This document shows, in pieces, positions 1 through 64,000 of a DNA stretch of 64,000 bases; positions within the stretch are counted from its first letter, which is position 1; each line of letters begins with the position of its first letter. The notes beneath the pieces are model-generated. The model saw nothing but the letters and a program-made list of their open reading frames with translations. It had not been told where the DNA came from and ran no database searches. This stretch comes from Bifidobacterium actinocoloniiforme DSM 22766. GTDB taxonomy: Bacteria; Actinomycetota; Actinomycetes; Actinomycetales; Bifidobacteriaceae. The DNA lies in NCBI RefSeq assembly GCF_001263395.1, contig NZ_CP011786.1, forward strand, positions 248,001 to 312,000. The letters run 5' to 3'. The position numbers and the translations under genes are program-made.

Positions 1-1
1 C

Positions 2-2485
2 TTCCTGGTGGTCTCCGATTACATCAATTGGGCCAAGGAGCACGGGATCATGGTGGGCCCGGGGCGCGGTTCGGCGGCAGGCTCGATGGTGGCCTACGCG
101 ATGGGCATCACCGAGTTGGACCCCCTGCGGCACGGTCTGATTTTCGAGCGCTTCCTGAACCCGGAGCGCGTCTCCCTGCCTGATATCGATGTGGATTTCG
201 ACCCCGAAGGCCGCATGAAAGTGCTGGAGTACGTGGCCGACAAGTACGGTTCCGACAAGGTTGCCCAGTGCGTGACTTACGGCACGATCAAGACCAAGAA
301 CGCCTTGAAGGACTCGGCGCGCATCATGGGCTACGAGTACTCGATGGGCGACAAGGTGACCAAGGCCCTGCCGCCTTCGGCCAACGGCAAGGACATGAGT
401 CTCAAGGACATCTTCGACCCTGGCTCCAAACGTTACCCGGAGGCGCGCGAGTTCCGCGAGCTCTACGACTCGGACCCGGACGTGCACCGGATCACCGACG
501 AAGCCAAGGGCTTGGAAGGCATCATCCGCCAGACCGGCGTGCACGCCTGCGCCACGATCATGGGCGCCGAACCGATCACCAACACTTCGCCGCTCATGGA
601 ACGCAACGACGGCACCGTGACCACCACCTTCGAGTACCACACCTGCGAGACCCTGGGCCTGGTCAAGATGGACTTCCTGGGGCTGTCCAACTTGAGCGTG
701 ATCCGCGACTGCCTGAACAACATCGCGCGCAACGGGAAGGAGCCCATCTCCTACCAGGAGATCCCGTTGGATGACAAGGAGACTTACGAGCTGCTCTCCA
801 GAGGCGACACCCTGGGCGTCTTCCAGCTCGATGGCGACGGCATGCGCTCCCTCCTGCGGCTCCTGAAGCCCGATAACTTCAACGACATCTCCGCCCTGAT
901 CGCCCTCTACCGACCGGGCCCTATGGATATGGATTCGCATATCAACTACGCCAAGCGCAAGAACGGCCAGCAGAAGATCGAGCCCATCCACCCGGAGGTG
1001 GCCGAGCCGCTGAAGGAGGTCCTGGACGAGACCTACGGCCTGATCGTCTACCAGGAGCAGGTGCAGTCCGCGGCCCGCATCCTGGCCGGCTACTCCTTGG
1101 GTCGGGCCGACGTGCTGCGCCGGGCCATGGGCAAGAAGAAACCCGAGGTCTTGGCCAAGGAGCAGGTGCCCTTCTTCGAGGGCATGAAGGAGCACGGCTA
1201 CTCCGAGGAGGCCGCCCAAGCGGTTTGGGACATCCTGGTTCCCTTCTCCGGCTACGCGTTCAACAAGGCCCACTCCGCCGCCTACGCCTTGATCGCGTAT
1301 TGGACAGCCTATCTGAAGACCCACTACCCGGTGGAGTTCATGGCAGCCCTTCTCCAGGGCGAGCGCAGCAACAAGGACAAGACCGCCCTCTACCTGGGCG
1401 AGGCCCGACGCATGGGCATCAAGGTCCTGCCGCCGGACATCAACGAGTCGGTTTCCGAGTACTCCGCCGTCGGCGACGTGGTGCGCTTCGGCTTGGGCGC
1501 CATCCGTAACGTGGGCGACAAGGCCGTCAAGGAGATCATCAGCGAGCGTGAGGGTAAGCGGGGCAAGTTCGTCAATTTCCTGGACTTCGTCAAGCGGGTC
1601 TCGATGGAGGCGCTCAACAAGCGCACGGTCGAATCCCTGATCAAGGCCGGCGCTTTCGACGAGACCGACGGCAACCGCCGGGCCCTCTTCCAGATTCATG
1701 AGGTGGCCATCGATCAGGTGGTGCCGCTCAAGCGCAAGCAGGCCGAAGGGCAGTTTGACCTGTTCGCTGACGAGGAGGACACGTCCGAGGCCGACATCCT
1801 GGGCGACGCGGATGTCTCCGTACCTGACATCGAGGAGTGGGACAAGAAGACCAAGCTCAACTTCGAGCGTGAGATGCTGGGCCTGTATGTGTCCGACCAT
1901 CCCCTGTCCGGCATGGCTTCGGTGCTGGCCGGGTTGCGGGACATGTCGATCGCCCAGCTGGTGGACCGGGCCTCGACCCTGGGCGAAAACCAGAGCGTGG
2001 CCATAGCAGGGTTGATCACTTCGGTGGATCGGCGCGTATCCAAGCGGGGCAACCCCTGGGCGCGCGTCACGATTGAGGATTTGGAGAGCTCGATCGTCTG
2101 CAACTTCTTCGGCAAATCCTACGAAAAGGCCAGTGAGGACTTGGCGCTGGATACGGTGATACGCGTGCGCGGCCAGGTTGAGATCCGCGATGATGGGGTG
2201 AGCATGCGGGCCTTGGACGTGGAGGTGCCGACCCTGGAGGCGGCGGACGAGCGGCCGCTCGTGATCACCCTGCCCCAGGGGGCGATCGACCGTGGGCGGA
2301 TGCAGCGGCTGGCGCGCATCATCAAGGACCATCCTGGCTACTGCCAGGTGCAACTGGCCGTGTGTGACGCCAAGGGCAACGTCAAACTCTTCACCTTCGG
2401 CGACGACTTCCGCAGCAAGCACGACACGTCGATGCTGGCGGAGATCAAGACCGTGTTCGGCCCTTCCTGCCTGCCGGCCGCATGA
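2..2485 (+). CDS. dnaE: DNA polymerase III subunit alpha, 5'-truncated by window edge
   Basis: Replicative polymerase catalytic subunit; the reading frame is open from base 2, so the N-terminal PHP domain and part of the polymerase domain lie to the left. Visible are the catalytic PDIDVDFD motif (two of the three metal-binding aspartates), the RPGPMDM region, the tandem helix-hairpin-helix region and a C-terminal OB fold (around VAIAGLITSVDRR). The sequence QFDLF, encoded at 1751-1765, matches the consensus for sliding-clamp binding. About 827 residues are visible; family members are near 1180. It ends 93 bases before the next gene. Family assignment is firm. Confidence 0.97.
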   Translation, partial: FLVVSDYINWAKEHGIMVGPGRGSAAGSMVAYAMGITELDPLRHGLIFERFLNPERVSLPDIDVDFDPEGRMKVLEYVADKYGSDKVAQCVTYGTIKTKNALKDSARIMGYEYSMGDKVTKALPPSANGKDMSLKDIFDPGSKRYPEAREFRELYDSDPDVHRITDEAKGLEGIIRQTGVHACATIMGAEPITNTSPLMERNDGTVTTTFEYHTCETLGLVKMDFLGLSNLSVIRDCLNNIARNGKEPISYQEIPLDDKETYELLSRGDTLGVFQLDGDGMRSLLRLLKPDNFNDISALIALYRPGPMDMDSHINYAKRKNGQQKIEPIHPEVAEPLKEVLDETYGLIVYQEQVQSAARILAGYSLGRADVLRRAMGKKKPEVLAKEQVPFFEGMKEHGYSEEAAQAVWDILVPFSGYAFNKAHSAAYALIAYWTAYLKTHYPVEFMAALLQGERSNKDKTALYLGEARRMGIKVLPPDINESVSEYSAVGDVVRFGLGAIRNVGDKAVKEIISEREGKRGKFVNFLDFVKRVSMEALNKRTVESLIKAGAFDETDGNRRALFQIHEVAIDQVVPLKRKQAEGQFDLFADEEDTSEADILGDADVSVPDIEEWDKKTKLNFEREMLGLYVSDHPLSGMASVLAGLRDMSIAQLVDRASTLGENQSVAIAGLITSVDRRVSKRGNPWARVTIEDLESSIVCNFFGKSYEKASEDLALDTVIRVRGQVEIRDDGVSMRALDVEVPTLEAADERPLVITLPQGAIDRGRMQRLARIIKDHPGYCQVQLAVCDAKGNVKLFTFGDDFRSKHDTSMLAEIKTVFGPSCLPAA

Positions 2486-2578
2486 TTGGGCCGGACGGGC
2501 CTTGGAGGACTGTCGGCCGGCGATTTCAGCCGGCGCGTGTAGGTTAGTGGAAGCAAGTCAAGCAGTCGAGGAGGCGCC

Positions 2579-3280
2579 ATGAGCGAGCGGGATTCGGACC
2601 GGCCGGAGTTTTCGGCAGGCGGCGAGGACGATCACCTGAGCGACGAGGAGATCGAGCGCGCCCTGGCGGGATTCGAGCAGGAGTTTCAAGAGGACGCCGC
2701 CGGAGGGTCCCAGGCCTCAGACGGGCCGCTTGACGGCCAGGCAGGGCCCCAGGAGGCCGACCCCCTGACCTCGGGTGGCTTCGATGAGGAGTTGGAAGGG
2801 CTGATTGGGAACAAGGCCAAGGCCGCCCTTATCGTCACCCGCCTGGCCTCGGCTGAGCTCTTGGCCGCCTTCTGCCAGATTTCCGACATCTCCGCCGTCT
2901 GCTTGGAAGACAGCGAGGGCGCAGTGGCGGTCTTGCGCAATCTGGATGGGGACGGGCCCGAGGCGGCGGTCAAGGACCTGACCTGTGTGATCTCCGGCTT
3001 GAGCGCCATGCTGGTGGTCAACAGGGCCGACAAGCTGGAGGCCAAACTGTGGGTGGATGGGCGTTCGGGTGAAGCCTTCCCGCCTCCGGTCCTCTTCGCC
3101 TCGGCGGCCGGGTTCGTGGAGGACCTGCTGATTGGCGCCGCCGACGTGGACATGCTCACGGCCCAGGGAATCAAGTCCTTCGACTCCGGCGACATGGACC
3201 AGGCCCATGCCATGGGGGTCATCGCCTCCCATACCCGCTTCCGCCGTGGAGGCGGCCCAGCCTCCGGCAGGGTAGAATAG
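2579..3280 (+). CDS. conserved hypothetical protein, acidic N-terminus
   Basis: 233 residues preceded by a good GAGGAGG ribosome site. The first 70 residues are acidic, low in complexity and probably disordered. From about residue 72 there is a folded-looking domain alternating hydrophobic strands and helices (KAALIVTRLASAELLAAFC, AVAVLRNLDGDGPEAAVKDL) without a catalytic motif I recognise. There is no signal peptide or membrane span. It lies between dnaE and glnA in the same direction, which fits co-transcription with dnaE. I do not recognise the family; it looks lineage-specific. Coding status is supported by the ribosome site, length and clean spacing. Confidence 0.75.
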   Translation: MSERDSDRPEFSAGGEDDHLSDEEIERALAGFEQEFQEDAAGGSQASDGPLDGQAGPQEADPLTSGGFDEELEGLIGNKAKAALIVTRLASAELLAAFCQISDISAVCLEDSEGAVAVLRNLDGDGPEAAVKDLTCVISGLSAMLVVNRADKLEAKLWVDGRSGEAFPPPVLFASAAGFVEDLLIGAADVDMLTAQGIKSFDSGDMDQAHAMGVIASHTRFRRGGGPASGRVE

Positions 3281-3407
3281 GACCCGGCGCGCTGGCCGCG
3301 AGGAAGCGGCTGGCGTTGCGGCAGAGGACGTTGCGCTTCACCGGCAGGCCACACGTCGTTAACATGAGCCGGGGGTCATGGAAATATTGGCATGGGAGCA
3401 TATGGCC

Positions 3408-4745
3408 ATGGAAAAACAAGAAGAGTTCGCCCTGCGTACGGTCGAGGAACGCGATGTTCGCTTCATCCGCCTGTGGTTCACTGACGTGTTGGGGACCCTG
3501 AAATCGGTGGCCATCGCGCCGGCCGAATTGGAGAAGGCCTTCGATGAGGGACTGGGGTTCGACGGCTCCGCGATTGAGGGCATGACACGGGTCTCCGAGG
3601 ATGACATGATCGTCAAGCCTGACCCCTCCACTTTCCAGATCATGCCCGCCCGGGGCAATGGACAAGGCACGGCCAGGATTTTCTGCGACATCCTGACCCC
3701 CGACGGCGAGCCAAGCCGGGGCGATCCCCGTCACGTGCTCAAGCGCTCCCTGGCCCGCGCCAAAGAGAAGGGGTTCACCTTCTACACCCATCCCGAAATC
3801 GAGTTCTACCTGTTCAAGGCCCAGGAGGACTGGTCGCAGCCACCCGTCCCAATCGACGAGGGCGGTTACTTCGACCACGTGCCCCGGAGCCCGGCTATGG
3901 ATTTTCGCCGCTCCTGCGTGAGCATGTTGGAGCAGATGGGTATCTCGGTCGAGTACTCCCACCATGAGGCCGGGCCGGGGCAGAACGAGATCGATCTGCG
4001 CTACGCCGACGCCCTGGCCACTGCGGACAACATCATGACCTTCCGCACCGTGGTCAAGGAGATCTCCCTGGAGTGGGGGATGCATGCCTCTTTCATCCCT
4101 AAGCCTTTCACCGACAAGCCCGGGTCGGGGATGCATACCCACTTGAGCCTGTTCGAGGGCGACATGAACGCTTTCTACGAGGTGGGACAGGAGTTCAACA
4201 TGTCCGCCCAGGCCCGGCAGTTCGCCGCTGGCATCCTGGCGCACGCGGCTGAGATTTGCGCGGTGACCGACCAGTACGTCAACTCCTACAAGCGGCTGTG
4301 GGGCGGTGCCGAGGCGCCCTCCTACATCTGCTGGGGGCACAACAACCGTTCCGCCCTGCTGCGCATTCCGCAGTACAAGCCCGGCAAGGGCAACTCCGCC
4401 CGCATGGAATTCCGCGCCCTGGACCCGGTGGCCAACCCTTACCTGGCCTTCTCAGTGCTGTTGGCCGCCGGGTTGGACGGCATCGAGCGCAAGATGACCC
4501 TGGGCGATCCCACCTCCGACGACGTGTGGGAGCTGACCGACGCCGAACGGCAGGCCATGGGCATCCAGCCCCTGCCCGACTCACTGGACACGGCGCTGAA
4601 AATAATGGAGAAGTCCGAGTTCGTGGCCTCTGTCTTGGGCGAGCACGCTTTCGAGTACTTCCTGCGCAACAAGCGTCGCGAGTGGAACGAGTACAACCGG
4701 CAGGTCACGCCCTACGAGTTGGAGTTCTACCTGCCCCGCCTGTAG
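3408..4745 (+). CDS. glnA: glutamine synthetase, type I (GlnA2-like)
   Basis: Makes glutamine from glutamate, ammonia and ATP in the cytosol. The protein starts MEKQEEFALRTVEERDVRF and continues into the RLWFTDVLGTLKSVAI and GFDGSAIEG segments of the GS beta-grasp domain, then the catalytic domain with RIPQYKPG and RMEFRALDPVANPYLAF. At about 445 residues it is shorter than the adenylylated GlnA1 form (about 478) and resembles the actinobacterial GlnA2 group. In-frame ATGs at 3378 and 3402 are possible starts; 3408 is chosen because the conserved N-terminus begins there. The stop overlaps the convergent gene's stop by 19 bases. Confidence 0.93.
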   Translation: MEKQEEFALRTVEERDVRFIRLWFTDVLGTLKSVAIAPAELEKAFDEGLGFDGSAIEGMTRVSEDDMIVKPDPSTFQIMPARGNGQGTARIFCDILTPDGEPSRGDPRHVLKRSLARAKEKGFTFYTHPEIEFYLFKAQEDWSQPPVPIDEGGYFDHVPRSPAMDFRRSCVSMLEQMGISVEYSHHEAGPGQNEIDLRYADALATADNIMTFRTVVKEISLEWGMHASFIPKPFTDKPGSGMHTHLSLFEGDMNAFYEVGQEFNMSAQARQFAAGILAHAAEICAVTDQYVNSYKRLWGGAEAPSYICWGHNNRSALLRIPQYKPGKGNSARMEFRALDPVANPYLAFSVLLAAGLDGIERKMTLGDPTSDDVWELTDAERQAMGIQPLPDSLDTALKIMEKSEFVASVLGEHAFEYFLRNKRREWNEYNRQVTPYELEFYLPRL

Positions 4746-5737
4746 AACCGCCCGGCCTCGCGCAGGACCGGCTTTGGCTTGGGCGAGGCCGACGGGGTTG
4801 ACTGCTTAGGCGGGTCGAACCAGTTCTGGTAGATGACTGAGAAGTTCCTGTTGCCGTAGGCTGAGCATGCATCGCCCTCGCCCACGCCGGCCTTGAGGGC
4901 GGCTTGGTTGGGTTGGTAAGGCGTGTAGATGTAGAGCAGGGCGGTCGCATCATTCTCGATGTAGACGTCTGAAGCGCCGCAGGAGGCCTTGGGGGAGTAG
5001 CGCACCGAGTTGATCCGCCCAGGCTTGAACTGGTACTCGTCCATGTGAGCCTGGTAGTAGCGGTAGCGGTGGGCGGCTCCATACACTTGGTTGAAGAAGC
5101 CCGCGTAAGCCGGGTCGCAGTCCGCGTCGTCGGGGCAGGACAAGCCCATGGCCGCCTTGTACTGCAAGGGCGTGGGGGCAGTGGCCGAGACCAGGTGCTG
5201 CTCCTTTTGCAGCATGGTCAGCAGGACCTTCTGGCTGATCCTGCAGGAGCGGGCGGCCCCATCGATGATGGTGGCCGCTGACTGGGCTTTGCCGCCCTGG
5301 TACTCGTCGCACAAATCATCGGCCGGCTTGGACGGAACGTCCACCTTGTAGGACTTGAGGCAGGGTTGTGAGCTTCTGGTGGTCTGGGCGGTGCAGGTGG
5401 CGCCTTTCTTGTCCAGGAAGGCCTGCACGTCGTCCGCGTTCATACTGGTTGTATCGAAGAAGCGCTGGTCGGAGATAATCAGCCCAGGATTGAACCCATA
5501 GAGGTCGTTGGATTCCTCCTGTCCATGGCGGACCACGGAGACCCGAGCCTGGTAGCTGAGGAAAGCCAGCCCGGTGATGACCAGGGCCAGGACCAGGAGG
5601 GCCGCCAGCGTCGCAGCGGCGCCCGTCTCCACCCTGCGGGCGAGGGACTGGCGCCGCCAGCGGGCGTAGAGGCGCTCGAAACCTCCCTTGCCCCTGCCTT
5701 TGGACTTGGAATTCTTCGACGATGCGCGAGTGCTCAT
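4727..5737 (-). CDS. membrane-anchored exported protein of unknown function
   Basis: 336 residues. A basic N-terminus (residues 1-40) precedes one transmembrane helix (TLAALLVLALVITGLAFLSY, about 43-62), after which the protein should lie outside the membrane. The outer part has several cysteines (GATCTAQ, SQPCLKS, DDLCDEY, SCRIS, SCPDDADCD, SCGASD), and motifs such as KVLLTMLQKEQHLV and QVYGAAHRYRYY. These recall actinobacterial secreted proteins with a lysozyme- or hemagglutinin-like label, but no catalytic residue can be named. The C-terminus is rich in Pro, Ser and Lys. Start 5737 lies 2 bases after the hrpA stop, so the two are probably co-transcribed. Confidence 0.75.
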   Translation of the reverse strand: MSTRASSKNSKSKGRGKGGFERLYARWRRQSLARRVETGAAATLAALLVLALVITGLAFLSYQARVSVVRHGQEESNDLYGFNPGLIISDQRFFDTTSMNADDVQAFLDKKGATCTAQTTRSSQPCLKSYKVDVPSKPADDLCDEYQGGKAQSAATIIDGAARSCRISQKVLLTMLQKEQHLVSATAPTPLQYKAAMGLSCPDDADCDPAYAGFFNQVYGAAHRYRYYQAHMDEYQFKPGRINSVRYSPKASCGASDVYIENDATALLYIYTPYQPNQAALKAGVGEGDACSAYGNRNFSVIYQNWFDPPKQSTPSASPKPKPVLREAGRFYRRGR

Positions 5738-5738
5738 C

Positions 5739-8700
5739 TCAAGCCTCCAATGCTTTGCGAATGCGCTGGATGCTGACCGGGCGAGGGGCGCCAAGCTCCT
5801 GGGCCCACAGGGATACGTAGAAGTCCTCCAACATCCAACGGGCGCGGTCGGTCTGCTCCGCCATCTCCTCGCGTCGAGGGCCGGCGGGTAGCCCATCCGC
5901 CCGGGCGCGTGCCTTATCGACTAGCTGCTTGGCCTCATCCGCCTGCCAGGCCCAGCGTACATCGCGGTCCTTATCGACCCGGGCCTTGGTCAGGCGAATC
6001 AGGTCGGCGTGCAAGTACCGCTCGAAGGAGGGCAGCGCTTGCGGGGGTGCGGCGCCGATGAAGCCGGTGTGCACCAGGGAGGCGGCATGGTCGCGGATCC
6101 ATTGCAGGACCGAGAGCATGGGCAGGTCGGCGGGCCCGGAGACCGCTTTGTCCACCTCGGCGTAGCGCTGGAGGATGACGATGATGTCTTGGGCCAGGCG
6201 ATAGACCGTGTCCTCGAAAACGCCGGAGATCTTGTAGACCGCCTCGGTGAGCGCTTGGTCGTCGGGCAAGTCCGCCACACGTGGCAGAAGGCGCTTTACC
6301 GCAGCCAGTTGCAGGTCATCGACCAGGGCCTTGGTTGACGGGTAGGGGGCGGCCGCCAGCATCAGGGCCTCACGGCTCAGCCAACGCGAGGAAATCCGCT
6401 CGTCAGGAAGCTTCAGGGTCTTCAGGGCCCCTTGCCAGAGCATGTCGGAACGGGGGATGGTGGTGGCACCGGAACGTTGGAGCAGGTCGGCGCGCTTGAC
6501 CACCTGCCCCTGCCGGGCAGCCTTGCGGGCCTGAGTGGAGACCCGGGCCTGGGCAGACCGCCGCGCGGGTTCGGCGAAGCGGCGCTGGAGGTCGCCCAGG
6601 GACTTAGAGCGACCGAGGACCTTGCCCTGAGGGGCGCCGGAGCGCTGCCCTGGGCGCCGACCGTGGCGGTCATGGTTGCCATGCCCGCCACGGCCGGTTT
6701 GCGTCGGCTCCTCGACCGCGAAGGTCATGCGTAGGTATGGGGGCAGGCGGTCCAGCTGCTCGGGCGAGAAGACCTGGGGGTGGACCTGGGCGCCGACCAC
6801 ATCGATCGCGGCCTGGGTGAACACCTGATCGAAGGGTGGCCAGGGAGCGGCGATGGGCTTGGCGTCGGATTCAGTGGGCGGCTCCTGGGCCGGGTCCAAA
6901 GGCGCGCTGCCCGGCAGGCGTGGGTAGCGCTCGTCAATCCAGGCGCGGATGGCCCGGGCTGTGTCCGGGGCGGGCACGAACTGGCGGCGCAGGGCCTTGG
7001 GCAGGGATTTGATGGTGGCCACAATCAGCTCATCCAGGAGGCCAGGCACGTTCCACGTGAACTGTTCAGGGGTCAGCTGGCCCAGGGCGGCCAGCGGCAC
7101 GTGCAGGGTGACCCCGTCCTCAGGGGACTGGGGGTCGTAGACATACGACAGACGCAGGTCAATCGGGGAGCCATCGGTGCCCACCGTGTGCCAGTGGTCC
7201 GGGTAGTCGCCCGGGCGGGCCGAGGATTCGCCCTGACGCAGACGCTCGACCTGGGTCGGGTCGAATGTCAGCATATCCGGGTCCTTGGCTCGAGCGCCCT
7301 TCCACCACTTGGCCAGGGCGGCCAGGGAAGTGGCTTCCTGCGGGAGGCGCTCATTATAAAAGTCGTAAAGGTCCTCATCGGTGGCGCTTTGGGCGACCAG
7401 GCGGGTCTTGGAGGCTTGTTCGCCCTCCTCTTGCAGGACGCGACGGTTGCCCTCGATGAAGTCGTCGTAGGAGAAGCGCTCGCGGATGTCGCCTTCCACG
7501 AGGCCTTGGCGGATCAAGAAGTCCCGAGCCTCCGAAGGGTTGATCGAACCCCACAGGACCGGCCGGCCCGATACGATCGGCAGGCCGTAGAGCAGGACCG
7601 TCGAGGAGGCCACAGCGGCCCCCTTGGTGGCGGACCAGTGGGGTTCGGCGTAGGTGACGCGAGTCAAGTCGCCGGCCAAGGACTCGGCCCAGGCTGGGTC
7701 CACGGCGGCGCAGTAGCGTGCCCATAGGCGGGAGGTCTCCACCAGGCCTGCTGCCATGATCCAAGGTGGAGGGGTCTTCGCCAGGGCGGATGAGGGGAAA
7801 ATCGCGAAACGGGTGCCGCGCGCCCCTCGGTACTCGTTGCGCGAGCGCTTCTGGGCCCGCTTGATGGCCTTGGCCCGGGCCGCGCCTTTCAAGCCGGCGA
7901 ATTGGGAGGCCTTGGGCTCGGTCACCACCTGCATCCCCAGGCTTGAAAGAAGGCCGGACAACATGCAGCGGTGGAGGCCTTCTCCGTCCCAGGAGCAGGC
8001 CAGCGATCCCCGCCCCTGCTGGGCCAAGGGCAGGGCAAGGGCCTCGCTCTTAGGGCCGGAAGCCGGTCGGGGCTGGCCCACCTTCATGCGCATGTCCTGG
8101 CAGGTCTGGTCCAGCTGCCGGTACAGGTCGTGCCACTGGCGCAAGCGGGGGAAGCTCAGGAACTCGTTCTTGGAAAGGCGGCGCAGGGTAGAGGAGGAGG
8201 CCTTGCCGTCTGGGAAGCAGTGCTCCCAGAGGTTCAGCACGGTCACGAAGTCCGAGGAAGGGTCCTGGAAGCGGGCGTGGAGGCGGTCGGCTTCGTCGCG
8301 TTTGTCCTCGGGTCGCTCACGCGGGTCCTGCAGGCTCAGGAAGGCGACGACCACGATGACCGCGGCCAGCGTGTTGGGTGTGGCCTCACGGTCGGCTTGA
8401 AGGATCATGCGGCCCAGGCGGATGTCGATTGGGATGCGGGAGAGCCTGCGGCCCAGCCGGTTCAGCCTGATGCGCCCATGGTCGCGGTCGATGGCGCCGA
8501 GTTCGGTCAGCTCGTTGAAGCCGTCGGAGACCGCCTTGACGTCCGGTGGGTCGATGAAGCCGAAACCGGTCACATCCTGGGCCGTGTGCGCTACGCCGAC
8601 TGAAAGCATGTGCAGGACGACGGCGCCCAGGGAGGTGCGCAGGATTTCAGGGTCGGTGAAGCGTGGGCGGGATTCGTAGTCTTCGCGCGAGTAGAGGCGG

Positions 8701-9848
8701 ATGGCGATGCCGTCGGCCACTCGTCCGCAGCGGCCCGCCCTCTGGTCGGCTGAAGCCTGGGAGATCGGCTCGATCGGCAAGCGCTGGACCTTGGCTGACT
8801 TGGAATAGCGCGAGATGCGGGCCAGGCCTGGGTCCACCACGTAGCGGATGCCTGGCACGGTCAACGAGGTCTCGGCCACATTGGTGGCGATGATGATGCG
8901 CTGGTGGGTGTGGGGCTGGAAGGCGCGGTGCTGCTCCTTGGCGGACAGTCGGGCGTACAAGGGCAGGATCTCTATCGCGTCGGGTCGGCGCTGGTCTGAG
9001 GCGCGCGGGCCCCAGTGGCGGCGCAGGGCGGCCTCGTACTCGTGGATGTCGTGCTCGCCGGCGGCGAAGACCAGGATATCCCTGGGGCCGGTGGCGTGGC
9101 TGGAAAGGATGACGAGCTCGGCGCAAGCCCGGGCCACCGCCCCCGGAAGGTCGGCTTCTGCCGTCTCTAGGGGGTCGCCGGAGTCCGGGGCCACCCGTGG
9201 GGCCGCGAAGCCGGGTACTTGGCTCATGAGGGCCGGCGGGGCGCCCAGGGGCTCGTAGACGGTCTGGACGGGGTACGTGCGCCCGGAGACCTCGATGACC
9301 GGCACTTTGGTGTGCAGGGCCTTGGCGAAGTGCTCCTGGAACTTGACCGAATCGATGGTGGCCGAGGTGATGACCAGCTTTAAATCGCGGCGTTGGGGGA
9401 GCAACGCGGTCAGGTAACCCAGCAGGAAGTCGATGTTCAGGCTGCGCTCGTGCGCCTCGTCGATGACGATGGTGTCGTATGCGCTCAGCTTGGGGTCGCG
9501 CTGAATCTGGGCCAGCAGGATGCCGTCGGTCACCACTCGCAGGCGGGTGGAGCGCGAGGATTCGTCCTCGAAGCGCACTTGGTAGCCCACCTCGTCGCCG
9601 AGTTTGACGCCCAGCTCGTCGGCGATGCGCTCGGCCACGGTGCGCGCCGCGATGCGTCGGGGCTGGGTGTGCACGATTTGGTGACCGTGGGAGCCTCGGC
9701 CCATTTGGAGGAGGATTTTGGGAATCTGCGTGGTCTTTCCCGAACCGGTCTGACCGGAGACGATGACCACCTGACTGGATTTGATGGCCTGCTCAATACG
9801 ATCGCGCGAGGCTGAGACCGGTAGTTCGCTGGGGTAGGTGAACTTCAT
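5739..9848 (-). CDS. hrpA: ATP-dependent RNA helicase HrpA
   Basis: 1369-residue DEAH-box helicase acting on RNA and ribosomes. Walker A is VSGQTGSGKTTQIPK near residue 37, the DEAH box is IVIDEAHERS, SATIDS follows as motif III, and motif VI is in QRAGRCGRV. The helicase-associated and long C-terminal regions typical of full-length HrpA are present, and length agrees with the family (about 1300). Around position 6660 the protein has a Gly/His/Arg-rich stretch (GRGGHGNHDRHGRR), probably a flexible RNA-binding linker. The start ATG overlaps the stop of the upstream methyltransferase (bases 9845-9848), so translation is coupled. Confidence 0.96.
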   Translation of the reverse strand: MKFTYPSELPVSASRDRIEQAIKSSQVVIVSGQTGSGKTTQIPKILLQMGRGSHGHQIVHTQPRRIAARTVAERIADELGVKLGDEVGYQVRFEDESSRSTRLRVVTDGILLAQIQRDPKLSAYDTIVIDEAHERSLNIDFLLGYLTALLPQRRDLKLVITSATIDSVKFQEHFAKALHTKVPVIEVSGRTYPVQTVYEPLGAPPALMSQVPGFAAPRVAPDSGDPLETAEADLPGAVARACAELVILSSHATGPRDILVFAAGEHDIHEYEAALRRHWGPRASDQRRPDAIEILPLYARLSAKEQHRAFQPHTHQRIIIATNVAETSLTVPGIRYVVDPGLARISRYSKSAKVQRLPIEPISQASADQRAGRCGRVADGIAIRLYSREDYESRPRFTDPEILRTSLGAVVLHMLSVGVAHTAQDVTGFGFIDPPDVKAVSDGFNELTELGAIDRDHGRIRLNRLGRRLSRIPIDIRLGRMILQADREATPNTLAAVIVVVAFLSLQDPRERPEDKRDEADRLHARFQDPSSDFVTVLNLWEHCFPDGKASSSTLRRLSKNEFLSFPRLRQWHDLYRQLDQTCQDMRMKVGQPRPASGPKSEALALPLAQQGRGSLACSWDGEGLHRCMLSGLLSSLGMQVVTEPKASQFAGLKGAARAKAIKRAQKRSRNEYRGARGTRFAIFPSSALAKTPPPWIMAAGLVETSRLWARYCAAVDPAWAESLAGDLTRVTYAEPHWSATKGAAVASSTVLLYGLPIVSGRPVLWGSINPSEARDFLIRQGLVEGDIRERFSYDDFIEGNRRVLQEEGEQASKTRLVAQSATDEDLYDFYNERLPQEATSLAALAKWWKGARAKDPDMLTFDPTQVERLRQGESSARPGDYPDHWHTVGTDGSPIDLRLSYVYDPQSPEDGVTLHVPLAALGQLTPEQFTWNVPGLLDELIVATIKSLPKALRRQFVPAPDTARAIRAWIDERYPRLPGSAPLDPAQEPPTESDAKPIAAPWPPFDQVFTQAAIDVVGAQVHPQVFSPEQLDRLPPYLRMTFAVEEPTQTGRGGHGNHDRHGRRPGQRSGAPQGKVLGRSKSLGDLQRRFAEPARRSAQARVSTQARKAARQGQVVKRADLLQRSGATTIPRSDMLWQGALKTLKLPDERISSRWLSREALMLAAAPYPSTKALVDDLQLAAVKRLLPRVADLPDDQALTEAVYKISGVFEDTVYRLAQDIIVILQRYAEVDKAVSGPADLPMLSVLQWIRDHAASLVHTGFIGAAPPQALPSFERYLHADLIRLTKARVDKDRDVRWAWQADEAKQLVDKARARADGLPAGPRREEMAEQTDRARWMLEDFYVSLWAQELGAPRPVSIQRIRKALEA

Positions 9849-10546
9849 GGACGGGCGACCTCAATCACCCGGTATCCCTTGGCGGAGGCGTATTTGGCGA
9901 CGCCCCAGTCCGTCGGCATCTGGGAGGACAGCCAGGTGATCAACGAGTCAGAGCCCAGGTTGCGCTGCACCACGAGGTAGGCGGCGCCTCCGGGGTTGAG
10001 CCGGGGTAGGTAGTCCATCAGAAGCTGGTGGAGGACGGCCTTGCCCACGCGGATGGGCGGGTTGGACCAAATCAAGTCGAATCCCTGGCCGCCCGGCAGG
10101 TCGTCGGGCAGGGTGGCGCGGATGTTCGTCAGGCCGTTTGTCTGAGCGTTCGCGCGGGTCAGGTCCAGGGCGCGCTCGTTGACATCGACCGCCCAGACCC
10201 TGGCCTTGCCGCGCAGGAGGGCCAGTTCAAGGGCTATGGGGCCCCAGCCGCAGCCCAGGTCCAGGAAGTCCCCGCTTTCGGGCGGCTCGGGCGCGCGCTT
10301 GAGCAGGACCGATGTGCCAAGGTCCAGGCGGGAGGAGGAGAAGACCCCGTTCGAGACCTGGACTTTGACGGGACGCCCGGCCAGCGTGACGTTGATGGTC
10401 CTGCGAACGTCGGGCGAGCCAGGTTGGGCCGAGAAGTATTGTTCGTCCCCTGTGTGTCCTGCCTGCCGTCCCTGGCTCACGTTCGCCGCTCCTCTTCCTT
10501 GGTCCATGCTCGCCGAGCCGCCCCCCGCTTGGGCTGCTGGATGCAT
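9845..10546 (-). CDS. RsmC-like class I methyltransferase
   Basis: 233 residues. The SAM-binding motif I DLGCGWGPIALELAL and the SNPP motif (LIWSNPPIRVG) mark an N2-guanine rRNA methyltransferase of the RsmC/RlmG type; the likely substrate is a 16S rRNA guanine. The first 35 residues are low-complexity and the ATG at 10546 has no clear ribosome site, so translation could begin at the internal ATG at 10507. The gene overlaps hrpA by four bases and faces hflX across 150 bases. A joint role with HrpA in ribosome maturation is inference from position. Confidence 0.85.
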   Translation of the reverse strand: MHPAAQAGGGSASMDQGRGAANVSQGRQAGHTGDEQYFSAQPGSPDVRRTINVTLAGRPVKVQVSNGVFSSSRLDLGTSVLLKRAPEPPESGDFLDLGCGWGPIALELALLRGKARVWAVDVNERALDLTRANAQTNGLTNIRATLPDDLPGGQGFDLIWSNPPIRVGKAVLHQLLMDYLPRLNPGGAAYLVVQRNLGSDSLITWLSSQMPTDWGVAKYASAKGYRVIEVARP

Positions 10547-10703
10547 TCCGATTGTATCCGCCCATATGGTCCGTCAAGCGGGGGGTGAAATCCTGGGTGA
10601 GATCCGGGGGGCGGGAGCGAAGCGGCTGGGAAGGGCTCGCTGAGGGTGGATTAGTGCTGGGCAGGTTATAGAGTGGGAGGATATTCCATCAGAAGAGGTG
10701 GCA

Positions 10704-12233
10704 GTGACCCAAGAGTCCGAACAATCCAAGGCCGCGCAGGCTTTTCAGACTGACGGAGAGTGGCAGGACACGCGCGCGGACGCGCCCTTGCACGGCCGTT
10801 CCCAAGTCCTGCTTGACCAGGGGCAGTCAGGCCCGGAGGAGGGCGAGGCCGATGAGGCCTGGCAGGAGCGTGAGCGGCGCAATCAGTTCAAACACGTTGA
10901 GGGCCTTGGCGAGCTTGAGGATGTCAGCGAGGTCGAATACCGCAAGGTCCGCCTGGAGCGGGTGGTTCTGGTCGGGGTCTACTCCTCGGCAAGCAGCAGC
11001 TTGGAGACCGCCGAGGAGTCCCTGAGGGAGCTGGCCGCACTGGCCCAGACGGCGGGCGCCGAAGTTTTGGACGGGCTCCTCCAGCAGCGCGACAAACCCG
11101 ACCCCGCCACGTACATAGGTTCGGGCAAAGCCCGGCAATTGGCGGATGTGGTGGCCAGCCAGGAGGCCGACACGATCATCGTGGACGACGACCTGCAGCC
11201 TTCCCAGCGGCGGGCTTTGGAGGACGCCACCAAGGTCAAGGTCGTGGACCGCACCGCCCTCATCTTGGATATCTTCGCTCAGCACGCCTCCAGCAGGGAG
11301 GGCAAGGCGCAAGTGGAGCTGGCGCAGCTGGAGTACATGCTGCCCAGGCTGCGCGGCTGGGGCGGCTCCCTGTCCAGGCAGGCCGGCGGCCAGGCGGCGG
11401 GCCAGTCAGGCGGCATCGGCTCCCGTGGGCCAGGCGAGACCAAAATCGAGACCGACCGCCGGGTCATCCGCCACCGCATCTCCCGGCTTAAACGACAAAT
11501 CAAGCAGATGGCGCCGGCCAGGGAGGTCAAGCGGGGCTCTCGGCGGCGTTATGAGCTGCCGACCGTGGCCGTGGTGGGCTACACCAACGCCGGCAAATCC
11601 TCCTTGATTAATCGTATGACCGGCTCCAAGGAGTTGGTGGAAAACGCTTTGTTCGCCACCTTGGACACTGCGGTGCGCCGGGCCAGGGCCCGGGACGGCA
11701 GGCTCTACGCCCTGGTGGATACGGTCGGTTTCGTCCGTCGCCTGCCCACTCAGCTGGTCGAGGCTTTCAAATCCACCCTGGAGGAAGTGGGCCAGGCCGA
11801 TGTGATCGTGCACGTGGTGGATGGCTCCCATCCAGACCCCTTCTCCCAAATCGAGGCGGTCGACAAGGTGCTGGCCACCATTCCGGGCGCTGAGGGCATC
11901 GCCCGCGTCCTGGTCTTCAATAAGGCCGACCTGATGGATCCGTCCACCCGGCAACGGATCGGCCGCTTGGAGCCTGACGCCTTCCTGGTCTCCGCAGGCA
12001 CCGGCGAGGGGGTTGAGGCTTTGAGCGAACGGGTGGAGGCCATGCTGCCCAAGCCCCATGTGCGCGTGGAGGCACGGTTGCCCTATGCGTCGGGGTCGCT
12101 CCTGTCCCGCGTGCGCCAGTATGGGAAAGTGCTATCCGTGTCCTACCGTGGCGACGGGGTGGACCTCGTGGCTGATGTGGACGACCGCCTGGCCGCGCAG
12201 ATCATGAGCCAAGCCATCGAGCCGGATGGATAG
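10704..12233 (+). CDS. hflX: GTPase HflX
   Basis: Ribosome-associated GTPase, 509 residues with the GTG at 10704 (AGAGG 6 bases upstream; the GTG at 10698 is also in frame). The N-terminal HflX domain (VGVYSSASSSLETAEESLRELAALAQTAGA, then YIGSGKARQLADVV) is followed by a glycine-rich linker, GSRGPGETKIETDRR, and the G domain with GYTNAGKSSL (G1), DTVGFVRRLP (G3) and NKADLM (G4). The first 70 residues are an acidic extension. Family is clear. It splits or rescues stalled ribosomes in other bacteria; that role here is by homology. Confidence 0.96.
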   Translation: MTQESEQSKAAQAFQTDGEWQDTRADAPLHGRSQVLLDQGQSGPEEGEADEAWQERERRNQFKHVEGLGELEDVSEVEYRKVRLERVVLVGVYSSASSSLETAEESLRELAALAQTAGAEVLDGLLQQRDKPDPATYIGSGKARQLADVVASQEADTIIVDDDLQPSQRRALEDATKVKVVDRTALILDIFAQHASSREGKAQVELAQLEYMLPRLRGWGGSLSRQAGGQAAGQSGGIGSRGPGETKIETDRRVIRHRISRLKRQIKQMAPAREVKRGSRRRYELPTVAVVGYTNAGKSSLINRMTGSKELVENALFATLDTAVRRARARDGRLYALVDTVGFVRRLPTQLVEAFKSTLEEVGQADVIVHVVDGSHPDPFSQIEAVDKVLATIPGAEGIARVLVFNKADLMDPSTRQRIGRLEPDAFLVSAGTGEGVEALSERVEAMLPKPHVRVEARLPYASGSLLSRVRQYGKVLSVSYRGDGVDLVADVDDRLAAQIMSQAIEPDG

Positions 12234-12409
12234 GCCTGGAAGCCTACGAGGCGTAAGGGGTTGGCACTCGTCCGAGCTTTCGCCTACGGGCTCTTGGCGT
12301 TTGAAACAGCGTGCGCCAGGCAAGGACGGCCGTGGCCTGGAAAAGGTCAGCGATTATGGATACAGTGAATCAGTGAACAGTGATCACCCTTGCGGGGGGT
12401 CTCGTATAG

Positions 12410-13387
<978 letters not shown>

Positions 13388-13467
13388 GCCTGCGTCAGTC
13401 TGATACAGTGGGCCACCCCTCCAGTGGGGTAGACGCCACTCATTCTCATTACCAGACGGAGGCCGGC

Positions 13468-14451
13468 ATGGCTCGCACGCACCAGTGCACTGATCGAACC
13501 GCAGCTGATTCGGCGCAGGCTGGCGCTGGCGGGGGCCATGTCGGCCTTTTGGCTGCCAAAAAGCACAGTCGCAGGCTGATGGTCACCCTCAGCCTGTCGG
13601 CCAGCGTCTTCCTGGTCGAGGTCGTCGGCGCCGCTATGACCCACAGCCTGGCCCTTTCAGTCGATGCGGCCCATATGGTCACTGACATCGCCACCCTGGG
13701 CGCCTCCACCCTGACCGCCGTGCTCATGCAGCGAAGGCCTACGGCCAGACGTACCTGGGGCTGGGCCCGATTGGAGGTCATCACCGCGGCCGTGGGTTCG
13801 ATGGTCCTCTTCGTCGTCGGGGTCTATGCGCTGGTCGAGGCTGGTCGTCGGCTCTTCGGGGCTGAAGCCCATCAGGTCAGGACGCCCGCTTTCCTGCTCT
13901 TCTTCGGTGTCGTAGGTGTGCTGGCCAATCTGAGTTCCCTCTTGGTGCTCTTCCGTCAGCGTGGGGACAATCTCAATATGAAAGCCGCCTTCCTGGAGGT
14001 GATGAACGATGCCTTGGGCTCGTTCGCGGTCGTTGTCTCGGCGGTGGTCCTGCTGCTGACCGGCTGGGGCGCTTTCGACGCGGTCGCGGGTGGAGTCATC
14101 GCGCTGATGATGATTCCACGTTCGCTCTCCCTGCTGGTAAGCAGCGTGAAGGTGCTCTTGGAGCAGACGCCGGACGATTTGGATATGGACGAAGTGCGCC
14201 GGCACCTTGAGGGGGTGCCTGGCGTCGTATCCGTCCACGACCTGCACGCCAGCGCCGTTTCCACCGGCATGACCCAGCTCTCCGCCCACGTCACGGTCGA
14301 GACTGGCACGACCATGCGGAAGGCCTGCGAAATCATGGAAAGCATGCAGGAATGCTTGCGCAAGCACTTTCCGATCAGCGTGGAGCACACGACCTTCCAG
14401 ATCGAGCCCCAGGGCTACCGGGAGGATGCGGGCGAACACTTGGAGATGTGA
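13468..14451 (+). CDS. cation diffusion facilitator (zinc-type exporter)
   Basis: Inner-membrane CDF antiporter, probably exporting Zn2+ or a similar ion. An N-terminal cytosolic stretch with His and Cys (MARTHQCTD) is followed by six hydrophobic segments and a C-terminal cytosolic domain. The TM2 metal site is SLALSVDAAHMVTD (HxxxD); the TM5 position reads EVMNDALGS, so the usual HxxxD there is ExxxD. The ATG at 13468 is chosen because GGAGG sits just upstream; the frame is open back to 13408 without a ribosome site. It follows ldh by 80 bases. Confidence 0.9.
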   Translation: MARTHQCTDRTAADSAQAGAGGGHVGLLAAKKHSRRLMVTLSLSASVFLVEVVGAAMTHSLALSVDAAHMVTDIATLGASTLTAVLMQRRPTARRTWGWARLEVITAAVGSMVLFVVGVYALVEAGRRLFGAEAHQVRTPAFLLFFGVVGVLANLSSLLVLFRQRGDNLNMKAAFLEVMNDALGSFAVVVSAVVLLLTGWGAFDAVAGGVIALMMIPRSLSLLVSSVKVLLEQTPDDLDMDEVRRHLEGVPGVVSVHDLHASAVSTGMTQLSAHVTVETGTTMRKACEIMESMQECLRKHFPISVEHTTFQIEPQGYREDAGEHLEM

Positions 14452-14534
14452 GCCGTATGCCGGCTGCTGCGCTTTCATGGGCCTAGACGCGCTTGGTCCC
14501 GAGGCCGGTCAGTCAAGCAAGGCGCCTCAGCCCC

Positions 14535-15272
14535 CTAGATGCGACGTAGGACTGTGACGACCTTGCCCATGATTGTGGCTTCCGAGCCGTCGATGGGGGA
14601 GTACGCCGGGTTGTGGGGCATCAGCCAGACGTGCCCATCCTCACGGCGGAAGGTCTTGACTGTGGCCTCGTCGTCCAGTAGGGCGGCGACGATGTCGCCG
14701 TTCTCGGCCTCGGACTGCTCGCGCACGACTACGAAGTCGCCATCGCAAATAGCCGCTTCGATCATCGAATCACCATGAACCTCCAGCATGAAAAGCTGGC
14801 CGGAACCGGTCAAGCGCTCGGGCAGGCGCATCACATCGTCCACATGTTGCTCAGCGGTGATTGGCTGGCCCGCGGCTATTCGCCCGACCAGCGGCACGTC
14901 ACGGGAGCGCTCGATGGCCTCATCGCGGCCCTCGATGATAGCGGGGAAGTCGATGATGACGGAGCTTGAGCTTGTGCCGTCAGCGGTTGGCTCTGGCCGC
15001 TCAACCAATTCAATGGCCCGGCCTTTGTTGGCGTTGGTGCGGATATAACCGAGCTCTTCGAGGACTTGCAGCTGGTGCTTGACCGACGATGGGCTCTTCA
15101 GGCCGGCGGCCAATCCGATCTCCCGGTAGGAGGGTGCGAAGCCTTTGGAGGCGAGGTGGGTGCGGATGGCCTCCAGGACGCGCGTTTGCCTAGCGGTAAG
15201 GGACGGTTGACCGCCAGGTTGCCGGACGCTATGACGCGCCGCCTCGCCGCCTGTGAAGGGGATGGTGCCCAC
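14535..15272 (-). CDS. lexA: SOS repressor LexA
   Basis: 245 residues from a GTG with AAGGAG five bases upstream. Winged-helix DNA-binding domain (LTARQTRVLEAIRTHLASKGFAPSYREIG) is followed by the S24 self-cleavage domain: cleavage site Ala134-Gly135 in GRIAAGQP, catalytic Ser169 (GDSM) and Lys206 (ATVKTF). It represses DNA-damage genes until RecA filaments trigger its cleavage. The gene is divergent from a LysM protein gene, and the 147-base spacer holds LexA boxes, so both its own expression and the neighbour's are probably LexA-controlled. Confidence 0.97.
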   Translation of the reverse strand: MGTIPFTGGEAARHSVRQPGGQPSLTARQTRVLEAIRTHLASKGFAPSYREIGLAAGLKSPSSVKHQLQVLEELGYIRTNANKGRAIELVERPEPTADGTSSSSVIIDFPAIIEGRDEAIERSRDVPLVGRIAAGQPITAEQHVDDVMRLPERLTGSGQLFMLEVHGDSMIEAAICDGDFVVVREQSEAENGDIVAALLDDEATVKTFRREDGHVWLMPHNPAYSPIDGSEATIMGKVVTVLRRI

Positions 15273-15324
15273 AGTGACTCCTTTCGCTCTTTGCGGAAGT
15301 ATAGCCGAAAAAACATAAGAATTC

Positions 15325-15336
15325 AAACAAATGTTC
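15325..15336. promoter_or_regulatory. LexA box proximal to lexA
   Basis: AAACAAATGTTC matches the actinobacterial/Gram-positive SOS box GAACnnnTGTTC at all fixed positions but the first G. It lies 53 bases from the lexA start codon, a suitable place for autorepression. Confidence 0.6.
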
Positions 15337-15376
15337 GAACAAGGCTTGCGTCTGGGCTCGCCTCGCGGCAAGATTA

Positions 15377-15404
15377 GAACATCTGTTCGATAGAACAAAT
15401 GTTC
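15377..15404. promoter_or_regulatory. tandem LexA boxes before the LysM gene
   Basis: Two perfect boxes, GAACATCTGTTC at 15377-15388 and GAACAAATGTTC at 15393-15404, have centres 16 bases apart. The second ends 15 bases before the start codon at 15420, so bound LexA would cover the promoter and start region. Confidence 0.85.
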
Positions 15405-15419
15405 GCAAAGGAGTCGAGC

Positions 15420-15773
15420 ATGAGCGCAGCGATGATCACCCGGGTGAATCCAGGGTCTCTGCCCACCTTCGGTCGGCGTTCCAGCGGGCGGGAGCCGTCC
15501 AGGTTCCGCCGTCTGGGGGCCATGATCCTGGGTCTGGCCCTGGCCCTGAGCGGGGCTGGACTGGCCATCGGCAATCAGGCTCGTTCGGACGCGGTCGTTC
15601 AGGAGGTCACCGCTTACACAGTGCGTCCGGGTGATACCTTATGGACCTACGCCAAGATGGTGACGCCCGCCGGTGGGGATGTTTCCGAGACCGTGGACCA
15701 ATTGATGGAGCTCAACGGCTTGAGCTCACCCACCCTCCAAACCGGCCAGCGGCTCGTCGTGCCGAAGCGATGA
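15420..15773 (+). CDS. SOS-induced LysM protein, probable cell-division inhibitor (ChiZ/YneA type)
   Basis: 117 residues. One N-terminal transmembrane segment ([18 protein letters not shown], about residues 34-51) precedes a single C-terminal LysM domain ([16 protein letters not shown] to [12 protein letters not shown]). The ATG at 15420 has AAAGGAG upstream. Two perfect LexA boxes precede it. The order lexA / LysM gene / nrdR is the same as lexA-Rv2719c-nrdR in mycobacteria and parallels lexA-yneA in Bacillus, where the LysM protein delays septation during DNA damage. The function is inferred from family, regulation and position. Confidence 0.85.
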
Positions 15774-15779
15774 ACGCCC

Positions 15780-15805
15780 GCCTCGACTCGTCGAGGCTTC
15801 TTTTT
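15780..15805 (+). terminator. rho-independent terminator after the LysM gene
   Basis: A 7-bp stem GCCTCGA/TCGAGGC with loop CTCG is followed by TTCTTTTT. It separates the SOS gene from nrdR. Confidence 0.85.
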
Positions 15806-15834
15806 GCGCGCCAAGCGGGCTATCATCGGTTGGT

Positions 15835-16311
15835 ATGCATTGTCCTTTTTGCCAGAACCCAGACACGAAAGTCGTTGATACCCGCATCAGCGACGACGGC
15901 TACGCCATACGACGACGGCGCGAGTGCCCCAGGTGCTCCAGGCGTTTCACCACCATTGAGACCTCGGCCCTGCTGGTCAAAAAGCACTCAGGCAATAGCG
16001 AGCCCTTTAACAGGGACAAGGTCATAGCCGGCGTACGCAAGGCCTGTCAAGGTCGTCACATCGAGGAGGACGCCCTCAAGCAGCTGGGGCAGCAAGTCGA
16101 GGAGGATTTGCGCTCGCGTGGTTTGGCCCAAGTGGACTCAGAGGAAGTGGGCAAGGCCATACTCGGACCCTTGCGCAAGCTGGACGAGGTCGCCTACCTG
16201 CGTTTCGCCTCGGTCTACCAGAGTTTCAACGGTCTGGAGGACTTCCAACGGGCCATCGACGAGTTGAAGGCCGAAGACGAGGCCGACCTGCAGGTGGCCG
16301 AGGGCCGCTGA
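15835..16311 (+). CDS. nrdR: transcriptional repressor NrdR
   Basis: 158 residues, usual length. An N-terminal zinc ribbon with Cys3/Cys6 (CPFC) and Cys31/Cys34 (CPRC) is followed by an ATP-cone domain ([24 protein letters not shown]). Represses ribonucleotide reductase genes according to the ATP/dATP state. There is no ribosome-binding sequence; TATCAT lies 8 bases upstream of the ATG and would serve as a -10 element for a leaderless transcript. It follows the terminator at 15780. Confidence 0.96.
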
Positions 16312-16348
16312 AGGTCGTTGGGTTTGGCGGTAGAGACCAGCGTCTTCC

Positions 16349-18619
16349 TCAGCGTTCTTCGCCTTCCTTGCGTTCCACGATGACCAGCTGCTGGGTGGGC
16401 CGCGTCATCGCCACGTAGATGTCCGATGCCGCCGTCAGGCGGGAGGGGGCCTCGTCGGCGATGCGTTCGGGGTCAGTCAGGACGACCCCGTCGAATTCCA
16501 AACCCTTGGTCCCTCGCGTGTCAGTCACCAAAATTTGGCGGTCCCAGGAATCCTCGGCAGCTAAACGGTCGGCTGCTTCGCCGCCCGCGGAAGCTCGGTA
16601 GGCCTTGCCCACGGCGGCTTTCAAGGGGGCCACTTGGTCTTGGGAGCCGATGACCGCCACCCGACCGGTGCCGTCCTCGGCAATGAACCTGCCGGCCATT
16701 TCGGCTGCGGCCTGGGCGGCGGCTTCCACCGCACCGTTATCGTCAGTGACCGTGATTCGGCGCACAGCATCGGGCACGGTGCGCACGGCCTTGAGCGTGG
16801 AGACGCGCAGCCCCTCCGAGCGAGCGTATTCGCCGGCCAGCTCCGAAACCTCCCTGGGGTTGCGGTAGTCAATCGTCAACTCGCTCAGGTCCCAGCCATC
16901 TTCGCCGAAAAGCTGGTTCATGGTCCTTTCCCAGGAGCGGGTGCCTCCCAAGGCCGAGGTCTGAGCCACGTCGCCGACAATCGTGAATGAGCGCGAAGGG
17001 CAGCGACGGATCAACATCCGCCAATCCATGCTGGTCAGCTCCTGGGCTTCGTCGACGACGATATGCCCAAAGGCCCACTGGCGGTCCTCGGCCGCTCGCT
17101 GGGCTGCCGCCTGGGAGTCCAAACCGTTGATGTTGTCCAAGAGCATCCGCGAGGTCACCAGCCCGTTGCCTATTCCATTCTGGGCCAGCGTGTCCTTGGC
17201 GAACTGTTGTTCCTCGGCCTGCTGTGAGGCCTCGGCCGCCTGCCTGGCGGCCTGCCGGGGATCAGGGCCCAGGAGCTCCATCGCCTCGTCCAACAGAGGG
17301 ATGTCGGAGACTGTCAAGGGCGATCCCTTGGGTCTCGTCAGGGCTTCCACCTGGCTGGGGCTCAGCCAAGGCGCCAGTCGAGCCAGGAAGGCTGGCCGGG
17401 ACCAGAGGTTCTCCAGGAGCCACTCCGGCCGCATTGGCAGCCAGGCCAGGTTGATCGCCTTGCGTACGGGGTCGCTCAAGCGCAGAAGGGAGCGGACCCG
17501 GGAGAGCTCGTCGCTCTCGGGTGTGTAGTCCAGGCTCTGCGCGTAGCGGTTCTCCATCGTTTGGAGGATGGACTTGACGAAAGTCTCGCGGGCCTTATTG
17601 TGGCTCTGGCGCGTTCGCCGGGCATCGGTCAAGGCCTGCTGGACGTCAACCGCCAGCATGGGGACGGCGATGCCTTCGATCCGAACGGTCGGCAGCTCGG
17701 CTGGCACCCGCTCCCGGCTGCGAACGGCGCCGGCGATGACGGAAGCCATCCGTCCATCGCCCTTGAGCCTGGCCACTTCGGGTCTGTCGTTCGCTTGGGC
17801 CACTACCCCTGGGATCAGGTCCGCTATCGTGCGGCTGAGCACTCCGGTCTCGCCCAGCGAGGGCAGGACCTGATCGATGTAGCGCAGGAAGTCAGGGGAG
17901 GGGCCGACCACCAGGACGCCTGACCGTTCCAAGGTGGAACGGTGGGTGTACAGGAGATAGGCCGCCCGGTGGAGGGCCACGGCGGTCTTGCCGGTGCCAG
18001 GGCCTCCTTGGACGACCAGGGCATGGGCCATGTCGGAGCGGATGATGCGGTCCTGTTCGGCCTGAATGGTCGCTACGATGTCGGTCATCCGCCCGGTGCG
18101 GCGGCTGGACAGGGTGGCCAGGAGGGCCCCCTCGCCGGCCAGGGTGCCCTGGTTGGCGGCCTGACCCACCTCGGGCGAATTCAGGTCCAGAACCTCGTCT
18201 TCGATGCTCGTCACGGTGCGGAAGCTCAGGCTGATGTGCCGACGCAGGACGATGTCGCCGTGGGAGGAGGGCGTCGCCTCGTAGAAGGGGCGGGCCGCTT
18301 CAGCCCGCCAGTCGGTCAGGATCGGATCGTGGCTTTCGCTGGACAGGCCGATGCGACCGATGTAGCGTCGCTGGCCGTCCTTGTCGTCGAGCCGCCCGAA
18401 GACCAGGCGATCCTCGACGGCTCGTAGTTGGGCCAGCCGGTCCTCGTACAGGGAGGCGAAGGAGTCGCGCTCCGTGCGCTGGGTGGGGGAGCCGTGGGAG
18501 CCAGCCGCGCGCACTGAGTCCAGGCGGGACCTGGTTTGGGTGCGCAAGGCGTCCAGACGGCCGTAAGCGCGGTCCACGGACCGCTGTTCGTCATGGAGTT
18601 GTGAGGAATAGGTTGACAT
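16349..18619 (-). CDS. helD: HelD-like UvrD/Rep-family motor ATPase
   Basis: 756 residues from the ATG at 18619 (AGGA upstream). A long N-terminal coiled segment (SSQLHDEQRSVDRAYGRLDALRTQ) comes before superfamily-1 motifs: Walker A GGPGTGKTAVALHR, Walker B VVDEAQEL, GDVAQ, and a C-terminal TKGLEFDGVVL and YVAMTRPTQQL. The long inserted region between motifs I and II fits HelD proteins, which remove stalled RNA polymerase from DNA, better than PcrA/UvrD DNA helicases. Convergent with nrdR with only 37 bases between. Confidence 0.85.
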   Translation of the reverse strand: MSTYSSQLHDEQRSVDRAYGRLDALRTQTRSRLDSVRAAGSHGSPTQRTERDSFASLYEDRLAQLRAVEDRLVFGRLDDKDGQRRYIGRIGLSSESHDPILTDWRAEAARPFYEATPSSHGDIVLRRHISLSFRTVTSIEDEVLDLNSPEVGQAANQGTLAGEGALLATLSSRRTGRMTDIVATIQAEQDRIIRSDMAHALVVQGGPGTGKTAVALHRAAYLLYTHRSTLERSGVLVVGPSPDFLRYIDQVLPSLGETGVLSRTIADLIPGVVAQANDRPEVARLKGDGRMASVIAGAVRSRERVPAELPTVRIEGIAVPMLAVDVQQALTDARRTRQSHNKARETFVKSILQTMENRYAQSLDYTPESDELSRVRSLLRLSDPVRKAINLAWLPMRPEWLLENLWSRPAFLARLAPWLSPSQVEALTRPKGSPLTVSDIPLLDEAMELLGPDPRQAARQAAEASQQAEEQQFAKDTLAQNGIGNGLVTSRMLLDNINGLDSQAAAQRAAEDRQWAFGHIVVDEAQELTSMDWRMLIRRCPSRSFTIVGDVAQTSALGGTRSWERTMNQLFGEDGWDLSELTIDYRNPREVSELAGEYARSEGLRVSTLKAVRTVPDAVRRITVTDDNGAVEAAAQAAAEMAGRFIAEDGTGRVAVIGSQDQVAPLKAAVGKAYRASAGGEAADRLAAEDSWDRQILVTDTRGTKGLEFDGVVLTDPERIADEAPSRLTAASDIYVAMTRPTQQLVIVERKEGEER

Positions 18620-18703
18620 GCGCTTCCTGTCTGTTCCCATGCGCGCTCAAGGCGCGAAGACGCTTCAAACCAAGTTATTCAGTGTATCGTCTGGCCTCTA
18701 CTT

Positions 18704-18736
18704 CCCCACCCCTGCTCCGTCGCCTCAGGGGAGGGG
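18704..18736. other. GC-rich hairpin in the helD-mraZ spacer
   Basis: Arms 18704-18714 and 18726-18736 pair over 10 of 11 positions (one A-A mismatch) with an 11-base loop. No T-run follows on either strand, so it is not a standard terminator. The spacer between helD and mraZ (18620-18960) otherwise holds only promoter sequence and the MraZ boxes. Confidence 0.4.
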
Positions 18737-18848
18737 CGCGGGGCTGATGGGTCGGCATGGGCGGCGCGTCAGGCTTTGGGCTTATCCGAGGTCTTTGACC
18801 GCGGTTTGAGGTTTTCTTCGCCTCAGTGGTGGAGATATGGCTAGGAAG

Positions 18849-18893
18849 TGGTAGAAAATGGTGATAGGTGGGGTAGAGTGGGGAATATTGCGT
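18849..18893 (+). promoter_or_regulatory. MraZ operator: five boxes at 10-bp period
   Basis: Boxes TGGTA, TGGTG, TGGGG, TGGGG and TGCGT start at 18849, 18859, 18869, 18879 and 18889, each separated by five bases. MraZ is known to bind repeated TGGGN boxes with this spacing upstream of its own gene, so autoregulation of the dcw cluster is likely. The array ends 68 bases before the mraZ start. Confidence 0.75.
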
Positions 18894-18960
18894 TTGGGGG
18901 CGCTCGGTCTGGGGCGCAGACGCGATACAACGGGCCAACAATGCCGAGGAGGTGGCAGCG

Positions 18961-19476
18961 ATGGTAGGACAGGAATACGACCGTCCCGTATCGCCGAACC
19001 CAGCCTCGGAACGCGATCCCGAGCCACTCCAGCCCTTGCCCCTGCTCCTAGGCACTTACACGCCGAAAATGGACGCCAAAGGGCGCCTGGCCCTGCCCGC
19101 CAAATTCCGCAACAGGCTGGGCGCAGGCCTAGTCATGGCCCGAGGCCAGGAGCGGTGCGTCTACTTACTGCCGGCCGACGAATTCCGGCGAATCGCCGTC
19201 CGCATCCAGCGCACTTCGATGGGAGACCGCTCCGCGCGCGAATACCTGCGCGTCTTCCTATCCGGCGCCGTGGATCAGGAGCCCGACAAGCAGGGACGGA
19301 TTCTCGTTCCCCCGATGCTGCGCGAATACGCCCATCTGGACCAGTCCGTCGTCGTGATCGGCGTGGGCACCCGGGCTGAGATTTGGGACCAGGAATCCTG
19401 GCAAACCTATCTGGCCAGCAAGGAGCAGGGCTACTCAGACATAGCGGACGATGTGTTACCGGCGGTGGACTTCTGA
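18961..19476 (+). CDS. mraZ: transcriptional regulator MraZ
   Basis: First gene of the dcw cluster; forms a ring of AbrB-like folds that binds the operator upstream. 171 residues, with the two MraZ repeats visible (GTYTPKMDAKGRLALPAKFR and VDQEPDKQGRILVPPMLREY). The first 30 residues are an extra Pro/Glu-rich N-terminal segment, so it is longer than the usual 143 or so. The ATG at 18961 is chosen because GGAGGT lies 7 bases upstream. Its TGA overlaps the rsmH ATG (TGATG). Confidence 0.95.
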   Translation: MVGQEYDRPVSPNPASERDPEPLQPLPLLLGTYTPKMDAKGRLALPAKFRNRLGAGLVMARGQERCVYLLPADEFRRIAVRIQRTSMGDRSAREYLRVFLSGAVDQEPDKQGRILVPPMLREYAHLDQSVVVIGVGTRAEIWDQESWQTYLASKEQGYSDIADDVLPAVDF

Positions 19477-20561
19477 TGGCGGGGACAAGCGAGACCGGAA
19501 TCGCCAGCGGTTCCTCGCCGCTGGGGCCGATAGAGACCATTCACGCCCCGGTGCTGTTGGACGAGTGCGTCGCCCTGGTCACTCCGGCCCTGGACGGTCC
19601 AGATCCCTGGGTCGTGGATTGCACGTTGGGGCTCGCTGGCCACGCCTGCGCCTTCCTGAAAGCGGCGCCCGCCGCCCACCTGATCGGCATCGACCGTGAC
19701 CAGGAGGCCTTGGGTCTGGCCAGCGAACGCATGGCCCGGGAAGGGTTGGGGGACCGCTTCGTGCCCGTGCACGCCGCCTTCGATCAGCTGGAGGACATCT
19801 TGAAGGACCGGGGACTGAAGCGGGTGAGCGCGGTCTTCATGGACCTGGGATTGTCCAGCCTGCAAATCGACGAACGCTCCCGGGGCTTCTCTTACAGCCA
19901 GGACGCGCCTTTGGATATGCGGATGGATCCGAGCCAGAGTTTGACCGCCGCCCAAATCCTGGCCGATTATTCCGAAGAGGACCTGGCCCGGATTTTCCAA
20001 GACTACGGGGAGGAGCACCACGCCCGACGGATCGCCCGGGCGCTGGCCCAAGCCCGCCAACGGCAGCCAGTGCGCACCTCAGCCCAGTTGGACCGACTGG
20101 TCGACCAGGCCGTACCCCGCGCCCACCGGGCTCCCGGCAACCCCGCCAAGCGGGTCTTCCAAGCCTTGAGGATCGAGGTGAACGGCGAGCTGGACAAGCT
20201 GGTCCGAACCTTGCCCCAAGCTGTGGCCCGGCTTCGGGTCGGCGGCCGCTTGGTCGTGGAGTCCTACCACTCCTTGGAGGACCGCAGCGTCAAACGTTTC
20301 ATGGCCTCTGGGCTCCAAGCCAAGCTGCCCCAAGGGCTCCCGGTCGTACCGCAGTCCGCCCGCCCCGTCTTCCTGGACCTGACCCACGGCGCCCGCAAGG
20401 CCGATGCCGATCAGGTGGCTGCCAACCCCCGTTCCGCCTCAGTGCGGTTGCGGGCGGTGGAAGTTAGCCGACCTATACCGGCCGAGCGGATCGAACGCTG
20501 GCGGGAGGAGTCCAGTCAACCCGTCTACCGAGCCAACATGCACCCTTCAAGGAGACGATGA
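19476..20561 (+). CDS. rsmH: 16S rRNA (cytosine-1402 N4) methyltransferase RsmH
   Basis: 361 residues. Motifs: HAPVLLDECV near the start, DCTLGLAGHA (SAM motif I), IGIDRDQEAL, FMDLGLSSLQID, RGFSYSQDAPLDMRMD and ESYHSLEDRSVKRF, all standard for RsmH/MraW. It methylates the ribosomal P site. Motif I has LAGHA where GGGHS is more usual. Starts inside the mraZ stop and ends overlapping the ftsL start, so translation is coupled through the three genes. Confidence 0.97.
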   Translation: MAGTSETGIASGSSPLGPIETIHAPVLLDECVALVTPALDGPDPWVVDCTLGLAGHACAFLKAAPAAHLIGIDRDQEALGLASERMAREGLGDRFVPVHAAFDQLEDILKDRGLKRVSAVFMDLGLSSLQIDERSRGFSYSQDAPLDMRMDPSQSLTAAQILADYSEEDLARIFQDYGEEHHARRIARALAQARQRQPVRTSAQLDRLVDQAVPRAHRAPGNPAKRVFQALRIEVNGELDKLVRTLPQAVARLRVGGRLVVESYHSLEDRSVKRFMASGLQAKLPQGLPVVPQSARPVFLDLTHGARKADADQVAANPRSASVRLRAVEVSRPIPAERIERWREESSQPVYRANMHPSRRR

Positions 20562-21088
20562 TCATGGCCGCTTCAGCACGTTCCGTGCGTTCTAAAACCG
20601 CGCCCGACAAGCGCCGCCCAGCCACCCAGGCCGAGCCCCGCCGTCCCCAACTGAGCCTGATCGAAGGCGGACGCTCCGCAGCCCCGGACGGTTGGGGGGA
20701 CCGCGCTCGCCGTGTCATCACCTGGGCCGGCACGCGCTCCACGCCGCTGATTCAGTTCGTGCTTTCCGCGGTCTTCCTGATGGCATGCCTGCTGGGCTCC
20801 CTCCTCCTGCGCACCCAGATGGTCCAGAACTCGTTCGAGGCCAGCGCCGTGCAAACCTCGATCAGCAAGCTGACCCAGGATGTGCAGGATGACCAAGACA
20901 AGTTGGATCAACTCCAAGCCTCGCTGCCTGACAGGGCCCAACAGATGGGCATGGTGCCCCAGCAGGGGACCAACTCCATCGATTTGAACGGGTACCAACC
21001 CAGCCCGCAGATGCAGACGAAGAACTCTCAGCAGGGCCAAGCCCAGGTTCAGGGGAAGGCGCCGACGGATAGGGCTGGCCAGCGGTGA
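20558..21088 (+). CDS. ftsL: cell division protein FtsL-like
   Basis: 176 residues with one transmembrane span (LIQFVLSAVFLMACLLGSLLL, about residues 66-86), a basic cytosolic N-terminus, and a periplasmic coiled coil (SISKLTQDVQDDQDKLDQLQASL). FtsL sequences diverge widely; the call rests on topology and position between rsmH and ftsI. ATGs at 20558 and 20564 are both possible with AAGGAG upstream. The C-terminus is a Gln-rich tail. Stop overlaps the ftsI GTG (GTGA). Confidence 0.85.
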   Translation: MIMAASARSVRSKTAPDKRRPATQAEPRRPQLSLIEGGRSAAPDGWGDRARRVITWAGTRSTPLIQFVLSAVFLMACLLGSLLLRTQMVQNSFEASAVQTSISKLTQDVQDDQDKLDQLQASLPDRAQQMGMVPQQGTNSIDLNGYQPSPQMQTKNSQQGQAQVQGKAPTDRAGQR

Positions 21089-22968
21089 TCCGCCTGCCAG
21101 GGGGCCAGGGCCCAGGGGCATCCGGCTTCCCCAGGCGGTCGGCTTCCCCCTCCCGCCCGCAGTCCAATCCCGTCCAGGGGCGGGGCACCCGTGGCTTGGA
21201 CGCCCGTTCCTTCGCCATACGCTCGATAGTCGTCGCGCTCATCCTGGCCTTAGTGACCGCTGTCGCCCTGGGCAAACTGGCCTGGATCCAGCTCTTCCAG
21301 GGGCAGGCCACCGCCGAGGCGGCGACCCGCAGCAGGACCGTGCCCCACACCCTGAAAGCCCAGCGTGGACGCATCCTTGATGCCAACGGCATGATCCTGG
21401 CCCAGAGCGTGGAACGCTACACCATCGTCGGCAGCCCCAAGGCCGCCGCCGACTTCATACCAGTGGATTGCACCAAGCAGACCGAGGGCAACTGCCACGC
21501 CATCAACGGCAAGCCGGTGGGCGCGACCGGTCCGGCTGCCGTGGCGCGCATCCTGGCCCCGACCCTGGGCATGAACCAGATGGAGCTCGGCGCCAAGCTT
21601 GTGGGCTCCAACAGTTACGTGGTCCTGAAAAAGGATGTGACCCCTCAGGTCAAGCGCGCGATCGATAAGCTGGGGCTGGCCGGCGTGATTTCCGCGGAGC
21701 TGAGCAACCAGCGCTCGTACCCCCACCGCGACCTGATGGGCTCCCTCCTGGGCGGTGTGGACGCGAACGGCAAGGGGGTGGCCGGGATCGAGTACATGGA
21801 GGACGCGGCCCTGACCGGTAAGGACGGATACGAGGTCTACCAGCAGGGCATGTACGGCCAGCAGATCCCCGGCACTGAGTCCAAGTCCCAGCCGCCGGTT
21901 GACGGCAAGGATGTGCGTTTGACCATAGACGGGGACGTGCAGTGGTACGTGCAGAAGGCCCTGGCGGACGGCAAGGCCAAGTACCATGCGGGCTGGGTGA
22001 TGGCCGTGGTCCAAGAGCCTTCCGCCGGGCGGATAATCGCGCTGGCGGACACTGAGAGCAAGGCGGCCGGCTCCGCTGAGGCCAAGATGAACCCGCCGCT
22101 CGTCGTCACGCAGACCTTCGAGCCCGGGTCGATCGGCAAGACGATCACGCTCTCCGGGATGCTCCAGGAAGGCACGCGGCAGATGACCGACAAGTTCACC
22201 GTGCCCGACCGGATCAAGGTGGACGGCCAGGAGTATCACGACGCGACCGAGCATGGGCCCGAGCGCTGGACCATGGCCGGCATCCTGCAGAATTCCTCGA
22301 ACGTTGGCATGGTAATGGCCAGCGATAAGTACACCGACCAGCAGCGCTACGAATACCTGACCAAGTTCGGCATAGGGCAGTCCTCAGGGTTGGGCCTGCA
22401 GGGCGAGTCCAAGGGCCTGCTGACGCCGCCGAGCGCTTGGGACCGGCGCACGCGCAACACGGTCCTCTTCGGTCAGGGCTACGCCACCAACGCCATTCAG
22501 CTGACCAACGCCGTCGCCACCATCGCCAACAAGGGCGTGCGCAACCAGCAGAGCCTGATCAAGTCGGTTTCCGACGAGGACGGCAAGCCCGGGCAGTCGC
22601 CCTCCAGCCAGGCAACGCGCGTAATCGATGAACAGGTGGCGGCCCAGGTGATGAACGGCATGGAATCCGTGGCTGACAAGTTCAAGAACGTGGCCGCGGT
22701 GGACGGCTACCGGGTGGCCTCCAAGACCGGCACCGCCGAGGTGGCTGGCCAGGATGGCAGGCTCACCTCGATCATCAGCGATTGGGTGGGCGTCATACCG
22801 GCCGACAATCCTCGCTTCGTGGTCACCGTCGTGATGAAGGACCCTCAGGGCACCTTCGGCGGTCTGACCGCTGGACCGGTCTTCGCTCAAATTGGTGAAT
22901 TCCTTATGCAGAAATATGAGCTGCCTCCCTCAGCCCCGCGCACGGATGCTATCCCTGTTCAATGGTGA
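21085..22968 (+). CDS. ftsI: peptidoglycan transpeptidase FtsI (PBP3 class)
   Basis: 627-residue class B penicillin-binding protein that cross-links septal peptidoglycan. N-terminal cytosolic stretch, one transmembrane segment (SIVVALILALVTAVALGKLAWI), dimerisation domain starting QRGRILDANG, and the transpeptidase with Ser349-x-x-Lys352 (GSIGK), Ser404-Ser-Asn406 and Lys547-Thr-Gly. The SxxK motif reads SIGK rather than the common STFK. GTG start overlaps ftsL. No PASTA repeats at the C-terminus. Confidence 0.96.
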   Translation: MIRLPGGQGPGASGFPRRSASPSRPQSNPVQGRGTRGLDARSFAIRSIVVALILALVTAVALGKLAWIQLFQGQATAEAATRSRTVPHTLKAQRGRILDANGMILAQSVERYTIVGSPKAAADFIPVDCTKQTEGNCHAINGKPVGATGPAAVARILAPTLGMNQMELGAKLVGSNSYVVLKKDVTPQVKRAIDKLGLAGVISAELSNQRSYPHRDLMGSLLGGVDANGKGVAGIEYMEDAALTGKDGYEVYQQGMYGQQIPGTESKSQPPVDGKDVRLTIDGDVQWYVQKALADGKAKYHAGWVMAVVQEPSAGRIIALADTESKAAGSAEAKMNPPLVVTQTFEPGSIGKTITLSGMLQEGTRQMTDKFTVPDRIKVDGQEYHDATEHGPERWTMAGILQNSSNVGMVMASDKYTDQQRYEYLTKFGIGQSSGLGLQGESKGLLTPPSAWDRRTRNTVLFGQGYATNAIQLTNAVATIANKGVRNQQSLIKSVSDEDGKPGQSPSSQATRVIDEQVAAQVMNGMESVADKFKNVAAVDGYRVASKTGTAEVAGQDGRLTSIISDWVGVIPADNPRFVVTVVMKDPQGTFGGLTAGPVFAQIGEFLMQKYELPPSAPRTDAIPVQW

Positions 22969-23026
22969 TAAGCATGAGAGGGAGCGCGCCTGATGCTCGC
23001 GAGCCCTATGGCGGAGAGGCGGAGTC

Positions 23027-24121
23027 ATGAGCGCGCTGAGCGAGTCGATCCGCCAACGGATGACCCTGGGCTATTTGCGTGGCCACTACGGTCTGGAGCT
23101 CCTACCCCCGGCGGCTGAAGATGTGACCGTGACCTCCTTGGCCGACGACTTGGCTTCGGTACGGCCCGGCAGCCTCTATATGCCGTACTTACGGCCCAAT
23201 GAGGCCGAGACCACTGCGGAGGGTCTGCCATCCGACGCTGGCCTGGGCGACGATGCGCAGTCCGGCCGGGAGACCAAACAGGGGCGGCACGCTGCGCCTG
23301 CAGGGCCATCTGTTCAGGTCGGGTCGCAGGAGCAGGGCGGGTCACCTGTCCAGCCGACGCCAACCACCGCTGACGAAGCGGCGCTGGTCGCGCAGGCCGA
23401 GCTTGCGGGCGCCTACGCGGTCCTCCTGCCTACCCGCAGCCCAGGGCAGGAGACTCCTAGCGCCGACATTCCGTTGCTTATTGGCGACTTGGCGCCTGAC
23501 CAACTGGGCCGAATCCTGTCCAATGCCGCTGGCGACCCTTCCGCGTCCTTGGCGGTCTTCGCCATGGTCGGCGACGATGTGTACGGCCAGGCCGCGGATC
23601 TGGCTGACTTCTTGCATACGCTGGGAAATCCGGTCGGGATGATCGCCGCCTCAGGCTCAGCATCCCTGGACCGCCCCCTGGATCTGCAGGGGCCCTTGAG
23701 CATGTTCGATCTGCAACGCGCTCTCGCCATCTGTCTGGAAGACGGGGCCGCGGCGGTCGTGATTGAGGCCGACCCAGCCACGTTGCAAGAGGATGCCTTA
23801 CGCGGCGTGCAAATAGACGTGCTGGCTTTCCCTGACGATGCCGGACCGTCTGGTGGGCCCGTCGGAGCCCTGGCCCGCTTCCATGACGGCAGGCGGGGCA
23901 GGGCTTCCGCGGCCGCCCGGCGCTATGGATTCTCATTCGGGGGTAGCACGCAGGTGGCCAGGCGGGGCGATGAGTCCGACGAGATGGCCCGCCAAGCTCT
24001 TCCTGGCGGCGATCAGGCCCATCTCAACCAGCTCTCATTGAATATTGCGATGACTGTGGCCGCTGGTGTCAAACGCAGTCACATCCGCAGCGCGCTTGAA
24101 GCCTCCCAGGAGCTTTCCTAG
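23027..24121 (+). CDS. degenerate MurE-like protein (no ATP-binding loop)
   Basis: 364 residues in the normal place of murE. The N-terminus (VTSLADDLASVRPGSLYMPY) aligns with the Mur ligase substrate domain (compare VTTDSRQVGPGSLFVAI in the murF product). Where MurE has GTNGKTTT, this has AMVGDDVYGQAADLADFLHTLGN, so the P-loop is lost, and the C-terminal domain is shortened. A 60-residue low-complexity insert follows residue 60. The frame is intact, so it may be kept as a non-catalytic protein. Real MurE would then be encoded elsewhere. Assignment by alignment by eye. Confidence 0.7.
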   Translation: MSALSESIRQRMTLGYLRGHYGLELLPPAAEDVTVTSLADDLASVRPGSLYMPYLRPNEAETTAEGLPSDAGLGDDAQSGRETKQGRHAAPAGPSVQVGSQEQGGSPVQPTPTTADEAALVAQAELAGAYAVLLPTRSPGQETPSADIPLLIGDLAPDQLGRILSNAAGDPSASLAVFAMVGDDVYGQAADLADFLHTLGNPVGMIAASGSASLDRPLDLQGPLSMFDLQRALAICLEDGAAAVVIEADPATLQEDALRGVQIDVLAFPDDAGPSGGPVGALARFHDGRRGRASAAARRYGFSFGGSTQVARRGDESDEMARQALPGGDQAHLNQLSLNIAMTVAAGVKRSHIRSALEASQELS

Positions 24122-24224
24122 GGGCGAAAGGCCACGAGAACATGCATGTACGGAATGGACCCAGGTCCGCTTGGCGGTGCGATGGCCGATGCCGCGGGTG
24201 GTCTGGAAGGGACGAGAGGTGACG

Positions 24225-25784
24225 ATGGAAAAGGCTGAGCGGCCGGTGCTGATGCCCATGACCCTGAAGCAGGTGGCCCAAGCCGTCCACGGGCGGATTA
24301 CGCCCGCTGCGGCGAAGGGCGGGCTGGACCTGCCGATAGCGAATGTGACGACGGACTCGCGGCAGGTGGGTCCAGGCTCCCTGTTCGTGGCGATAGCCGG
24401 CGAAAGGGTGGACGGCCACCGCTTCCTGGGCCAGGCAGCCGAGCAAGGCGCCATCGGGGCCCTGGTGAGCGAGGAGCAGGCGGATGCGGACCTGCCCCAG
24501 GTCGTCGTCGAGGATACCGTCCAAGCCTTGGGTCAGTTAGCGGCCAGCAATGTGGAGCGCCGCCGGGCTTTGGACGCTCCCTTCACGCTGGTGGCCATCA
24601 CCGGATCAGTGGGCAAGACCACGACCAAAGACCTCCTGGCCGCCATGCTGGCTAAGCTCGGACCCACTGTGGCCCCGGTAGGCTCCTTCAACAACGAGAT
24701 AGGCCTGCCCCTGACCGCCCTGCGCGTGGGGCCTGACACCCGCTATTTGGTGGCGGAGATGGGCGCCAGCCAAGTGGGCGACATCGCTTACCTGACATCG
24801 ATAGCCCCGCCAGATATAGCGGTGGTCCTCAAAGTCGGTGTGGCGCACCTGGGCGTGTTCGGCTCGGTTGAACGGATAGCCCAAGCCAAGAGCGAGCTGG
24901 TACGAGGGCTGCGCCCGCATGGCCTGGCGGTGCTCAACGCCGACGACGAGCGGGTGGCCGCGATGGCCCAGCTGGCGCCCGGCCGCGTCCTGCGATTCGG
25001 CTTGGGCGGAGCTGAGCGGCCTGACGATCCAGGTCTCGACATGACCGCCAGGGACATCACCACCGACGACCTGGACCGTCCCTCCTTCCAGCTTGAGGCC
25101 AGGGGAGAGCGGCCGGTCGCCGCCAGCCTGGCCCTGAGCGGCGAGCACAATGTGATGAACGCCCTGGCCGCGGCATGCGTGGCACATGAGCTTGGCCTGC
25201 CGCTGGAGGACATCAGCGCGTCCCTGAGCGCCCAAGGTAGGCGCAGCCCCCACCGAATGGCGGTCAGCCAGGTGGAGGAGGATGGGGCGCGCTTCACGCT
25301 GATCGACGACTCCTTTAATGCGAATCCTGACTCCATGAGCGCCGGTCTGAGGGCCCTGGCCTCGTGGAAGGAACCAACCGGGGGCCAGGACGGCGCGGCG
25401 CAAGCGGAGCCTTACCGGGTCGCCGTTCTGGGCGGGATGCTGGAACTGGGCGAGGGCACCATGGACCTCCACCGTCAGGTGGGCGCCCTGTGCGTCAGCC
25501 TGGGATTAGACGCTCTGGTGGCGGTCGGCGGCGAGCGCGGCCAGCTGACCGACATGGCTGGCGCTATGGTGGAGGGGGCCAGGCGGGCATCCGCCGCGCA
25601 AGGGTCCAAGCATGCCGGGATGCGGCTCTTCCAGGCGCCGGACACCGGCCAGGCCGACCGGTTCGTGCGTGACTTGGCCAGCGGCCATCCTGGTTGCGTG
25701 GTCTTGCTGAAGGGCTCCCACATGTCTGGGCTGGATGCCCTGGCTGAGCGTTGGCAGAGCGGAAGATTCGGAGAGCAGCAGTGA
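24225..25784 (+). CDS. murF: UDP-MurNAc-tripeptide:D-Ala-D-Ala ligase MurF
   Basis: 519 residues from the ATG at 24225 (AGAGGTG upstream). Adds D-Ala-D-Ala to the cytoplasmic muropeptide. Domain 1 has VTTDSRQVGPGSLFVAI, the ATPase domain has GSVGKTTTKD and EMGASQVGDI, and the third domain contains DDSFNANPDSM and AVLGGMLELG, all MurF hallmarks. The 3' end overlaps mraY by four bases (GTGA). The frame continues upstream to 24066 but without a ribosome site, and the conserved domain starts at the chosen ATG. Confidence 0.96.
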   Translation: MEKAERPVLMPMTLKQVAQAVHGRITPAAAKGGLDLPIANVTTDSRQVGPGSLFVAIAGERVDGHRFLGQAAEQGAIGALVSEEQADADLPQVVVEDTVQALGQLAASNVERRRALDAPFTLVAITGSVGKTTTKDLLAAMLAKLGPTVAPVGSFNNEIGLPLTALRVGPDTRYLVAEMGASQVGDIAYLTSIAPPDIAVVLKVGVAHLGVFGSVERIAQAKSELVRGLRPHGLAVLNADDERVAAMAQLAPGRVLRFGLGGAERPDDPGLDMTARDITTDDLDRPSFQLEARGERPVAASLALSGEHNVMNALAAACVAHELGLPLEDISASLSAQGRRSPHRMAVSQVEEDGARFTLIDDSFNANPDSMSAGLRALASWKEPTGGQDGAAQAEPYRVAVLGGMLELGEGTMDLHRQVGALCVSLGLDALVAVGGERGQLTDMAGAMVEGARRASAAQGSKHAGMRLFQAPDTGQADRFVRDLASGHPGCVVLLKGSHMSGLDALAERWQSGRFGEQQ

Positions 25785-26884
25785 TTTCCCTGATCATAGG
25801 CATCATCATCTCCCTGATCGTCACCTTCGGGGGGACGCCCTTGCTGGTGCGCCTGCTGCACGAGCGTCACTACGGGCAGTACATCCGTCAGGACGGGCCC
25901 CAGTCCCACCTGGTCAAACGCGGGACCCCCACGATGGGCGGATTGATCGTCAACCTGGCCATCGTCTTGGGTTGGGCGGGCTCCGCCTTCTACCGCTACC
26001 TGTCCAGGGGCGATAAGCCTTCCCTATCGGCTATGCTGGTCCTGTTCGCCATGCTTTCGATGGGGATGCTCGGCTTCATTGACGACTTCACTAAGGTACG
26101 CAAGAAGCAGAACCTTGGTCTGTCTGTGGCCGGCAAGTTCATAGGTCAGTTCATCCTGGCCACGATTTACGCCGTCCTGGCGCTTCTGCTGCCCACTAAG
26201 ACCGGTTTCCACTCCGCCCAGGCGGGCATATCGTTCGTGGAACGCCCGATCATCTCCTTCGAGTTCGCCGGACGCGCGGTGGCCATCATCCTGTTCGTCT
26301 TGTGGGTGAACCTGTTGATGACGGCTTGGAGCAATGCGTTCAACCTGACCGATGGCTTGGATGGCCTGGCTTCCGGTTCCTCGATGATCGCCTTCACTGG
26401 TTATGCCATGATCGCTTTCTGGGAGTCCTACCATGTGAGGGGCGGCAGCCACGCCGGTCATTCGTACGCGGTGTCCGACCCCTTGGATCTGACGATCATC
26501 GCCTGCTGCGCTGCCGTGGCTTGCTTCGGCTTCCTGTGGTATAACACGAATCCGGCCTCCATCTTCATGGGCGATACGGGCTCCCTGGCCCTGGGCGGCC
26601 TGTTCGCGGCCCTGTCCATCGCCACCCACACTGAGCTTCTGGCCGTGATTCTGGGTGGCTTGTTCGTGATGGAGACCGCCTCCGACGTGATCCAGGTGGG
26701 CTTCTTCAAGATGACCCACAGGCGCGTGTTCAAGATGGCGCCCATCCATCATCATTTCGAGCTGCTGGGTTGGCAGGAGTCCAAGGTCGTGGTCCGCTTC
26801 TGGATGATCGAGTTGATTTTCGTGCTGATGGCCTTGGTCCTGTTCTACGCGGATTGGCTGGCCAGGTCGGGCTTGGCCCTATGA
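25781..26884 (+). CDS. mraY: phospho-MurNAc-pentapeptide translocase MraY
   Basis: 367 residues, ten hydrophobic segments. Transfers phospho-MurNAc-pentapeptide to undecaprenyl phosphate, making lipid I at the inner face of the membrane. Seen: GTPTMGG, FIDDFTKVRKKQNLGLS (catalytic Asp pair), NAFNLTDGLDGLASG, FMGDTGSLALGG and APIHHHFEL. GTG start at 25781 overlaps the murF stop and has GGAGAG upstream. Length and motifs are normal. Confidence 0.97.
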   Translation: MISLIIGIIISLIVTFGGTPLLVRLLHERHYGQYIRQDGPQSHLVKRGTPTMGGLIVNLAIVLGWAGSAFYRYLSRGDKPSLSAMLVLFAMLSMGMLGFIDDFTKVRKKQNLGLSVAGKFIGQFILATIYAVLALLLPTKTGFHSAQAGISFVERPIISFEFAGRAVAIILFVLWVNLLMTAWSNAFNLTDGLDGLASGSSMIAFTGYAMIAFWESYHVRGGSHAGHSYAVSDPLDLTIIACCAAVACFGFLWYNTNPASIFMGDTGSLALGGLFAALSIATHTELLAVILGGLFVMETASDVIQVGFFKMTHRRVFKMAPIHHHFELLGWQESKVVVRFWMIELIFVLMALVLFYADWLARSGLAL

Positions 26885-26961
26885 GTCCTGGGCGCAGGCG
26901 GTTTGGGCGAACGGATGAGTGAGCCGCGTGGATTATGTGGATGAACCTGGAGGATGCGACG

Positions 26962-28392
26962 ATGAATATCAGCGATAAGCGTGTGCTGGTGGCTGGATTG
27001 GGCGTATCCGGCCGCAGCGCGGTCCAAGCCTTGCAGGGGAGGGCCCGGGCGGTGACCAGCGTGGATGAACGAGCCCAGGACGCTGACTTATCCTCCTTCG
27101 ACCAGGTGGACTGGAGCCAGGTGGATGTGGTCATGACCTCCCCGGTTTTCAATCCGCGCACCCCTTTCATCCAAGAGGCCCAGGAGCGTGGGATCCCGGT
27201 CATCAGCGAGGTGGAGCTGGCCTGGGACCTGCGTGCGCCCGCCGCCAAGACCGGGCGGCCCGCCCCCTGGATCGGCATCACCGGAACGAACGGCAAGACC
27301 TCCACCACCAGCATGACCGCGGCTATGATGAGTTCTTCGGGCTATGACGCGCCTGCGGTCGGCAACATCGGCAAGGCCGTCTCCCAGGCCGCCCTGGACC
27401 CCAGCCACGACGTCCTGTGCGTGGAATTAAGCTCCTTCCAGCTCCACTTCACCAACTCCCTGGCCCTGGAGTGCGCCGCCATCACCAACCTTGCGGCGGA
27501 CCACTTGGACTGGCATGGGGGCTTCGAGGCCTACGCGGCCGACAAGGCTAAGATTTACCGGGGCGTGCGCAAGGCCCTGGTCTACAACGCTGACGACCGG
27601 CGGGTGAGCGTGATCGCCGCAGCCGCCCAGTTGGCCCCAGGTTGCCTGCGTGTGGGCTTCACGCTGGGGCAGCCCGAAGCGGGGATGATCGGCGTCTCGG
27701 ATGGTTGGATTGTCGACATGAGCGGAGTGGCCGGTGGCCCGGTGGGCCAAGCCGAGCGCATCGCCCCCCTGCGCGGCTTGCAGGGGATGAGCGAGCCGGA
27801 CGGGCGCGTTTACCCCCACCTGCTGGCCGATGCCCTGTGCGCGTTCGCCCTGGCTCTTGGCGCGGGCGCCGATCGGGCCGCCGCTACCAAGGCCATGGCC
27901 TGCTTCAAACCAGGCGATCACCGCATCGAAACGGTAGCCCAGCTAGGAGCGGGCGCCGATGCCATCCGCTTCGTCGACGATTCCAAGGCCACCAACGCTC
28001 ACGCCGCCCGAGCCTCCCTGTCCAGCTACCAGCCCGGGTCCGTGGTCTGGATCGCCGGAGGCCTGGCCAAGGGAGCGCGTTTCGAGGACCTAGTGGCCAG
28101 CCAAGCCTCGCGCCTGGCGGCTGCCGTCGTCATCGGCCGCGATCCCGAGCCCATCCTCCAAGCCTTGTCCTCGCAAGCCCCGAAGCTGCCGGTAGAGCGG
28201 GTGGAGCCAGACCCCGCCGATTCGGTCATGGCCCGGGCCGTCGCGGCCGCCGGCCGGTTCGCCAAGCCAGGCCATGTGGTCTTGTTGGCGCCGGCCTGCG
28301 CGTCAATGGATCAATTCAAGTCCTATGCCGAGCGAGGGCGGATGTTCGCCTTAGAGGCCGAACGATGGGTCAATGGCCATGAGGCTGCCTGA
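26962..28392 (+). CDS. murD: UDP-MurNAc-L-Ala:D-Glu ligase MurD
   Basis: 476 residues. N-terminal dinucleotide-fold domain ([14 protein letters not shown]), ATP-binding [18 protein letters not shown], and C-terminal GDHRIETV and [10 protein letters not shown] motifs mark MurD. The ATG at 26962 has GGAGGA upstream; earlier in-frame starts lack one. Unlike most neighbours it is separated from the preceding gene by 77 bases. Its last 20 bases overlap the ftsW start. Confidence 0.96.
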
Positions 28393-29677
28393 TTTCAACC
28401 TACAGGTCAAGCCCCGATCCGCCTCCTCTGGCAAGGGGCGTACCAGTGATGGCGGGCGTGTGAGGCGACCGGCGGGTCCTGCGAAAACCGCAAGCAAAAC
28501 CCCGGCAGCGCGTGCGCAAACCTCCTACCAGGGCGTCCGGGCCCTGCTCAACCCCTTGTGGTGCTACTACGGGTTCATCACCATAGTGGTGGCCCTGACC
28601 GTCTTCGGCCTGATGATGGTCTTCTCCAGTTCCTCCGTCGATATGGTGGCCCAAGGCAATTCGCCTTGGAGTCAAGCCATCCGTCAGTCCGGCTTCTGCC
28701 TGGGGGGTTTCGCCCTCGCCTTCGTGGCCATGCGGTTCAAGGCCTCCACCTACCGCAAGGTCAGCCTGCCCGCTGTGTGGTTCGGCCTCTTCTTGCAAAT
28801 GCTCACCTTCACCCCCTTGGGTCGGGCGGCGGGTGGCAACGCAGGCTGGATTTTCATCGGTGGCTTCTCCTTGCAACCGGCAGAGGTGTTGAAACTGGCC
28901 CTGTGCATTTGGCTGCCCGGCGCGCTGATCGACGCGGCCGACCGCAGCGGGCAGGGCGAGGGCCTGAAGGCCTACTGGCGTCCGGCGGCTGGTTTCCTGG
29001 CCGCCTTTGGCCTGATCATGGCGGGCAAGGATCTGGGCACGGCCATGATCATCGTATTCATCGGCCTGGTCGCTTTCTTCGTCTCGGGCTTCCCCCTTAA
29101 GTGGTTCTTCACTGCCGCGGTCGCCGGCGTAGCCGGGATTATCGGCTTCTTCGTCCTGGGGCACGGTAACCGCATGCAGCGGATCATGGCCGCATACGGC
29201 GAGTGCTCTTCCGACGATTTGAAAGGCGTGTGCTACCAATCAGTCCACGGCTTGTACGCGATGGCATCGGGCGGGTTGACCGGCGTCGGACTGGGCAATT
29301 CGCGTGAAAAATGGAACTACCTGCCCGAAGCCCATAACGACTTCATCTTCGCGGTGATCGGCGAGGAAACAGGATTCATCGGGGCCGTTATCGTCATTCT
29401 GGCTTTCGTGGCGGTGGGTTGGTGCATGTTGCGCGTAGCCTTGACCACGCCGGATCCCTACGCTCGCATAGTCTTGGTCTGCATGGCTTTCTGGATCGTC
29501 GGCCAGGCCCTGATCAACATCTCCGTCGTCCTAGGCCTCCTGCCGGTCATGGGCCTGCCTCTCCCGTTCGTCTCCGCCGGAGGCACGGCCCTCGTCCTGT
29601 GCTTGGTGGCGGCGGGCGTGGCGGTTCCGATGATGCGAACCCACCCCGACATCCAAGCCGCGGTCTCGAAGATTTAA
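28373..29677 (+). CDS. ftsW: septal peptidoglycan polymerase FtsW
   Basis: 434 residues, SEDS family. A basic N-terminal tail of about 60 residues comes before ten predicted membrane spans. Seen are [15 protein letters not shown], the [11 protein letters not shown] segment, [10 protein letters not shown] with the catalytic-region Asp, the [15 protein letters not shown] loop and [16 protein letters not shown]. It polymerises lipid II glycan at the septum with FtsI. The start may be 28373 or the ATG at 28379; both lie within the end of murD. Confidence 0.95.
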
Positions 29678-29754
29678 AGGCTCCGATCGCCCCGGATCAT
29701 TCGTCAGTGGTCCGGCTATGCTCGTATCTGGACGATTCTGGTGGAGGAGAGGGC

Positions 29755-30939
29755 ATGAGCTCACAGTCAGCGGTTCACGTGGTCTTAGCCGGGGGCGGCA
29801 CAGCGGGCCATGTCAACCCCCTGCTCTCGGTGGCGGCGGCGATCAAGGCGGAACGGCCCCGCGCCCGCGTATCGGTCATCGGCACCGCGGTCGGCCTGGA
29901 GCAACACCTGGTGCCCGAGGCGGGCCTCGACCTCGATGCGATCGACAAACTGCCTTTCCCTCGTAAACCTAATATGCAGGCCCTGCGCTTCCCGGGCCGC
30001 TGGAGGCGGCAGGTGAGGCGGACCCGGACGATTCTGCAAACCCGCCAGGCCGACGTGGTGGTGGGTTTCGGCGGTTATGCGTCCGCGCCGGCCTACCGGG
30101 CGGCCCATCAGATGGGGCTGCCAATCGCCCTGCATGAGCAGAACGCCAGGGCTGGCATGGCCAACAAGTTGGGCGCGTGCTGGGCTGATTACATTGGCAC
30201 CGCTTACGATTGCACTGGTTTGAAGCCGCGTCGCGGGGCCAGGATCGAACGGGTGGGGCTGCCATTGCGCCCGGCCATTGCCAGCCTGTGCGAGCAGGTG
30301 GAGCGGTCGCGGGAGCAGGCGCGGCGGCAGGCGGCCGCCAGTCTAGGGCTGGATCCCGAGCGCCCGGTCCTGGTCGTCACCGGCGGCTCCTTGGGGGCCT
30401 TGAGCCTGAATCGGGCGGTCAGCGCTGCGGCTCCGGCTCTCTTGCGGACGGCGCAGGTGGTGCACCTGACCGGTAAGGGCAAGGCCGAGGCTGTGCAGGA
30501 GAGCGTGGCTAAGCTAGCGGGGGACGAGGCCGTCAACGACCTGGACCCCTCGCACGCGGGCCGGGGTGACTACCATGTCGCCGCCTACTTAGAGCGCATC
30601 GATCTCGCTTTCGCATGCGCTGATTTGATTCTCTGCCGCTCAGGTGCGGGCACGGTCAGCGAGCTGACCGCCCTGGGCCTGCCGGCGGTCTATGTCCCCC
30701 TGCCGGTCGGCAATGGGGAGCAGCGCTTCAACGCCCAGCCGGTCGTGCAAGCCGGAGGCGGCCTCCTGGTTGAGGATCACGAGCTGACCTCCGACTGGGT
30801 GAGCCGCGAGTTGCCGCCCCTGTTGGCCAACCAACCCCGCCTGCAGGAAATGGGGCGCTCGGCATGGTCGTACGGCATTCGTGACGCCGCTCAGGCCATG
30901 GCCCACAGGGTCTTGGACCTGGCCGACGCGCACGGTTAG
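29755..30939 (+). CDS. murG: lipid II synthase MurG
   Basis: 394 residues, GT-B glycosyltransferase adding GlcNAc to lipid I. N-terminal [15 protein letters not shown] loop, [23 protein letters not shown] and the C-terminal [10 protein letters not shown] and [11 protein letters not shown] with [12 protein letters not shown] (family PLP...DHQ.NA region). GGAGGAGAG lies just upstream of the ATG. Normal length for actinobacteria. Confidence 0.96.
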
Positions 30940-31049
30940 GGGACTGAGCACAGGCCTTGTGAGCGTTCCTGGCGGAAGGTCGCCAAAGGCAGCCGACTGA
31001 GCAGGCCGACAGGCATAATGGATGCAGATGACGATTTAGGAGATGCCTC

Positions 31050-32675
31050 TTGTCCCAGCAGTCCACTAGTTCATTGAGACCCGACGCGCTCGACCCCACC
31101 AGCCGGGTTTTCGAATCGGGCAAGCCCACGCTCCAGGACTTGGGCCGTACCCACTTTATCGGTATCGGCGGCGCCGGCATGAGCGTCTTGGCCCTGATGC
31201 TCAAGCAGGCGGGGCTGGAGGTCACCGGCTCTGACCGGCAGTCCTCAGCCAAGACCCGCGAGCTGGAGGGCTTGGGCATACCGGTGTCCATCGGGCAGGC
31301 GGCCGGCAATGTGACTGGGGCGCGCACGGTGGTCTGGTCCTCAGCCATCAAGCCGGATAACCCGGAGATCATGGCCGCGCGCGCCAACGGCAGCGTCCTG
31401 GCCCACCGCTCCGATATCCTCGCCCTCCTGCTGGCCTCCCATACCGGGGTAACCGTGGCCGGAGCCCACGGCAAGACCACGACCAGCGCTTTGCTGGCCC
31501 ATATCCTGTCCACTGCGGGCCGCGGACCCCTGGCTGACCCCTCCTATGCGGTGGGCGGTTCCATTCAATCCGCCCAAGGCCCGCAGGACGGGGGCCACTT
31601 GGGCTCCGGCCAGGTTTTGGTGGCAGAGGCCGACGAGTCGGATGGCTCCTTTGAGAAATACCATCCTCACATTGCTGTGATCACGAATGTGGAAGCCGAC
31701 CATCTGGACCACTATGGCAGCGCCGAAGCCTTCCAAGCGGCCTTCGCCGAGCATGCGCGCCATGCTCAAGGCTGGGTCGTGGTCTGTGGGGACGATGACG
31801 GAGCGCGAAGCCTCCTGGCGCACTTGCGCGGCGACTGCCCGGCCCGGGTGGTGGTCTATACAACGGCTGACGAGGATCAGATTGACGAAGAAGGCTGGGA
31901 TTCCTGGGCCCATGTGGCCCGTATCGAGGCTGAGCGGGAGAGTGCCGGCTCGGGTGCCGAACGCTTCCAACTGGAGCTTCCCCCCGGGTTGGGGGATCGC
32001 TCCGACGAGGACGTGGACGGGCGGACCCTGTCCGTCGAGCTGGCTGTGCCAGGCATCCACAACGCCCGCAACGCCAGCGCAGCCATCATCGCGGCCATCC
32101 TGCTTGGCATGAACCCCACCGATGCATGCACGGCCGCCTCTTCCTTCCAGGGCGCCTCCCGTCGTTTCGAGGTCAAAGGGCAGGAACGCGGCGTCACCGT
32201 TGTGGACGACTACGCGCACCATCCCACCGAGATCGCCGCTCTTTTGGCGGCTGCCCGCCGCCGTTACCCGCGCTCGCGCATCCACGTCCTCTTCCAACCC
32301 CACCTGTATTCGCGCACGCGATTTTTCGCCAGTCAGTTCGCCCAGGCCCTCGCGGCGGCGGACGATGTGGTCGTCACTGGCATTTACCCGGCCCGCGAGC
32401 GCCAGGAGGACTTCCCGGACGTAGGGCCGGAGACGATTGTGCGCAACTGGCAGCGGCTGGAGGGCTCATCTAAGGCTGATTCAGCGGGGCAGGGCCGGGG
32501 CTGCCGCATGGAGACCGTCGAGAATCTTCGGGAAGGCGCGGAACGGTTGGCGGACCGCGCTCGCAAAGGCGATGTGATAATCACCGTAGGGGCCGGCGAT
32601 GTGACGCGGATGGGCGCAGTGATCCTGAACCGCCTGGCCGATGAACCCGAGCGCGGAGGGAAGAGTCCTACATGA
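31050..32675 (+). CDS. murC: UDP-MurNAc:L-alanine ligase MurC
   Basis: 541 residues. FIGIGGAGMSVLALML (Rossmann loop), GAHGKTTTSALLAHIL (P-loop), EADESDGSF, and DDYAHHPTEI in the C-terminal domain identify MurC. A TTG start at 31050 is chosen because AGGAG lies 8 bases upstream and no in-frame ATG precedes the conserved region. It is longer than most MurC (about 480), with an extra acidic loop near the middle (DEDQIDEEGWDSW). Stop overlaps ftsQ by ATGA. Confidence 0.95.
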   Translation: MSQQSTSSLRPDALDPTSRVFESGKPTLQDLGRTHFIGIGGAGMSVLALMLKQAGLEVTGSDRQSSAKTRELEGLGIPVSIGQAAGNVTGARTVVWSSAIKPDNPEIMAARANGSVLAHRSDILALLLASHTGVTVAGAHGKTTTSALLAHILSTAGRGPLADPSYAVGGSIQSAQGPQDGGHLGSGQVLVAEADESDGSFEKYHPHIAVITNVEADHLDHYGSAEAFQAAFAEHARHAQGWVVVCGDDDGARSLLAHLRGDCPARVVVYTTADEDQIDEEGWDSWAHVARIEAERESAGSGAERFQLELPPGLGDRSDEDVDGRTLSVELAVPGIHNARNASAAIIAAILLGMNPTDACTAASSFQGASRRFEVKGQERGVTVVDDYAHHPTEIAALLAAARRRYPRSRIHVLFQPHLYSRTRFFASQFAQALAAADDVVVTGIYPARERQEDFPDVGPETIVRNWQRLEGSSKADSAGQGRGCRMETVENLREGAERLADRARKGDVIITVGAGDVTRMGAVILNRLADEPERGGKSPT

Positions 32676-33991
32676 GTCGGCGTATTGCGAGCTCAGGCGC
32701 TTCCTCGGGCGAGGGGGAGGAGGTTCAACGCGGTCAAGGAGCTTCCTCCAGTCGTTTGGCCGCCGGTCGCTCAGCAGCGAATCGAGCGGACAAGGCAGGG
32801 GCGCAGAAAGGCAAGCCCCGGCTCCGCCGCCGTTCAGCGAGCGGTGCGGCTCAGCGCTCGAAGGGCGCTCGGAAGGCCTCAACCACGCAGGGTGATGTTC
32901 CCGTGCGCATCGGCCAAGGCGCATCAAGGGCCTCCAAAGCCTCCAGGGCGTCCAAAGCGCCGAAACGCGCCTTGCGGACCGACGGCATCAGCAAAGGCGT
33001 AACGCGTTCGGCTGGTGGTCGCGAGTTGGCCCGCCGGACGCGCGAACCCCGCGAAGTGGTCGGATCAGGCACCGGCACCGGCCCGGTTTCAGCGCGGGCA
33101 GACCGTCGGGTCGCCAGCGGCCGCACCAGGTCCTCTTCCGGTGATTTCGTCGACGCGCGCGCCCTTCAGTCCGACGATGCGATCCTGGAGACGATGACCA
33201 GCCCAAAGAGCCAAGGCATCGGCGTCTTCGTCAAACCCAAGGTGGTGGACTTCAAAGCCCGCTTGCTTGAACGGCAGAGGGCCCGCAGGCGTACGCTGGC
33301 CATTCGATGGGGCGTTGCGCTCGCCTGCGTCACGGCGGTCACCGCCCTGGTCTGGCTCCTATGCTTTTCGCCAGCGCTGGTCATGCAAGCGGAACATATC
33401 CATGTCTCGGGCGGTAATCAGTGGGTTTCCAACGAGGAAATAGTTGATATTGTCAGGCGTCAGGACGGGCGCTCGCTGGTCCTCGTCTCCTCAGGTGGGA
33501 TCGAAGGGGAAATCAAGGCCCTGCCCGGGGTTACCGACGCCAAAGCCTCAAAACGTTTCCCCCATGGGATGGACGTGACCTTCAAAGCCCAGGAGCCAGC
33601 CGCGGTCCTGAAGTCAGCGGACGGCAAGATTACCGCGGTCGACAAGAACGGTCGGGTTCTCAATGCGGTCGGCGCATCCGCCAAGGGCATCCCGCAAATC
33701 GAAGTGAGCTCGGTCGACAAGGGAGTGTCCGATCACGCCGTGCAGCAGGCCTTGAAGATTCTGGCCGCCCTTCCTGAGCCGATGCGGCAAGCGGTCACCA
33801 AGGTCACCGCCAAGACCCAGGATTCCGTCACCACCGAGCTGGACGGCGGTCAGCGCGCCATCATCTGGGGCGATGCCTCAGACCTCAAACTCAAAATGGC
33901 GGTAGTGGACAAAATCATCAATGACCCTTCGAAGATAGGAGACAAACACCAGGTCGATGTCTCCGCCCCCCTGCGGCCCATCATCAAATAG
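32672..33991 (+). CDS. ftsQ: cell division protein FtsQ with long basic N-terminal extension
   Basis: 439 residues. The first 200 or so are a Ser/Arg/Lys/Ala-rich, probably disordered cytosolic region. One transmembrane segment follows (WGVALACVTAVTALVWLLCF), then a POTRA domain (IHVSGGNQWVSNEEIVDIV) and the beta domain (DVTFKAQEPAAVLKSADGK, VDKNGRVLNAVG). FtsQ links early and late divisome proteins. The call is solid for the C-terminal half. It is the last gene of the plus-strand cluster; no ftsZ follows. Confidence 0.9.
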   Translation: MSRRIASSGASSGEGEEVQRGQGASSSRLAAGRSAANRADKAGAQKGKPRLRRRSASGAAQRSKGARKASTTQGDVPVRIGQGASRASKASRASKAPKRALRTDGISKGVTRSAGGRELARRTREPREVVGSGTGTGPVSARADRRVASGRTRSSSGDFVDARALQSDDAILETMTSPKSQGIGVFVKPKVVDFKARLLERQRARRRTLAIRWGVALACVTAVTALVWLLCFSPALVMQAEHIHVSGGNQWVSNEEIVDIVRRQDGRSLVLVSSGGIEGEIKALPGVTDAKASKRFPHGMDVTFKAQEPAAVLKSADGKITAVDKNGRVLNAVGASAKGIPQIEVSSVDKGVSDHAVQQALKILAALPEPMRQAVTKVTAKTQDSVTTELDGGQRAIIWGDASDLKLKMAVVDKIINDPSKIGDKHQVDVSAPLRPIIK

Positions 33992-34005
33992 CAAGTAAAC
34001 CGCGC

Positions 34006-34491
34006 TTATTTGCCTGCCATCAGCAGGTCGGTGTCAATCGGGATGGTGACCGGACCATCGTTGAGCAAGCGCACGCGCATATGCGCTCCGAACCGCCCGG
34101 TCTTTACGGCCAGCCCATGCCCCTCCAGCGCCCGGTTGAGCTGCTCCCATATGGCTTTAGCGTTTCCAGGTTCGCCCGAGTCCACAAAGCTGGGCCTGTT
34201 GCCTTTCTTGATATCGGCAAAGAGCGTGAACTGCGAGACTGACAGCACCTGACCGCCCACGTCCAGCACCGACTTGTTCATCTTTCCGACCTCGTCCCCG
34301 AATATGCGCATATTCGCGATCTTGCGCGCCGCATACTCTACCTGCGCGTCCCCGTCCGAGTCCGCCACGCCGACCAGCAGCAGCAAGCCGTGGCCTATCC
34401 TCTGCTCCTCGAAAGACGTGTCCGGTTTCCCGCTGATTTCGTCGACGACATCAACACCGGCTTCGCTCACCCGCTGCACGATAATCTTCAT
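34006..34491 (-). CDS. dtd: D-aminoacyl-tRNA deacylase
   Basis: 161 residues, normal family length. Removes D-amino acids (and glycine from tRNA-Ala) from mischarged tRNAs. The active-site motifs SQFTLFAD and NDGPVTIPID are present (the second is NxGPVT in the family). N-terminus MKIIVQRVSEAGV is typical. It is convergent with ftsQ, 14 bases away, and divergent from the truncated regulator at 34520. Confidence 0.95.
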   Translation of the reverse strand: MKIIVQRVSEAGVDVVDEISGKPDTSFEEQRIGHGLLLLVGVADSDGDAQVEYAARKIANMRIFGDEVGKMNKSVLDVGGQVLSVSQFTLFADIKKGNRPSFVDSGEPGNAKAIWEQLNRALEGHGLAVKTGRFGAHMRVRLLNDGPVTIPIDTDLLMAGK

Positions 34492-34519
34492 GCCTTAAGT
34501 CTAAGCCAGCCCCGACCCG

Positions 34520-35410
34520 ATGATGTTCCGCCTTGAGGACGGCCGCCAGCCGGTTTGCAAGCTTGATTTGTCAAGGCCGACAGTCTCCCGTCTCCTGCGA
34601 TTCTCACGTGACCAAGGACTGGTGCGACTGGAGATAGCCGATCCCGCGAAGGACCGCGAAGCCGCTGCATCTCGTTTGGAGGCTAAGTATGGTCTTAAAA
34701 AAGCCTTGCTCGTCTACGACGCGTCGCACGACCGGAGGATACTCAACGAGAAGTTAGGCGAACGGGCGGCGGGATACCTGGCCTCCATTGTCCGAGACCA
34801 CGATCGCATAGGCATCAGCTGGGGGAGGGCCCTGGAGGAGGTGGCCAATCATCTGCGTCCCAGCAGCTGCAAGGATGTTTCGGTGGTTCAGCTCAAAGGC
34901 AGCGTATCCGTCTCGGATATGAACAACTATGCCAACGATATCAGCAGGAACTTCGGTGCCGCCTTCCAGACCAACACCTTGGCGCTGCCATTGCCGGTGA
35001 TCTTCGACAGCGCCGTGACCAAGGACATCGTGATGCGGGACCGGTTCATAGCGGATGTGTTCGCTGCCGGGAAAGCGACCAACATCGCCATATTCACCTG
35101 CGGCACCGTTCGAAACGATGCCATGCTGTTCAAGCTGGGCTACTTGGATAAGAGCGAGACAGCGCGCCTGCAGGCCCATGCGGTCGGCGATGTCATCTCC
35201 CACTTCATCACCGCCGACGGCTCCCTGGCTGACGCTGACATTGATGCTAAAACGGTGAGTTTGCCCCTTGGCGAGGTGAAGGAGAAGGAGTACTCCATCT
35301 TGGTGGTCGGCGCCGCGCCCAAGATCTCGGCCATACGGGGCACCTTGCTGGGTGGCTACGCCAACGTCCTGATCACTGACTACGAATCCGCCCTGAGTTT
35401 TCTGGCCTAG
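34520..35410 (+). pseudogene. SorC-family sugar-responsive regulator, N-terminally truncated
   Basis: The C-terminal effector domain (VRDHDRIGISWGRALEEVANHL, FTCGTVRNDAMLFKLGYL, GVAxx-like end GGYANVLITDYESALSFLA) is intact. The DNA-binding domain keeps only the recognition helix and wing (LSRPTVSRLLRFSRDQGLVRLEI); the first helices of the usual YYxxGxTQxEIAxxL type are absent and all three frames upstream contain stops or unrelated sequence before dtd. The annotated start (ATG 34520/34523) lacks a ribosome site. Probably a decaying gene, though the 890-base frame remains open. Confidence 0.65.
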
Positions 35411-35571
35411 TGCGATGCCGCGCGACCCTAGTGACTCCAGGCGCTCGCTGCCATGCGCATGAGAGCGTCCGTCGGTTTCGTGCGGTCGATCGATGGGAGC
35501 TTTCCGGCGTCCTTGCCGAAGGCTGACTTGGATAGGGGCGCGGGAATACATGGAGGCGGGGGAGTGTAGGG

Positions 35572-35577
35572 TATAGT
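35572..35577 (+). promoter_or_regulatory. candidate -10 element of ssrA
   Basis: TATAGT lies about 42 bases before the mature 5' end of the tmRNA. No convincing -35 element is visible at the right distance. The rest of the 208-base spacer between the SorC fragment and ssrA shows no gene. Confidence 0.45.
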
Positions 35578-35618
35578 GGAAGGCCTGGCGGCAACGCCAT
35601 GTTTGATAATTGAATATT

Positions 35619-36016
35619 GGGGCTGATCGGTTTCGACGGTGACCTGTTCGTCGCAGGGAAGCGTGCCGAGAACGCGGGGGTCCACTCGTTAATGCCCTCC
35701 CGCAACAATCAAGTGCTAAATCTAACCGCACTGAGTTCGCTCTCGCTGCCTGAGTTTTAAACCAGGATTAACCAGCGAGCTACGGCTCCGTTCACTCTCT
35801 TTCGTTTCCGGGGAGATGCTGAGCGTCATTTAGGAGACTTGCTTGAGCTGCCGCGTCACAGGACGGCTCAGGGACTTTTACTGTGACTATGCCCGCCATC
35901 CGCCGTCTGCGGTATGGGTGGGGGCAGAAAAACAGCCATACGGCCAGCAGACTACGCACGTAGAAGACTGAGGGTACGGTCACCGGACCGGGGTTCAATT
36001 CCCCGCAGCTCCACCA
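35619..36016 (+). ncRNA. ssrA: transfer-messenger RNA (tmRNA)
   Basis: Rescues stalled ribosomes and tags the nascent peptide. The 5' GGGGCTG pairs with 3' CAGCTCC, followed by A and an encoded CCA at 36014-36016. The resume codon is GCT at 35715 and the tag reads AKSNRTEFALAA, ending at TGA 35751-35753. The T-arm GGGTTCAATTCCC is intact. The gene is complete despite the prophage beside it, so integration restored the 3' end. Confidence 0.97.
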
Positions 36017-36020
36017 ACAT
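35985..36020 (+). other. probable left attachment site (attL) in the ssrA 3' end
   Basis: The integrase gene begins 155 bases beyond the tmRNA and everything to its right is phage. Integrases that use tmRNA genes recombine in the T-arm/acceptor 3' region and keep the RNA intact. The exact core cannot be set without the right end (attR), which is outside the window. Confidence 0.5.
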
Positions 36021-36023
36021 CGA

Positions 36024-36053
36024 AGCGCCATCCCGTGAGGGGTGGCGCTTTTT
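36024..36053 (+). terminator. rho-independent terminator of ssrA
   Basis: An 11-bp stem (AGCGCCATCCC with GGGGTGGCGCT, one G-T pair), loop GTGA and five T. It lies 8 bases after the CCA end and separates ssrA from the integrase gene. Confidence 0.9.
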
Positions 36054-36138
36054 CGTTGCAATATCAGTAGTTTTGAGCCATTCTTGCGCGCGCTCCTATA
36101 ATGGGTTACGCGGGGTTAAAGAGGCTTAAAAGGGGCTT

Positions 36139-36162
36139 CTAATTGGACAGCTAATTGGACAG
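36139..36162 (+). repeat. tandem 12-bp direct repeat before the integrase gene
   Basis: CTAATTGGACAG occurs twice without a gap, ending 8 bases before the int ATG at 36171. It could be an arm-type integrase or excisionase site, or control int translation; no evidence decides. Confidence 0.7.
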
Positions 36163-36170
36163 GATTGGTC

Positions 36171-37472
36171 ATGGGAAGAACGAGGGCATTCGGCAGCATC
36201 GCCTACAAGCCATCCAAGCAACGGCTCACACGGATCGTGGCATCCTTCCTGACCCCGCAGGAAGCGTTCGCCACATGGCCCAATCTGGCCGAGCGGCAAA
36301 GCAAGTCATTTCCGCCTGGCCAGGAGGACGAGGCGCGAGCCTGGTTGAGCATGGCGCACAAGAAGATAGAGGCCGGAGTATGGGAGCCTCCTGTGGCAGT
36401 CAAACAACGGGAGAAGTCGGCCCGTCTTACACTGGGGGAGTACTTCCCACAATGGCTCGAGGACCGCACCTTCAAGGGGCGGCCGTTGAAAGCAGGCACC
36501 CGGTACCGGCTGAGGAAGGATGTTGAGAACCACATTCTGCCTTGGTTCGGTGCCATGCGCCTCATCGACATCACCCAGGCCGAAATAGACCGTTGGCTAG
36601 CCTCCATGCCCGCAGAGCAGACCGCTATGAAGTCCAACGCGTTGAAGGCGCTGCAAGCCATCCTCAGATCCGCAAGCCAACCCGGCCTGCACGGAGAGCC
36701 AGCCTTGATTCCCGTGTACCCGTGCACCAAGTCCCTGCCCAAGCCCGAACGGCGCAGCCAGACTGTGCCCGCCACGCCGGAACAGGTCAAGGCCATTTAT
36801 GACGCCATGCCTGAACGCTATCGTATGGCCGTTTACTTGGCCGTGTTCGGTGACGGGCTGCGCATAGGCGAGGTGTGTGCGCTGCAACGGCGGGACATCG
36901 ACCTCACCTCACGGACGCTGCATATCCGTCGCGGGCGCGTGACCATGGATCGCTCGAAGACGACCGACACACCCAAGACCGACCGCAGTATCCGCGACGA
37001 GCGCATACCGCCCCAACTGGTTCCATTGCTCCAGGACTTCCTCGCGGAATACGTAGGCTCAGCGGGAACGGCATGGCTCTTCCCGAAAGTGAAGGATTCT
37101 TCCGCACCCGTGCATCCCAACTCTTTGCGCGCCTGGTATGACGACGCCAGGAAGGAAGCCGGCCGACCTGATCTGCGCTTCCACGACCTGCGCCACACCG
37201 GCCTGACCTGGCTGGCGGCCGAGGGTGCCACCGTCCGCGAGCTCATGGATGCGGCCGGCCACGCTGACGTGAACACTGCCATGCGCTACCAGCATTCCCT
37301 CGACACCCGAAAGGACCTGCTGGCCGAGCGCCTGGGCGACAAACTCCTGCCGGACGAGACGCCGGAGATTCTGCGAGCGCGGATCGCAGATCTCGAAAAG
37401 AGGATTCGGAAGATGCAGCGGGAGAGGCGAAGCCTGCGCGAAAAGTTGAAAACGCTGGAGGCACAACTCTAG
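36171..37472 (+). CDS. int: tyrosine-type site-specific integrase
   Basis: 433 residues from the ATG at 36171 (AGGA 7 bases upstream; a TTG at 36165 is in frame). N-terminal AP2-like arm-binding region, core-binding SAM-like domain (TLGEYFPQWLEDRTFKGRPLK), and catalytic domain with Arg in GDGLRIGEVCALQ, HDLRHTGLTWLA (HxxR), GHADVNTAMRYQHS (His and nucleophile Tyr). A C-terminal coiled coil (RIADLEKRIRKMQRERRSLREKLKTLEAQL region) is unusual in length. It integrates and, with a partner, excises the phage at ssrA. Confidence 0.96.
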   Translation: MGRTRAFGSIAYKPSKQRLTRIVASFLTPQEAFATWPNLAERQSKSFPPGQEDEARAWLSMAHKKIEAGVWEPPVAVKQREKSARLTLGEYFPQWLEDRTFKGRPLKAGTRYRLRKDVENHILPWFGAMRLIDITQAEIDRWLASMPAEQTAMKSNALKALQAILRSASQPGLHGEPALIPVYPCTKSLPKPERRSQTVPATPEQVKAIYDAMPERYRMAVYLAVFGDGLRIGEVCALQRRDIDLTSRTLHIRRGRVTMDRSKTTDTPKTDRSIRDERIPPQLVPLLQDFLAEYVGSAGTAWLFPKVKDSSAPVHPNSLRAWYDDARKEAGRPDLRFHDLRHTGLTWLAAEGATVRELMDAAGHADVNTAMRYQHSLDTRKDLLAERLGDKLLPDETPEILRARIADLEKRIRKMQRERRSLREKLKTLEAQL

Positions 37473-37481
37473 AACGCAGAA

Positions 37482-37523
37482 AAGCGCCCCCGCCTCCGGC
37501 AAACCCGGAGAACGGGGGCGCTT
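37482..37523. terminator. two-part GC-rich hairpin between convergent int and holin genes
   Basis: An outer 11-bp stem (37482-37492 with 37513-37523) and an inner 6-bp stem CTCCGG/CCGGAG form a near-perfect cruciform between stops of opposing genes. It lacks long T-runs but is placed to end transcripts from both sides. Confidence 0.75.
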
Positions 37524-37538
37524 GGTTATGGTGGTTGT

Positions 37539-37823
37539 CTACTTGCTGGCGATTTTCCGGACGCTAGCACCGGAGTCAACCTCGGGCAGGCCGGCGATGC
37601 TGGTCAGCACGCTCAGCACGGCGGCCAGGGCCGCGGTGCCGGCGATCAGGCTCCAGTCCACGCCGCCGATGGTGGCTGCGCTGGCTGGGATCGCGGCCAC
37701 GGCGGCCTGGGCGGCGGTCTTGACGGCGCGTACGCACGCGGCCCGCGCCCAGTCGGCCAGCGAGGATGCTGCCGGCGGGTCAGGCTGGTTGGCTGTCGCG
37801 TGTTGGGGCATGGTGTTGGTCAT
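37539..37823 (-). CDS. r1t-type holin
   Basis: 94 residues from the ATG at 37823 (AAGGAG upstream). Permeabilises the inner membrane for endolysin release. N-terminal linker, then two hydrophobic helices (ALVKTAAQAAVAAIPASA-like and WSLIAGTAALAAVLSVLTSIAGLP). The segment VDWSLIAGTAALAAVLSVL with following SIAGLPEV strongly resembles small actinophage holins of the r1t family. It follows the endolysin gene in transcription order, 10 bases away. Confidence 0.85.
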   Translation of the reverse strand: MTNTMPQHATANQPDPPAASSLADWARAACVRAVKTAAQAAVAAIPASAATIGGVDWSLIAGTAALAAVLSVLTSIAGLPEVDSGASVRKIASK

Positions 37824-37833
37824 GATGGTCTCC

Positions 37834-38832
37834 TTAGAAGGGGTTGGCGTCGGATATGGCGAGTTGGAGGCGGTCGAGGGGTTCGCCGAGCATGCCGGCC
37901 CAGCCGTCGTACGCGTCGTAGGTGCTGCCATCGTCGCAGCACACGTCCAGCCAGCCGGCCCTCGCGGCGGTCTGCGCGCGGTAGTAGACCTGGCTGACTA
38001 GGCCGTCGGGGCTGGTGTAGTAACACTGCACCCCGTCGATGGCCTGGCCGGGCACGCCCGCGCATCCGTTCACGGTGTCGTTGATGTCGCCGTGGTCGAT
38101 CCAGTCCAGCCAGTCGCGCCCGGCGTGGACGCGGTAGCGCAACTGGCCTCGGTCCACGCGGATGGCGAGCAGGTCGTGGCTCGTGCAGGGCAGACCCGCA
38201 TAGCCGTCAGCCCCCAGGCCGAAATCGGTGACCTCGGGCAGCCAGCCGCCGCCGGCCACACGCAGTCGATAGTGGATGGGGACCGTGAGCGGCCTGGTGG
38301 GGTTGGTGTCACCGCTGGAGGCGGGAGCCGTCGGCTCGGGGCGACGGTCGGGCCGTGGGGGCGTGGACCCAGTGTCGGGCAGGCCACGGGCTATCCGGTC
38401 GATGCGTCCAAGGTCATACGTGCCCGGGCAGGCGGTGTTGAACCAATGATTGTGCGGATGCAGGGGCAGGTCACCGTAGGCGGCGCGCAGGTCGCGCACC
38501 AGCTCCGCGATGGTTTGGTAGTCGCCGTCCGACTGGCGCGGGTTGCACTCGATGCTGATGGACTTGTCGTTGCCACCGGAGCCGACGCCCACCCCATCGC
38601 CGCACGCCCAGGCCCGGTCCCCGGGGGCGACCAGGCAGGCCACGCGGCCGGCCTCGGCGACGTAATGCGCCGACGTGCCGCGAGCGCCGGACGTGAAGGT
38701 TTGGATGACGCCCTCGAAGGTGGGGTTGGAGGCGGGGTCGCCCCACCAGTGGATGGTGATGGAGTCGATTCCGTAGGGCCGGCCCGGCGTGTAGCACGCC
38801 GCGTCGTATTGGGTGATGTCCTGGTAAGCCAT
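37834..38832 (-). CDS. endolysin: N-acetylmuramoyl-L-alanine amidase with wall-binding repeats
   Basis: 332 residues. Residues 1-150 are an Amidase_2 domain with zinc ligands probably His28 (SITIHWWG), His127 and Cys135 (in HNHWFNTACPG). A Pro-rich linker follows (about 165-190). The C-terminal half has clostridial-hydrophobic-type repeats (GYAGLP, GCAGVPGQAIDGVQ, GWAGMLGEPLDRLQ), which bind cell wall. No signal peptide, so export depends on the holin. GGAAGGGAG lies before the ATG. Confidence 0.92.
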   Translation of the reverse strand: MAYQDITQYDAACYTPGRPYGIDSITIHWWGDPASNPTFEGVIQTFTSGARGTSAHYVAEAGRVACLVAPGDRAWACGDGVGVGSGGNDKSISIECNPRQSDGDYQTIAELVRDLRAAYGDLPLHPHNHWFNTACPGTYDLGRIDRIARGLPDTGSTPPRPDRRPEPTAPASSGDTNPTRPLTVPIHYRLRVAGGGWLPEVTDFGLGADGYAGLPCTSHDLLAIRVDRGQLRYRVHAGRDWLDWIDHGDINDTVNGCAGVPGQAIDGVQCYYTSPDGLVSQVYYRAQTAARAGWLDVCCDDGSTYDAYDGWAGMLGEPLDRLQLAISDANPF

Positions 38833-38899
38833 GATGGCTCCCTTCCGATAGGTGAGGCCGTCCCTGGGATTAGGGGCGGCAAAGGTGTTGCGGGGCCGA

Positions 38900-39052
38900 T
38901 CACGCGGCCAGCACGAGGATGGCGAGCAGGAGGCGCAGGAGGCGGTCCAGGGCCATGCCAGCCAGCCAGACCAAATCGGTGAGAGCGACGCCCGCCAGGG
39001 CCATGCCGGCCAGGAGGGTCAGGGCGATGGCGGTGATGGTGCGGCGTCTCAT
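38900..39052 (-). CDS. 50-residue membrane peptide in the lysis cassette
   Basis: Starts with MRRRTITAIALTLLAGMALA and continues with a second hydrophobic stretch (DLVWLAGM and RLLRLLLAILVLAA), giving a basic N-terminus and two short spans. Its ATG overlaps the stop of the preceding gene (ATGA), so translation is coupled. Position between the lysis-associated membrane protein and the endolysin suggests a second holin or antiholin; this is inference. Confidence 0.65.
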   Translation of the reverse strand: MRRRTITAIALTLLAGMALAGVALTDLVWLAGMALDRLLRLLLAILVLAA

Positions 39053-39420
39053 GCGGGCCCTTCCTGGTGGTAGGGGTGGTCGTCGGACACGTTGGCCACC
39101 ATGATCTGTCGGTGCAGTTCGGTGCCGGTGCCGTTGCCTCCCAGAGCGTGGTAGGCGTCGTAGACCTGGTCGGCCTCGTCCTTGATTTCGACGGGCATGG
39201 GCCGGCCTGCCTGGACGAAGCGTTCGTGGATGGCGACCAGCTCGCCTTTCATGAGGGCGCGCATCCCTTGCTCCATCGCTTTCTGTCGGTCGTCCTGGGC
39301 CTGGGTCTGGCGTTGGGCTTTGAGCTCCTTGTTCTGCCGGTATTGCAACCAGCCCACCCAGATGAGGGCTGCGCTGTTGATGAGGGCCACGATGATTGCG
39401 TCGGACAGGTCGATGGGCAT
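39049..39420 (-). CDS. lysis-cassette membrane protein (YHALGGNGT family)
   Basis: 123 residues from the ATG at 39420 (GAAAGG upstream; longer in-frame starts exist to 39594). One N-terminal membrane helix (IIVALINSAALIWVGWLQY), a coiled coil (NKELKAQRQTQAQDDRQKA) and the motif YDAYHALGGNGTGTEL. A YxxYHxLGGNGT motif recurs in small proteins encoded beside lysins of Gram-positive phages. Role in holin timing or lysis is possible but unproven. Confidence 0.75.
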   Translation of the reverse strand: MPIDLSDAIIVALINSAALIWVGWLQYRQNKELKAQRQTQAQDDRQKAMEQGMRALMKGELVAIHERFVQAGRPMPVEIKDEADQVYDAYHALGGNGTGTELHRQIMVANVSDDHPYHQEGPA

Positions 39421-39442
39421 TAGGGGTACCTTTCGCTGGGTG

Positions 39443-39492
39443 GAAACCCACACGGCCCAGCCTCCGTAATGAGCCTGGGCCGTGTGGGTTTC
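39443..39492. other. perfect 18-bp hairpin before the lysis cassette
   Basis: Arms 39443-39460 and 39475-39492 are exact reverse complements with a 14-base loop. On the minus strand it ends 23 bases before the 39420 start; there is no T-run. The minus-strand loop contains GGAGG. It could be an RNA-stability or attenuation element between tail and lysis genes. Confidence 0.7.
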
Positions 39493-39578
39493 TGATGTTG
39501 TTGTGTGGGTTACGAGAGCGGCCTGCGCCGGCATATCCTGCCCTTTCGCCGCGGCCTGTTTGTTGGCTTGTGATGGGA

Positions 39579-39653
39579 TTACAACGCCCCCCAAATGCCG
39601 GTCAGGGGCACCGGGATCACGGCCTCCAGCAGCGTCTGCATAAGCTCGGACAT
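39579..39653 (-). CDS. possible 24-residue peptide
   Basis: MSELMQTLLEAVIPVPLTGIWGAL, starting 21 bases after the SGNH protein gene. Amphipathic or membrane-active composition. The ribosome site is weak (GGGGG 12 bases upstream), so coding is uncertain. Confidence 0.3.
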   Translation of the reverse strand: MSELMQTLLEAVIPVPLTGIWGAL

Positions 39654-39671
39654 GAGTGATGCGGATCCCCC

Positions 39672-40805
39672 TTACACGGCGGTCAGCGGGTTATACGAGA
39701 ACTGGGCGTTGTAGAATTTGTTGTCGTTACTCGCGCCGAAAATGTCGCCAACCCAGGTGAAGTCCCTGCCATCCCACTTGCCCTGCCACACCAGGTTGTC
39801 GTCGGTCAGGCCCGTGAAGGTCGTCCACACGCCCAGACGGGAGGCGTTGTCGATCCAGAACAGCAGCCGGGCACCGGAATTATGCTGGGGCCGCCCCGCG
39901 CGTATGCGCGCGTGCAGCACTCCACTGGTGAGGACCGCCGAACCCCCAGCTCCGGTGATGTTGTCCGTGCCCGCCACCAGGCGCAGCTCCCGATCCCGCC
40001 ACATGGTGTCGCCGCCATGCAGGACCGCCGACGCGATCAGCCTGCCGAACGTGTCCGCCAGGGCGTCGCCCGGGTGGATGTCCACATAGCCCGGGTCCGC
40101 GATCCCCCACGACCAGGCCCCACGCACCGTCTGCACCTGCGGCACCTGCACCGCGGCCCGCATCGACCGGTCGTACACGCGCCTCAGCTCGTTGGTCGGC
40201 CAGGACGAGTCCCACATCGCCGGCACGAACACGACCTGCGCGCCGGGGAACAGGTCCACTGCATGCTGCAGGGTCGCCCGGATCGCCTCCTGGTAGGAAT
40301 CCTGGCCCGACACGCTGCCGTCGTTGCGCCCGCCGCCGATCAGCACCACCGCCACCCGGTCCAGGCTGTCCTGCAGGTCCGCCGCGGCCGTGTCCAGCTG
40401 CGCCGTGAACCGGTCGCCGGAACCGCCCAGCATGCCCGACCCGCTCACCGCGTAGTTACGGCACTCCAGGCCGAGCATGTCCGCGCAACGGCGCGTCATG
40501 CTCATGGTCGCCTGGTTGGAGGTACGGAAGCCCGCCATGTACGAGTCCCCGACGCCCACCAGGATCGTGCGGGGCGTCACCAGCCCACCATGCCAGGCCA
40601 GGAGTGCGTCCTGCGTCCTCGACCCCTTCCGCCCGATCAGGCCCGCCAAGGCCGCATCCGCCTGCAAGCCCGCCTGGTCGGCGAACGCCTCCGCCTCGTC
40701 ACGCGCCTTGACCGCCTCATCCCTCGCCTGCCGGGCCTGTGGGGTGATATCCCCCACAGGCCCTGGAATCCCTACCGTCTTCTTATCTGTAATCTGATCA
40801 ACCAC
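39672..40805 (-). CDS. tail-tip protein with SGNH/GDSL hydrolase domain
   Basis: 377 residues. Residues 1-60 are a collagen/coiled-coil-like attachment stalk (GIPGPVGDITPQARQARDEA). An SGNH esterase domain follows: nucleophile Ser88 in GVGDSYMAG, Gly in NYAVSGSGM, Asn161 in GGGRND and His244 in VDIHPGD. A C-terminal beta-rich domain (about 270-377) looks like a receptor- or sugar-binding module. Placed last in the tail module, it probably deacetylates or de-esterifies a cell-surface glycan during adsorption. Enzyme class is well supported, substrate is not. Confidence 0.8.
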   Translation of the reverse strand: MVDQITDKKTVGIPGPVGDITPQARQARDEAVKARDEAEAFADQAGLQADAALAGLIGRKGSRTQDALLAWHGGLVTPRTILVGVGDSYMAGFRTSNQATMSMTRRCADMLGLECRNYAVSGSGMLGGSGDRFTAQLDTAAADLQDSLDRVAVVLIGGGRNDGSVSGQDSYQEAIRATLQHAVDLFPGAQVVFVPAMWDSSWPTNELRRVYDRSMRAAVQVPQVQTVRGAWSWGIADPGYVDIHPGDALADTFGRLIASAVLHGGDTMWRDRELRLVAGTDNITGAGGSAVLTSGVLHARIRAGRPQHNSGARLLFWIDNASRLGVWTTFTGLTDDNLVWQGKWDGRDFTWVGDIFGASNDNKFYNAQFSYNPLTAV

Positions 40806-40824
40806 AAACAGCTCCTTCTATATG

Positions 40825-41184
40825 TCAATCTTCTAAAGTCCAGTAGCCCCAGCCCAGAATTTCCGTGACCCCAGCTCGACTGGCGATAATCTTCCACGCT
40901 CCCATCCGTCGGGCCTGCCATGCCGCGCCAGTAAAAGCGTCAGGCGGCACATACACGGCCGCCAATCCATCTACCCCGTGCGCGTCACATCCTCGCTCAT
41001 ACCAGAACTGCCCGTCTAGGGAGAGCATCTGATAGGAGCATTGCCAATCTGAGAGGTCTACCGATTCGAAGGGCCCATTAAGCTTGGACTGTCGCTGCCA
41101 GCGAGCGCCGATACGGTTTGTTGCGCCGCGTAGGAGTAGGATGTCTTGTCTGCCTATGTTTTCAGCTAGTACTCCGTTACCCAT
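40825..41184 (-). CDS. small phage tail-associated protein
   Basis: 119 residues, rich in Trp and Gly (ILLLRGATNRIGARWQRQ, GAAWQARRMGAWKIIASRAG). Predicted all-beta; no membrane span. Adjacent genes are tail-tip proteins and the spacing is short, so a baseplate or tail-fibre accessory is likely. I do not recognise the family. Confidence 0.65.
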   Translation of the reverse strand: MGNGVLAENIGRQDILLLRGATNRIGARWQRQSKLNGPFESVDLSDWQCSYQMLSLDGQFWYERGCDAHGVDGLAAVYVPPDAFTGAAWQARRMGAWKIIASRAGVTEILGWGYWTLED

Positions 41185-41194
41185 AATGCTCCTC

Positions 41195-41770
41195 TCAGGT
41201 TCGCATGAATTGCGTGTAGGTGTTGAGTCGGGCGGTGTTGGTGGCGAAAGCTGGGTAGCTGCCGTTGAGGCCTTGCATCTGCAGTACTACGGAGATGCTG
41301 CTGGGTAGGGCAGTATATTCCTTGTTGGCTGTCAGGCTGCAGGTAATCATGATGAGTTTGTCTGCGACTGTGGTTGGTACGCGTTCTGAGAGCATGACAT
41401 CGGTGTTTACGAGTAGTCTTGCCAAGCCTATTGGCGCGCCTTGTGGGTTTTCGCCTGATACGTTTGCGTTTACTGAGACTTGTAGCACGCACCTGCTTGT
41501 GCCTTGTGGTACTGGTATTTCCAGGATTACTACGGTGGACCAGGTAGTGTTTAAGCCGAAGTTTGACGTGTTCTTTTCCTGGATGTCAATCACTGGCTGC
41601 GATTCAAGTAGTTTCTTGATCTGTTTCTGCTGCTCATCCAGTCGCTTCGTGACCTGACCGAGCTCGGTGCCTGTGGGCCTGTTCGCTTCATCTTTTTCGC
41701 GCTCTTGGCGGCGCTGGCGGCGGTCGCGGGCGAGGAAGCCGTCAAGGTTGCCTGGCTGGTATTTGCCCAT
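41195..41770 (-). CDS. minor tail protein with coiled coil
   Basis: 191 residues. Basic, helical N-terminus (GFLARDRRQRRQEREKDE), a coiled coil (LGQVTKRLDEQQKQIKKLLESQ, about 35-56) and a beta-rich C-terminal domain (WSTVVILEIPVPQGTSRCVLQVSVNANVSG). Probably a trimeric tail-tip component. Base composition from 41195 to 41770 is visibly richer in T/A than the neighbours. Confidence 0.65.
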   Translation of the reverse strand: MGKYQPGNLDGFLARDRRQRRQEREKDEANRPTGTELGQVTKRLDEQQKQIKKLLESQPVIDIQEKNTSNFGLNTTWSTVVILEIPVPQGTSRCVLQVSVNANVSGENPQGAPIGLARLLVNTDVMLSERVPTTVADKLIMITCSLTANKEYTALPSSISVVLQMQGLNGSYPAFATNTARLNTYTQFMRT

Positions 41771-41775
41771 GATGT

Positions 41776-42900
41776 TTATCCTTCCGTTCTGGTGCGTGCC
41801 TGCAGGTCGAGCCAGTCGCTGTCGGATGATCCTTTCACATCGGTGATCTTTAGGTGCAAGACCCTGTCTCCTAGGAAGTCGTCCTCAACTCGTACGTCGG
41901 CCCAGTCGCCGACGTGCACGGGGTATTCCTCGCCCACGGACAGGCCTATGGTCTCGTTCATGCCGGTCCCGTACCAGGCTTGCGCTGTGGCGTAGTGCTT
42001 CAGGGTCGCTAGCTCGGAGACAGTGGTGTGCTCGCTGTTCTTTGTCTGCAGGACGGGCCAGCCGTGACTGGGTAGGTCATTACGGGTAGCGCGAGCCATG
42101 ACGGTTTTGTCGGAGCTTTTACCGCCCATAGCCCACACGTCGGAGCACATGCCTGACCCGTCTTCCTGATAACCGGTCAGGCGCACCCGCTGACCGGGAA
42201 CGGATGCAGTCCACTGCCAATGCCTGTCAGCCAGGTCGGGAGTGGCCTCGAGAGCGAAGCTTAAGCGCCCGGCCATGTCCACTGTCGGGCGGAAGCGGAT
42301 CTCGTCGCCGTCCTGCAGGTCAGCTAAATCGGATAGACGGTCAGCCACTGTGGCTAGGTCCCACCCGTAGTAGGTGCGGGTATGGTCGCCGCCCTGCTTG
42401 CTGGGCAGGGTGATAGGCAGGCTGCCCCATTTCAGCGCCTCGCTCACTAGGCCGGCGGCGATGTCGCGGTAGGAGCCGGTGAAGGTCATCGCCCAATGCC
42501 CGGCGGGATGCTCCTCGTCCACGAGCACGTCGCCGTCGTGGAAGGCATCGTCCAGCGCGTGGTCGAGGACGAGCCTTTTACCTAGGAGCGTCCAGCCGCC
42601 GCCGACGCTGAGGGAGAGCTTGCGGCTGGCTGGATCCCACTTCCTTGATGTGATGACCCCAGCATGCTTGACATCAGATGGTGCGCGCTGTACAGCCAGC
42701 AGGGTCTTCCACGGCCGCAGCATCTCATAGAGCGACGCCCCTTGTGAGCTCACTGTCATGGTAGAGCCCATAGTCACATCCACTTGCATCTGGCCAGGCT
42801 CCGATATCGAGTCCGACCAGCTGCATGCTGCATACGGTAGCCGGCCTAAATGGTTGCCAGTCTGCGCAGAGTAGGCGTGCACCGTCAAAGGCGCATTCAT
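41776..42900 (-). CDS. tail protein, Gp37-like (tail-associated, after Dit)
   Basis: 374 residues from the ATG at 42900, with GGAGGTGA 6 bases upstream; the TTG at 42915 is less likely. Follows Dit, the normal place of the tail-associated lysin or baseplate hub. Contains SWSDSISEPGQMQVDVTM and GLSVGEEYPVHVGDWADVRV, which recall the siphovirus Gp37-like hub family of actinophages. No peptidase motif seen. The hub anchors tail-tip fibres. Confidence 0.7.
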   Translation of the reverse strand: MNAPLTVHAYSAQTGNHLGRLPYAACSWSDSISEPGQMQVDVTMGSTMTVSSQGASLYEMLRPWKTLLAVQRAPSDVKHAGVITSRKWDPASRKLSLSVGGGWTLLGKRLVLDHALDDAFHDGDVLVDEEHPAGHWAMTFTGSYRDIAAGLVSEALKWGSLPITLPSKQGGDHTRTYYGWDLATVADRLSDLADLQDGDEIRFRPTVDMAGRLSFALEATPDLADRHWQWTASVPGQRVRLTGYQEDGSGMCSDVWAMGGKSSDKTVMARATRNDLPSHGWPVLQTKNSEHTTVSELATLKHYATAQAWYGTGMNETIGLSVGEEYPVHVGDWADVRVEDDFLGDRVLHLKITDVKGSSDSDWLDLQARTRTEG

Positions 42901-42905
42901 TTCTG

Positions 42906-43637
42906 TCACCTCCAAGCAGGTCGTAAAGATACAGTGAGCTGACCAGCACCTTGAGTTTGCACGCTAATATTGCTGATACCTGGGGGCAAGGGGAAGGCAT
43001 CGTCATAGGTGACCAGGCCTTGAGAGGGATTCATGCTCGCGAAGGCTAGATCCATAGGAGCCGTGCTGCCACTCCAGCTCACCTTGCGGCCAGCTAGGCT
43101 GAGCGTCCACCCGGTAATCCCTTCTGCAGACACTGTCGGCCAGGTAGGAGCAGACCCCGCGTTCTCCACCTGCGCGACACCATGCGAAGCTTCGACCTGG
43201 ACGCGTGGCCCGTATTTGAGAGGGTCAGGACAGTATACGACCAGACTGAATGTCATCGATTGCAGGCTGACCAGCAGCGTAGATCCTGGGTCATCAGCCA
43301 GCCAGCCGGTCAGCTCTCGCCAGCCCATAGCATCCTCAACCCTTACCGTCAGCGGCTGGCAGGCGAGCGCGTTGATACGGTCTACGAGTCTGGCGAGGCT
43401 GAGTGAGGACCGTTGCGCTGTTGCACAGCGGATAGTGAGGGTGCGTGACTCTGAGGTTAGGCGCGCTGGCCAGTAGGAGCCATCTTGCTGGGGTATGGCC
43501 TGGGCGGTCTCCCGTGGTTTCGGAGTGCCGGTCAGACCATCTATACCATCCTGTCTAATCCACGCGTCAGCCCGCTGGTCGAGTCGATTATCGGTTAGGG
43601 TCAGGGTGTCCTGACCGGTGATGAGTTGGATTCTCAT
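42906..43637 (-). CDS. distal tail protein (Dit)
   Basis: 243 residues. Beta-rich N-terminal domain with RTLTIRCATAQRSSLSLARLVDRINAL and SLQSMTFSLVVYCPDPLKYGP, a characteristic Dit segment, followed by a C-terminal galectin-like region. Located directly after the tape-measure gene, as expected. Forms the hexameric ring linking tail tube and tip. Confidence 0.8.
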   Translation of the reverse strand: MRIQLITGQDTLTLTDNRLDQRADAWIRQDGIDGLTGTPKPRETAQAIPQQDGSYWPARLTSESRTLTIRCATAQRSSLSLARLVDRINALACQPLTVRVEDAMGWRELTGWLADDPGSTLLVSLQSMTFSLVVYCPDPLKYGPRVQVEASHGVAQVENAGSAPTWPTVSAEGITGWTLSLAGRKVSWSGSTAPMDLAFASMNPSQGLVTYDDAFPLPPGISNISVQTQGAGQLTVSLRPAWR

Positions 43638-43640
43638 ATA

Positions 43641-46583
43641 TCACCCCCATCTGCTTACAGCTGCCTCAGCTCGGGTATCGAACATGGCGAACAACAGGTC
43701 CGGGTCGGTGCCTCGGGCGTCGATATCCACGGTGACCTGAGCACCAGAATTTGATGCTTGGTCAGGCCCATTGGGGTGCGTGAGGTTGGTGGATGCGGCA
43801 TCCATTGAGAGAGTCTGATTGCTCAGGGTGAGACCAGCGGCTAGTTTGTCAAAACTATGGTTGACGGTGGCTTGGCTGTCGGAGATGCCTAGGGCCATGC
43901 CTCGGCCGATCATCACGCCCACCTGGTCGCGGAAGACCCGTGATGGCGAGTGGATGCCCAGCTTCTCCTTGACCCAGTTCAGGGCGTTTCCGGCCGCGTC
44001 GGCCGCGGCCTGGGCCAGTTGTTTGGCGGCTCCGGAGAGTCCGTCGACTATGCCTTTGATGATGTTTATTCCTACTTCGCCCCAGTTGACCTGCGCGAAG
44101 CCGTTCTTGATGCCGCTGATGATTTGCGGCAGGGCCGCGAGCAGCTTCGGTATGGCTTGGACCAGGCCGCTGGCCAGGGTGATGATGATCTGGATGCCGG
44201 CCGAGATGATCTGCGGCAGGTTCTGCGCCAGCGTGTTGACGATGCTGGCTATGATCACTGGTATCTGGGACACGAGTTGGGGAAGGGCGTTAACCAGTCC
44301 GTTGATCAGGGACAGGAGCACTTGGACCCCTATTTGGATGATCTGCGGCAGGTTCTGGGTCAGCGTCGTGATGATCGCGTTGATGATCGTGGGTACCTGC
44401 GCCACTAGCTGCGGGAGAGCATCCACCAGGCCTTGGATGAGGCCGAGCAGGATGTTCATTCCGCCTGTCAGCAGCAGAGGCAGCAAGGTCGTCAACGATG
44501 TCAGGATTGTGCTGATAAGTGTGGGTATTTGCTCAGCGAGCTGAGGCAATGCGGCCACCAGGCCTTGGATGATGCCGTTGAGCAGCTGCATGCCCGCCGA
44601 CATGATCAGAGGCAGCTGCTGCACCAAGGATGTAATGAGCGTCATGATCATGGTCAAGGCCGCGGGGATGATCTGCGGCAGGTTCTGCGCCAAACCTCGC
44701 ACGAGCGCGGCTATGATCTGCGCAGCCCCGGCGATAAGCGAGGGCGCGGCCGTGGTTATGCCGTTCAGCAAGCTGACCACCACCTCGGACCCGGATGCCA
44801 TGATCTCGGGAAGGGCGTCTAGGATTGTCGCCGTGAAGTGTCCGATCATCGCGGGTGCTTGCTTGGCGATGGAGTCGATTGCAGTGGACAGGCCTCCGTT
44901 CATGCCCTGATCAAGCAGGCCCAGGCCGGCGACCAGGCCGGCGATGATGGCCCCGATGCCGAAGAATTTCAGGAAGTTCCCCGGGGCGAAGAAGTTGCCG
45001 ACCATGCTGCCGACTTTGCCTAGGCTTGATTGCAAGGGGCCTGCGATGATGTCCCCCAGGCCGCCGAAGAGGTTGCCCACGCCTGACGCCAGCGGGGCGA
45101 AGGCCCCCTTGATGCCCTCTCCCACCCGGCCGAAAGCGGCTCCGATTTTGCTGTCGCCCAACGTGTCGAACGCGGAAGAGAACCCTTGCCCCAAGCGTGT
45201 GGAGAACACCTTGAGATGCAGATCGGCTGTACTGGTCAGTTTGCCGAATCCGGTGCCGATGGATGACCCCAGGCCGGCAATCGTACCGCCGATTCTCGTG
45301 TCAGCCAGCTTGGAGCCCAAACTGCGGAAGGGGGCGGTCAACCCGTCCACGCCTTTGCCGATGCGGTTCAGGGCGTTGGCGAACGGGTCGCCATCGATGG
45401 TCATGGCCTCGCGTAGATCCTTGTTGAAATAGCCCTTGAACTGCTGCAGTCCACCCATAGCCCCCTGCAGGCCTTCCGGCAGACCCTTGACCTTGCCCAG
45501 CAGGTCGCTGATGCCTTTGTCGCCAGCGTGGCCCAGCTTGTCGAACGCTCCGCTGATGGTCTTGACGTTGCCGCCCACCCCTGCGAGCACGCCGAACCCG
45601 CCGGCGAGCGATGCCAACTTGCTTGCTATGTCGCCGATGCTGGTGCTGCCGCTGTTCAGGCTTGCGGTGTAAGCGTCAAGGATCTTGCCGGCGGTGGCTA
45701 TGGCTGGTGCCACGAAACTGCCGAAATTGTCGGCCAGTGGTTTGAGCGCTTTGGCCGTTGCGTCGATGGCGGGGTTGAGTTTGTTGAGGACGTCTCGCAT
45801 CGCGTTAAGGACAGGCGTTTGGAACTCTTCCCCAAGGCGTCCCATAGCCGCGTGCATGTTCGCCATCGCGCCCTGGAATGTAGTGCCTGCGGCCTGCGCC
45901 GCGCCTCCAAGTCCTTCCTGTATGGCGTCCGCGAAGGTTTGGAAGTCGATTTTGCCGGATGAGACCATGTCGGAGACTTCGGCGCTGGTCTTGCCCAGGT
46001 GCTTGCCCAAGAGTTGGAGGACGGGGATGCCGCTGCTCATCAGCTGCAGCATGTCGTCGCCTTGGAGTTTGCCTCGTGCGGCGACGGATCCGAAGATGGT
46101 GCCGATGTCGGTGAGGCTGCGTCCAGAGACCTGAGCGGTGTCGGCCACGGTTTTAAGCACATTGGTCATCTGGCTGCCGGATTTGATGCCGGAGGCGCTC
46201 AGGCTTGCGGCCACCGTGGCGGCGTCGCCAAGTCCGAATGCTGTGCCTTTGACGGCGGTGAGCGCATCGTTCATGATGCCGCTCACATCACCGGCTGAGT
46301 GGCCGAGGCCTTTGAGTTTGGCCTGTGCGTTCTCGATGGCGAGGGCGCGTTCGAAGCCGCCTTTTGCTGCGAGGCCGGCGATGCCGCCGGTGATGGTGCC
46401 TATGACGCCGAGTCCGGTTTTGCCGATCTTGCCGAAAGCCCCGCCCACCTTGCTGATGAGGCTGGTGGAGCCGTGCTGGCTCGCCTTGTCGATGCTGTCG
46501 CCCAGGTCGCCTTCGATTTGCCGGCCGAAGCCCCTGCCGGAGGGTTCGACCTGGACGTATACGGTTCCCACATCCTGTGCCAT
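43641..46583 (-). CDS. tail tape-measure protein
   Basis: 980 residues from the ATG at 46583 (GAGGA upstream); the open frame extends to 46943 but that part overlaps the chaperone gene. MAQDVGTVYVQVEPSGRGF start, then helical/Ala-Gly-rich region with FQGAMANMHAAMGRLGEEFQTPVLNAM. The middle has six or so repeats of about 39 residues, such as LPQIIQIGVQVLLSLINGLVNA, which form hydrophobic spans that enter the host membrane. A C-terminal SPSRVFRDQVG segment follows. Sets tail length. Confidence 0.95.
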   Translation of the reverse strand: MAQDVGTVYVQVEPSGRGFGRQIEGDLGDSIDKASQHGSTSLISKVGGAFGKIGKTGLGVIGTITGGIAGLAAKGGFERALAIENAQAKLKGLGHSAGDVSGIMNDALTAVKGTAFGLGDAATVAASLSASGIKSGSQMTNVLKTVADTAQVSGRSLTDIGTIFGSVAARGKLQGDDMLQLMSSGIPVLQLLGKHLGKTSAEVSDMVSSGKIDFQTFADAIQEGLGGAAQAAGTTFQGAMANMHAAMGRLGEEFQTPVLNAMRDVLNKLNPAIDATAKALKPLADNFGSFVAPAIATAGKILDAYTASLNSGSTSIGDIASKLASLAGGFGVLAGVGGNVKTISGAFDKLGHAGDKGISDLLGKVKGLPEGLQGAMGGLQQFKGYFNKDLREAMTIDGDPFANALNRIGKGVDGLTAPFRSLGSKLADTRIGGTIAGLGSSIGTGFGKLTSTADLHLKVFSTRLGQGFSSAFDTLGDSKIGAAFGRVGEGIKGAFAPLASGVGNLFGGLGDIIAGPLQSSLGKVGSMVGNFFAPGNFLKFFGIGAIIAGLVAGLGLLDQGMNGGLSTAIDSIAKQAPAMIGHFTATILDALPEIMASGSEVVVSLLNGITTAAPSLIAGAAQIIAALVRGLAQNLPQIIPAALTMIMTLITSLVQQLPLIMSAGMQLLNGIIQGLVAALPQLAEQIPTLISTILTSLTTLLPLLLTGGMNILLGLIQGLVDALPQLVAQVPTIINAIITTLTQNLPQIIQIGVQVLLSLINGLVNALPQLVSQIPVIIASIVNTLAQNLPQIISAGIQIIITLASGLVQAIPKLLAALPQIISGIKNGFAQVNWGEVGINIIKGIVDGLSGAAKQLAQAAADAAGNALNWVKEKLGIHSPSRVFRDQVGVMIGRGMALGISDSQATVNHSFDKLAAGLTLSNQTLSMDAASTNLTHPNGPDQASNSGAQVTVDIDARGTDPDLLFAMFDTRAEAAVSRWG
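44050..44840 (-). repeat. internal repeats of the tape-measure gene
   Basis: Repeated units of about 38-39 codons (consensus LPQIIxxGxxxLxxLIxGLVxALPQLxxQIPxII) occur in tandem. They are coding repeats, not a separate element. Confidence 0.7.
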
Positions 46584-46626
46584 CGGTAGTGTCCTCGTAA
46601 TTCTGTTGGGCCCGATGGCGGTCGGG

Positions 46627-47390
46627 TTAGTTGGATATGTGGAAGGTGTCCTGGAGGTGTTTTCGCCGTTCCAGCCGTTCCCGGCGTTGCCTGGTGCCCT
46701 CCATATGGTCCAGGCGGAAGGGATCAGCGCGCTGGTCGGTCCAGGGCCGGTAGCCTTTGCGTTTGAGCCGCCCTTCGAGTTCCATCTGGTCCCAGAGGGC
46801 GATCTCGGCTCCGGTGGGTATGTATGACCATCCGGAGAGCGCCGCGTAACTGGAGCTGGTGTGGTCGCGAAGGATCTCGCGCGACAGCATCCAGGCACGG
46901 CCGAAACCGATGTTCGGCCTGGGTTTAGGCTCGGGTGACGCAAGCCAGTCAGACAGGGTCGCCGGTCGCCATATCAGCCGGTAGCGGCGCAGCCAATCGG
47001 CGTCTAACGCTCCTCGGTACTGCGCGTGGAGGACGAGGAGGTAAGCGCTTTTGGGTCGATTCCGCTTTCGGCGGCCCAGGCTTTGACGATGCCGGTCAGC
47101 CACCCCATGGCATTGTCGGATCTGCGCAGCCGGTTCCATAAGGTGGGGTGTATTTGCTCGAAGTAGGCGAGGAAGACCGCCATTGCCTGGTATTGCTCCT
47201 CATCGGAAAGGACGACTTTGCTTTTGAGGATGAAAATCATCTGGATGATTTCCAGCGGCAGTTCAGCCTTGCTGTTCAGATTGGGCAGGTCGAACTTCAG
47301 CCCGAGCGCTTCCAGGTGCACGTCGGGGTATTCGGTATCGTCCTCTTCGATGTCGGGTTCGACGATCGCGTATTCGGGTTTATCGCTCAT
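46627..47390 (-). CDS. tail assembly chaperone, -1 frameshift form (gpGT-like)
   Basis: Joins 47390-47049 to 47049-46627 after a -1 shift at CCCAAAA, giving about 254 residues. The downstream part (KSAYLLVLHAQYRGALDADWLRRY to HLQDTFHISN) has no start codon with a ribosome site of its own. Gene order and overlap are the classical lambda gpG/gpGT arrangement. The shift is inferred from sequence and has not been measured. Confidence 0.75.
47004..47390 (-). CDS. tail assembly chaperone, short form (gpG-like)
   Basis: 128 residues between major tail protein and tape measure, acidic N-terminus (IVEPDIEEDDTEYPD). It contains a slippery heptamer CCCAAAA near its end. Reading past the site in frame gives 14 more residues ending STEER. 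With the extended form it should bind and fold the tape-measure protein before tail tube assembly. Confidence 0.8.
   Translation of the reverse strand: MSDKPEYAIVEPDIEEDDTEYPDVHLEALGLKFDLPNLNSKAELPLEIIQMIFILKSKVVLSDEEQYQAMAVFLAYFEQIHPTLWNRLRRSDNAMGWLTGIVKAWAAESGIDPKALTSSSSTRSTEER
47049..47055 (-). promoter_or_regulatory. programmed -1 ribosomal frameshift site
   Basis: CCCAAAA read as C CCA AAA in the gpG frame obeys X XXY YYZ; the -1 frame continues open for 140 codons. Confidence 0.8.
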
Positions 47391-47447
47391 GGCGGTCTCC
47401 TTGTGTCTTTTGGTATGTGATGTGGCGGCCGGTGGGCGGAAGAGGGG

Positions 47448-47483
47448 TCCCGCACCGTGGGACCGCCATCCTGCGGTGCGGGA
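47448..47483 (-). terminator. hairpin after the major tail protein gene
   Basis: A 10-bp stem (47448-47457 with 47474-47483) and a 16-base loop. No T-run, so it may lower rather than stop read-through to the chaperone and tape-measure genes. Confidence 0.45.
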
Positions 47484-47500
47484 AGATTCAATGAGGCCTG

Positions 47501-48202
47501 TCAGGCCAGGCCTTCGGATGCGCCGGTCTCCGGGGCGTCCTGATCCGTTTCAAATCGTTCGGTGTCCGGACCAGGGTCGGCTGCGGGCCCGCTGGTGTTC
47601 CCATCCTGGTTCGCGGCGAGGTTTTTAGGCCGCGCGGCCGATGGCAGGATGCCGAAGGCGTGGAACTGGTAGCCGTCCTTGCCTTTGAGCATGGAGAGGG
47701 TGATGTTGTACACCACGTTGTCTGTGTCGCTGAACGGCAGGTCGTCGCGGTCGGTGACTTTCGCGCGCTGCCCGTAGACGACGATCGGGTTCTCGTGCTG
47801 GTCGAGCGCGACCAGCACCCAGCTGAACTCCTCCGGGGTGCTCGCGTCCTTCACGTGCAGCGCGCCGTTTTCATCGGCCTTGGTGCCGAAATACGCCTCC
47901 ACGATGTCCTTCGTGGATTCGATGCCGGGGATCTGCAGCGTCCAGTTGCCCGGCGCGGTGTCGGTGATGACCACGTCGCCGTTATGCGCCTTGATCTCGG
48001 TCGTGTCCCCCGGTTCGGGATGCAGGACGGCACCGTCCTCGGCGTTGTACCCCACCGGCCGCTTGCCGGCCGGCGGCGTCCAGTCGACCGATGCTGGGGG
48101 AGTGAAGCTCTCGTCTTTACGGAACAGGTAGAGCGCGTAATCCTTGATGAGTTTGACCAGATCGGCGTTGTTGCCGCTGGATACGAAGTCTTTTACAGCC
48201 AT
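47501..48202 (-). CDS. major tail tube protein
   Basis: 233 residues. The core (ALYLFRKDESFTPPASVDWTPPAG, VVITDTAPGNWTLQIPGIESTKDIVEAYFG) recalls Gram-positive siphovirus tube proteins; KVTDRDDLPFSDTDNVVYNITLSMLKG follows. The last 45 residues are Pro/Asp/Glu-rich and probably disordered. Position between tail terminator genes and chaperones agrees. Moderate ribosome site (AAAGG, 11 bases upstream). Confidence 0.85.
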   Translation of the reverse strand: MAVKDFVSSGNNADLVKLIKDYALYLFRKDESFTPPASVDWTPPAGKRPVGYNAEDGAVLHPEPGDTTEIKAHNGDVVITDTAPGNWTLQIPGIESTKDIVEAYFGTKADENGALHVKDASTPEEFSWVLVALDQHENPIVVYGQRAKVTDRDDLPFSDTDNVVYNITLSMLKGKDGYQFHAFGILPSAARPKNLAANQDGNTSGPAADPGPDTERFETDQDAPETGASEGLA

Positions 48203-48269
48203 AAGCCATGTGCCTTTCTATGATTTTTTTTTGGCTGAAAGGGCATGTGGCGGCATGCTCGTTGATTGG

Positions 48270-48671
48270 TCAGCTGACAGCGGCCTGCATGAGCAGGACC
48301 GCATAACAGTAGATTGGGGATGCATCACCGTCCGCAAGACGCATGGGGCCGGCATCCAGTTTCGCGCTGACGATGGGCGGCCTGCAGCCCTGCATGGTGA
48401 TGGTGCGGATGATGTCGGCGGCCAGATGCTGCTCGGCGGCGAAATCGCCGCTGCCATCGTCGCGGCGGACGATGACGGTGAGCCTCACCCTCACCCATTG
48501 CGTCACCGGTGTAGCCAAGCCTTGGGGGTCGCCGACCAGCACGCACTCACGAGGAGGATCGTCACTGTTGCGCACCGACCCGAAACTGACATCAGGGTAT
48601 TCGCCCCTCAGCAGTGGCAGCAGCGTCTCTTCAGTCCTGACCGGATGCACAGGAGGATTGAATACGCTCAT
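48270..48671 (-). CDS. tail terminator-like protein
   Basis: 133 residues of mixed alpha/beta (TEETLLPLLRGEYPDVSFGSV, VRVRLTVIVRRDDG). Lies between the gp10-like protein and the major tail protein, the position of the tail terminator or tail completion protein. Overlaps the preceding stop by four bases (48668-48671). Confidence 0.65.
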   Translation of the reverse strand: MSVFNPPVHPVRTEETLLPLLRGEYPDVSFGSVRNSDDPPRECVLVGDPQGLATPVTQWVRVRLTVIVRRDDGSGDFAAEQHLAADIIRTITMQGCRPPIVSAKLDAGPMRLADGDASPIYCYAVLLMQAAVS

Positions 48672-48913
48672 ATCCGAATCCTTCCCAATGTCTGGGTGAG
48701 AGCGCCATTGACGGACTCGTTCTTCGCATCAGTGATGACCGTCACGCCGTTTCGCGTCCTGCCTTGGGTCTGGTCGCGCACCTTGATGCGGCCGCGCGGA
48801 TTGGAACCTACGGCTTTCACGCAAGCGTCATGAGTGACCTGCTGTATCCCTCGGGATTTCAATACTTGGTCGCTGAAGGCCTTGCGGTTGAACACGAATT
48901 TCGCTTTCCCCAT
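48668..48913 (-). CDS. small HK97 gp10-like neck/tail component
   Basis: 81 residues, basic. Motif GRIKVRDQTQGRTRNGVTVITDA is reminiscent of HK97-gp10-like proteins, which are usually longer (110-150). Head-tail joining role inferred from position. Starts 4 bases after the preceding gene. Confidence 0.65.
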   Translation of the reverse strand: MGKAKFVFNRKAFSDQVLKSRGIQQVTHDACVKAVGSNPRGRIKVRDQTQGRTRNGVTVITDAKNESVNGALTQTLGRIRI

Positions 48914-48916
48914 CGG

Positions 48917-49237
48917 TCACTCCCTGCGTTTGACGGTGATGACATCGCCGACATGCCGCCCCTGCCGGTCTACCCATACGGCCGGGTCGCCGTCAACCGG
49001 CAGGCGTTCGCCGCGCACCCCGATGAGGTCCGTGGCGGTGACGCCCGTCGGCTGCTGCGAGCGCACGTACAGCGTGTAGGCGTGGGCGACGCCCGGTGAT
49101 GTTTCGGTTGGCGTTTCGGGTGTCGTGATGGGTGCCACGAGCGCCTGTAGGCTGCCGATTTTGACCAGTGGCTCTTGGATGGTGTTGCCGTCCGCGTCTT
49201 TGGCGGGTTTCCCGCGCCAGATGTCAATGGTTTCCAT
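48917..49237 (-). CDS. head-tail stopper-like protein
   Basis: 106 residues from the ATG at 49237, which lies within the end of the preceding gene. Beta-rich: METIDIWRGKPAKDADGN, VDGDPAVWVDRQGRHVGDVITVKRRE. The order connector / stopper / gp10-like / terminator is usual in siphoviruses. The start was chosen because the upstream frame overlaps the connector gene. Confidence 0.65.
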   Translation of the reverse strand: METIDIWRGKPAKDADGNTIQEPLVKIGSLQALVAPITTPETPTETSPGVAHAYTLYVRSQQPTGVTATDLIGVRGERLPVDGDPAVWVDRQGRHVGDVITVKRRE

Positions 49238-49643
49238 CGGTAGCCTCGCACATGTCAATCGAAAACGCCTGCTGTTTGGCGACGCCCAGGTCCCTGAGTT
49301 CCTCTTTGGTGAGGTAGAGGTTGCCATCAGGATTGCTCCATGAGTAGCTGTTGGCGAACGGTCCAACCGTTTCCGAGGTCTGCGAGACACCGCCGGGCAC
49401 GCCGGCCGAGTCCTGTTGCATGGCGCGTTTGACCATCGCGCAGCAAATTCGTCTGAGCGTGCGCATGTGGGTTTCGATCCACATGGTGTCGTTGGTTTCG
49501 GGCACGCGCTGCCGGATTTTGTCGCTTGCGTCGTCCAGGAGTTCCATGGCTGACCGGGTTTCCGCGTCCGTCAGCTCATGCCATCGCTTGGCCAGGTCGT
49601 CGGTCGTGGCGAACGGTTTCGGCTCGTCGGTGTCGTCGTCCAT
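49224..49643 (-). CDS. head-tail connector (Gp19/Gp15-like)
   Basis: 139 residues, mostly helical. TDAETRSAMELLDDASDKIRQRVP and HMRTLRRICCAMVKRAMQQDSAGVPGGVSQTSETVGPFANSYSWSNPDG match the actinophage Gp19/Gp15 head-tail connector family; the SQTxG-x-ySxS-NPdGxLYLT ending is typical. Binds the portal after packaging. Confidence 0.8.
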   Translation of the reverse strand: MDDDTDEPKPFATTDDLAKRWHELTDAETRSAMELLDDASDKIRQRVPETNDTMWIETHMRTLRRICCAMVKRAMQQDSAGVPGGVSQTSETVGPFANSYSWSNPDGNLYLTKEELRDLGVAKQQAFSIDMCEATDGNH

Positions 49644-49644
49644 G

Positions 49645-49968
49645 TCACGCCCGCTTGACGGTGATGGGGATGGTGCTGCCGTCCGAGAGGGTGCCGGTGC
49701 CTCCGGTGATCGTTCCGTCCTTGTCGGCGGTGAGCTCGATGGCGGTCAGGGATAATCCGTCGTCGCCCTTAGGGCCAGCCGGCCCCATGTCGCCTTGGGG
49801 TCCTACGGGGCCGGGCTGCGGTTCCAGGCCTTGCGTTCCTGGCGCGGTGCCGGGGATGAACGGAGTGCCGTCAGGGTTCCACAATGCTACCGGCGCGTCG
49901 AGCGGGCCGGCCTTGTGTTTTTTCTTCCCGCCCGCCTGCACGATGAGGTTCTGTACCGGATAGGCCAT
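49645..49968 (-). CDS. small collagen-like head protein
   Basis: 107 residues. A Gly-X-Y stretch of about 6 triplets (GPVGPQGDMGPAGPKGDDG, residues 53-71) joins two short domains; the N-terminal has MAYPVQNLIVQAGGKKKHKAG and the C-terminal DGTITGGTGTLSDGSTIPITV. Directly follows the capsid gene (1 base apart). Probably a capsid decoration or head fibre that may trimerise as collagen. Confidence 0.7.
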   Translation of the reverse strand: MAYPVQNLIVQAGGKKKHKAGPLDAPVALWNPDGTPFIPGTAPGTQGLEPQPGPVGPQGDMGPAGPKGDDGLSLTAIELTADKDGTITGGTGTLSDGSTIPITVKRA

Positions 49969-49969
49969 G

Positions 49970-50854
49970 TCACGCCGCCTTCTTCAATACGGCGATGCCC
50001 TGCGGGTCGAGCACTGTGTAGGAGTAGACCGCCTGCGTACGGTAGGCGATCTGACCGTAGTGCTTGAGGTCCTGTCCGACGCCGTCGGGGTCGCCGTACT
50101 CGATGATCTCCGAGGTGATGTTGCGCACCATGCCCCACTTGATCAGGCTGAAATCGCCAAGGAAGGCAAGCACGTTCGTGTCGGTCGTGCAGAGCCGTCC
50201 GTTGACCGTGCCGCTTGTGGAGGCGGGGATGCCGTCAAGGCCGCCGACCTGCAGGTTGATGGGGATTTCGGGGTAGAGGCGCATGCCGGTGGCGGGCACC
50301 CTCAGCTTGCGCAGGCTTGCGGCCCACGTCTTGGACAGAGCGATGCCGTTGATGTCGTACTCATCGCTCACGGCTTCGGCGAGCGCGTCCAGGCTGGACA
50401 CGTCGTCATCCTTCGCATTGACCTGTATGGCGGTGTCGCGCAGCTTGCTGTAACCTTCGAGTTCGGTCTTGGACTTGGGGTCGAGCCCGTGGAAGACCAC
50501 GTAGTCGAGCGCGCGGCCCATCGCTGCGGCCTGGTCGGATTGGATGCTGTCGATGATCTGGAGTTTGGCGTCGTCGTCGGCCCATTTGAGCTCCTCGTTG
50601 ATGCGGGTGGTGGTCACGACCTTGAACCGTTTGCCCACGATCGGGGTGAGGGTCTGCTCGTAGCTGCCTTTCTTCTGGCCTTCGGCCACGACCTCGGCTT
50701 CGGACTGTCCGGAGAACACCATGAACTTGTCGTCCAGGAACAGTTGCGGGGTGCTGGGGCTGAGGGCGGCGATGGTGCTGGTGTCCTTGGCCTTCTTGGT
50801 GATTGCGAGGGCTACGTTGCTCGGCAGCGTGACCTTGGTGCTTTCCAATGCCAT
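49970..50854 (-). CDS. major capsid protein (HK97 fold)
   Basis: 294 residues. The N-arm is followed by FLDDKFMVFSGQSEAEVVAEGQKKGSYEQTLTPIVGKRFKVV, the strand pattern at the start of the E-loop region, and later LRKLRVPATGMRLYPEIPINLQ and WGMVRNITSEIIEYGDPD. Follows a scaffold gene and precedes connectors. It lacks a long N-terminal delta domain because the scaffold is a separate protein. Confidence 0.88.
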   Translation of the reverse strand: MALESTKVTLPSNVALAITKKAKDTSTIAALSPSTPQLFLDDKFMVFSGQSEAEVVAEGQKKGSYEQTLTPIVGKRFKVVTTTRINEELKWADDDAKLQIIDSIQSDQAAAMGRALDYVVFHGLDPKSKTELEGYSKLRDTAIQVNAKDDDVSSLDALAEAVSDEYDINGIALSKTWAASLRKLRVPATGMRLYPEIPINLQVGGLDGIPASTSGTVNGRLCTTDTNVLAFLGDFSLIKWGMVRNITSEIIEYGDPDGVGQDLKHYGQIAYRTQAVYSYTVLDPQGIAVLKKAA

Positions 50855-50875
50855 TGGTATTCCTTTCGTTCGTTG

Positions 50876-51406
50876 TTATTTGGTGCCGAACATCTGGTTG
50901 ATGTAGTTGAGCTTTTCGGCCCGTTCCGGGTCGGCACCGTGGTTTGGTGTGCCGTTTTGGTTGTGTACGGCTGCGCCTTTTGGTTTCGGATGGAGGTAAC
51001 CGTCGAGCCGCTTGGCGAAATCCTGCATCTCTTCAAGGCTTCCGCCCCTGATGAGGTCTGCGGGCACATTGGTTTCCTTGGCGACTTGAGCGCGCCACTG
51101 GGCCTGTCGCTTCTCGGCCTCGTAGGCGGTGACCTTGCCTTCGAGCTCCTTGATATGGGCTTCGGCTTTCTGCGCGTCGGTCATCTGGCTGGCCTTGAGC
51201 TGTTCCAGCTCGTCCGCGGCGGCCTTGTTGTCCTTGGCGCGCTTCTCCCAGTCACGGGAGTGTTTCATGGCCTCGTTGTACTTGGCCTCCCAATCGGTCG
51301 GTTCGCCGCTTTCGACAGGGTCCTTTTCGGATTCGGTTGGGGCGGAGCCGCCAGCGCTGCCGGAGTCGATGGTGCGGATGTGCTTGCAGAGCGGGAAGCC
51401 ATGCAT
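50876..51406 (-). CDS. capsid scaffolding protein
   Basis: 176 residues, strongly helical and charged. Coiled coil from about residue 38 to 110 (EAMKHSRDWEKRAKDNKAAADELEQLKA, KAEAHIKELEGKVTAYEAEK) and a short C-terminal capsid-binding tail. Good AAAGGAG site. Is likely removed from the shell during packaging. Lies just before the capsid gene and after a terminator. Confidence 0.85.
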   Translation of the reverse strand: MHGFPLCKHIRTIDSGSAGGSAPTESEKDPVESGEPTDWEAKYNEAMKHSRDWEKRAKDNKAAADELEQLKASQMTDAQKAEAHIKELEGKVTAYEAEKRQAQWRAQVAKETNVPADLIRGGSLEEMQDFAKRLDGYLHPKPKGAAVHNQNGTPNHGADPERAEKLNYINQMFGTK

Positions 51407-51445
51407 GGTTGTCTCCTTTGTTGTTGGTTGGGGCCCGTTTCGGGC

Positions 51446-51472
51446 ATAAAAAAACCACCCGTGCGGGTGGTT
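51446..51472 (-). terminator. rho-independent terminator
   Basis: Minus-strand stem AACCACCC/GGGTGGTT (51453-51472) with a 4-base loop and a following run of seven or more T (51446-51452). Ends transcripts from the MuF and immunity-like genes before the scaffold gene. Confidence 0.9.
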
Positions 51473-51493
51473 GGGAAAATCTATCAGTCGGCG

Positions 51494-51766
51494 CTAGATG
51501 GCGGCGGTTTGTCGTTGAGGAAGCAGATGCAGGTACAATTCCTTGTCCTCGTCATCAAGCAGGTTGAAGGCGGAGAAAAGCGTATCGTCGGGAATCTTCC
51601 GCGCGTCTTGGGCGGTGATGCTGGAAAAGAACCAGGCAAGGGCCTCGTAGGGCTCTCCCGCGAGGACCGCGCCGTCGCAGGATATCCTGTCTTGCTGATC
51701 GAGCAGGGGGAATACATAGGGCTTCATTTCGGCAACCGATTGTGCGATTAGTTGGTCATCCGCCAT
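51494..51766 (-). CDS. small acidic protein, candidate immunity protein for the MuF toxin
   Basis: 90 residues from the ATG at 51766 (GGAGG 5 bases upstream). Very acidic, helical; CDGAVLAGEPYEALAWFFSSI followed by IPDDTLFSAFNLL recalls MafI-type immunity proteins (AGEP-x-x-AL), but this is by eye. It overlaps the 3' end of the MuF gene by 19 bases and is followed by a terminator. It is too small and acidic for a structural protein. Neutralising the MuF C-terminal domain is the inferred job. Confidence 0.6.
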   Translation of the reverse strand: MADDQLIAQSVAEMKPYVFPLLDQQDRISCDGAVLAGEPYEALAWFFSSITAQDARKIPDDTLFSAFNLLDDEDKELYLHLLPQRQTAAI

Positions 51767-52908
51767 ATCTTCCTCCATTCATGCTCGGTCATCGGATAAG
51801 CGGTGTGCAACGCGAATCGTCCGTGCGTGTTTCGCCTCTTCTGCAACCATACTCTAATATGCTGGCCGTCCATAAGTTTGGAGAGATATTCACGGTTGCC
51901 GTCTTTCGCGGCGCTGACATAGTCTGGGTTTGCAATGGATTCCATTACCGCCCATTTGACTCGGCTCTCACTCCAATCGTCAGGGAAATGCGTTTTGTGG
52001 GGTACCCTAGTGCCAGGTCCATGTCCGTCGAACACGTGATCCCAACCATGTCCTTGTGGGCGGATTACTTCCATGGGCCAGGGGGCGGAAAGCGGCCAGG
52101 TGCCATCCTTGACCTGATCCGGATACATTCGGCGCATCTGCCGGAGCGCTTGCCGGTAGTCGGCGGATGAAGCGGCGCTTTTGGCTGTCTGGTACATCTC
52201 GGCGAAGCGTTTGGGGTCGTATCCTTTAAGGATCTGACGGCCCCAGCTGGGCACGATGTCGCAGTCGCATTTGTCGTGATACTGCATCTGCCTGCCGGCC
52301 GAATCCTCGGAGAGGTAGGCGAAGCCACGGGAGGCGAGCATCACGCAGAACGCGCAGGTCTTCGACCCGCGCGGCACTCTCGCCCAACGCGGCTTGGTCG
52401 GGTCGATGCGGACGTTGCGCTGCGTGGTAAGCCGGGCGGAGGCGGCGATCATGTCGGCGACGAACTGCTGTGCGTCGTCCACGGTGGACATCGAGGGCCA
52501 CAGGTCGTCGATGCTCGCGCCGGCCCGCGAACGGCCCTCCTTGACCTGGGTGTAGTTCAGGCCATTGTAATCGGTGTCGGAAAACCCGCCCTGCACCTGC
52601 CACAGGGCACGGTCGGGGTCGATGAGTTCCGCATGGTCGAACCCGGGGAAGTCGACGCCGGCGTACTCCGACCACAATCGGCGTTGCACATCATAGTAGT
52701 CGTTCGCGAGCTGTGAGGCGTCGCGAGCGTATTCCCGTACAAATTCCTTGACGTTCATCGGATCGGTGCGAAGCATCTCCTCGATGCTGTCCGTGGCCGA
52801 ATCGGTCAGGTTCTCGATATCGTCGATGTAGTTTTCATGCGCTCTGTCCAGCAGGCGTTGCAGCTCCTGTTTCCGGTCCGGAGGCAGGCTCAGATCGTTC
52901 AGGTCCAT
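51748..52908 (-). CDS. MuF-type minor head protein with C-terminal nuclease-like toxin domain
   Basis: 386 residues. Residues about 1-170 are helical capsid/portal-binding sequence; the MuF cysteine-histidine motif is at Cys185-x2-Cys188, His211-x2-Cys214-x-Cys216 (ARVPRGSKTCAFC, HDKCDCDIVP). After a linker (225-280), residues 285-375 carry a separate domain: HGWDHVFDGHGPGTRVPHKTHFPDDW ... IRVWLQKRRNTHGRFALHTAYP. The spacing of histidines, Lys305, Thr306 and Trp312, and the final GRF-x-TAYP resemble bacterial EndoU/barnase-like nucleases. Good AGGAGG site. Delivered with DNA, it could act in the recipient or in competing bacteria. The MuF call is firm; the toxin call is an inference. Confidence 0.8.
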   Translation of the reverse strand: MDLNDLSLPPDRKQELQRLLDRAHENYIDDIENLTDSATDSIEEMLRTDPMNVKEFVREYARDASQLANDYYDVQRRLWSEYAGVDFPGFDHAELIDPDRALWQVQGGFSDTDYNGLNYTQVKEGRSRAGASIDDLWPSMSTVDDAQQFVADMIAASARLTTQRNVRIDPTKPRWARVPRGSKTCAFCVMLASRGFAYLSEDSAGRQMQYHDKCDCDIVPSWGRQILKGYDPKRFAEMYQTAKSAASSADYRQALRQMRRMYPDQVKDGTWPLSAPWPMEVIRPQGHGWDHVFDGHGPGTRVPHKTHFPDDWSESRVKWAVMESIANPDYVSAAKDGNREYLSKLMDGQHIRVWLQKRRNTHGRFALHTAYPMTEHEWRKIWRMTN

Positions 52909-54349
52909 TCTGGCCCTCCTTGCCGCCGAATCTTATGCGGGCGATGTTGTCCTTCGTCCGCTTGTCCTGCTGGCTGTCGCGCAGCTGCCGGATCTCATCG
53001 TGGGAAAGGCCCAGCCGGGCGAGTCCCACGTCGCTGTCGGCGTACCCATCGACGAGTGGTGCGATCTTGCTGAAGCTGTCGGCGCGCGCGCCGTCGGACA
53101 CCTCGCGTGTGGGTGCCCACACCGGGTGCACTTTGTGCAGGTCGTCGGGAGGTGTGCGCAGTCCCTCGCGCAGGCACACGGCCATTGACATCGCTTTTTT
53201 CAGCTGCCTGCCGAACGCCTTGTTCTGCCGGTCGGCCACGCGTGTCAGCCGTCGTTCGGCGCTGGCCATCGCCTCGGCCGAACTGGGGTTGTCGAGCGTG
53301 ATGCCGAGATAGTCCACCGGCAGGCGGGTCTCTGCGGCGACGAGCATGGCCACGGTCTTGAGCATGTCGGAATGCGGTTGCATCGATGCCTGCTGCACCT
53401 GCTGTATCTCAGGCCTGTTACCGTCCTCGTCGTAGCCGATCGCGTTGATCGCGCTGATAAGGCTCTTCCACGTGTTCTCGGAAAAGGCGTCCTTGTTCGC
53501 GCCCAGGAACCAGAGTTTCGGCACGGAGTAGAACTCGGCGCTGGCTTCCATGCGCACGATGGTGCGGAACCCGATGTCGGTCAGGGCCATGAGGCTTCGG
53601 CTGATGCGGGAGCGCCCGAAGGGGCGGTCCATCTGCCGGTCGTACGCCAGGGCGACCACGGTCGGCTGTTGGAAGTGCGTCTCGTACCGCTCCGCCCGCC
53701 AGGGCAGGACGTCGCCATGGCATTCGTACACCTTGCCGGGCAGCCACACGTTGAAACCGTTGATACGTCCCTGCCTGTCGTCGCTGGTGATGGTCAGCGC
53801 GGCGGACAGGCGGTTGTTGGCCCGGTCCCAGATGCCCGACGACCAATCGGCCGAACGCGGGGTGAACAGGATGCGATCGGTGTCCTCGGGGTCGACGGCG
53901 ATGGTGATGAAGCTGCACGAGTGCTTGTAGGCGCTGACGATCGCCTCGCCGGCGGTCACGTCGAGCTCGTTGTCCTCGAGCATGTCCTCGATGCCGTGAT
54001 CATCACGCCCGTTCGGGACGCTGAAACCTTGGAAGTCGCTCAGGTCGGACAGCGAGCGCACGGCCAGTTCGGGCCAACCGATCATAGCCTGCGCTCTGTT
54101 CTTGATCTGGTCGGGGATGCTGATGCCGAAGTCGCTGAACCGTTCCTTGGCGTCGTAGTAGGCGCTGCGGATGAGGTTGCGCGGATACTTGCTGCGCCAT
54201 ACCCTCAGCAGTTCGCGGACGGTGGCCATGTCCTCGTCGTCGACCCCAAGGATGTCGGGTATGTCGGAGGATTCGACGGCCAGGTAGCGGCTGCCGGTGA
54301 TTTTCGGCGCGATGTTGGCCCTGGTGCCGTTGGCAAGGTAGAAATCCAT
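52835..54349 (-). CDS. portal protein
   Basis: 504 residues of the SPP1/HK97-type phage portal family of actinophages: IAPKITGSRYLAVES, AITITSDDRQGRINGFNVWLPGKVYECHGD, PVDYLGITLDNPSSAEAMASAERRL. The last region is a helical crown with a Pro/Ser tail. It forms the dodecameric DNA gate at one vertex. The stop overlaps the MuF gene by 74 bases. Confidence 0.92.
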   Translation of the reverse strand: MDFYLANGTRANIAPKITGSRYLAVESSDIPDILGVDDEDMATVRELLRVWRSKYPRNLIRSAYYDAKERFSDFGISIPDQIKNRAQAMIGWPELAVRSLSDLSDFQGFSVPNGRDDHGIEDMLEDNELDVTAGEAIVSAYKHSCSFITIAVDPEDTDRILFTPRSADWSSGIWDRANNRLSAALTITSDDRQGRINGFNVWLPGKVYECHGDVLPWRAERYETHFQQPTVVALAYDRQMDRPFGRSRISRSLMALTDIGFRTIVRMEASAEFYSVPKLWFLGANKDAFSENTWKSLISAINAIGYDEDGNRPEIQQVQQASMQPHSDMLKTVAMLVAAETRLPVDYLGITLDNPSSAEAMASAERRLTRVADRQNKAFGRQLKKAMSMAVCLREGLRTPPDDLHKVHPVWAPTREVSDGARADSFSKIAPLVDGYADSDVGLARLGLSHDEIRQLRDSQQDKRTKDNIARIRFGGKEGQNGPERSEPASGPETGAATPAGQSA

Positions 54350-54350
54350 G

Positions 54351-55793
54351 TCAGACCATCACTTTCTGCACTCGTCCGGGACGTCGTTTGGTGATGAAGG
54401 TGCCGTAGAGCGCCAGCGTGCAGGCGACCAAAGGGCTGATGTCGATGTCGCTGCCGAGCTTGTTCCAGCCGACCGCGCCCGAGCTGCCGATGTTGCGGGT
54501 GGTGGCGTTACTGACAGCGAGGTCGAGGGCGGGTTGTTTACCGTCGTCCAGGTGAGTGAGCTTGCCGTCGCGCAGCATGTCTAGCATGCGTCCGCAGGCG
54601 CGTCCCATGTCGGTGGCGGTGGTGGTAATGACCTTGACGTGGCGGGCTTTCAAGTCGGGCAGGAGGGCCATGGCAGGGGATTGGGCATCGATGACGAGGG
54701 CGGCAGTGCGACTCCAGCGGTCAGCGATCCAGTCCACAGCCCAGGCGGTGCCTTTCGACTGGGTGGACTCGAAAGCCTTCAATTCGATGTGAGCAGTGCC
54801 GTCGCTGTGTTTGACGCAGCCGCCGATGGCCAGGCTTGAGCGGTCTGGTGGCATGTCTATGGCGTAGCCGACCAGTCCGGTGGTGTCCGGTGTGCTGGTG
54901 GCGGCCTGCCGCCATTGCGTGGGGTCGATGGCGCTGCTGATGGTCGCGGTGTCCCAGATGCCCAGGCCCTCGCGACGGAAGCTGTCGGGGCTGAGCTGTT
55001 TCTGCAGGCGCAGGATGGAGCTGGCCGGCGTGCGCCTGGGGTAGGACGGGTTCGCTTTGGACCATTGGTCGCGGTCATCGGGGTCGGCGTCGGGGTCGGC
55101 GCTGAATTCGAGGTAGAGCATGTCGTCGCCGTCGTTGAGCGCTTCCTGCCGGCGCGCGGTGAACGCCTCGGACGGGTCGCCGGGCTTGGGCGGGGTGCCC
55201 ATCATGATCAGCAGGCCATTGTCGGCGGTGTTCATGGCGGGCACCATGTCACTCATGGCGGTCTCGGTCAGAATCTGCGCCTCGTCGAAGATAACCACGC
55301 CCACGCCCTTGAAACCGCGGCCGAAGCCGCGTTCGCGTGCGCCGAATAGTATGCGTGACCCGTTGCTGAAGGCGACCTCCTGCTGGCCGTTGGCGCTGCG
55401 GATGCGGGAGATGTGCCGGCGTACCCCTTTGCGCTGGGCCATGGCGCGCATGTCGCCGAACGTCTCGTCTGAGGTGCGTGAGCGATGGGCGGTCCATAGG
55501 ACCATGAGCCCCGGGTGCAGGATGCACAGCATGAAGACGATGGAGCCGATTAGGAAAGTCTTGCCCACCTGTCGGCACAGGCTCATGACCACGCCGCCGA
55601 CGCCGGCCGCGTACTTGCCATCTGCTCGCTTAGCCAGAATGAGCATGCCCAATCCGTCCTGCCAACGGTCGAACTCGATGCTTAGCAGCGCCTGAGCCAG
55701 GTCCCTGACCCTGGGCCATTCCGAGGAGACGATGCCGGAGGGGATGAGCAGGTGGCGGGCGGACTCAGATAGCTTCGGCGCTGAACGGGACAT
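54351..55793 (-). CDS. terminase large subunit
   Basis: 480 residues. The ATPase motor has a Walker A variant LCRQVGKTFL, Walker B VVIFDEAQIL and a C motif region (LLIMMGTPPK). The C-terminal RNase H-like nuclease has Asp in GYAIDMPPDRSS, and LVIDAQSPAM. Packages DNA into the procapsid. Overlaps the small subunit by 29 bases and is 1 base from the portal gene. Confidence 0.95.
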   Translation of the reverse strand: MSRSAPKLSESARHLLIPSGIVSSEWPRVRDLAQALLSIEFDRWQDGLGMLILAKRADGKYAAGVGGVVMSLCRQVGKTFLIGSIVFMLCILHPGLMVLWTAHRSRTSDETFGDMRAMAQRKGVRRHISRIRSANGQQEVAFSNGSRILFGARERGFGRGFKGVGVVIFDEAQILTETAMSDMVPAMNTADNGLLIMMGTPPKPGDPSEAFTARRQEALNDGDDMLYLEFSADPDADPDDRDQWSKANPSYPRRTPASSILRLQKQLSPDSFRREGLGIWDTATISSAIDPTQWRQAATSTPDTTGLVGYAIDMPPDRSSLAIGGCVKHSDGTAHIELKAFESTQSKGTAWAVDWIADRWSRTAALVIDAQSPAMALLPDLKARHVKVITTTATDMGRACGRMLDMLRDGKLTHLDDGKQPALDLAVSNATTRNIGSSGAVGWNKLGSDIDISPLVACTLALYGTFITKRRPGRVQKVMV

Positions 55794-56241
55794 CTTGCGC
55801 CTCGCTTTCCTCGTTGATCAGGGGGAAGGCCGGGCCGTCGTCCTCCTGGTAATCCTCCAGCTCCTTGGAAGCCGAGAGCAGCTGCCTGGAGAGGGCCGGA
55901 AGGTCCCTGCTGGAGGTCTTGTCCGATTCGATGGCTTTCTTCAGCCGGCGCACGGTCAGGCGCAGCATGTCCTCGTAAGTGGGCAGCGGGTCAACCATTT
56001 CCTCGAAGTCTTCCTGAGACAAGTGCTCAGGGTTTTTACGTCTGCGTGGGGTGGCCTTGGCTTGCTTGGTCGTCCTACTTGATGCTGGTGTTGACCGGGT
56101 GCGGTTTCGACTGGCTTGCTTGCGGCAGGCTGGTGAGCAATACTTCTGATCCTTCCGGGAGGGGATGAATGCTTTGGAGCACTGCGGGCATTTGCGGATC
56201 TCTGCGGATAGGGACTCGTGCGACGTTTTTCCGCTGCTCAC
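55765..56241 (-). CDS. terminase small subunit with N-terminal zinc finger
   Basis: 158 residues from a GTG with GAGGAGG upstream. N-terminal CPQC...CSPAC finger (residues about 18-39), a basic linker (ASRNRTRSTPASSRTTKQAKATPRRRK-like) and a C-terminal helical region (YEDMLRLTVRRLKKAIESD). Recognises the packaging site and oligomerises. Zinc fingers in small terminases occur in some actinophages. Position before the large subunit is decisive. Confidence 0.8.
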   Translation of the reverse strand: MSSGKTSHESLSAEIRKCPQCSKAFIPSRKDQKYCSPACRKQASRNRTRSTPASSRTTKQAKATPRRRKNPEHLSQEDFEEMVDPLPTYEDMLRLTVRRLKKAIESDKTSSRDLPALSRQLLSASKELEDYQEDDGPAFPLINEESEAQDVPFSAEAI

Positions 56242-56397
56242 AGTCCTCGCCTCCTCGTAAGTCGGCAGTAGTGGTCCTTCATTGCGACGTTTTGGATTCT
56301 GCGACGCTTCTTATCTTCTTGGGTATTGCCCGGGGAGGGAACAGCACTGCACCCGAGGAGGCCTCACCCGACCCCCGGGGGGTCCATCCCCCAGGGT

Positions 56398-56745
56398 TCA
56401 CCAGTCGCCGCTGGTCTCCAAAGGCAGGGAGGTGGCTCGAATGTCCTCGGAACGGCCTGTTCGTTGAAGCTGTCTGATACGCTCACGTGCCCAGTCGACG
56501 GTGTGGTTGGATCTGATGCGATTGCACCAACGGTGGGCAAGGCAACAGTTGGAGAAGTCGGTGGCCGAGCCGCCACGGCTGACCGGCACCAGCTCATCCA
56601 CCTCGGGACTGCCGGGCAATCCCGCCGGCAGACTTTTGTCGACCGGACGGCCGCACAGGTGGCAGGTGTCATAGGCCGCCTTGACCCTTGCCGTAACCTG
56701 GTCACGTCGCCACCCATTGGTTCTGCGGTTATTGCGCCTGACCAT
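56398..56745 (-). CDS. HNH endonuclease beside the terminase
   Basis: 115 residues. Zinc knuckle CHLCGRPV and HNH core EVDELVPVSRGGSATDFSNCCLAHRWCNRIRS. HNH proteins next to terminase genes are required for DNA cleavage at cos in HK97-type phages, so this phage likely has cohesive ends. Glu/Asp replaces the first His (EVDELVPVS; usual VDHIVP), which occurs in some of these phage proteins. Confidence 0.85.
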   Translation of the reverse strand: MVRRNNRRTNGWRRDQVTARVKAAYDTCHLCGRPVDKSLPAGLPGSPEVDELVPVSRGGSATDFSNCCLAHRWCNRIRSNHTVDWARERIRQLQRTGRSEDIRATSLPLETSGDW

Positions 56746-56914
56746 TGTCTGGTGTCTGGCTGATGGCTACCCATGCACCTTGTGGGTAGGCGGCGATGGT
56801 TCTGAAGTGCCGGCCCCATACCGTCAGGGTGCCGGTCTTTTTGTCGACCCGGTAGCCCTTGGCTTGCGGCAGTGGGGTGGGTTCTTGGTCTGGTGAGGTG
56901 CTGAGGCGGTACAT
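56729..56914 (-). CDS. short phage protein of unknown function
   Basis: 61 residues with AAAGGAAA upstream. One compact domain: KGYRVDKKTGTLTVWGRHFRTIAAYPQGAWVAISQ. Overlaps the HNH gene start by 17 bases, so the two are coupled. It faces the plus-strand island across 86 bases. Confidence 0.6.
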   Translation of the reverse strand: MYRLSTSPDQEPTPLPQAKGYRVDKKTGTLTVWGRHFRTIAAYPQGAWVAISQTPDNGQAQ

Positions 56915-56963
56915 TTTGTTTCCTTTCCTTGTGGTTTACCATGCTATTCTTTAATAACTGTGC

Positions 56964-56973
56964 TACTATAGTA
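56964..56973. promoter_or_regulatory. palindrome in divergent promoter region
   Basis: TACTATAGTA is a 10-base perfect palindrome in an AT-rich 86-base region between the late operon (minus) and the plus-strand island. It contains TATAGT on both strands, so it could serve as -10 elements for both and as an operator. Confidence 0.4.
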
Positions 56974-57000
56974 ATTCTCGACAAGGAAAGGAGGTTGGAC

Positions 57001-57111
57001 ATGGATGATATCTGGCAGGCAGTCACCGCGCTGGGGACCTTCCTCGGCGGGCTTGCGGCGCTGATATCCGCCATCAAATCCGATGGCAAGCGCTGCAGAC
57101 GCAGAAAGTGA
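57001..57111 (+). CDS. 36-residue membrane peptide with basic tail (toxin-like)
   Basis: MDDIWQAVTALGTFLGGLAA then LISAIKSDGKRCRRRK. One hydrophobic span and a C-terminus of Lys and Arg. A very strong GGAAAGGAGG ribosome site. The shape is that of small type I toxins and holin-like peptides; no antisense RNA was identified. Could instead be a superinfection-exclusion peptide. Confidence 0.5.
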   Translation: MDDIWQAVTALGTFLGGLAALISAIKSDGKRCRRRK

Positions 57112-57118
57112 CGGCAAA

Positions 57119-57151
57119 GGGGTTCCGGTTAGCCTTACGAACCGGAACCCC
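57119..57151. terminator. hairpin after the small peptide gene
   Basis: A perfect 12-bp stem (57119-57130 with 57140-57151) and a 9-base loop. There is no T-run on the plus strand. It starts 8 bases after the peptide stop. Confidence 0.5.
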
Positions 57152-57181
57152 GGCCTACCAGTCTAATCCATGGAGACCATC

Positions 57182-57334
57182 ATGAGGAAGATAAGCACAT
57201 ACGGATACTCAAGCCCGGCGTTCTCTCTGGCAGCAGCGGCATCGGCCGGGTTCGGGTGGCCCGTCTGGCTTATGGCCGGCTTGGCCGTGGTCGGCGGGTG
57301 CCTGGGTCTGATGGCTGGGCGTGACGATGAGTGA
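57182..57334 (+). CDS. 50-residue membrane protein
   Basis: MRKISTYGYSSPAF start, then a hydrophobic span (WPVWLMAGLAVVGGCLGLMAG) and GRDDE end. GGAGA lies 5 bases upstream. The stop overlaps the next gene start (57327) by 8 bases, so they are coupled. Function unknown. Confidence 0.55.
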   Translation: MRKISTYGYSSPAFSLAAAASAGFGWPVWLMAGLAVVGGCLGLMAGRDDE

Positions 57335-57524
57335 ACGGTTCTTGTCCCTGACGGAAATAGCCGGACGGCTTGGAATAACGACGGGGGCCCTGGCGAATTA
57401 CAGGCTCCCCGAACCCGACGTAATCGTGGGACGCACACGTGGATGGAAAGCGGAGACCATCGATGAATGGAACCGCAACCGTCCCGGTCGCGGGGTCGGA
57501 GGAGGACGACCGAGAAAGAAGTGA
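57327..57524 (+). CDS. small HTH DNA-binding protein (excisionase/AlpA-like)
   Basis: 65 residues from the ATG at 57327. MerR/AlpA-type helix-turn-helix: SLTEIAGRLGITTGALANYRLPEPDVIVGRTRGWKAETIDEWNRNRP, basic Gly/Arg tail. This small winged HTH type includes excisionases and phage transcription activators. It is on the same strand as the integrase and opposite the structural genes. It may control excision or the late/early switch. Confidence 0.7.
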   Translation: MSERFLSLTEIAGRLGITTGALANYRLPEPDVIVGRTRGWKAETIDEWNRNRPGRGVGGGRPRKK

Positions 57525-57580
57525 GGTCATCCGGCTCGCGTCAGTGTTGTCGGTGTGGCGTGTGGCGTGGCCGGGTCGGC

Positions 57581-57648
57581 ACGGCGTGAAGGCTCGAACT
57601 CCCGTCCATGGTTTGGAGACCGTCGGGCTACCTGTTGTGCAACGCCGC
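57581..57648 (-). tRNA. degenerate tRNA-Trp(CCA)-like sequence
   Basis: The acceptor arms pair at seven positions (GCGGCGT with ACGCCGT, one wobble) and the T-loop GTTCGAGC is present. The anticodon loop reads CTCCAA, with CCA, one base short of normal; the D-stem pairs poorly and CCA is not encoded. Probably a decayed phage tRNA. It lies in a 309-base gene-free region (57525-57833) that holds nothing else recognisable. Confidence 0.4.
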
Positions 57649-57833
57649 ATGATGCCCGCAGTAGAATCACGAAGACTGCAGGCAAGGATTATTCGGATTG
57701 ACAGGTCTATATATGGTTTCGCGAGACTGTCTCTGTTCAGGCAGAAACTCAATCTCAGTTCAAGGTCGGGTGCTGGGGTTAGGGAAAGGCAGCAATAAGA
57801 AGGTATCAGCATCTTTTGCCATCTTGTACATCT

Positions 57834-58400
57834 TTAGCGCAGTTCGCCTTGCACGTCTTTGGTGAAAGTTTGAATGGCCTTTTCCAAATTAATGGTTATC
57901 TGAGGGTTCAAGTCCATTTCTTCTTCATCACCTCCTACGAACAAGCGAGGCAATTTCGTATTAGAGGGATCCAAAGTGTAATCAAGCATGAAGTTGGATG
58001 CCTTAACTAAACTGTTTGCGCCTTTTTCGAGAGGCGGATAATTCGCTATAAGTGCGAATTTGATACCTCTAATTTCGTCCAGTACTTTCTGCTGAGAATC
58101 ACGATAACGATCCATTTTGGAACCGTCATCAGGTGTGAAGTATTCCAGCGCACTGGAACCATCGGATGATAGACTTAAATCAAGTCTCCAAGACAGCTCT
58201 GCAAGTCGTTCGCTTAGCCGTTCAAGAATTAAACAGTTGCTCAATAACTTGTCGGCAAGAGAGTTTAGTTTTTCGTTTGATTGGTCTTTTTTATTGCGAT
58301 GAATCTCAAACCATTTTGGCAGAAACGGTGCAAAAATACCCGATATCAATCCAAAGAAAGCACCAATAAGAGTTGTAATAGCGCTCGAGCTAATCGTCAT
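57834..58400 (-). CDS. AT-rich membrane-anchored accessory protein (moron)
   Basis: 188 residues. An N-terminal membrane segment (ITTLIGAFFGLISGIFAPFL) and a cytosolic helical domain (EKLNSLADKLLSNCLILERLSERLAELSWRLD; LEKAIQTFTKDVQGE). Base and codon use are far more AT-rich than the neighbours. The ATG has no ribosome site; TAGAAT six bases upstream could give a leaderless transcript. It stands apart from the early genes, as lysogeny-expressed morons do. Superinfection exclusion or abortive infection is plausible. Confidence 0.7.
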   Translation of the reverse strand: MTISSSAITTLIGAFFGLISGIFAPFLPKWFEIHRNKKDQSNEKLNSLADKLLSNCLILERLSERLAELSWRLDLSLSSDGSSALEYFTPDDGSKMDRYRDSQQKVLDEIRGIKFALIANYPPLEKGANSLVKASNFMLDYTLDPSNTKLPRLFVGGDEEEMDLNPQITINLEKAIQTFTKDVQGELR

Positions 58401-58542
58401 ATTCTGATTCTACAATGGCGAAGACCCCTGAAAGTGCTCTTTCATGGGCCTTCGTCAAGCATTATCTTCAGTTTTGTGAAAATCACCCTGGCTTCGCCAC
58501 AAATGACCAACACTACTAGTATTGGCGGTGACAGCACTCTTG

Positions 58543-59274
58543 TCAATTTTCGGTGACAGTCCGTCTGGTCAAGGCCTGCCATACGTCCCATAGCAGATAC
58601 ACGGGCTTGCCATTCTGCACGCCCACCTGGCGGATGATACCCCGCTTGCGCCACTGGCTGACCGTGTTTCTCTTGATGTCTACCCCACAGCCTTTCAATA
58701 GGTCGCACAATCCTGCTGCGGTTCCTTGGGTCCCACATGAGGCCAGGCGCAGTATCCTGATCTGCTGCACCTCCTTGACTTTCAGGGTCCTGCCGCAGGA
58801 GGGGCACACGGTCCATCCGCCCGCGATGTCCTCTTCGCCGCACCACAGCTCGGCCCCGCACCGGTCGCAATAGCCGATCAGCGTGCGGTCCTCGGGCGGC
58901 GTGAACTGGCGGTCCATACGTGTCACAAGCACGGCGGCCACGCGCTTGATGATGGTGGCGTCGGGGCGGGCCCGCAGTTGGTCCTGACGCTCGATGGCCG
59001 CGGCCAGTAGCCCCTCCGCCGGCACATGCCGCTGGCGCACCCCCACCGCACGCCCCAGGCTCCTGGCGTAGCGCTCGATGTCCTCCATGAGGTTCCACGC
59101 GCCCAAGTTCAGCGGGACCGGGGCCACGGTGCGCTGCCCTCCCCGAGACTGCCTGGCCATCACGGACGCCTTGCGCGCGGCGATCTGCCGCAGGTCAGGC
59201 AACCGCTCGCGTAGCAGGCGCAGGTCACGGCCGAACCGCTCCCCGTCGGGGTCCTGGCTGACGGTCTGGCTCAT
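58543..59274 (-). CDS. zinc-ribbon and helix-turn-helix phage protein
   Basis: 243 residues. N-terminal helical region, two Cys pairs forming a zinc ribbon (YCDRCGAELWCGEE ... VCPSCGRTLKV, about 135-165), then a C-terminal HTH (TAAGLCDLLKGCGVDIKRNTVSQWRKRGII). Its start overlaps the end of the neighbouring gene (ATGA). Actinophages often encode such a protein in the early region; a regulator or replication factor is possible. No firm function. Confidence 0.7.
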   Translation of the reverse strand: MSQTVSQDPDGERFGRDLRLLRERLPDLRQIAARKASVMARQSRGGQRTVAPVPLNLGAWNLMEDIERYARSLGRAVGVRQRHVPAEGLLAAAIERQDQLRARPDATIIKRVAAVLVTRMDRQFTPPEDRTLIGYCDRCGAELWCGEEDIAGGWTVCPSCGRTLKVKEVQQIRILRLASCGTQGTAAGLCDLLKGCGVDIKRNTVSQWRKRGIIRQVGVQNGKPVYLLWDVWQALTRRTVTEN

Positions 59275-59750
59275 GCATGCTCCTTTTGTGTCGTCTTCAC
59301 CTCGTCGATGACGGCCTGCACTTCAGCCACCGGATGCCCGATCAGCTTGGCCGTCTGCCGGGCCGTGTGGCCCTTCTCGTATGGGTTGCTGGTGTCTCGT
59401 CCGGTCAGCGCGTCCAGGTGTCCCTTGTCGTAGCCTTGCTGCCATGCTTGGGCTTGCAGGCGGGACGTGCGCCCTCCCGCGCTGGCGGCATCCACGTCCT
59501 GGGGCGTGTGGTCCAGGAGCCACCGTCCAAGCCTGCGGGCGACGCTGATGGGCATGGTCGTGTAGTCGCCGTCGAAGTCGCGCTCAAAGCCCAGTCGCAG
59601 CTCATCCCCGTCAATGGCGGCCAGCAGGTCGGGCTGGCTCGCGAGTGGGGACCAGGCCTCATGACTGACGCGAGCGTAATCGGACCGGCCATCTCGCCCA
59701 CTGGACCAAATAGCGCCAGTCCCGCGCTCGATACCGTACGTCGCGCTCAT
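59271..59750 (-). CDS. phage protein of unknown function
   Basis: 159 residues with GGAGG before the ATG. Contains acidic DGDELRLGFERDFDGDYTTM, and a C-terminal helix-turn-helix-like stretch (TARQTAKLIGHPVAEVQAVIDEV). No catalytic motif. ATGA overlap with the next gene. Early-region hypothetical. Confidence 0.6.
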   Translation of the reverse strand: MSATYGIERGTGAIWSSGRDGRSDYARVSHEAWSPLASQPDLLAAIDGDELRLGFERDFDGDYTTMPISVARRLGRWLLDHTPQDVDAASAGGRTSRLQAQAWQQGYDKGHLDALTGRDTSNPYEKGHTARQTAKLIGHPVAEVQAVIDEVKTTQKEHA

Positions 59751-59765
59751 GCTTGCCTCCTCGCT

Positions 59766-60140
59766 TCACTCATGGTTGTTTCCCTCCGTGTCATTCGGTG
59801 TTTGCGCAGGCGTCCAGCCACCTTCGTCATCCAGCAGCACCCACCCGCGCCCACTAATGTGCAAGGGTTGGTCGCGCGGGTATTGCCAGGAGTGGACCAG
59901 CAGCCCCCTTTCATACGCTTGGGCGGGGTTGGCGTGCACCCACCCGTGGCATCCCGTCGTACCCGACCCGCACAAGAGAATCAGGTTGGACGCCAGGTGC
60001 AGACCGGCCCACGCATGCGAGCGCGGTCGGCGGTGGTGGCGTGACCCTGGGACGCTTTCCAGGCTTGCGCCGCAGCGCGCGCACCGCCACCCGTCCCTGC
60101 GGTCCACCATTCGCTTGACCTGGTCGCTGGGTTGGCTCAT
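59766..60140 (-). CDS. HNH nuclease-like phage protein
   Basis: 124 residues from the ATG at 60140, overlapping the methyltransferase stop by ATGA. Zinc pair CARCGASL and an HNH-like core SRHHRRPRSHAWAGLHLASNLILLCGSGTTGCHGWVH. The last part (DQPLHISGRGWVLLDDEGGWTPA) is common in actinophage HNH proteins. Second HNH in this phage; possibly a recombination or homing function. Confidence 0.75.
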   Translation of the reverse strand: MSQPSDQVKRMVDRRDGWRCARCGASLESVPGSRHHRRPRSHAWAGLHLASNLILLCGSGTTGCHGWVHANPAQAYERGLLVHSWQYPRDQPLHISGRGWVLLDDEGGWTPAQTPNDTEGNNHE

Positions 60141-61144
60141 ACTGGTTCTCCTGCCTGGTTGATGATTGGTCGGTTGGCGAGTCTGGTGTGTAGGCTCAGG
60201 TCCAGGTATTCGGCGTTGATGTCGATGCCGACGTAGGGATGTCCCAAGGCTTGCGCCGCCTGGCCGGTGGTGCCCGATCCGCTGAATGGGTCCAGTACTG
60301 TTCCCCCCTGCTTGCATCCCGCTTTGATGCATCGCATGGGTAGTTCCAGGGGGAAGGTGGCGTAGTGCGCGCCGTGGAAGGGTGTGTTGGGTATGTCCCA
60401 CACGTCCCCGGGGTTGCTGACGCCGGTGCATGAGGATTCCGTCCGCTGTTGGCGGTGTTGTCGGTACTCTTGCCCCGGGCGGTCAGCCTCCTTGGTGGTG
60501 CGTCCCCATGTCAAAGCGCTCCCGCTTTGTTTGGTGGCCGGCGCCTTGATGGCGTTGAGGTCGAAATAGTACTTGTCTGATTTGCTTAGTAGGAATAAGC
60601 TCTCATGTTTAACGGTCAGACGGTCCTTGGTGCTGGATGGCATGGCATTGCGCTTGTGCCAGATGATTTCGTTGCGCAGAATCCAGCCGTCATCCATCAG
60701 GGCATACGCCACGCGCCATGGGATTCCTAGCAGACTTTTGGGACGAGCCTCGTGGCATGTTTTGGTAAGAGTGCCGACTCTGCATCCACGGTCCGTGGCC
60801 TGCTTGCCGCTAGCGGGTGAAGGTCTGCCGCCGCCCGCACGCTCCTTGCCCGAACCGGAATAACAATCCGCAAGATTAAGCCACACGGTTCCATCAGCGG
60901 CCAGCACACGCGATAACTCATGAAATACGGATTGCACACGCTCCACATACTGTGCGACCGTGGGCTCCAGTCCCAGCTGGCCGGCGACACCATAATCACG
61001 CAGACCGAAATACGGTGGCGACGTGACTACGCAATCCACGCAACCATCCGGCATATCCGACAACACCGCGACAGCATCACCCAGGTACAGGCACAAAGAA
61101 TCGTCCGCAAAATACGCCGGCCGTCCACAACACACCCCACTCAT
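60137..61144 (-). CDS. site-specific DNA methyltransferase, beta class, no partner nuclease
   Basis: 335 residues from the ATG at 61144. Catalytic motif IV TSPPYFGLRDYG is near the N-terminus and SAM motif I DPFSGSGTTGQAA near the C-terminus, the order of beta-class N6-adenine or N4-cytosine enzymes. ALMDDGWILRNEIIWHKRNAMPSS and SLFLLSKSDKYYFDL lie between. No restriction gene is nearby, so protection from host restriction is the likely role. Coupled to both neighbours by four-base overlaps. Confidence 0.9.
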   Translation of the reverse strand: MSGVCCGRPAYFADDSLCLYLGDAVAVLSDMPDGCVDCVVTSPPYFGLRDYGVAGQLGLEPTVAQYVERVQSVFHELSRVLAADGTVWLNLADCYSGSGKERAGGGRPSPASGKQATDRGCRVGTLTKTCHEARPKSLLGIPWRVAYALMDDGWILRNEIIWHKRNAMPSSTKDRLTVKHESLFLLSKSDKYYFDLNAIKAPATKQSGSALTWGRTTKEADRPGQEYRQHRQQRTESSCTGVSNPGDVWDIPNTPFHGAHYATFPLELPMRCIKAGCKQGGTVLDPFSGSGTTGQAAQALGHPYVGIDINAEYLDLSLHTRLANRPIINQAGEPV

Positions 61145-61395
61145 GGCCGCTCCCGCCAAATCGTGATTACGTGATCCCCGTCCTCGAACCGCGCCAGGCA
61201 ATAACGCCGGGGAGCTGACAGCCACCAAGTGCCAGCGAGCGCGGCGAGCATGAGCGCAGCCAATGTCAAGGCCTCGGCCATGCGGCCCCACGCGCCTTCC
61301 TGGAAATACCTGCCGGCGGTGAACATGTCGCACAAAGCGAACAACAGGTCCCACACCGTCCAGAACCAACGGCTGCAACCACCTACCCGTCTCAT
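61141..61395 (-). CDS. small membrane protein
   Basis: 84 residues from the ATG at 61395 (GGAGG upstream), overlapping the exonuclease stop by ATGA. Two hydrophobic segments (WFWTVWDLLFALCDMF and LTLAALMLAALAGTWWLSA), then a hydrophilic tail. Role unknown. Confidence 0.6.
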   Translation of the reverse strand: MRRVGGCSRWFWTVWDLLFALCDMFTAGRYFQEGAWGRMAEALTLAALMLAALAGTWWLSAPRRYCLARFEDGDHVITIWRERP

Positions 61396-61997
61396 CGCCT
61401 GCCTCCATCCCACGGATCAGCTGGCATCGCAGGATTGAAAGCAGCCAGCATCATCCGGTACTCGGCCAGATCCCGATCCAGGCAATGCTTGGTGCGGTGG
61501 TCCGTCTTGGGCGAGCGTGAGCTGATGTCGTCGAGGAGAGCGGGGTTGATGGTTCGCAGGGCGAGGCGCAGGCTGGTGATGTCGAGCCATTGATGGCTGA
61601 GGAGCCCGGGGATCAGCTGATGCTGGGTGGTGAGGAAGTCCAGGTCGAAGTGGACGCTGCTGCCGGCCGGATGCAGTACGAAATCCTTGCTGTACGTGCC
61701 AAGGAATCCATAGATGCTTCCCATGGTTCCGGCGCGGCTCATGCCCTCGGTCCTGACGGCATCGAGCAGGCCATTGCGGGAGTGGTGCTCCAAGGCCCAC
61801 GGGTCAATGGTGCTGGCTTTGCCTCCCTCCGGGTCCACGATCCAATGGTCGGAGTCGAGGGTCTCGCTGGATCCCCGAAGATCCGTGATTCGCATCTCGA
61901 CCTCCAGAATGGGATTGGTCAGAGGGTCCAGGCCTCCGGTCTCGATATCGATCCACAGCAGCCGGTCGGGGCGTGCGCTTTGCTCATGTTCGCTCAT
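61392..61997 (-). CDS. DEDDh exonuclease, oligoribonuclease-like
   Basis: 201 residues. Exo motif I LWIDIETGGLDPLTNPILEV, motif II SSVHFDLDFL and the HRTKHCLDRDLAEYR end with His-x4-Asp. LDITSLRLALRTINPALL fits the oligoribonuclease/Orn group. Might trim replication intermediates or short RNAs, such as signalling dinucleotides. ATGA overlaps on both sides show it is an early-operon gene. Strong GGAGGAG site. Confidence 0.88.
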   Translation of the reverse strand: MSEHEQSARPDRLLWIDIETGGLDPLTNPILEVEMRITDLRGSSETLDSDHWIVDPEGGKASTIDPWALEHHSRNGLLDAVRTEGMSRAGTMGSIYGFLGTYSKDFVLHPAGSSVHFDLDFLTTQHQLIPGLLSHQWLDITSLRLALRTINPALLDDISSRSPKTDHRTKHCLDRDLAEYRMMLAAFNPAMPADPWDGGRR

Positions 61998-62980
61998 GCA
62001 ATCTCCTCCAATTCGTCGGTGGGCATGTTCAGGGCGTGCAAGGCCTGGGCGGCGGTCTTCCCTTGGTTGAGCAGGTCGGCCAATGCGCTTGCCGCGCGGA
62101 TCCAGGGCGAGCTGCCGAAGCCGCCCTGGTTTTTGCGGCTCAGGTGGTAGGGCTCCAGGAGGGCCTGCACGTGCTCACAGCCTGGAGCGTGCCGGTGGGG
62201 TGCCCGAACGTGCCGCTCCGGCATGGGCGTGGGCTTGTCGTCCACGGCGCTCGGATGGCGGGACTGCTCCTGGGCGACCCACAGCCGGTAGCGCTTGTGC
62301 CAGTCCTTGAGCCGTCCGCCCTTCGCCTCGGCCCACAGACGGAAGTCCCTGGCGGTACGATCCGCATCCACACCACACTGTCGAGCAAACAGGCGGTCGG
62401 CTGAATCCGGAGACCAGTCAGCAGGGAATGGCACGCGCTTGGATTTAGGTTTCGATTTCGCCGGTGCTGCCCCCTTGGGGGCTACAGGGGTGTTTAATAA
62501 TGGTTCTTCTAATGGGTTGGGTGAAGGCTGGTTCACCCCGTGGCGACGTGATTCTTCACCCCGTGGAATTTGACGGGATGAACCAGCCTTCACCCCGTCG
62601 GTTTCACGGGCTGCACGCTCGTTCACCCCGTCCTGGCCGAGCTCCTCATCGATGGCCCGCTCACGCTCCACGCTCATGCCGGACTCGCCCGCCGGCGTCA
62701 TGCATAGATCCCACACCGTGGTGCGCCGGTCCGCGCGGATATGCGACAGAATGCGCTGGTCCCCGGCGCGGATGACCCCAGCCTCCTTCAACCGGGACAG
62801 ATGCTGGCGCACGCACCTGGGCGAGACGCGCGCGATCCTGCTTACCGTCTCCACACTGGGATAAGCGCCAGAACCGTCGGGCCGGGCGAAATCGGCCAGG
62901 ATCACCAAGATCAGCCTGCCTGTGCTGTCCGCACCCACTGGAGCGTCACGCAACGCCCAACTCATGGCCTGCACACTCAT
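61994..62980 (-). CDS. winged-helix replication-initiation-type protein
   Basis: 328 residues from the ATG at 62980 (AAGGAG upstream). Residues 1-95 are a winged-helix domain (YPSVETVSRIARVSPRCVRQHLSRLKEAGVI). A polar linker follows, then a C-terminal helical domain (FPADWSPDSADRLFARQCGVD, KDWHKRYRLWVAQEQ). This layout is that of phage DnaD-like or replisome-organiser proteins. Early operon position agrees. Possible role in helicase loading is inference. Confidence 0.7.
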   Translation of the reverse strand: MSVQAMSWALRDAPVGADSTGRLILVILADFARPDGSGAYPSVETVSRIARVSPRCVRQHLSRLKEAGVIRAGDQRILSHIRADRRTTVWDLCMTPAGESGMSVERERAIDEELGQDGVNERAARETDGVKAGSSRQIPRGEESRRHGVNQPSPNPLEEPLLNTPVAPKGAAPAKSKPKSKRVPFPADWSPDSADRLFARQCGVDADRTARDFRLWAEAKGGRLKDWHKRYRLWVAQEQSRHPSAVDDKPTPMPERHVRAPHRHAPGCEHVQALLEPYHLSRKNQGGFGSSPWIRAASALADLLNQGKTAAQALHALNMPTDELEEIA

Positions 62981-63023
62981 GACCACTCCTTTCCAAGCCC
63001 GCGAGCGCGGGTGGTTGTATCTC

Positions 63024-63104
63024 TTATTGGCCGTGTCTGTTGCTGATCCAGCTGATGGCCGCGGCCGCGATAATCAGCAGGATGGTCGCTATCGTCTGTC
63101 TCAT
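63024..63104 (-). CDS. 26-residue membrane peptide
   Basis: MRQTIATILLIIAAAAISWI then SNRHGQ. The ATG overlaps the stop of the preceding gene (ATGA), which supports translation of a single-span peptide. Confidence 0.5.
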   Translation of the reverse strand: MRQTIATILLIIAAAAISWISNRHGQ

Positions 63105-63316
63105 GTCTGCGGCGTGTATGGGTTCGGCGGCAGGATGGATCGTTGGCCGGCCTGGCGGCCTTCCTCCCATGCCTGCTCTCGGACCTGCCGTAGCCAGGTG
63201 TCGAAGGCGTGCCAGGCGCTCATGCTGCGTGGGGCGTCGAACTGGTCATGGACAGCCGTGCGTATCGCATGACGGGTTAGTGGCCTGGCGAGCGCGTCAG
63301 AACTCGGGCTGGTCAT
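63101..63316 (-). CDS. small early phage protein
   Basis: 71 residues from the ATG at 63316, overlapping the end of ssb by 20 bases. Amphipathic helix WHAFDTWLRQVREQAWEEGRQ. Ends PPNPYTPQT. No recognised domain. Translation is likely coupled to ssb. Confidence 0.55.
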   Translation of the reverse strand: MTSPSSDALARPLTRHAIRTAVHDQFDAPRSMSAWHAFDTWLRQVREQAWEEGRQAGQRSILPPNPYTPQT

Positions 63317-63737
63317 CGTCACCCCCGAACTCCTGGCCAGGCTGGGCGGTATGGCCTTGGAAGCCGGACGCGCCCTGAGTACGGGTGACCTGGGCCGTGG
63401 CCCGGACCAGGCTGGGTCCTATATCGTCCACGGTCAGCTCGGTCACCGTGCGGGTGGAGCCGTCCTTGGCCTGGTAGTCGCGTTGGGAGAGCCTGCCGAC
63501 CGCGAGCGCGGCGGAGCCTTTACGCAGGCTCTGTGAGATGTGCTCGGCCAGGTCGCCCCAGGCGGTGCAGCGTTGGAAGAGCGTTGGCCCGTCCTCCCAC
63601 TCTTTGGATTGCCGGTTGAAGGTCCTGGGCGTGGAGGCGATCGTGAAGTTCGCCACCCGCTTGCCTGACCCTGTGCTTCGCAGTTCCGGGTCGGCGGTCA
63701 GGTTGCCTCGTATCGTCAGTGTCGTCTCGTTACTCAT
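63297..63737 (-). CDS. ssb: single-stranded DNA-binding protein
   Basis: 146 residues. OB fold: TLTIRGNLTADPELRSTGSGKRVANFTIAST, RCTAWGDLAEHISQSLRKGSAALAVGRL. Glycine/Gln-rich linker and acidic tail ending DDDQPEF, matching the conserved C-terminal tip that binds partner proteins (aromatic F). Strong GAGGAGG site. Phage replication or recombination protein. Confidence 0.95.
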   Translation of the reverse strand: MSNETTLTIRGNLTADPELRSTGSGKRVANFTIASTPRTFNRQSKEWEDGPTLFQRCTAWGDLAEHISQSLRKGSAALAVGRLSQRDYQAKDGSTRTVTELTVDDIGPSLVRATAQVTRTQGASGFQGHTAQPGQEFGGDDDQPEF

Positions 63738-63870
63738 TTCCTGGGTCCTCCTCGTGGTCTTGCCGTATCAGGTCCAGTCGCCGCCACATCTCCGGGTCGC
63801 TGTGGTATAAGGCGCGACGGAATGAGGGGTAGCGGCAGAAATAGATGTACAGACGGTCAAATTTGCTCAC
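63730..63870 (-). CDS. 46-residue early phage protein
   Basis: GTG start with AAGGAG 7 bases upstream. VSKFDRLYIYFCRYPSFRRA then LYHSDPEMWRRLDLIRQDHE. Ends inside the start of ssb (8-base overlap). The close spacing and ribosome site support coding. Confidence 0.6.
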   Translation of the reverse strand: MSKFDRLYIYFCRYPSFRRALYHSDPEMWRRLDLIRQDHEEDPGNE

Positions 63871-64000
63871 GCCAGCTCCTTCGCAGCGCCGTGGACAAGC
63901 CTGTGCCTCCTCGGGACCGGCGGCGGGCGCGAGCCACGTAAGCGGCCTTGGCCCTCGCCTCGCGAGCCATGCACCTTGACTCGACGGCTATGCGGGCTGA
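63857..64000 (-). CDS. C-terminal part of a basic phage protein
   Basis: Open to the window's right end; stop at 63857-63859, overlapping the next gene by 14 bases. The visible 47 residues are Arg- and Ala-rich (MAREARAKAAYVARARRRSR). An ATG at 63970 is possible with AAGG too close upstream, so the gene probably begins outside the window. Confidence 0.5.
   Translation of the reverse strand, partial: SARIAVESRCMAREARAKAAYVARARRRSRGGTGLSTALRRSWREQI

Follow-up and report, generated by a model that had tools for sequence, protein, structure and literature searches.

Genes at the locus

The window, that is the whole 64,000-nucleotide stretch of Bifidobacterium actinocoloniiforme DSM 22766 that we analyzed (contig NZ_CP011786.1, positions 248,001 to 312,000), carries a prophage with a MuF-type head protein gene and a small overlapping gene among its head genes. 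The features that matter here, in positions of the window, are the following.

35619-36016: tmRNA gene, next to the integrase gene
36165..37472, plus strand: prophage integrase (by sequence), adjoining the tmRNA gene; left prophage end
49970..50854, minus strand: probable major capsid protein (from position and annotated relatives)
50876..51406, minus strand: head scaffolding protein (phrog_9857)
51453..51472, minus strand: hairpin of 8 bp with a T-tract, separating the scaffold gene from the immunity gene
51494..51766, minus strand: acidic, all-helical putative immunity protein of 90 aa; Shine-Dalgarno sequence GGAGGA at 51771-51776, inside the toxin gene
51748..52908, minus strand: MuF/VG15 minor head protein with a C-terminal EndoU-type domain, a putative phage polymorphic toxin of 386 aa
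51751..52095, minus strand: EndoU/BECR-type domain, residues 272-386, with candidate catalytic residues H291, H296 and T369 (of TAYP)
52099..52908, minus strand: conserved MuF part, residues 1-270, with the swap junction at about residue 268-270
52835..54349, minus strand: portal protein (SPP1_portal, phrog_104)
54351..55793, minus strand: probable terminase large subunit (from position and annotated relatives)

We find that the N-terminal part of the 386-residue protein is a head protein of known type. Pfam VG15 (PF25310) matches residues 100-242 (E = 6e-43), the PHROG head-maturation family phrog_13257 matches residues 15-259 (E = 5e-70), and C185, C188, H211 and C216 are invariant in an alignment of its relatives. 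A preliminary description of this DNA had called a MuF head protein, and the profile matches and invariant Cys/His residues bear this out; both ORFs lie on the minus strand where it had placed them, with the 19-base overlap it had reported. Both genes are flanked by those for the portal and the scaffolding protein, and the same MuF gene is found on an IMG/VR viral contig of 37,717 bp. MuF polymorphic toxins are recognized by an N-terminal MuF-type head domain, an extension of at least 100 residues with a varying toxin domain, a downstream ORF of fewer than 150 residues, and a location among the packaging and head genes of a temperate phage. Here the VG15 and phrog_13257 profiles identify the head domain, the extension is about 116 residues long and varies over at least five domain classes, the downstream ORF has 90 residues and overlaps by 19 nt, and the packaging/head module is recognized from profiles (portal, scaffold), position (terminase, capsid) and the integrase beside the tmRNA gene.

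A strong terminator had been described at 51446-51472. A hairpin with a T run is indeed present, and it recurs at the matching place in five relatives (L014, L018, L003, L026 and L027), but its strength is not borne out: terminator-like sites in the region are no commoner than in shuffles (3 found versus 3.1 expected) and the fold z-score is only -1.5. Lying between the toxin/immunity genes and the scaffold gene, the hairpin may serve the head operon as a step-down point.

An EndoU-type domain at the C-terminus

To the C-terminal domain, the preliminary description had attributed features of EndoU/barnase-like nucleases. The Pfam model EndoU_bacteria (PF14436) scores the window's domain alone at 21.8 bits, below its cut-off of 25.3; it is matched by 8 of the 11 members of the domain's alignment (best E = 2.4e-7), with one relative, L067, above the cut-off at 30.9 bits. 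Across the family W289, H291, H296, F308, P309 and W312 are invariant. The two histidines and the T/S-x-x-P motif by which EndoU_bacteria is recognized correspond to H291, H296 and the TAYP strand at 369-372, while the EndoU catalytic lysine could not be assigned in the window's domain from sequence. Family matches and invariant residues thus uphold an EndoU-type, nuclease-like C-terminus, with the score of the domain by itself below the cut-off.

Structure prediction of the domain alone, which the preliminary description had proposed, gave an AlphaFold model with a mean pLDDT of 94.5. Foldseek with this model returned no match reaching E 0.001. With VIA-align, BECR RNases head the match list: the top eight matches are all toxins that come from toxin-antitoxin or CDI systems, and almost all have the RelE/BECR type; they include the toxin-antitoxin toxin 7vd7 (Z = 7.7), CdiA 7m5f (7.0), CdiA-CT 5e3e (6.7), BrnT (6.0) and additional CdiA toxins (5.2-5.3). 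The calcium-activated EndoU 9ftw superimposes at 2.7 Å across 86 residues. All fold Z-scores are below 8, which alone would be no proof; an EndoU-type RNase is preferred because the motif and the family matches are added to the fold, and on these three lines it is the best reading of the domain.

Might the C-terminus instead be a degenerate structural extension without toxicity, with the 90-residue gene an unrelated small head gene? The weak EndoU score of the single domain would suit this, as would a PDB sequence search with profiles of the EndoU-type domain and of the immunity family, which gave nothing credible and so offers no solved structure of detectable sequence similarity. The invariant W/H/H/FP/W pattern and the confident BECR-type model speak against it, and so does the 90-residue gene, which moves with EndoU domains and also occurs without any head gene. 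We consider this explanation very improbable.

Exchange of C-termini on a conserved head part

The preliminary description had also suggested comparing the C-termini of related phages, and we find that they differ from one another behind a conserved MuF part, with the junction near residue 270. The closest relatives share 57-61% identity over the MuF part, and similarity ends at residues 270-274. Behind the junction lie EndoU, ADP-ribosyltransferase, zincin-like, papain-like or other nuclease domains, usually with a different small gene following. For instance, there is an ADP-ribosyltransferase on ctl617 (E = 1e-21), a papain-fold glutamine deamidase on L026 (E = 4.5e-14) and a CdiA_C domain on L066 (E = 2.8e-18); further relatives carry zincin-like HExxH or other EndoU domains, and two MuF relatives (B22 and L009) have nothing behind the junction.

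A small ORF directly follows 26 of 31 MuF proteins of EndoU, zincin, papain or ADP-ribosyltransferase type versus 3 of 20 short MuF proteins, in a count with classes assigned by motif, and by Pfam on representatives, in which close relatives are included so that the cases are not independent events. By the simple adjacency rule, 3 of 14 EndoU-type MuF genes (L023, L025 and L042) have no such ORF. The pattern repeats a result of Jamet et al. 2017 (PMC5576092) for MuF proteins across phages, with a small ORF in 89.4% versus 25.5%.

The 90-residue gene as a probable immunity gene

The small gene begins inside the toxin gene, with the Shine-Dalgarno sequence GGAGGA 4 nt ahead of its ATG, and the 19-nt overlap suggests that its translation is coupled to that of the toxin gene. 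Its product is modeled as all-helical (pLDDT 88), and the conserved core of its family is AGEPYxAL. No Pfam, PHROG or NCBIfam model matched the family, PADLOC gave no match, and a fold search with the 90-residue protein found nothing above Z 3.7; no solved fold was matched, which does not argue for a new fold. A likeness to MafI-type immunity proteins had been claimed earlier. This finds no support, since neither the 90-residue protein nor its 12 homologs match a MafI model in NCBIfam or Pfam, or any other credible model there, stray sub-threshold matches of single members being all that was seen.

Of 189 Bifidobacteriaceae genomes, 31 have a homolog of the gene. Members of the family lie directly behind an EndoU domain in intact MuF prophages (L016/L103, L017 and L106) and also in four remnants (L008, L010, L012 and L014) in which the immunity ORF is intact and the toxin gene broken or truncated; in L008 much of the MuF part is gone and the EndoU domain is still open. 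The earlier proposal that the downstream gene confers immunity is strengthened by both observations, that the family travels with EndoU domains and that it stays intact where the toxin is broken. Copies apart from the toxin had been named as evidence against the pairing. Such copies do occur, as intact orphans in host CRISPR arrays, some of them behind broken EndoU remnants; retained in this way by hosts, they support the immunity role rather than refute it. From this pattern of gene neighborhoods, we propose that the gene is the probable immunity gene of the MuF-EndoU toxin and that its family is an undescribed EndoU-immunity family.

An RNA and a tRNA in the immunity slot of sister phages

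One toxin class departs from this arrangement. Behind MuF proteins that end in a nuclease with an ELKS motif, a small ORF is found in none of 8 cases. A subgroup of this type, marked by HEIVFLE, instead has a conserved RNA of about 60 nt with an outer stem, followed by a tRNA-Tyr(GUA). The loci of the RNA and tRNA-Tyr are the following.

L018 4776-4941
L032 4800-4968
L078 4380-4549
L131 2502-2673
L007 826-993

The outer stem of 8 bp is paired in all 6 sequences tested and covaries, with 2-4 pair types at each position. The tRNA is present in all complete loci except the most diverged (L135), and one phage tRNA-Tyr is about 72% identical to the host tRNA-Tyr. An Rfam search of the sister-phage RNA scored only the tRNA, with no family for the RNA of about 60 nt. 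We read the structured RNA and tRNA-Tyr as a putative RNA-based immunity determinant.

Immunity genes inside host CRISPR arrays

Homologs of the EndoU-type immunity gene, as well as immunity genes of other MuF toxin classes, are found as oversized intervals between the repeats of host CRISPR arrays of I-E-like and II-C type. Our survey covered the regions around immunity or MuF matches in public genomes. In genome G005, two immunity homologs occupy one interval each, of 305 and 423 nt (L146 8183-8487 and 8760-9182), in an I-E-like array with normal spacers of 33 nt; the 305-nt interval is flanked by perfect repeats and contains an ORF with a Shine-Dalgarno sequence. In a second example, Bifidobacterium bombi (L014), whose array is of type II-C (PMC4521832), a piece of 1,594 nt (L014 4011-5604) stands after 25 repeats and before 4 more. 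It holds a MuF fragment, EndoU, the immunity gene and the scaffold gene and is 87% identical to the window prophage, which spacers 5 and 6 of this array, next to each other, match at 28 of 28 and 26 of 28 bases. The window's own genome has a homolog of the 90-residue gene (G000:C1:1659894-1660157; L145 7895-8158) with a decayed EndoU C-terminus in front. Degenerate repeats flank this homolog where an I-E-like array of about 80 repeats ends, and the preceding interval, of 654 nt, contains another, different immunity-like ORF (L145 6818-7075, minus strand). Misassembly is less likely for G005 and for this genome, since both are single contigs.

Other toxin classes show the same arrangement. One array of G156 (L191) has separate intervals for an ADP-ribosyltransferase-type toxin region, for the end of a zincin-type toxin plus its immunity gene, and for one immunity gene each of the EndoU and the papain type; the later intervals lie between degenerate repeats. 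Zincin-type immunity genes fill intervals of 2,170 and 1,040 nt in G088 (L253), with perfect or near-perfect flanking repeats, and one of 316 nt in G168 (L254 7857-8172). The RNA-type determinant occurs here as well: a CRISPR interval of G052 holds a toxin end, the RNA and a decayed tRNA (L159 9933-10829), and in G088 (L253 600-1100) a toxin end, a hairpin and a tRNA-Tyr lie directly against the array, the leader there being seen as a hairpin only, unaligned. In G170, G183, G162 and G187, immunity genes lie about 90-320 nt from array ends, and in B. bohemicum (G150) a phage piece abuts the array end. Further oversized intervals (L191 3731-4858 and 5277-6020; L159 9074-9844) contain ORFs without a MuF-phage match, for small proteins that look membrane-bound or secreted; these are candidates for more captured genes.

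Regarding origin, the left ends of the inserts begin with the usual first base of a spacer in 7 of 9 well-preserved cases (G156, G088 and G168), as do 49 of 57 normal spacers. If recombination through two spacers had produced an insert, a PAM should stand 33 nt ahead of its right end, and none was seen in this small sample. Because of the usual first base on the left and the absence of that PAM on the right, capture of one long piece fits better.

Decaying prophages might merely happen to lie near arrays whose old repeats decay. Several loci (G000, G150 and G156) agree with this, as they lie at the trailer end and their repeats are degenerate, and the content of the array loci is ascertained, since they were found through immunity matches. 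Chance proximity accounts poorly for the intervals of 305, 1,040 and 2,170 nt with perfect or near-perfect flanking repeats, and for a single array in which different intervals hold immunity genes against different classes of toxin. It also accounts poorly for a comparison of the fetched loci, some of them common to more than one set: an array lies within 1.5 kb of 0 of 26 MuF loci outside array-borne remnants versus 10 of 50 EndoU-immunity and 5 of 21 zincin-immunity loci. We hold chance proximity to be possible but rather unlikely. The alternative that we put forward, at even chances, is that the oversized "spacers" in CRISPR arrays of Bifidobacteriaceae are captured antidotes to phage toxins carried in the head, which would protect the cell against the incoming toxin. 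The cargo would then consist of protein-coding immunity genes, and for one toxin class an RNA/tRNA, beside ordinary spacers. We found no report of immunity genes inside CRISPR arrays in the open-access literature.

Proposed action of the pair

Proteins of the MuF family are placed into the phage head in a few copies, and the MuF part would bring a few copies of the toxin protein there. The EndoU-type domain, a putative metal-independent RNase, may ride in the head, enter the next cell with the DNA and cut RNA; alternatively, it may act late in the producing cell, again by cutting RNA. The 90-residue helical protein, presumably made by coupling from inside the toxin gene, would bind and block the domain. 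The producing lysogen would then be protected, and cells without the 90-residue protein would be harmed or pushed to one infection outcome. Taken as a whole, a prophage-encoded MuF-family polymorphic toxin with its cognate immunity protein, acting in this manner, is with considerable confidence the best explanation of the locus.

The domain could instead be a tool that the phage uses inside the infected cell, to shut off the host or to process RNA, and not a virion-borne weapon; the 90-residue protein would then time its activity. Jamet et al. 2017 propose, as an alternative of this kind, that the lysogeny decision is affected, and the gene coupling in a late operon is compatible with either reading. 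However, the head protein is combined with unrelated toxin classes in turn, as a rule together with a small gene particular to the class, and hosts retain orphan immunity genes. Given the toxin swapping and the orphan genes kept by hosts, antagonism between cells or phages fits better, and we regard the in-cell tool as a doubtful alternative.

As the homologs show, hosts keep immunity genes against phage-head toxins inside their CRISPR arrays. If selected, these genes would link adaptive immunity with toxin immunity, and they would independently support the view that infected cells suffer harm from MuF toxins. Oversized array intervals may also offer a shortcut, as a catalogue of the genes on which bacterial survival of phage toxins depends.

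Comparison with known systems

The closest known systems are the MuF polymorphic toxins (PMC5576092), with which the window pair shares the MuF domain, the C-terminal toxin domain, the small downstream ORF and the head/packaging module. It differs in belonging to a different phage, in an immunity family without a described model, and in the family members in CRISPR arrays, which we did not find reported. The preliminary description had taken a bifidobacterial phage to be a new setting for such toxins. This cannot stand, since Jamet et al. 2017 (PMC5576092) already list an EndoU MuF4 toxin from Bifidobacterium bifidum, with an extension of 113 aa; they also report one MuF toxin-immunity module common to MafB. 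Experimental precedent for the class comes from the Apk2 MuF toxins (PMC12226406), whose domain is toxic in E. coli and is neutralized by the linked immunity genes IapK/Aph1. The chemistry of Apk2 is (p)ppApp synthesis, whereas we read the window's domain as one for RNA cleavage.

With the Tox-EndoU/EndoU_bacteria and BECR toxins (Zhang et al. 2012, PMC3482391; CdiA-CT, XendoU), our domain shares the two histidines and T-x-x-P, a predicted BECR-type fold, the position at the C-terminus and the adjacent immunity gene. Its carrier is a phage head protein rather than a secretion system, and its sequence is below the Pfam cut-off. The array-borne genes recall CreTA, the CRISPR-regulated toxin-antitoxin systems, in tying toxin/antitoxin elements to CRISPR loci. 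The CreTA systems (for example PMC10097628) safeguard CRISPR-Cas and use small RNAs, whereas here immunity genes against phage toxins lie between array repeats. Finally, phage tRNAs that counter tRNA nucleases (PMC11555353, PMC10264068) offer a parallel to the sister phages, in that a phage tRNA-Tyr restores a pool attacked by a nuclease; the tRNA-Tyr and structured RNA of the sister phages differ in that they take the immunity slot, following a head-borne nuclease that the phage itself encodes. Set against these systems, the window pair alone is a new member of the MuF toxins, and the surprise lies outside the window, in the immunity genes borne by CRISPR arrays.

Follow-up and report, generated by a model that had tools for sequence, protein, structure and literature searches.

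Introduction

Among the closest described counterparts of the locus reported here are the Q-type antiterminators. In lambdoid phages, Q binds between the -35 and -10 elements of pR', meets RNA polymerase during a pause at a -10-like sequence and enables it to read through terminators (accessible text of PMC6606751). The Pseudomonas protein AlpA acts likewise at PalpB, and the known Q families are described as lacking significant similarity to each other in sequence (PMC9371919). As far as these two sources describe them, the regulator gene adjoins the late promoter in both systems (pR'-tR' for Q of lambda and 21, PMC6606751; PalpB-tB for AlpA, PMC9371919), and the accessible part of PMC6266700 reports cargo downstream of the Q gene and late promoter of lambdoid phages. 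Prophages attached in the tmRNA gene have been described in bifidobacteria in a 2018 study in whose main text the terms antitermin, terminator and promoter do not occur (PMC6109161). In the literature searched, from which subscription journals were largely missing, we found Q-type antitermination reported for no bifidobacterial phage.

Here we describe a bifidobacterial prophage in which the gene of a Zn-ribbon and winged helix-turn-helix protein (Zn-HTH) adjoins a predicted late promoter, as the regulator genes of Q and AlpA do, and in which an orphan gene, ORFX, lies downstream of both, as the lambdoid cargo does. We consider it fairly probable that ORFX is acquired cargo in a slot of a tmRNA-integrated prophage, transcribed in the lysogen and situated beside a Q-type switch.

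Results

The host genome is a single contig of 1,830,060 bases, of which the window, the whole 64-kb stretch of DNA analysed, holds the features listed in Table 1. The prophage ends are marked by a 24-bp repeat in the tmRNA gene (35994-36017) and its copy about 35.9 kb further on; attachment site and size are similar to those of the bifidobacterial tmRNA prophages described in the available text of PMC6109161. The late genes run leftwards starting at the HNH endonuclease and the terminase, whose matches include bifidobacterial phage terminases; these matches, together with the tmRNA tag, point to Bifidobacterium as the genus. The early genes share the strand of the late ones, occupy the right-hand side and comprise a DNA methylase recognised by Pfam as well as SSB-like and other genes named by eye. 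ORFX has the early Zn-HTH gene on one side and HNH/terminase on the other, in agreement with the first-pass annotation, which had placed it between the early and late regions.

Table 1. Coordinates of the features of the prophage locus, in positions of the window.
Feature	Position	Strand	Remark
Integrase-like ORF	36165-37472		named by eye; after the tmRNA repeat
Amidase-like lysin ORF	37834-38832		named from sequence by eye; about 20 kb from ORFX
Small and large terminase subunits	54351..56241	-	small subunit assigned by position
HNH endonuclease	56398..56745	-	first clear late/packaging gene
Small ORF	56732..56914	-	conserved in several relatives; late side of slot
Three small ORFs	56929..57524	+	against phage direction
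Degenerate tRNA-like sequence	57578..57648	-	relaxed ARAGORN only; Trp-like anticodon loop by eye
ORFX, orphan gene	57834..58400	-	ATG start; 188 aa, 188 codons; from the ORF list
TAGAAT, -10-like hexamer	58407..58412	-	6 bases upstream of ORFX ATG; leaderless geometry
Leader hairpin of predicted late promoter	58419..58454	-	immediately before ORFX; lacks a long T run
CCAATACTAGTAGTGTTGG, near-perfect 19-bp palindrome	58507..58525	-	overlaps -10 and first transcribed bases
AATACT, -10 of predicted late promoter	58518..58523	-	
CTGTCACCG, putative binding element	58526..58534	-	between -35 and -10
TTGACA, -35 of predicted late promoter	58541..58546	-	overlaps Zn-HTH stop codon
Zn-ribbon and C-terminal winged-HTH protein	58543..59274	-	last early gene; candidate Q-type antiterminator
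Second CTGTCACCG, direct repeat	58551..58559	-	inside 3' end of Zn-HTH gene

The composition of ORFX is foreign to the phage. Its GC content is 41.4% against a mean of 63.5% over 1269 sliding windows of 567 bp, just three of which are equally low, which bears out the earlier description of an AT-rich gene unlike its surroundings. The GC values per codon position are 47.6, 36.5 and 40.2%, whereas third positions reach 64-84% in ten neighbouring genes. When the interval was shuffled 2000 times with its composition kept, an ORF of this length appeared in 5 cases, and ORFX is therefore very likely coding, with this length statistic rather than homologues as the ground. The hydropathy profile has a single hydrophobic segment at about residues 5-29 (Kyte-Doolittle maximum 1.86) and nothing above 0.62 past residue 45, as expected from the N-terminal membrane helix proposed at first pass. 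The helical cytosolic domain proposed with it fared less well: helices are predicted by AlphaFold2, but in a poor model made without an alignment (pLDDT 58). The structure search that had been suggested for the 188-residue protein returned no match to this model among viral models at E 0.001.

Relatives of ORFX are missing from all 198 other genomes of the relatives set, from 50,697 phage records, 72,556 plasmid records and the species-genome collection. A viral collection holds one locus that is identical over the whole protein and may represent the same prophage. As a query against the 20 fetched related-prophage loci, ORFX found nothing at E 1e-3. It matches no Pfam, NCBIfam or PADLOC family and has weak PHROGs matches only, the top one of which, phrog_1009 (E 0.009), was rejected because this profile, which probably captures helices in general, also gave matches in 4 of 14 control genomes. 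A draw of 396 genomes from the phylum gave six weak matches outside its own genome (E 0.03-0.07); two of them were rejected, as neither locus has the arrangement. Orthologues of the kind expected for a core phage gene are thus absent from the relatives searched, and ORFX bears two marks of a moron: it is an extra gene missing at the same place in close relatives, and its base composition is unlike that of the phage.

For a survey of the slot between the Zn-HTH gene and the first late gene, 20 genomic places and 23 viral-contig loci were fetched, many of which represent the same prophages. Slot length was measured in 19 of 32 sequence-distinct loci, the other 13 having no recognised late gene in the fetched DNA. 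The distance from the Zn-HTH gene to the late gene is 100-282 bp in six of the 19 (L043, L044, L051, L052, L081, L083) and 1.1-4.1 kb in 13, including the ORFX prophage (1.8 kb). The cargo is unrelated between prophages and comprises DUF4145/HEPN, HicA and HigB-like proteins and AT-rich membrane proteins. DUF4145, assigned to the HEPN family in the accessible text of PMC3710099, occurs in L037 (Pfam E 9e-18) and, by resemblance, in L042 and L047; the L037 protein also matches the PADLOC profile PD-T7-4 (E 3e-9). L046 and L086 carry a HigB-like/antidote pair (addiction antidote E 2e-30), and L047 and L048 carry HicA (E 5e-22), in each case with one locus tested and the other assigned by resemblance. 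The slot of L036 holds a gene of 34% GC on the opposite strand with membrane-like segments, and tRNA genes are found in L037 (tRNA-Gln) and L046 (tRNA-Arg). Even the closest relative of the ORFX prophage, L035 (TerL 88% and HNH 91% identical), has two unrelated AT-rich genes of 335 and 202 aa (GC 46 and 43%) in this place. Judged from these sequences, related prophages have a variable cargo site in the interval that separates the Zn-HTH gene from HNH/terminase.

In the ORFX prophage, the tRNA-like sequence is not reported by standard ARAGORN or by Rfam. The third of the small plus-strand ORFs (57321-57524) matches phrog_597, a DNA-binding family, and recurs in L042 at 69% identity. The description of ORFX as standing alone holds with a reservation, since the interval also contains the degenerate tRNA-like sequence and the three plus-strand ORFs.

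The start of ORFX fits leaderless transcription. The best Shine-Dalgarno match upstream of its ATG is 4 of 6 (GTAGAA) and is itself part of the TAGAAT hexamer; the first-pass annotation had noted a promoter-like TAGAAT and no ribosome site. By our own reading of the sequence the -35 is weak (3 of 6 at best), and no terminator was found on the ORFX strand at its downstream end. Across slots, 8 of 13 cargo starts are preceded at 6-8 bases by a -10 hexamer (at least 5 of 6), compared with 0 of 9 ordinary genes of this prophage, seven of which match the Shine-Dalgarno sequence at 4 or more of 6 positions; the cargo starts were hand-picked and come from few families (three DUF4145, two HicA, two HigB-like), and the background set is small. 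From composition, a hexamer of at least 5 of 6 at 5-8 bases before the start is expected in 2.6% of cases. The hexamers include TAGAAT in ORFX and TATAAT in both HicA genes, and with this pattern the leaderless idea, first raised for a single gene, covers four families of cargo. Taken with the varying slot content and the lack of ORFX in the relatives searched, the recurrence of leaderless-type promoters in cargo lends good support to the original view of ORFX as an accessory gene, or moron.

Relatives of the Zn-HTH protein occur in 44 of 199 genomes, its own included, with four invariant cysteines and a conserved HTH. An AlphaFold2 model based on 19 sequences (pLDDT 83) has a helical N-terminal part, a four-Cys region and a winged HTH, whose fold resembles the BldC/MerR type (Foldseek prob 0.95; VIA Z about 4-5). 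VIA matches of the C-terminus are to MerR/Xis/terminase-like HTH domains, whereas the DinB-like bundles that it matched to residues 3-126, with Z up to 7.1, were dismissed as within the tool's stated noise. The model has no PDB match at E 0.001. Neither Q of lambda, 21 or 82 nor AlpA is among the sequence, Foldseek and VIA matches listed; because no Q structure is among them, we say that the protein would work like Q and not that it is a member of a Q family.

Directly after the Zn-HTH stop codon, most relatives have TTGACA or a close variant, a spacing of 16-18 bases, a -10 hexamer and then a hairpin. In 27 of 43 distinct loci the -35 is exactly TTGACA and a TG[TC] element stands in register with it. 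The late-promoter score has a median of 13 in the 43 loci and of 9 in 860 control stretches (p 1e-19, an optimistic value because the score includes CTGT letters learned from the same loci). Hairpins 25-170 bases after the stop are more stable than in shuffles (z < -2) in 28 of the 43, and that of the ORFX prophage reaches -23.0 kcal/mol against -13.1 in shuffles (z -4.4) and ends 18 bases before the ORFX start. An Rfam His_leader match overlapping this hairpin (25.2 bits, cut-off 49) was taken as chance. By eye, a TATAGT/TACAGT-like sequence recurs after the -10 in the initial transcribed region, where Q-type control would call for a -10-like pause element. The palindrome CCAATACTAGTAGTGTTGG occurs once in the window and is possibly an operator.

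Between the -35 and the -10, and ending 0-2 bases upstream of the latter, is a 9-mer (CTGTnnnnn) that varies in sequence from phage to phage, with a second copy upstream of the -35 in several loci, as in the ORFX prophage. Where a site could be assigned, in 36 of 43 loci, the 9-mer co-varies with the Zn-HTH recognition helix (L030, L032, L033, L034, L036, L049 and L050 are omitted, having no assignable site or helix); the co-varying residues lie in helix 202-210 of the model. A Glu before the conserved Trp of the helix goes with GG at site positions 5-6 (8/8 against 0/28 others), and an Arg or Lys two residues before the Trp goes with a CGC site end (11/11 against 0/25). About nine of the sites were set wholly or partly by eye, among them L022, L024, L025, L027, L028, L029, L031, L041 and L052. 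Near-identical proteins with different helices have different sites (L073/L074/L076, N-terminal parts 97-99% identical), as do L044/L083 (81% identical) and L037/L072 (87%), and the same helix in other proteins goes with the same site (ADTIKKW with CTGTCCCGC in L048 and L093). The code also holds where cargo parts the gene from its promoter by 0.7-0.9 kb (L042, L046, L047, L048, L080, L086). Given N-terminal identity, the co-variation persists among these loci, which are related to each other (partial Mantel r 0.59, 0/5000 permutations). The sequences thus support recognition of the 9-mer DNA element by the Zn-HTH protein.

Discussion

Our comparison suggests that the Zn-HTH protein probably represents a new Q-type antiterminator family. 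As far as the accessible text of PMC6606751 and PMC9371919 allows, it shares with Q and AlpA a recognition element between -35 and -10, here indicated by sequence and co-variation, a consensus -35 and an intrinsic-type hairpin downstream, although that of the ORFX prophage has no long T run. A C-terminal HTH is also present in lambda Q, which is described with a zinc finger, and direct repeats at the promoter are known from 21. Unlike Q and AlpA, it is found in a Gram-positive actinobacterial host, has a MerR/BldC-type winged HTH preceded by a four-Cys ribbon and gave no sequence or fold match to them among the matches listed, its activity being predicted from sequence. By analogy, the protein would bind the 9-mer between -35 and -10, load on early-paused RNA polymerase and carry it through the leader hairpin.

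We infer antitermination rather than activation from the layout. The Zn-HTH protein could instead activate, or repress, the late promoter in the classical way, and the hairpin would then be an ordinary early-operon terminator. Its BldC/MerR-type fold would suit such a role, and MerR proteins also bind between -35 and -10. However, a promoter whose -35 is usually TTGACA, 16-18 bases from the -10, should not need an activator, and the hairpin is found downstream of this promoter rather than on the side of the Zn-HTH gene. We regard classical regulation as rather unlikely.

The explanation for ORFX starts from its orphan status and foreign composition, the changing slot content and the -10 hexamer at leaderless distance. 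The gene would have been acquired horizontally into the slot between the early and late modules and a leaderless promoter of its own would drive its transcription in the lysogen. Since its start lies just past the leader hairpin of the late promoter, it could stay on while the late operon is off; we propose from the 18-base distance that it uses its own start in the lysogen and receives additional read-through once the late genes are switched on. Because ORFX follows the predicted late promoter in the same orientation, transcription during lytic growth may also occur. Tentatively, ORFX may cross the membrane once, N-out/C-in, and use its helical part in the cytosol to block superinfecting phage by exclusion or abortive infection, a role suggested by its topology and by the defence-type genes that other prophages carry in this slot. 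According to the accessible text of PMC10883804 (SieA of P22) and of the review PMC11436027, ORFX resembles morons and superinfection-exclusion proteins in being accessory, in having its own promoter-like signal and as a predicted membrane protein; it differs from SieA-type proteins in that no sequence relation was found, its -35 is weak and its role is a prediction. Unlike the lambdoid cargo in the accessible part of PMC6266700, ORFX and other slot cargo appear to have their own leaderless promoters, and ORFX matches no toxin.

Other functions are conceivable. Its strand and its position directly behind the late promoter and leader hairpin would suit a gene of the lytic phase, for example a membrane-acting lysis or takeover protein expressed by read-through and without a role in the lysogen. 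This we find improbable, as ORFX is absent from the relatives searched, an amidase-like lysin ORF already exists in the prophage and ORFX lacks the ribosome site that translation within a long leader transcript would need. We give a similarly low chance to a function in host fitness or plasmid-style maintenance, as a toxin or part of a toxin-antitoxin pair: HicA-type and HigB-like modules do occupy the same interval in related prophages, but ORFX has no adjoining partner gene and belongs to no matched toxin family. That ORFX is a chance ORF within decayed AT-rich DNA would account for the missing homologues and for its weak coding periodicity, and it is nevertheless very improbable in view of the shuffling result, the plausible start signal and the membrane helix.

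Taken as a whole, we lean towards a bifidobacterial Q-type family that reads a 9-bp element and stands next to a cargo slot for leaderless defence and toxin-antitoxin genes, with ORFX as a new orphan type among them. If this is true, another sequence-unrelated family joins the processive antiterminators of the Q/AlpA type, in phages of gut Actinobacteria, and provides a readable protein-DNA code that is directly testable with natural pairs of protein and site. The slot would then be a place to look for new defence genes of bifidobacterial prophages, with ORFX, the 249-aa gene of L036 and the gene pair of L035 as candidates. This pair is a candidate two-gene defence system and has no convincing Pfam, PADLOC or NCBIfam match.

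The L035 pair lies at about 3500-5980 of its locus, between the Zn-HTH gene and HNH, and the 202-aa protein has several hydrophobic segments. Among four records of distant phage relatives, the promoter layout was not found within 900 bases in Jace, Pitbull or Bryler and is present in ctl617. The Jace protein, gp92 of this Gordonia phage (L094, 2306-3097), is a distant Zn-HTH relative annotated as terminase small subunit, and its gene precedes an array of tRNA genes close to the right end of the genome. A second, distant Zn-HTH homologue with 27% identity is encoded in the same genome as ORFX (G000:C1:993829-994428) and belongs perhaps to a second prophage.
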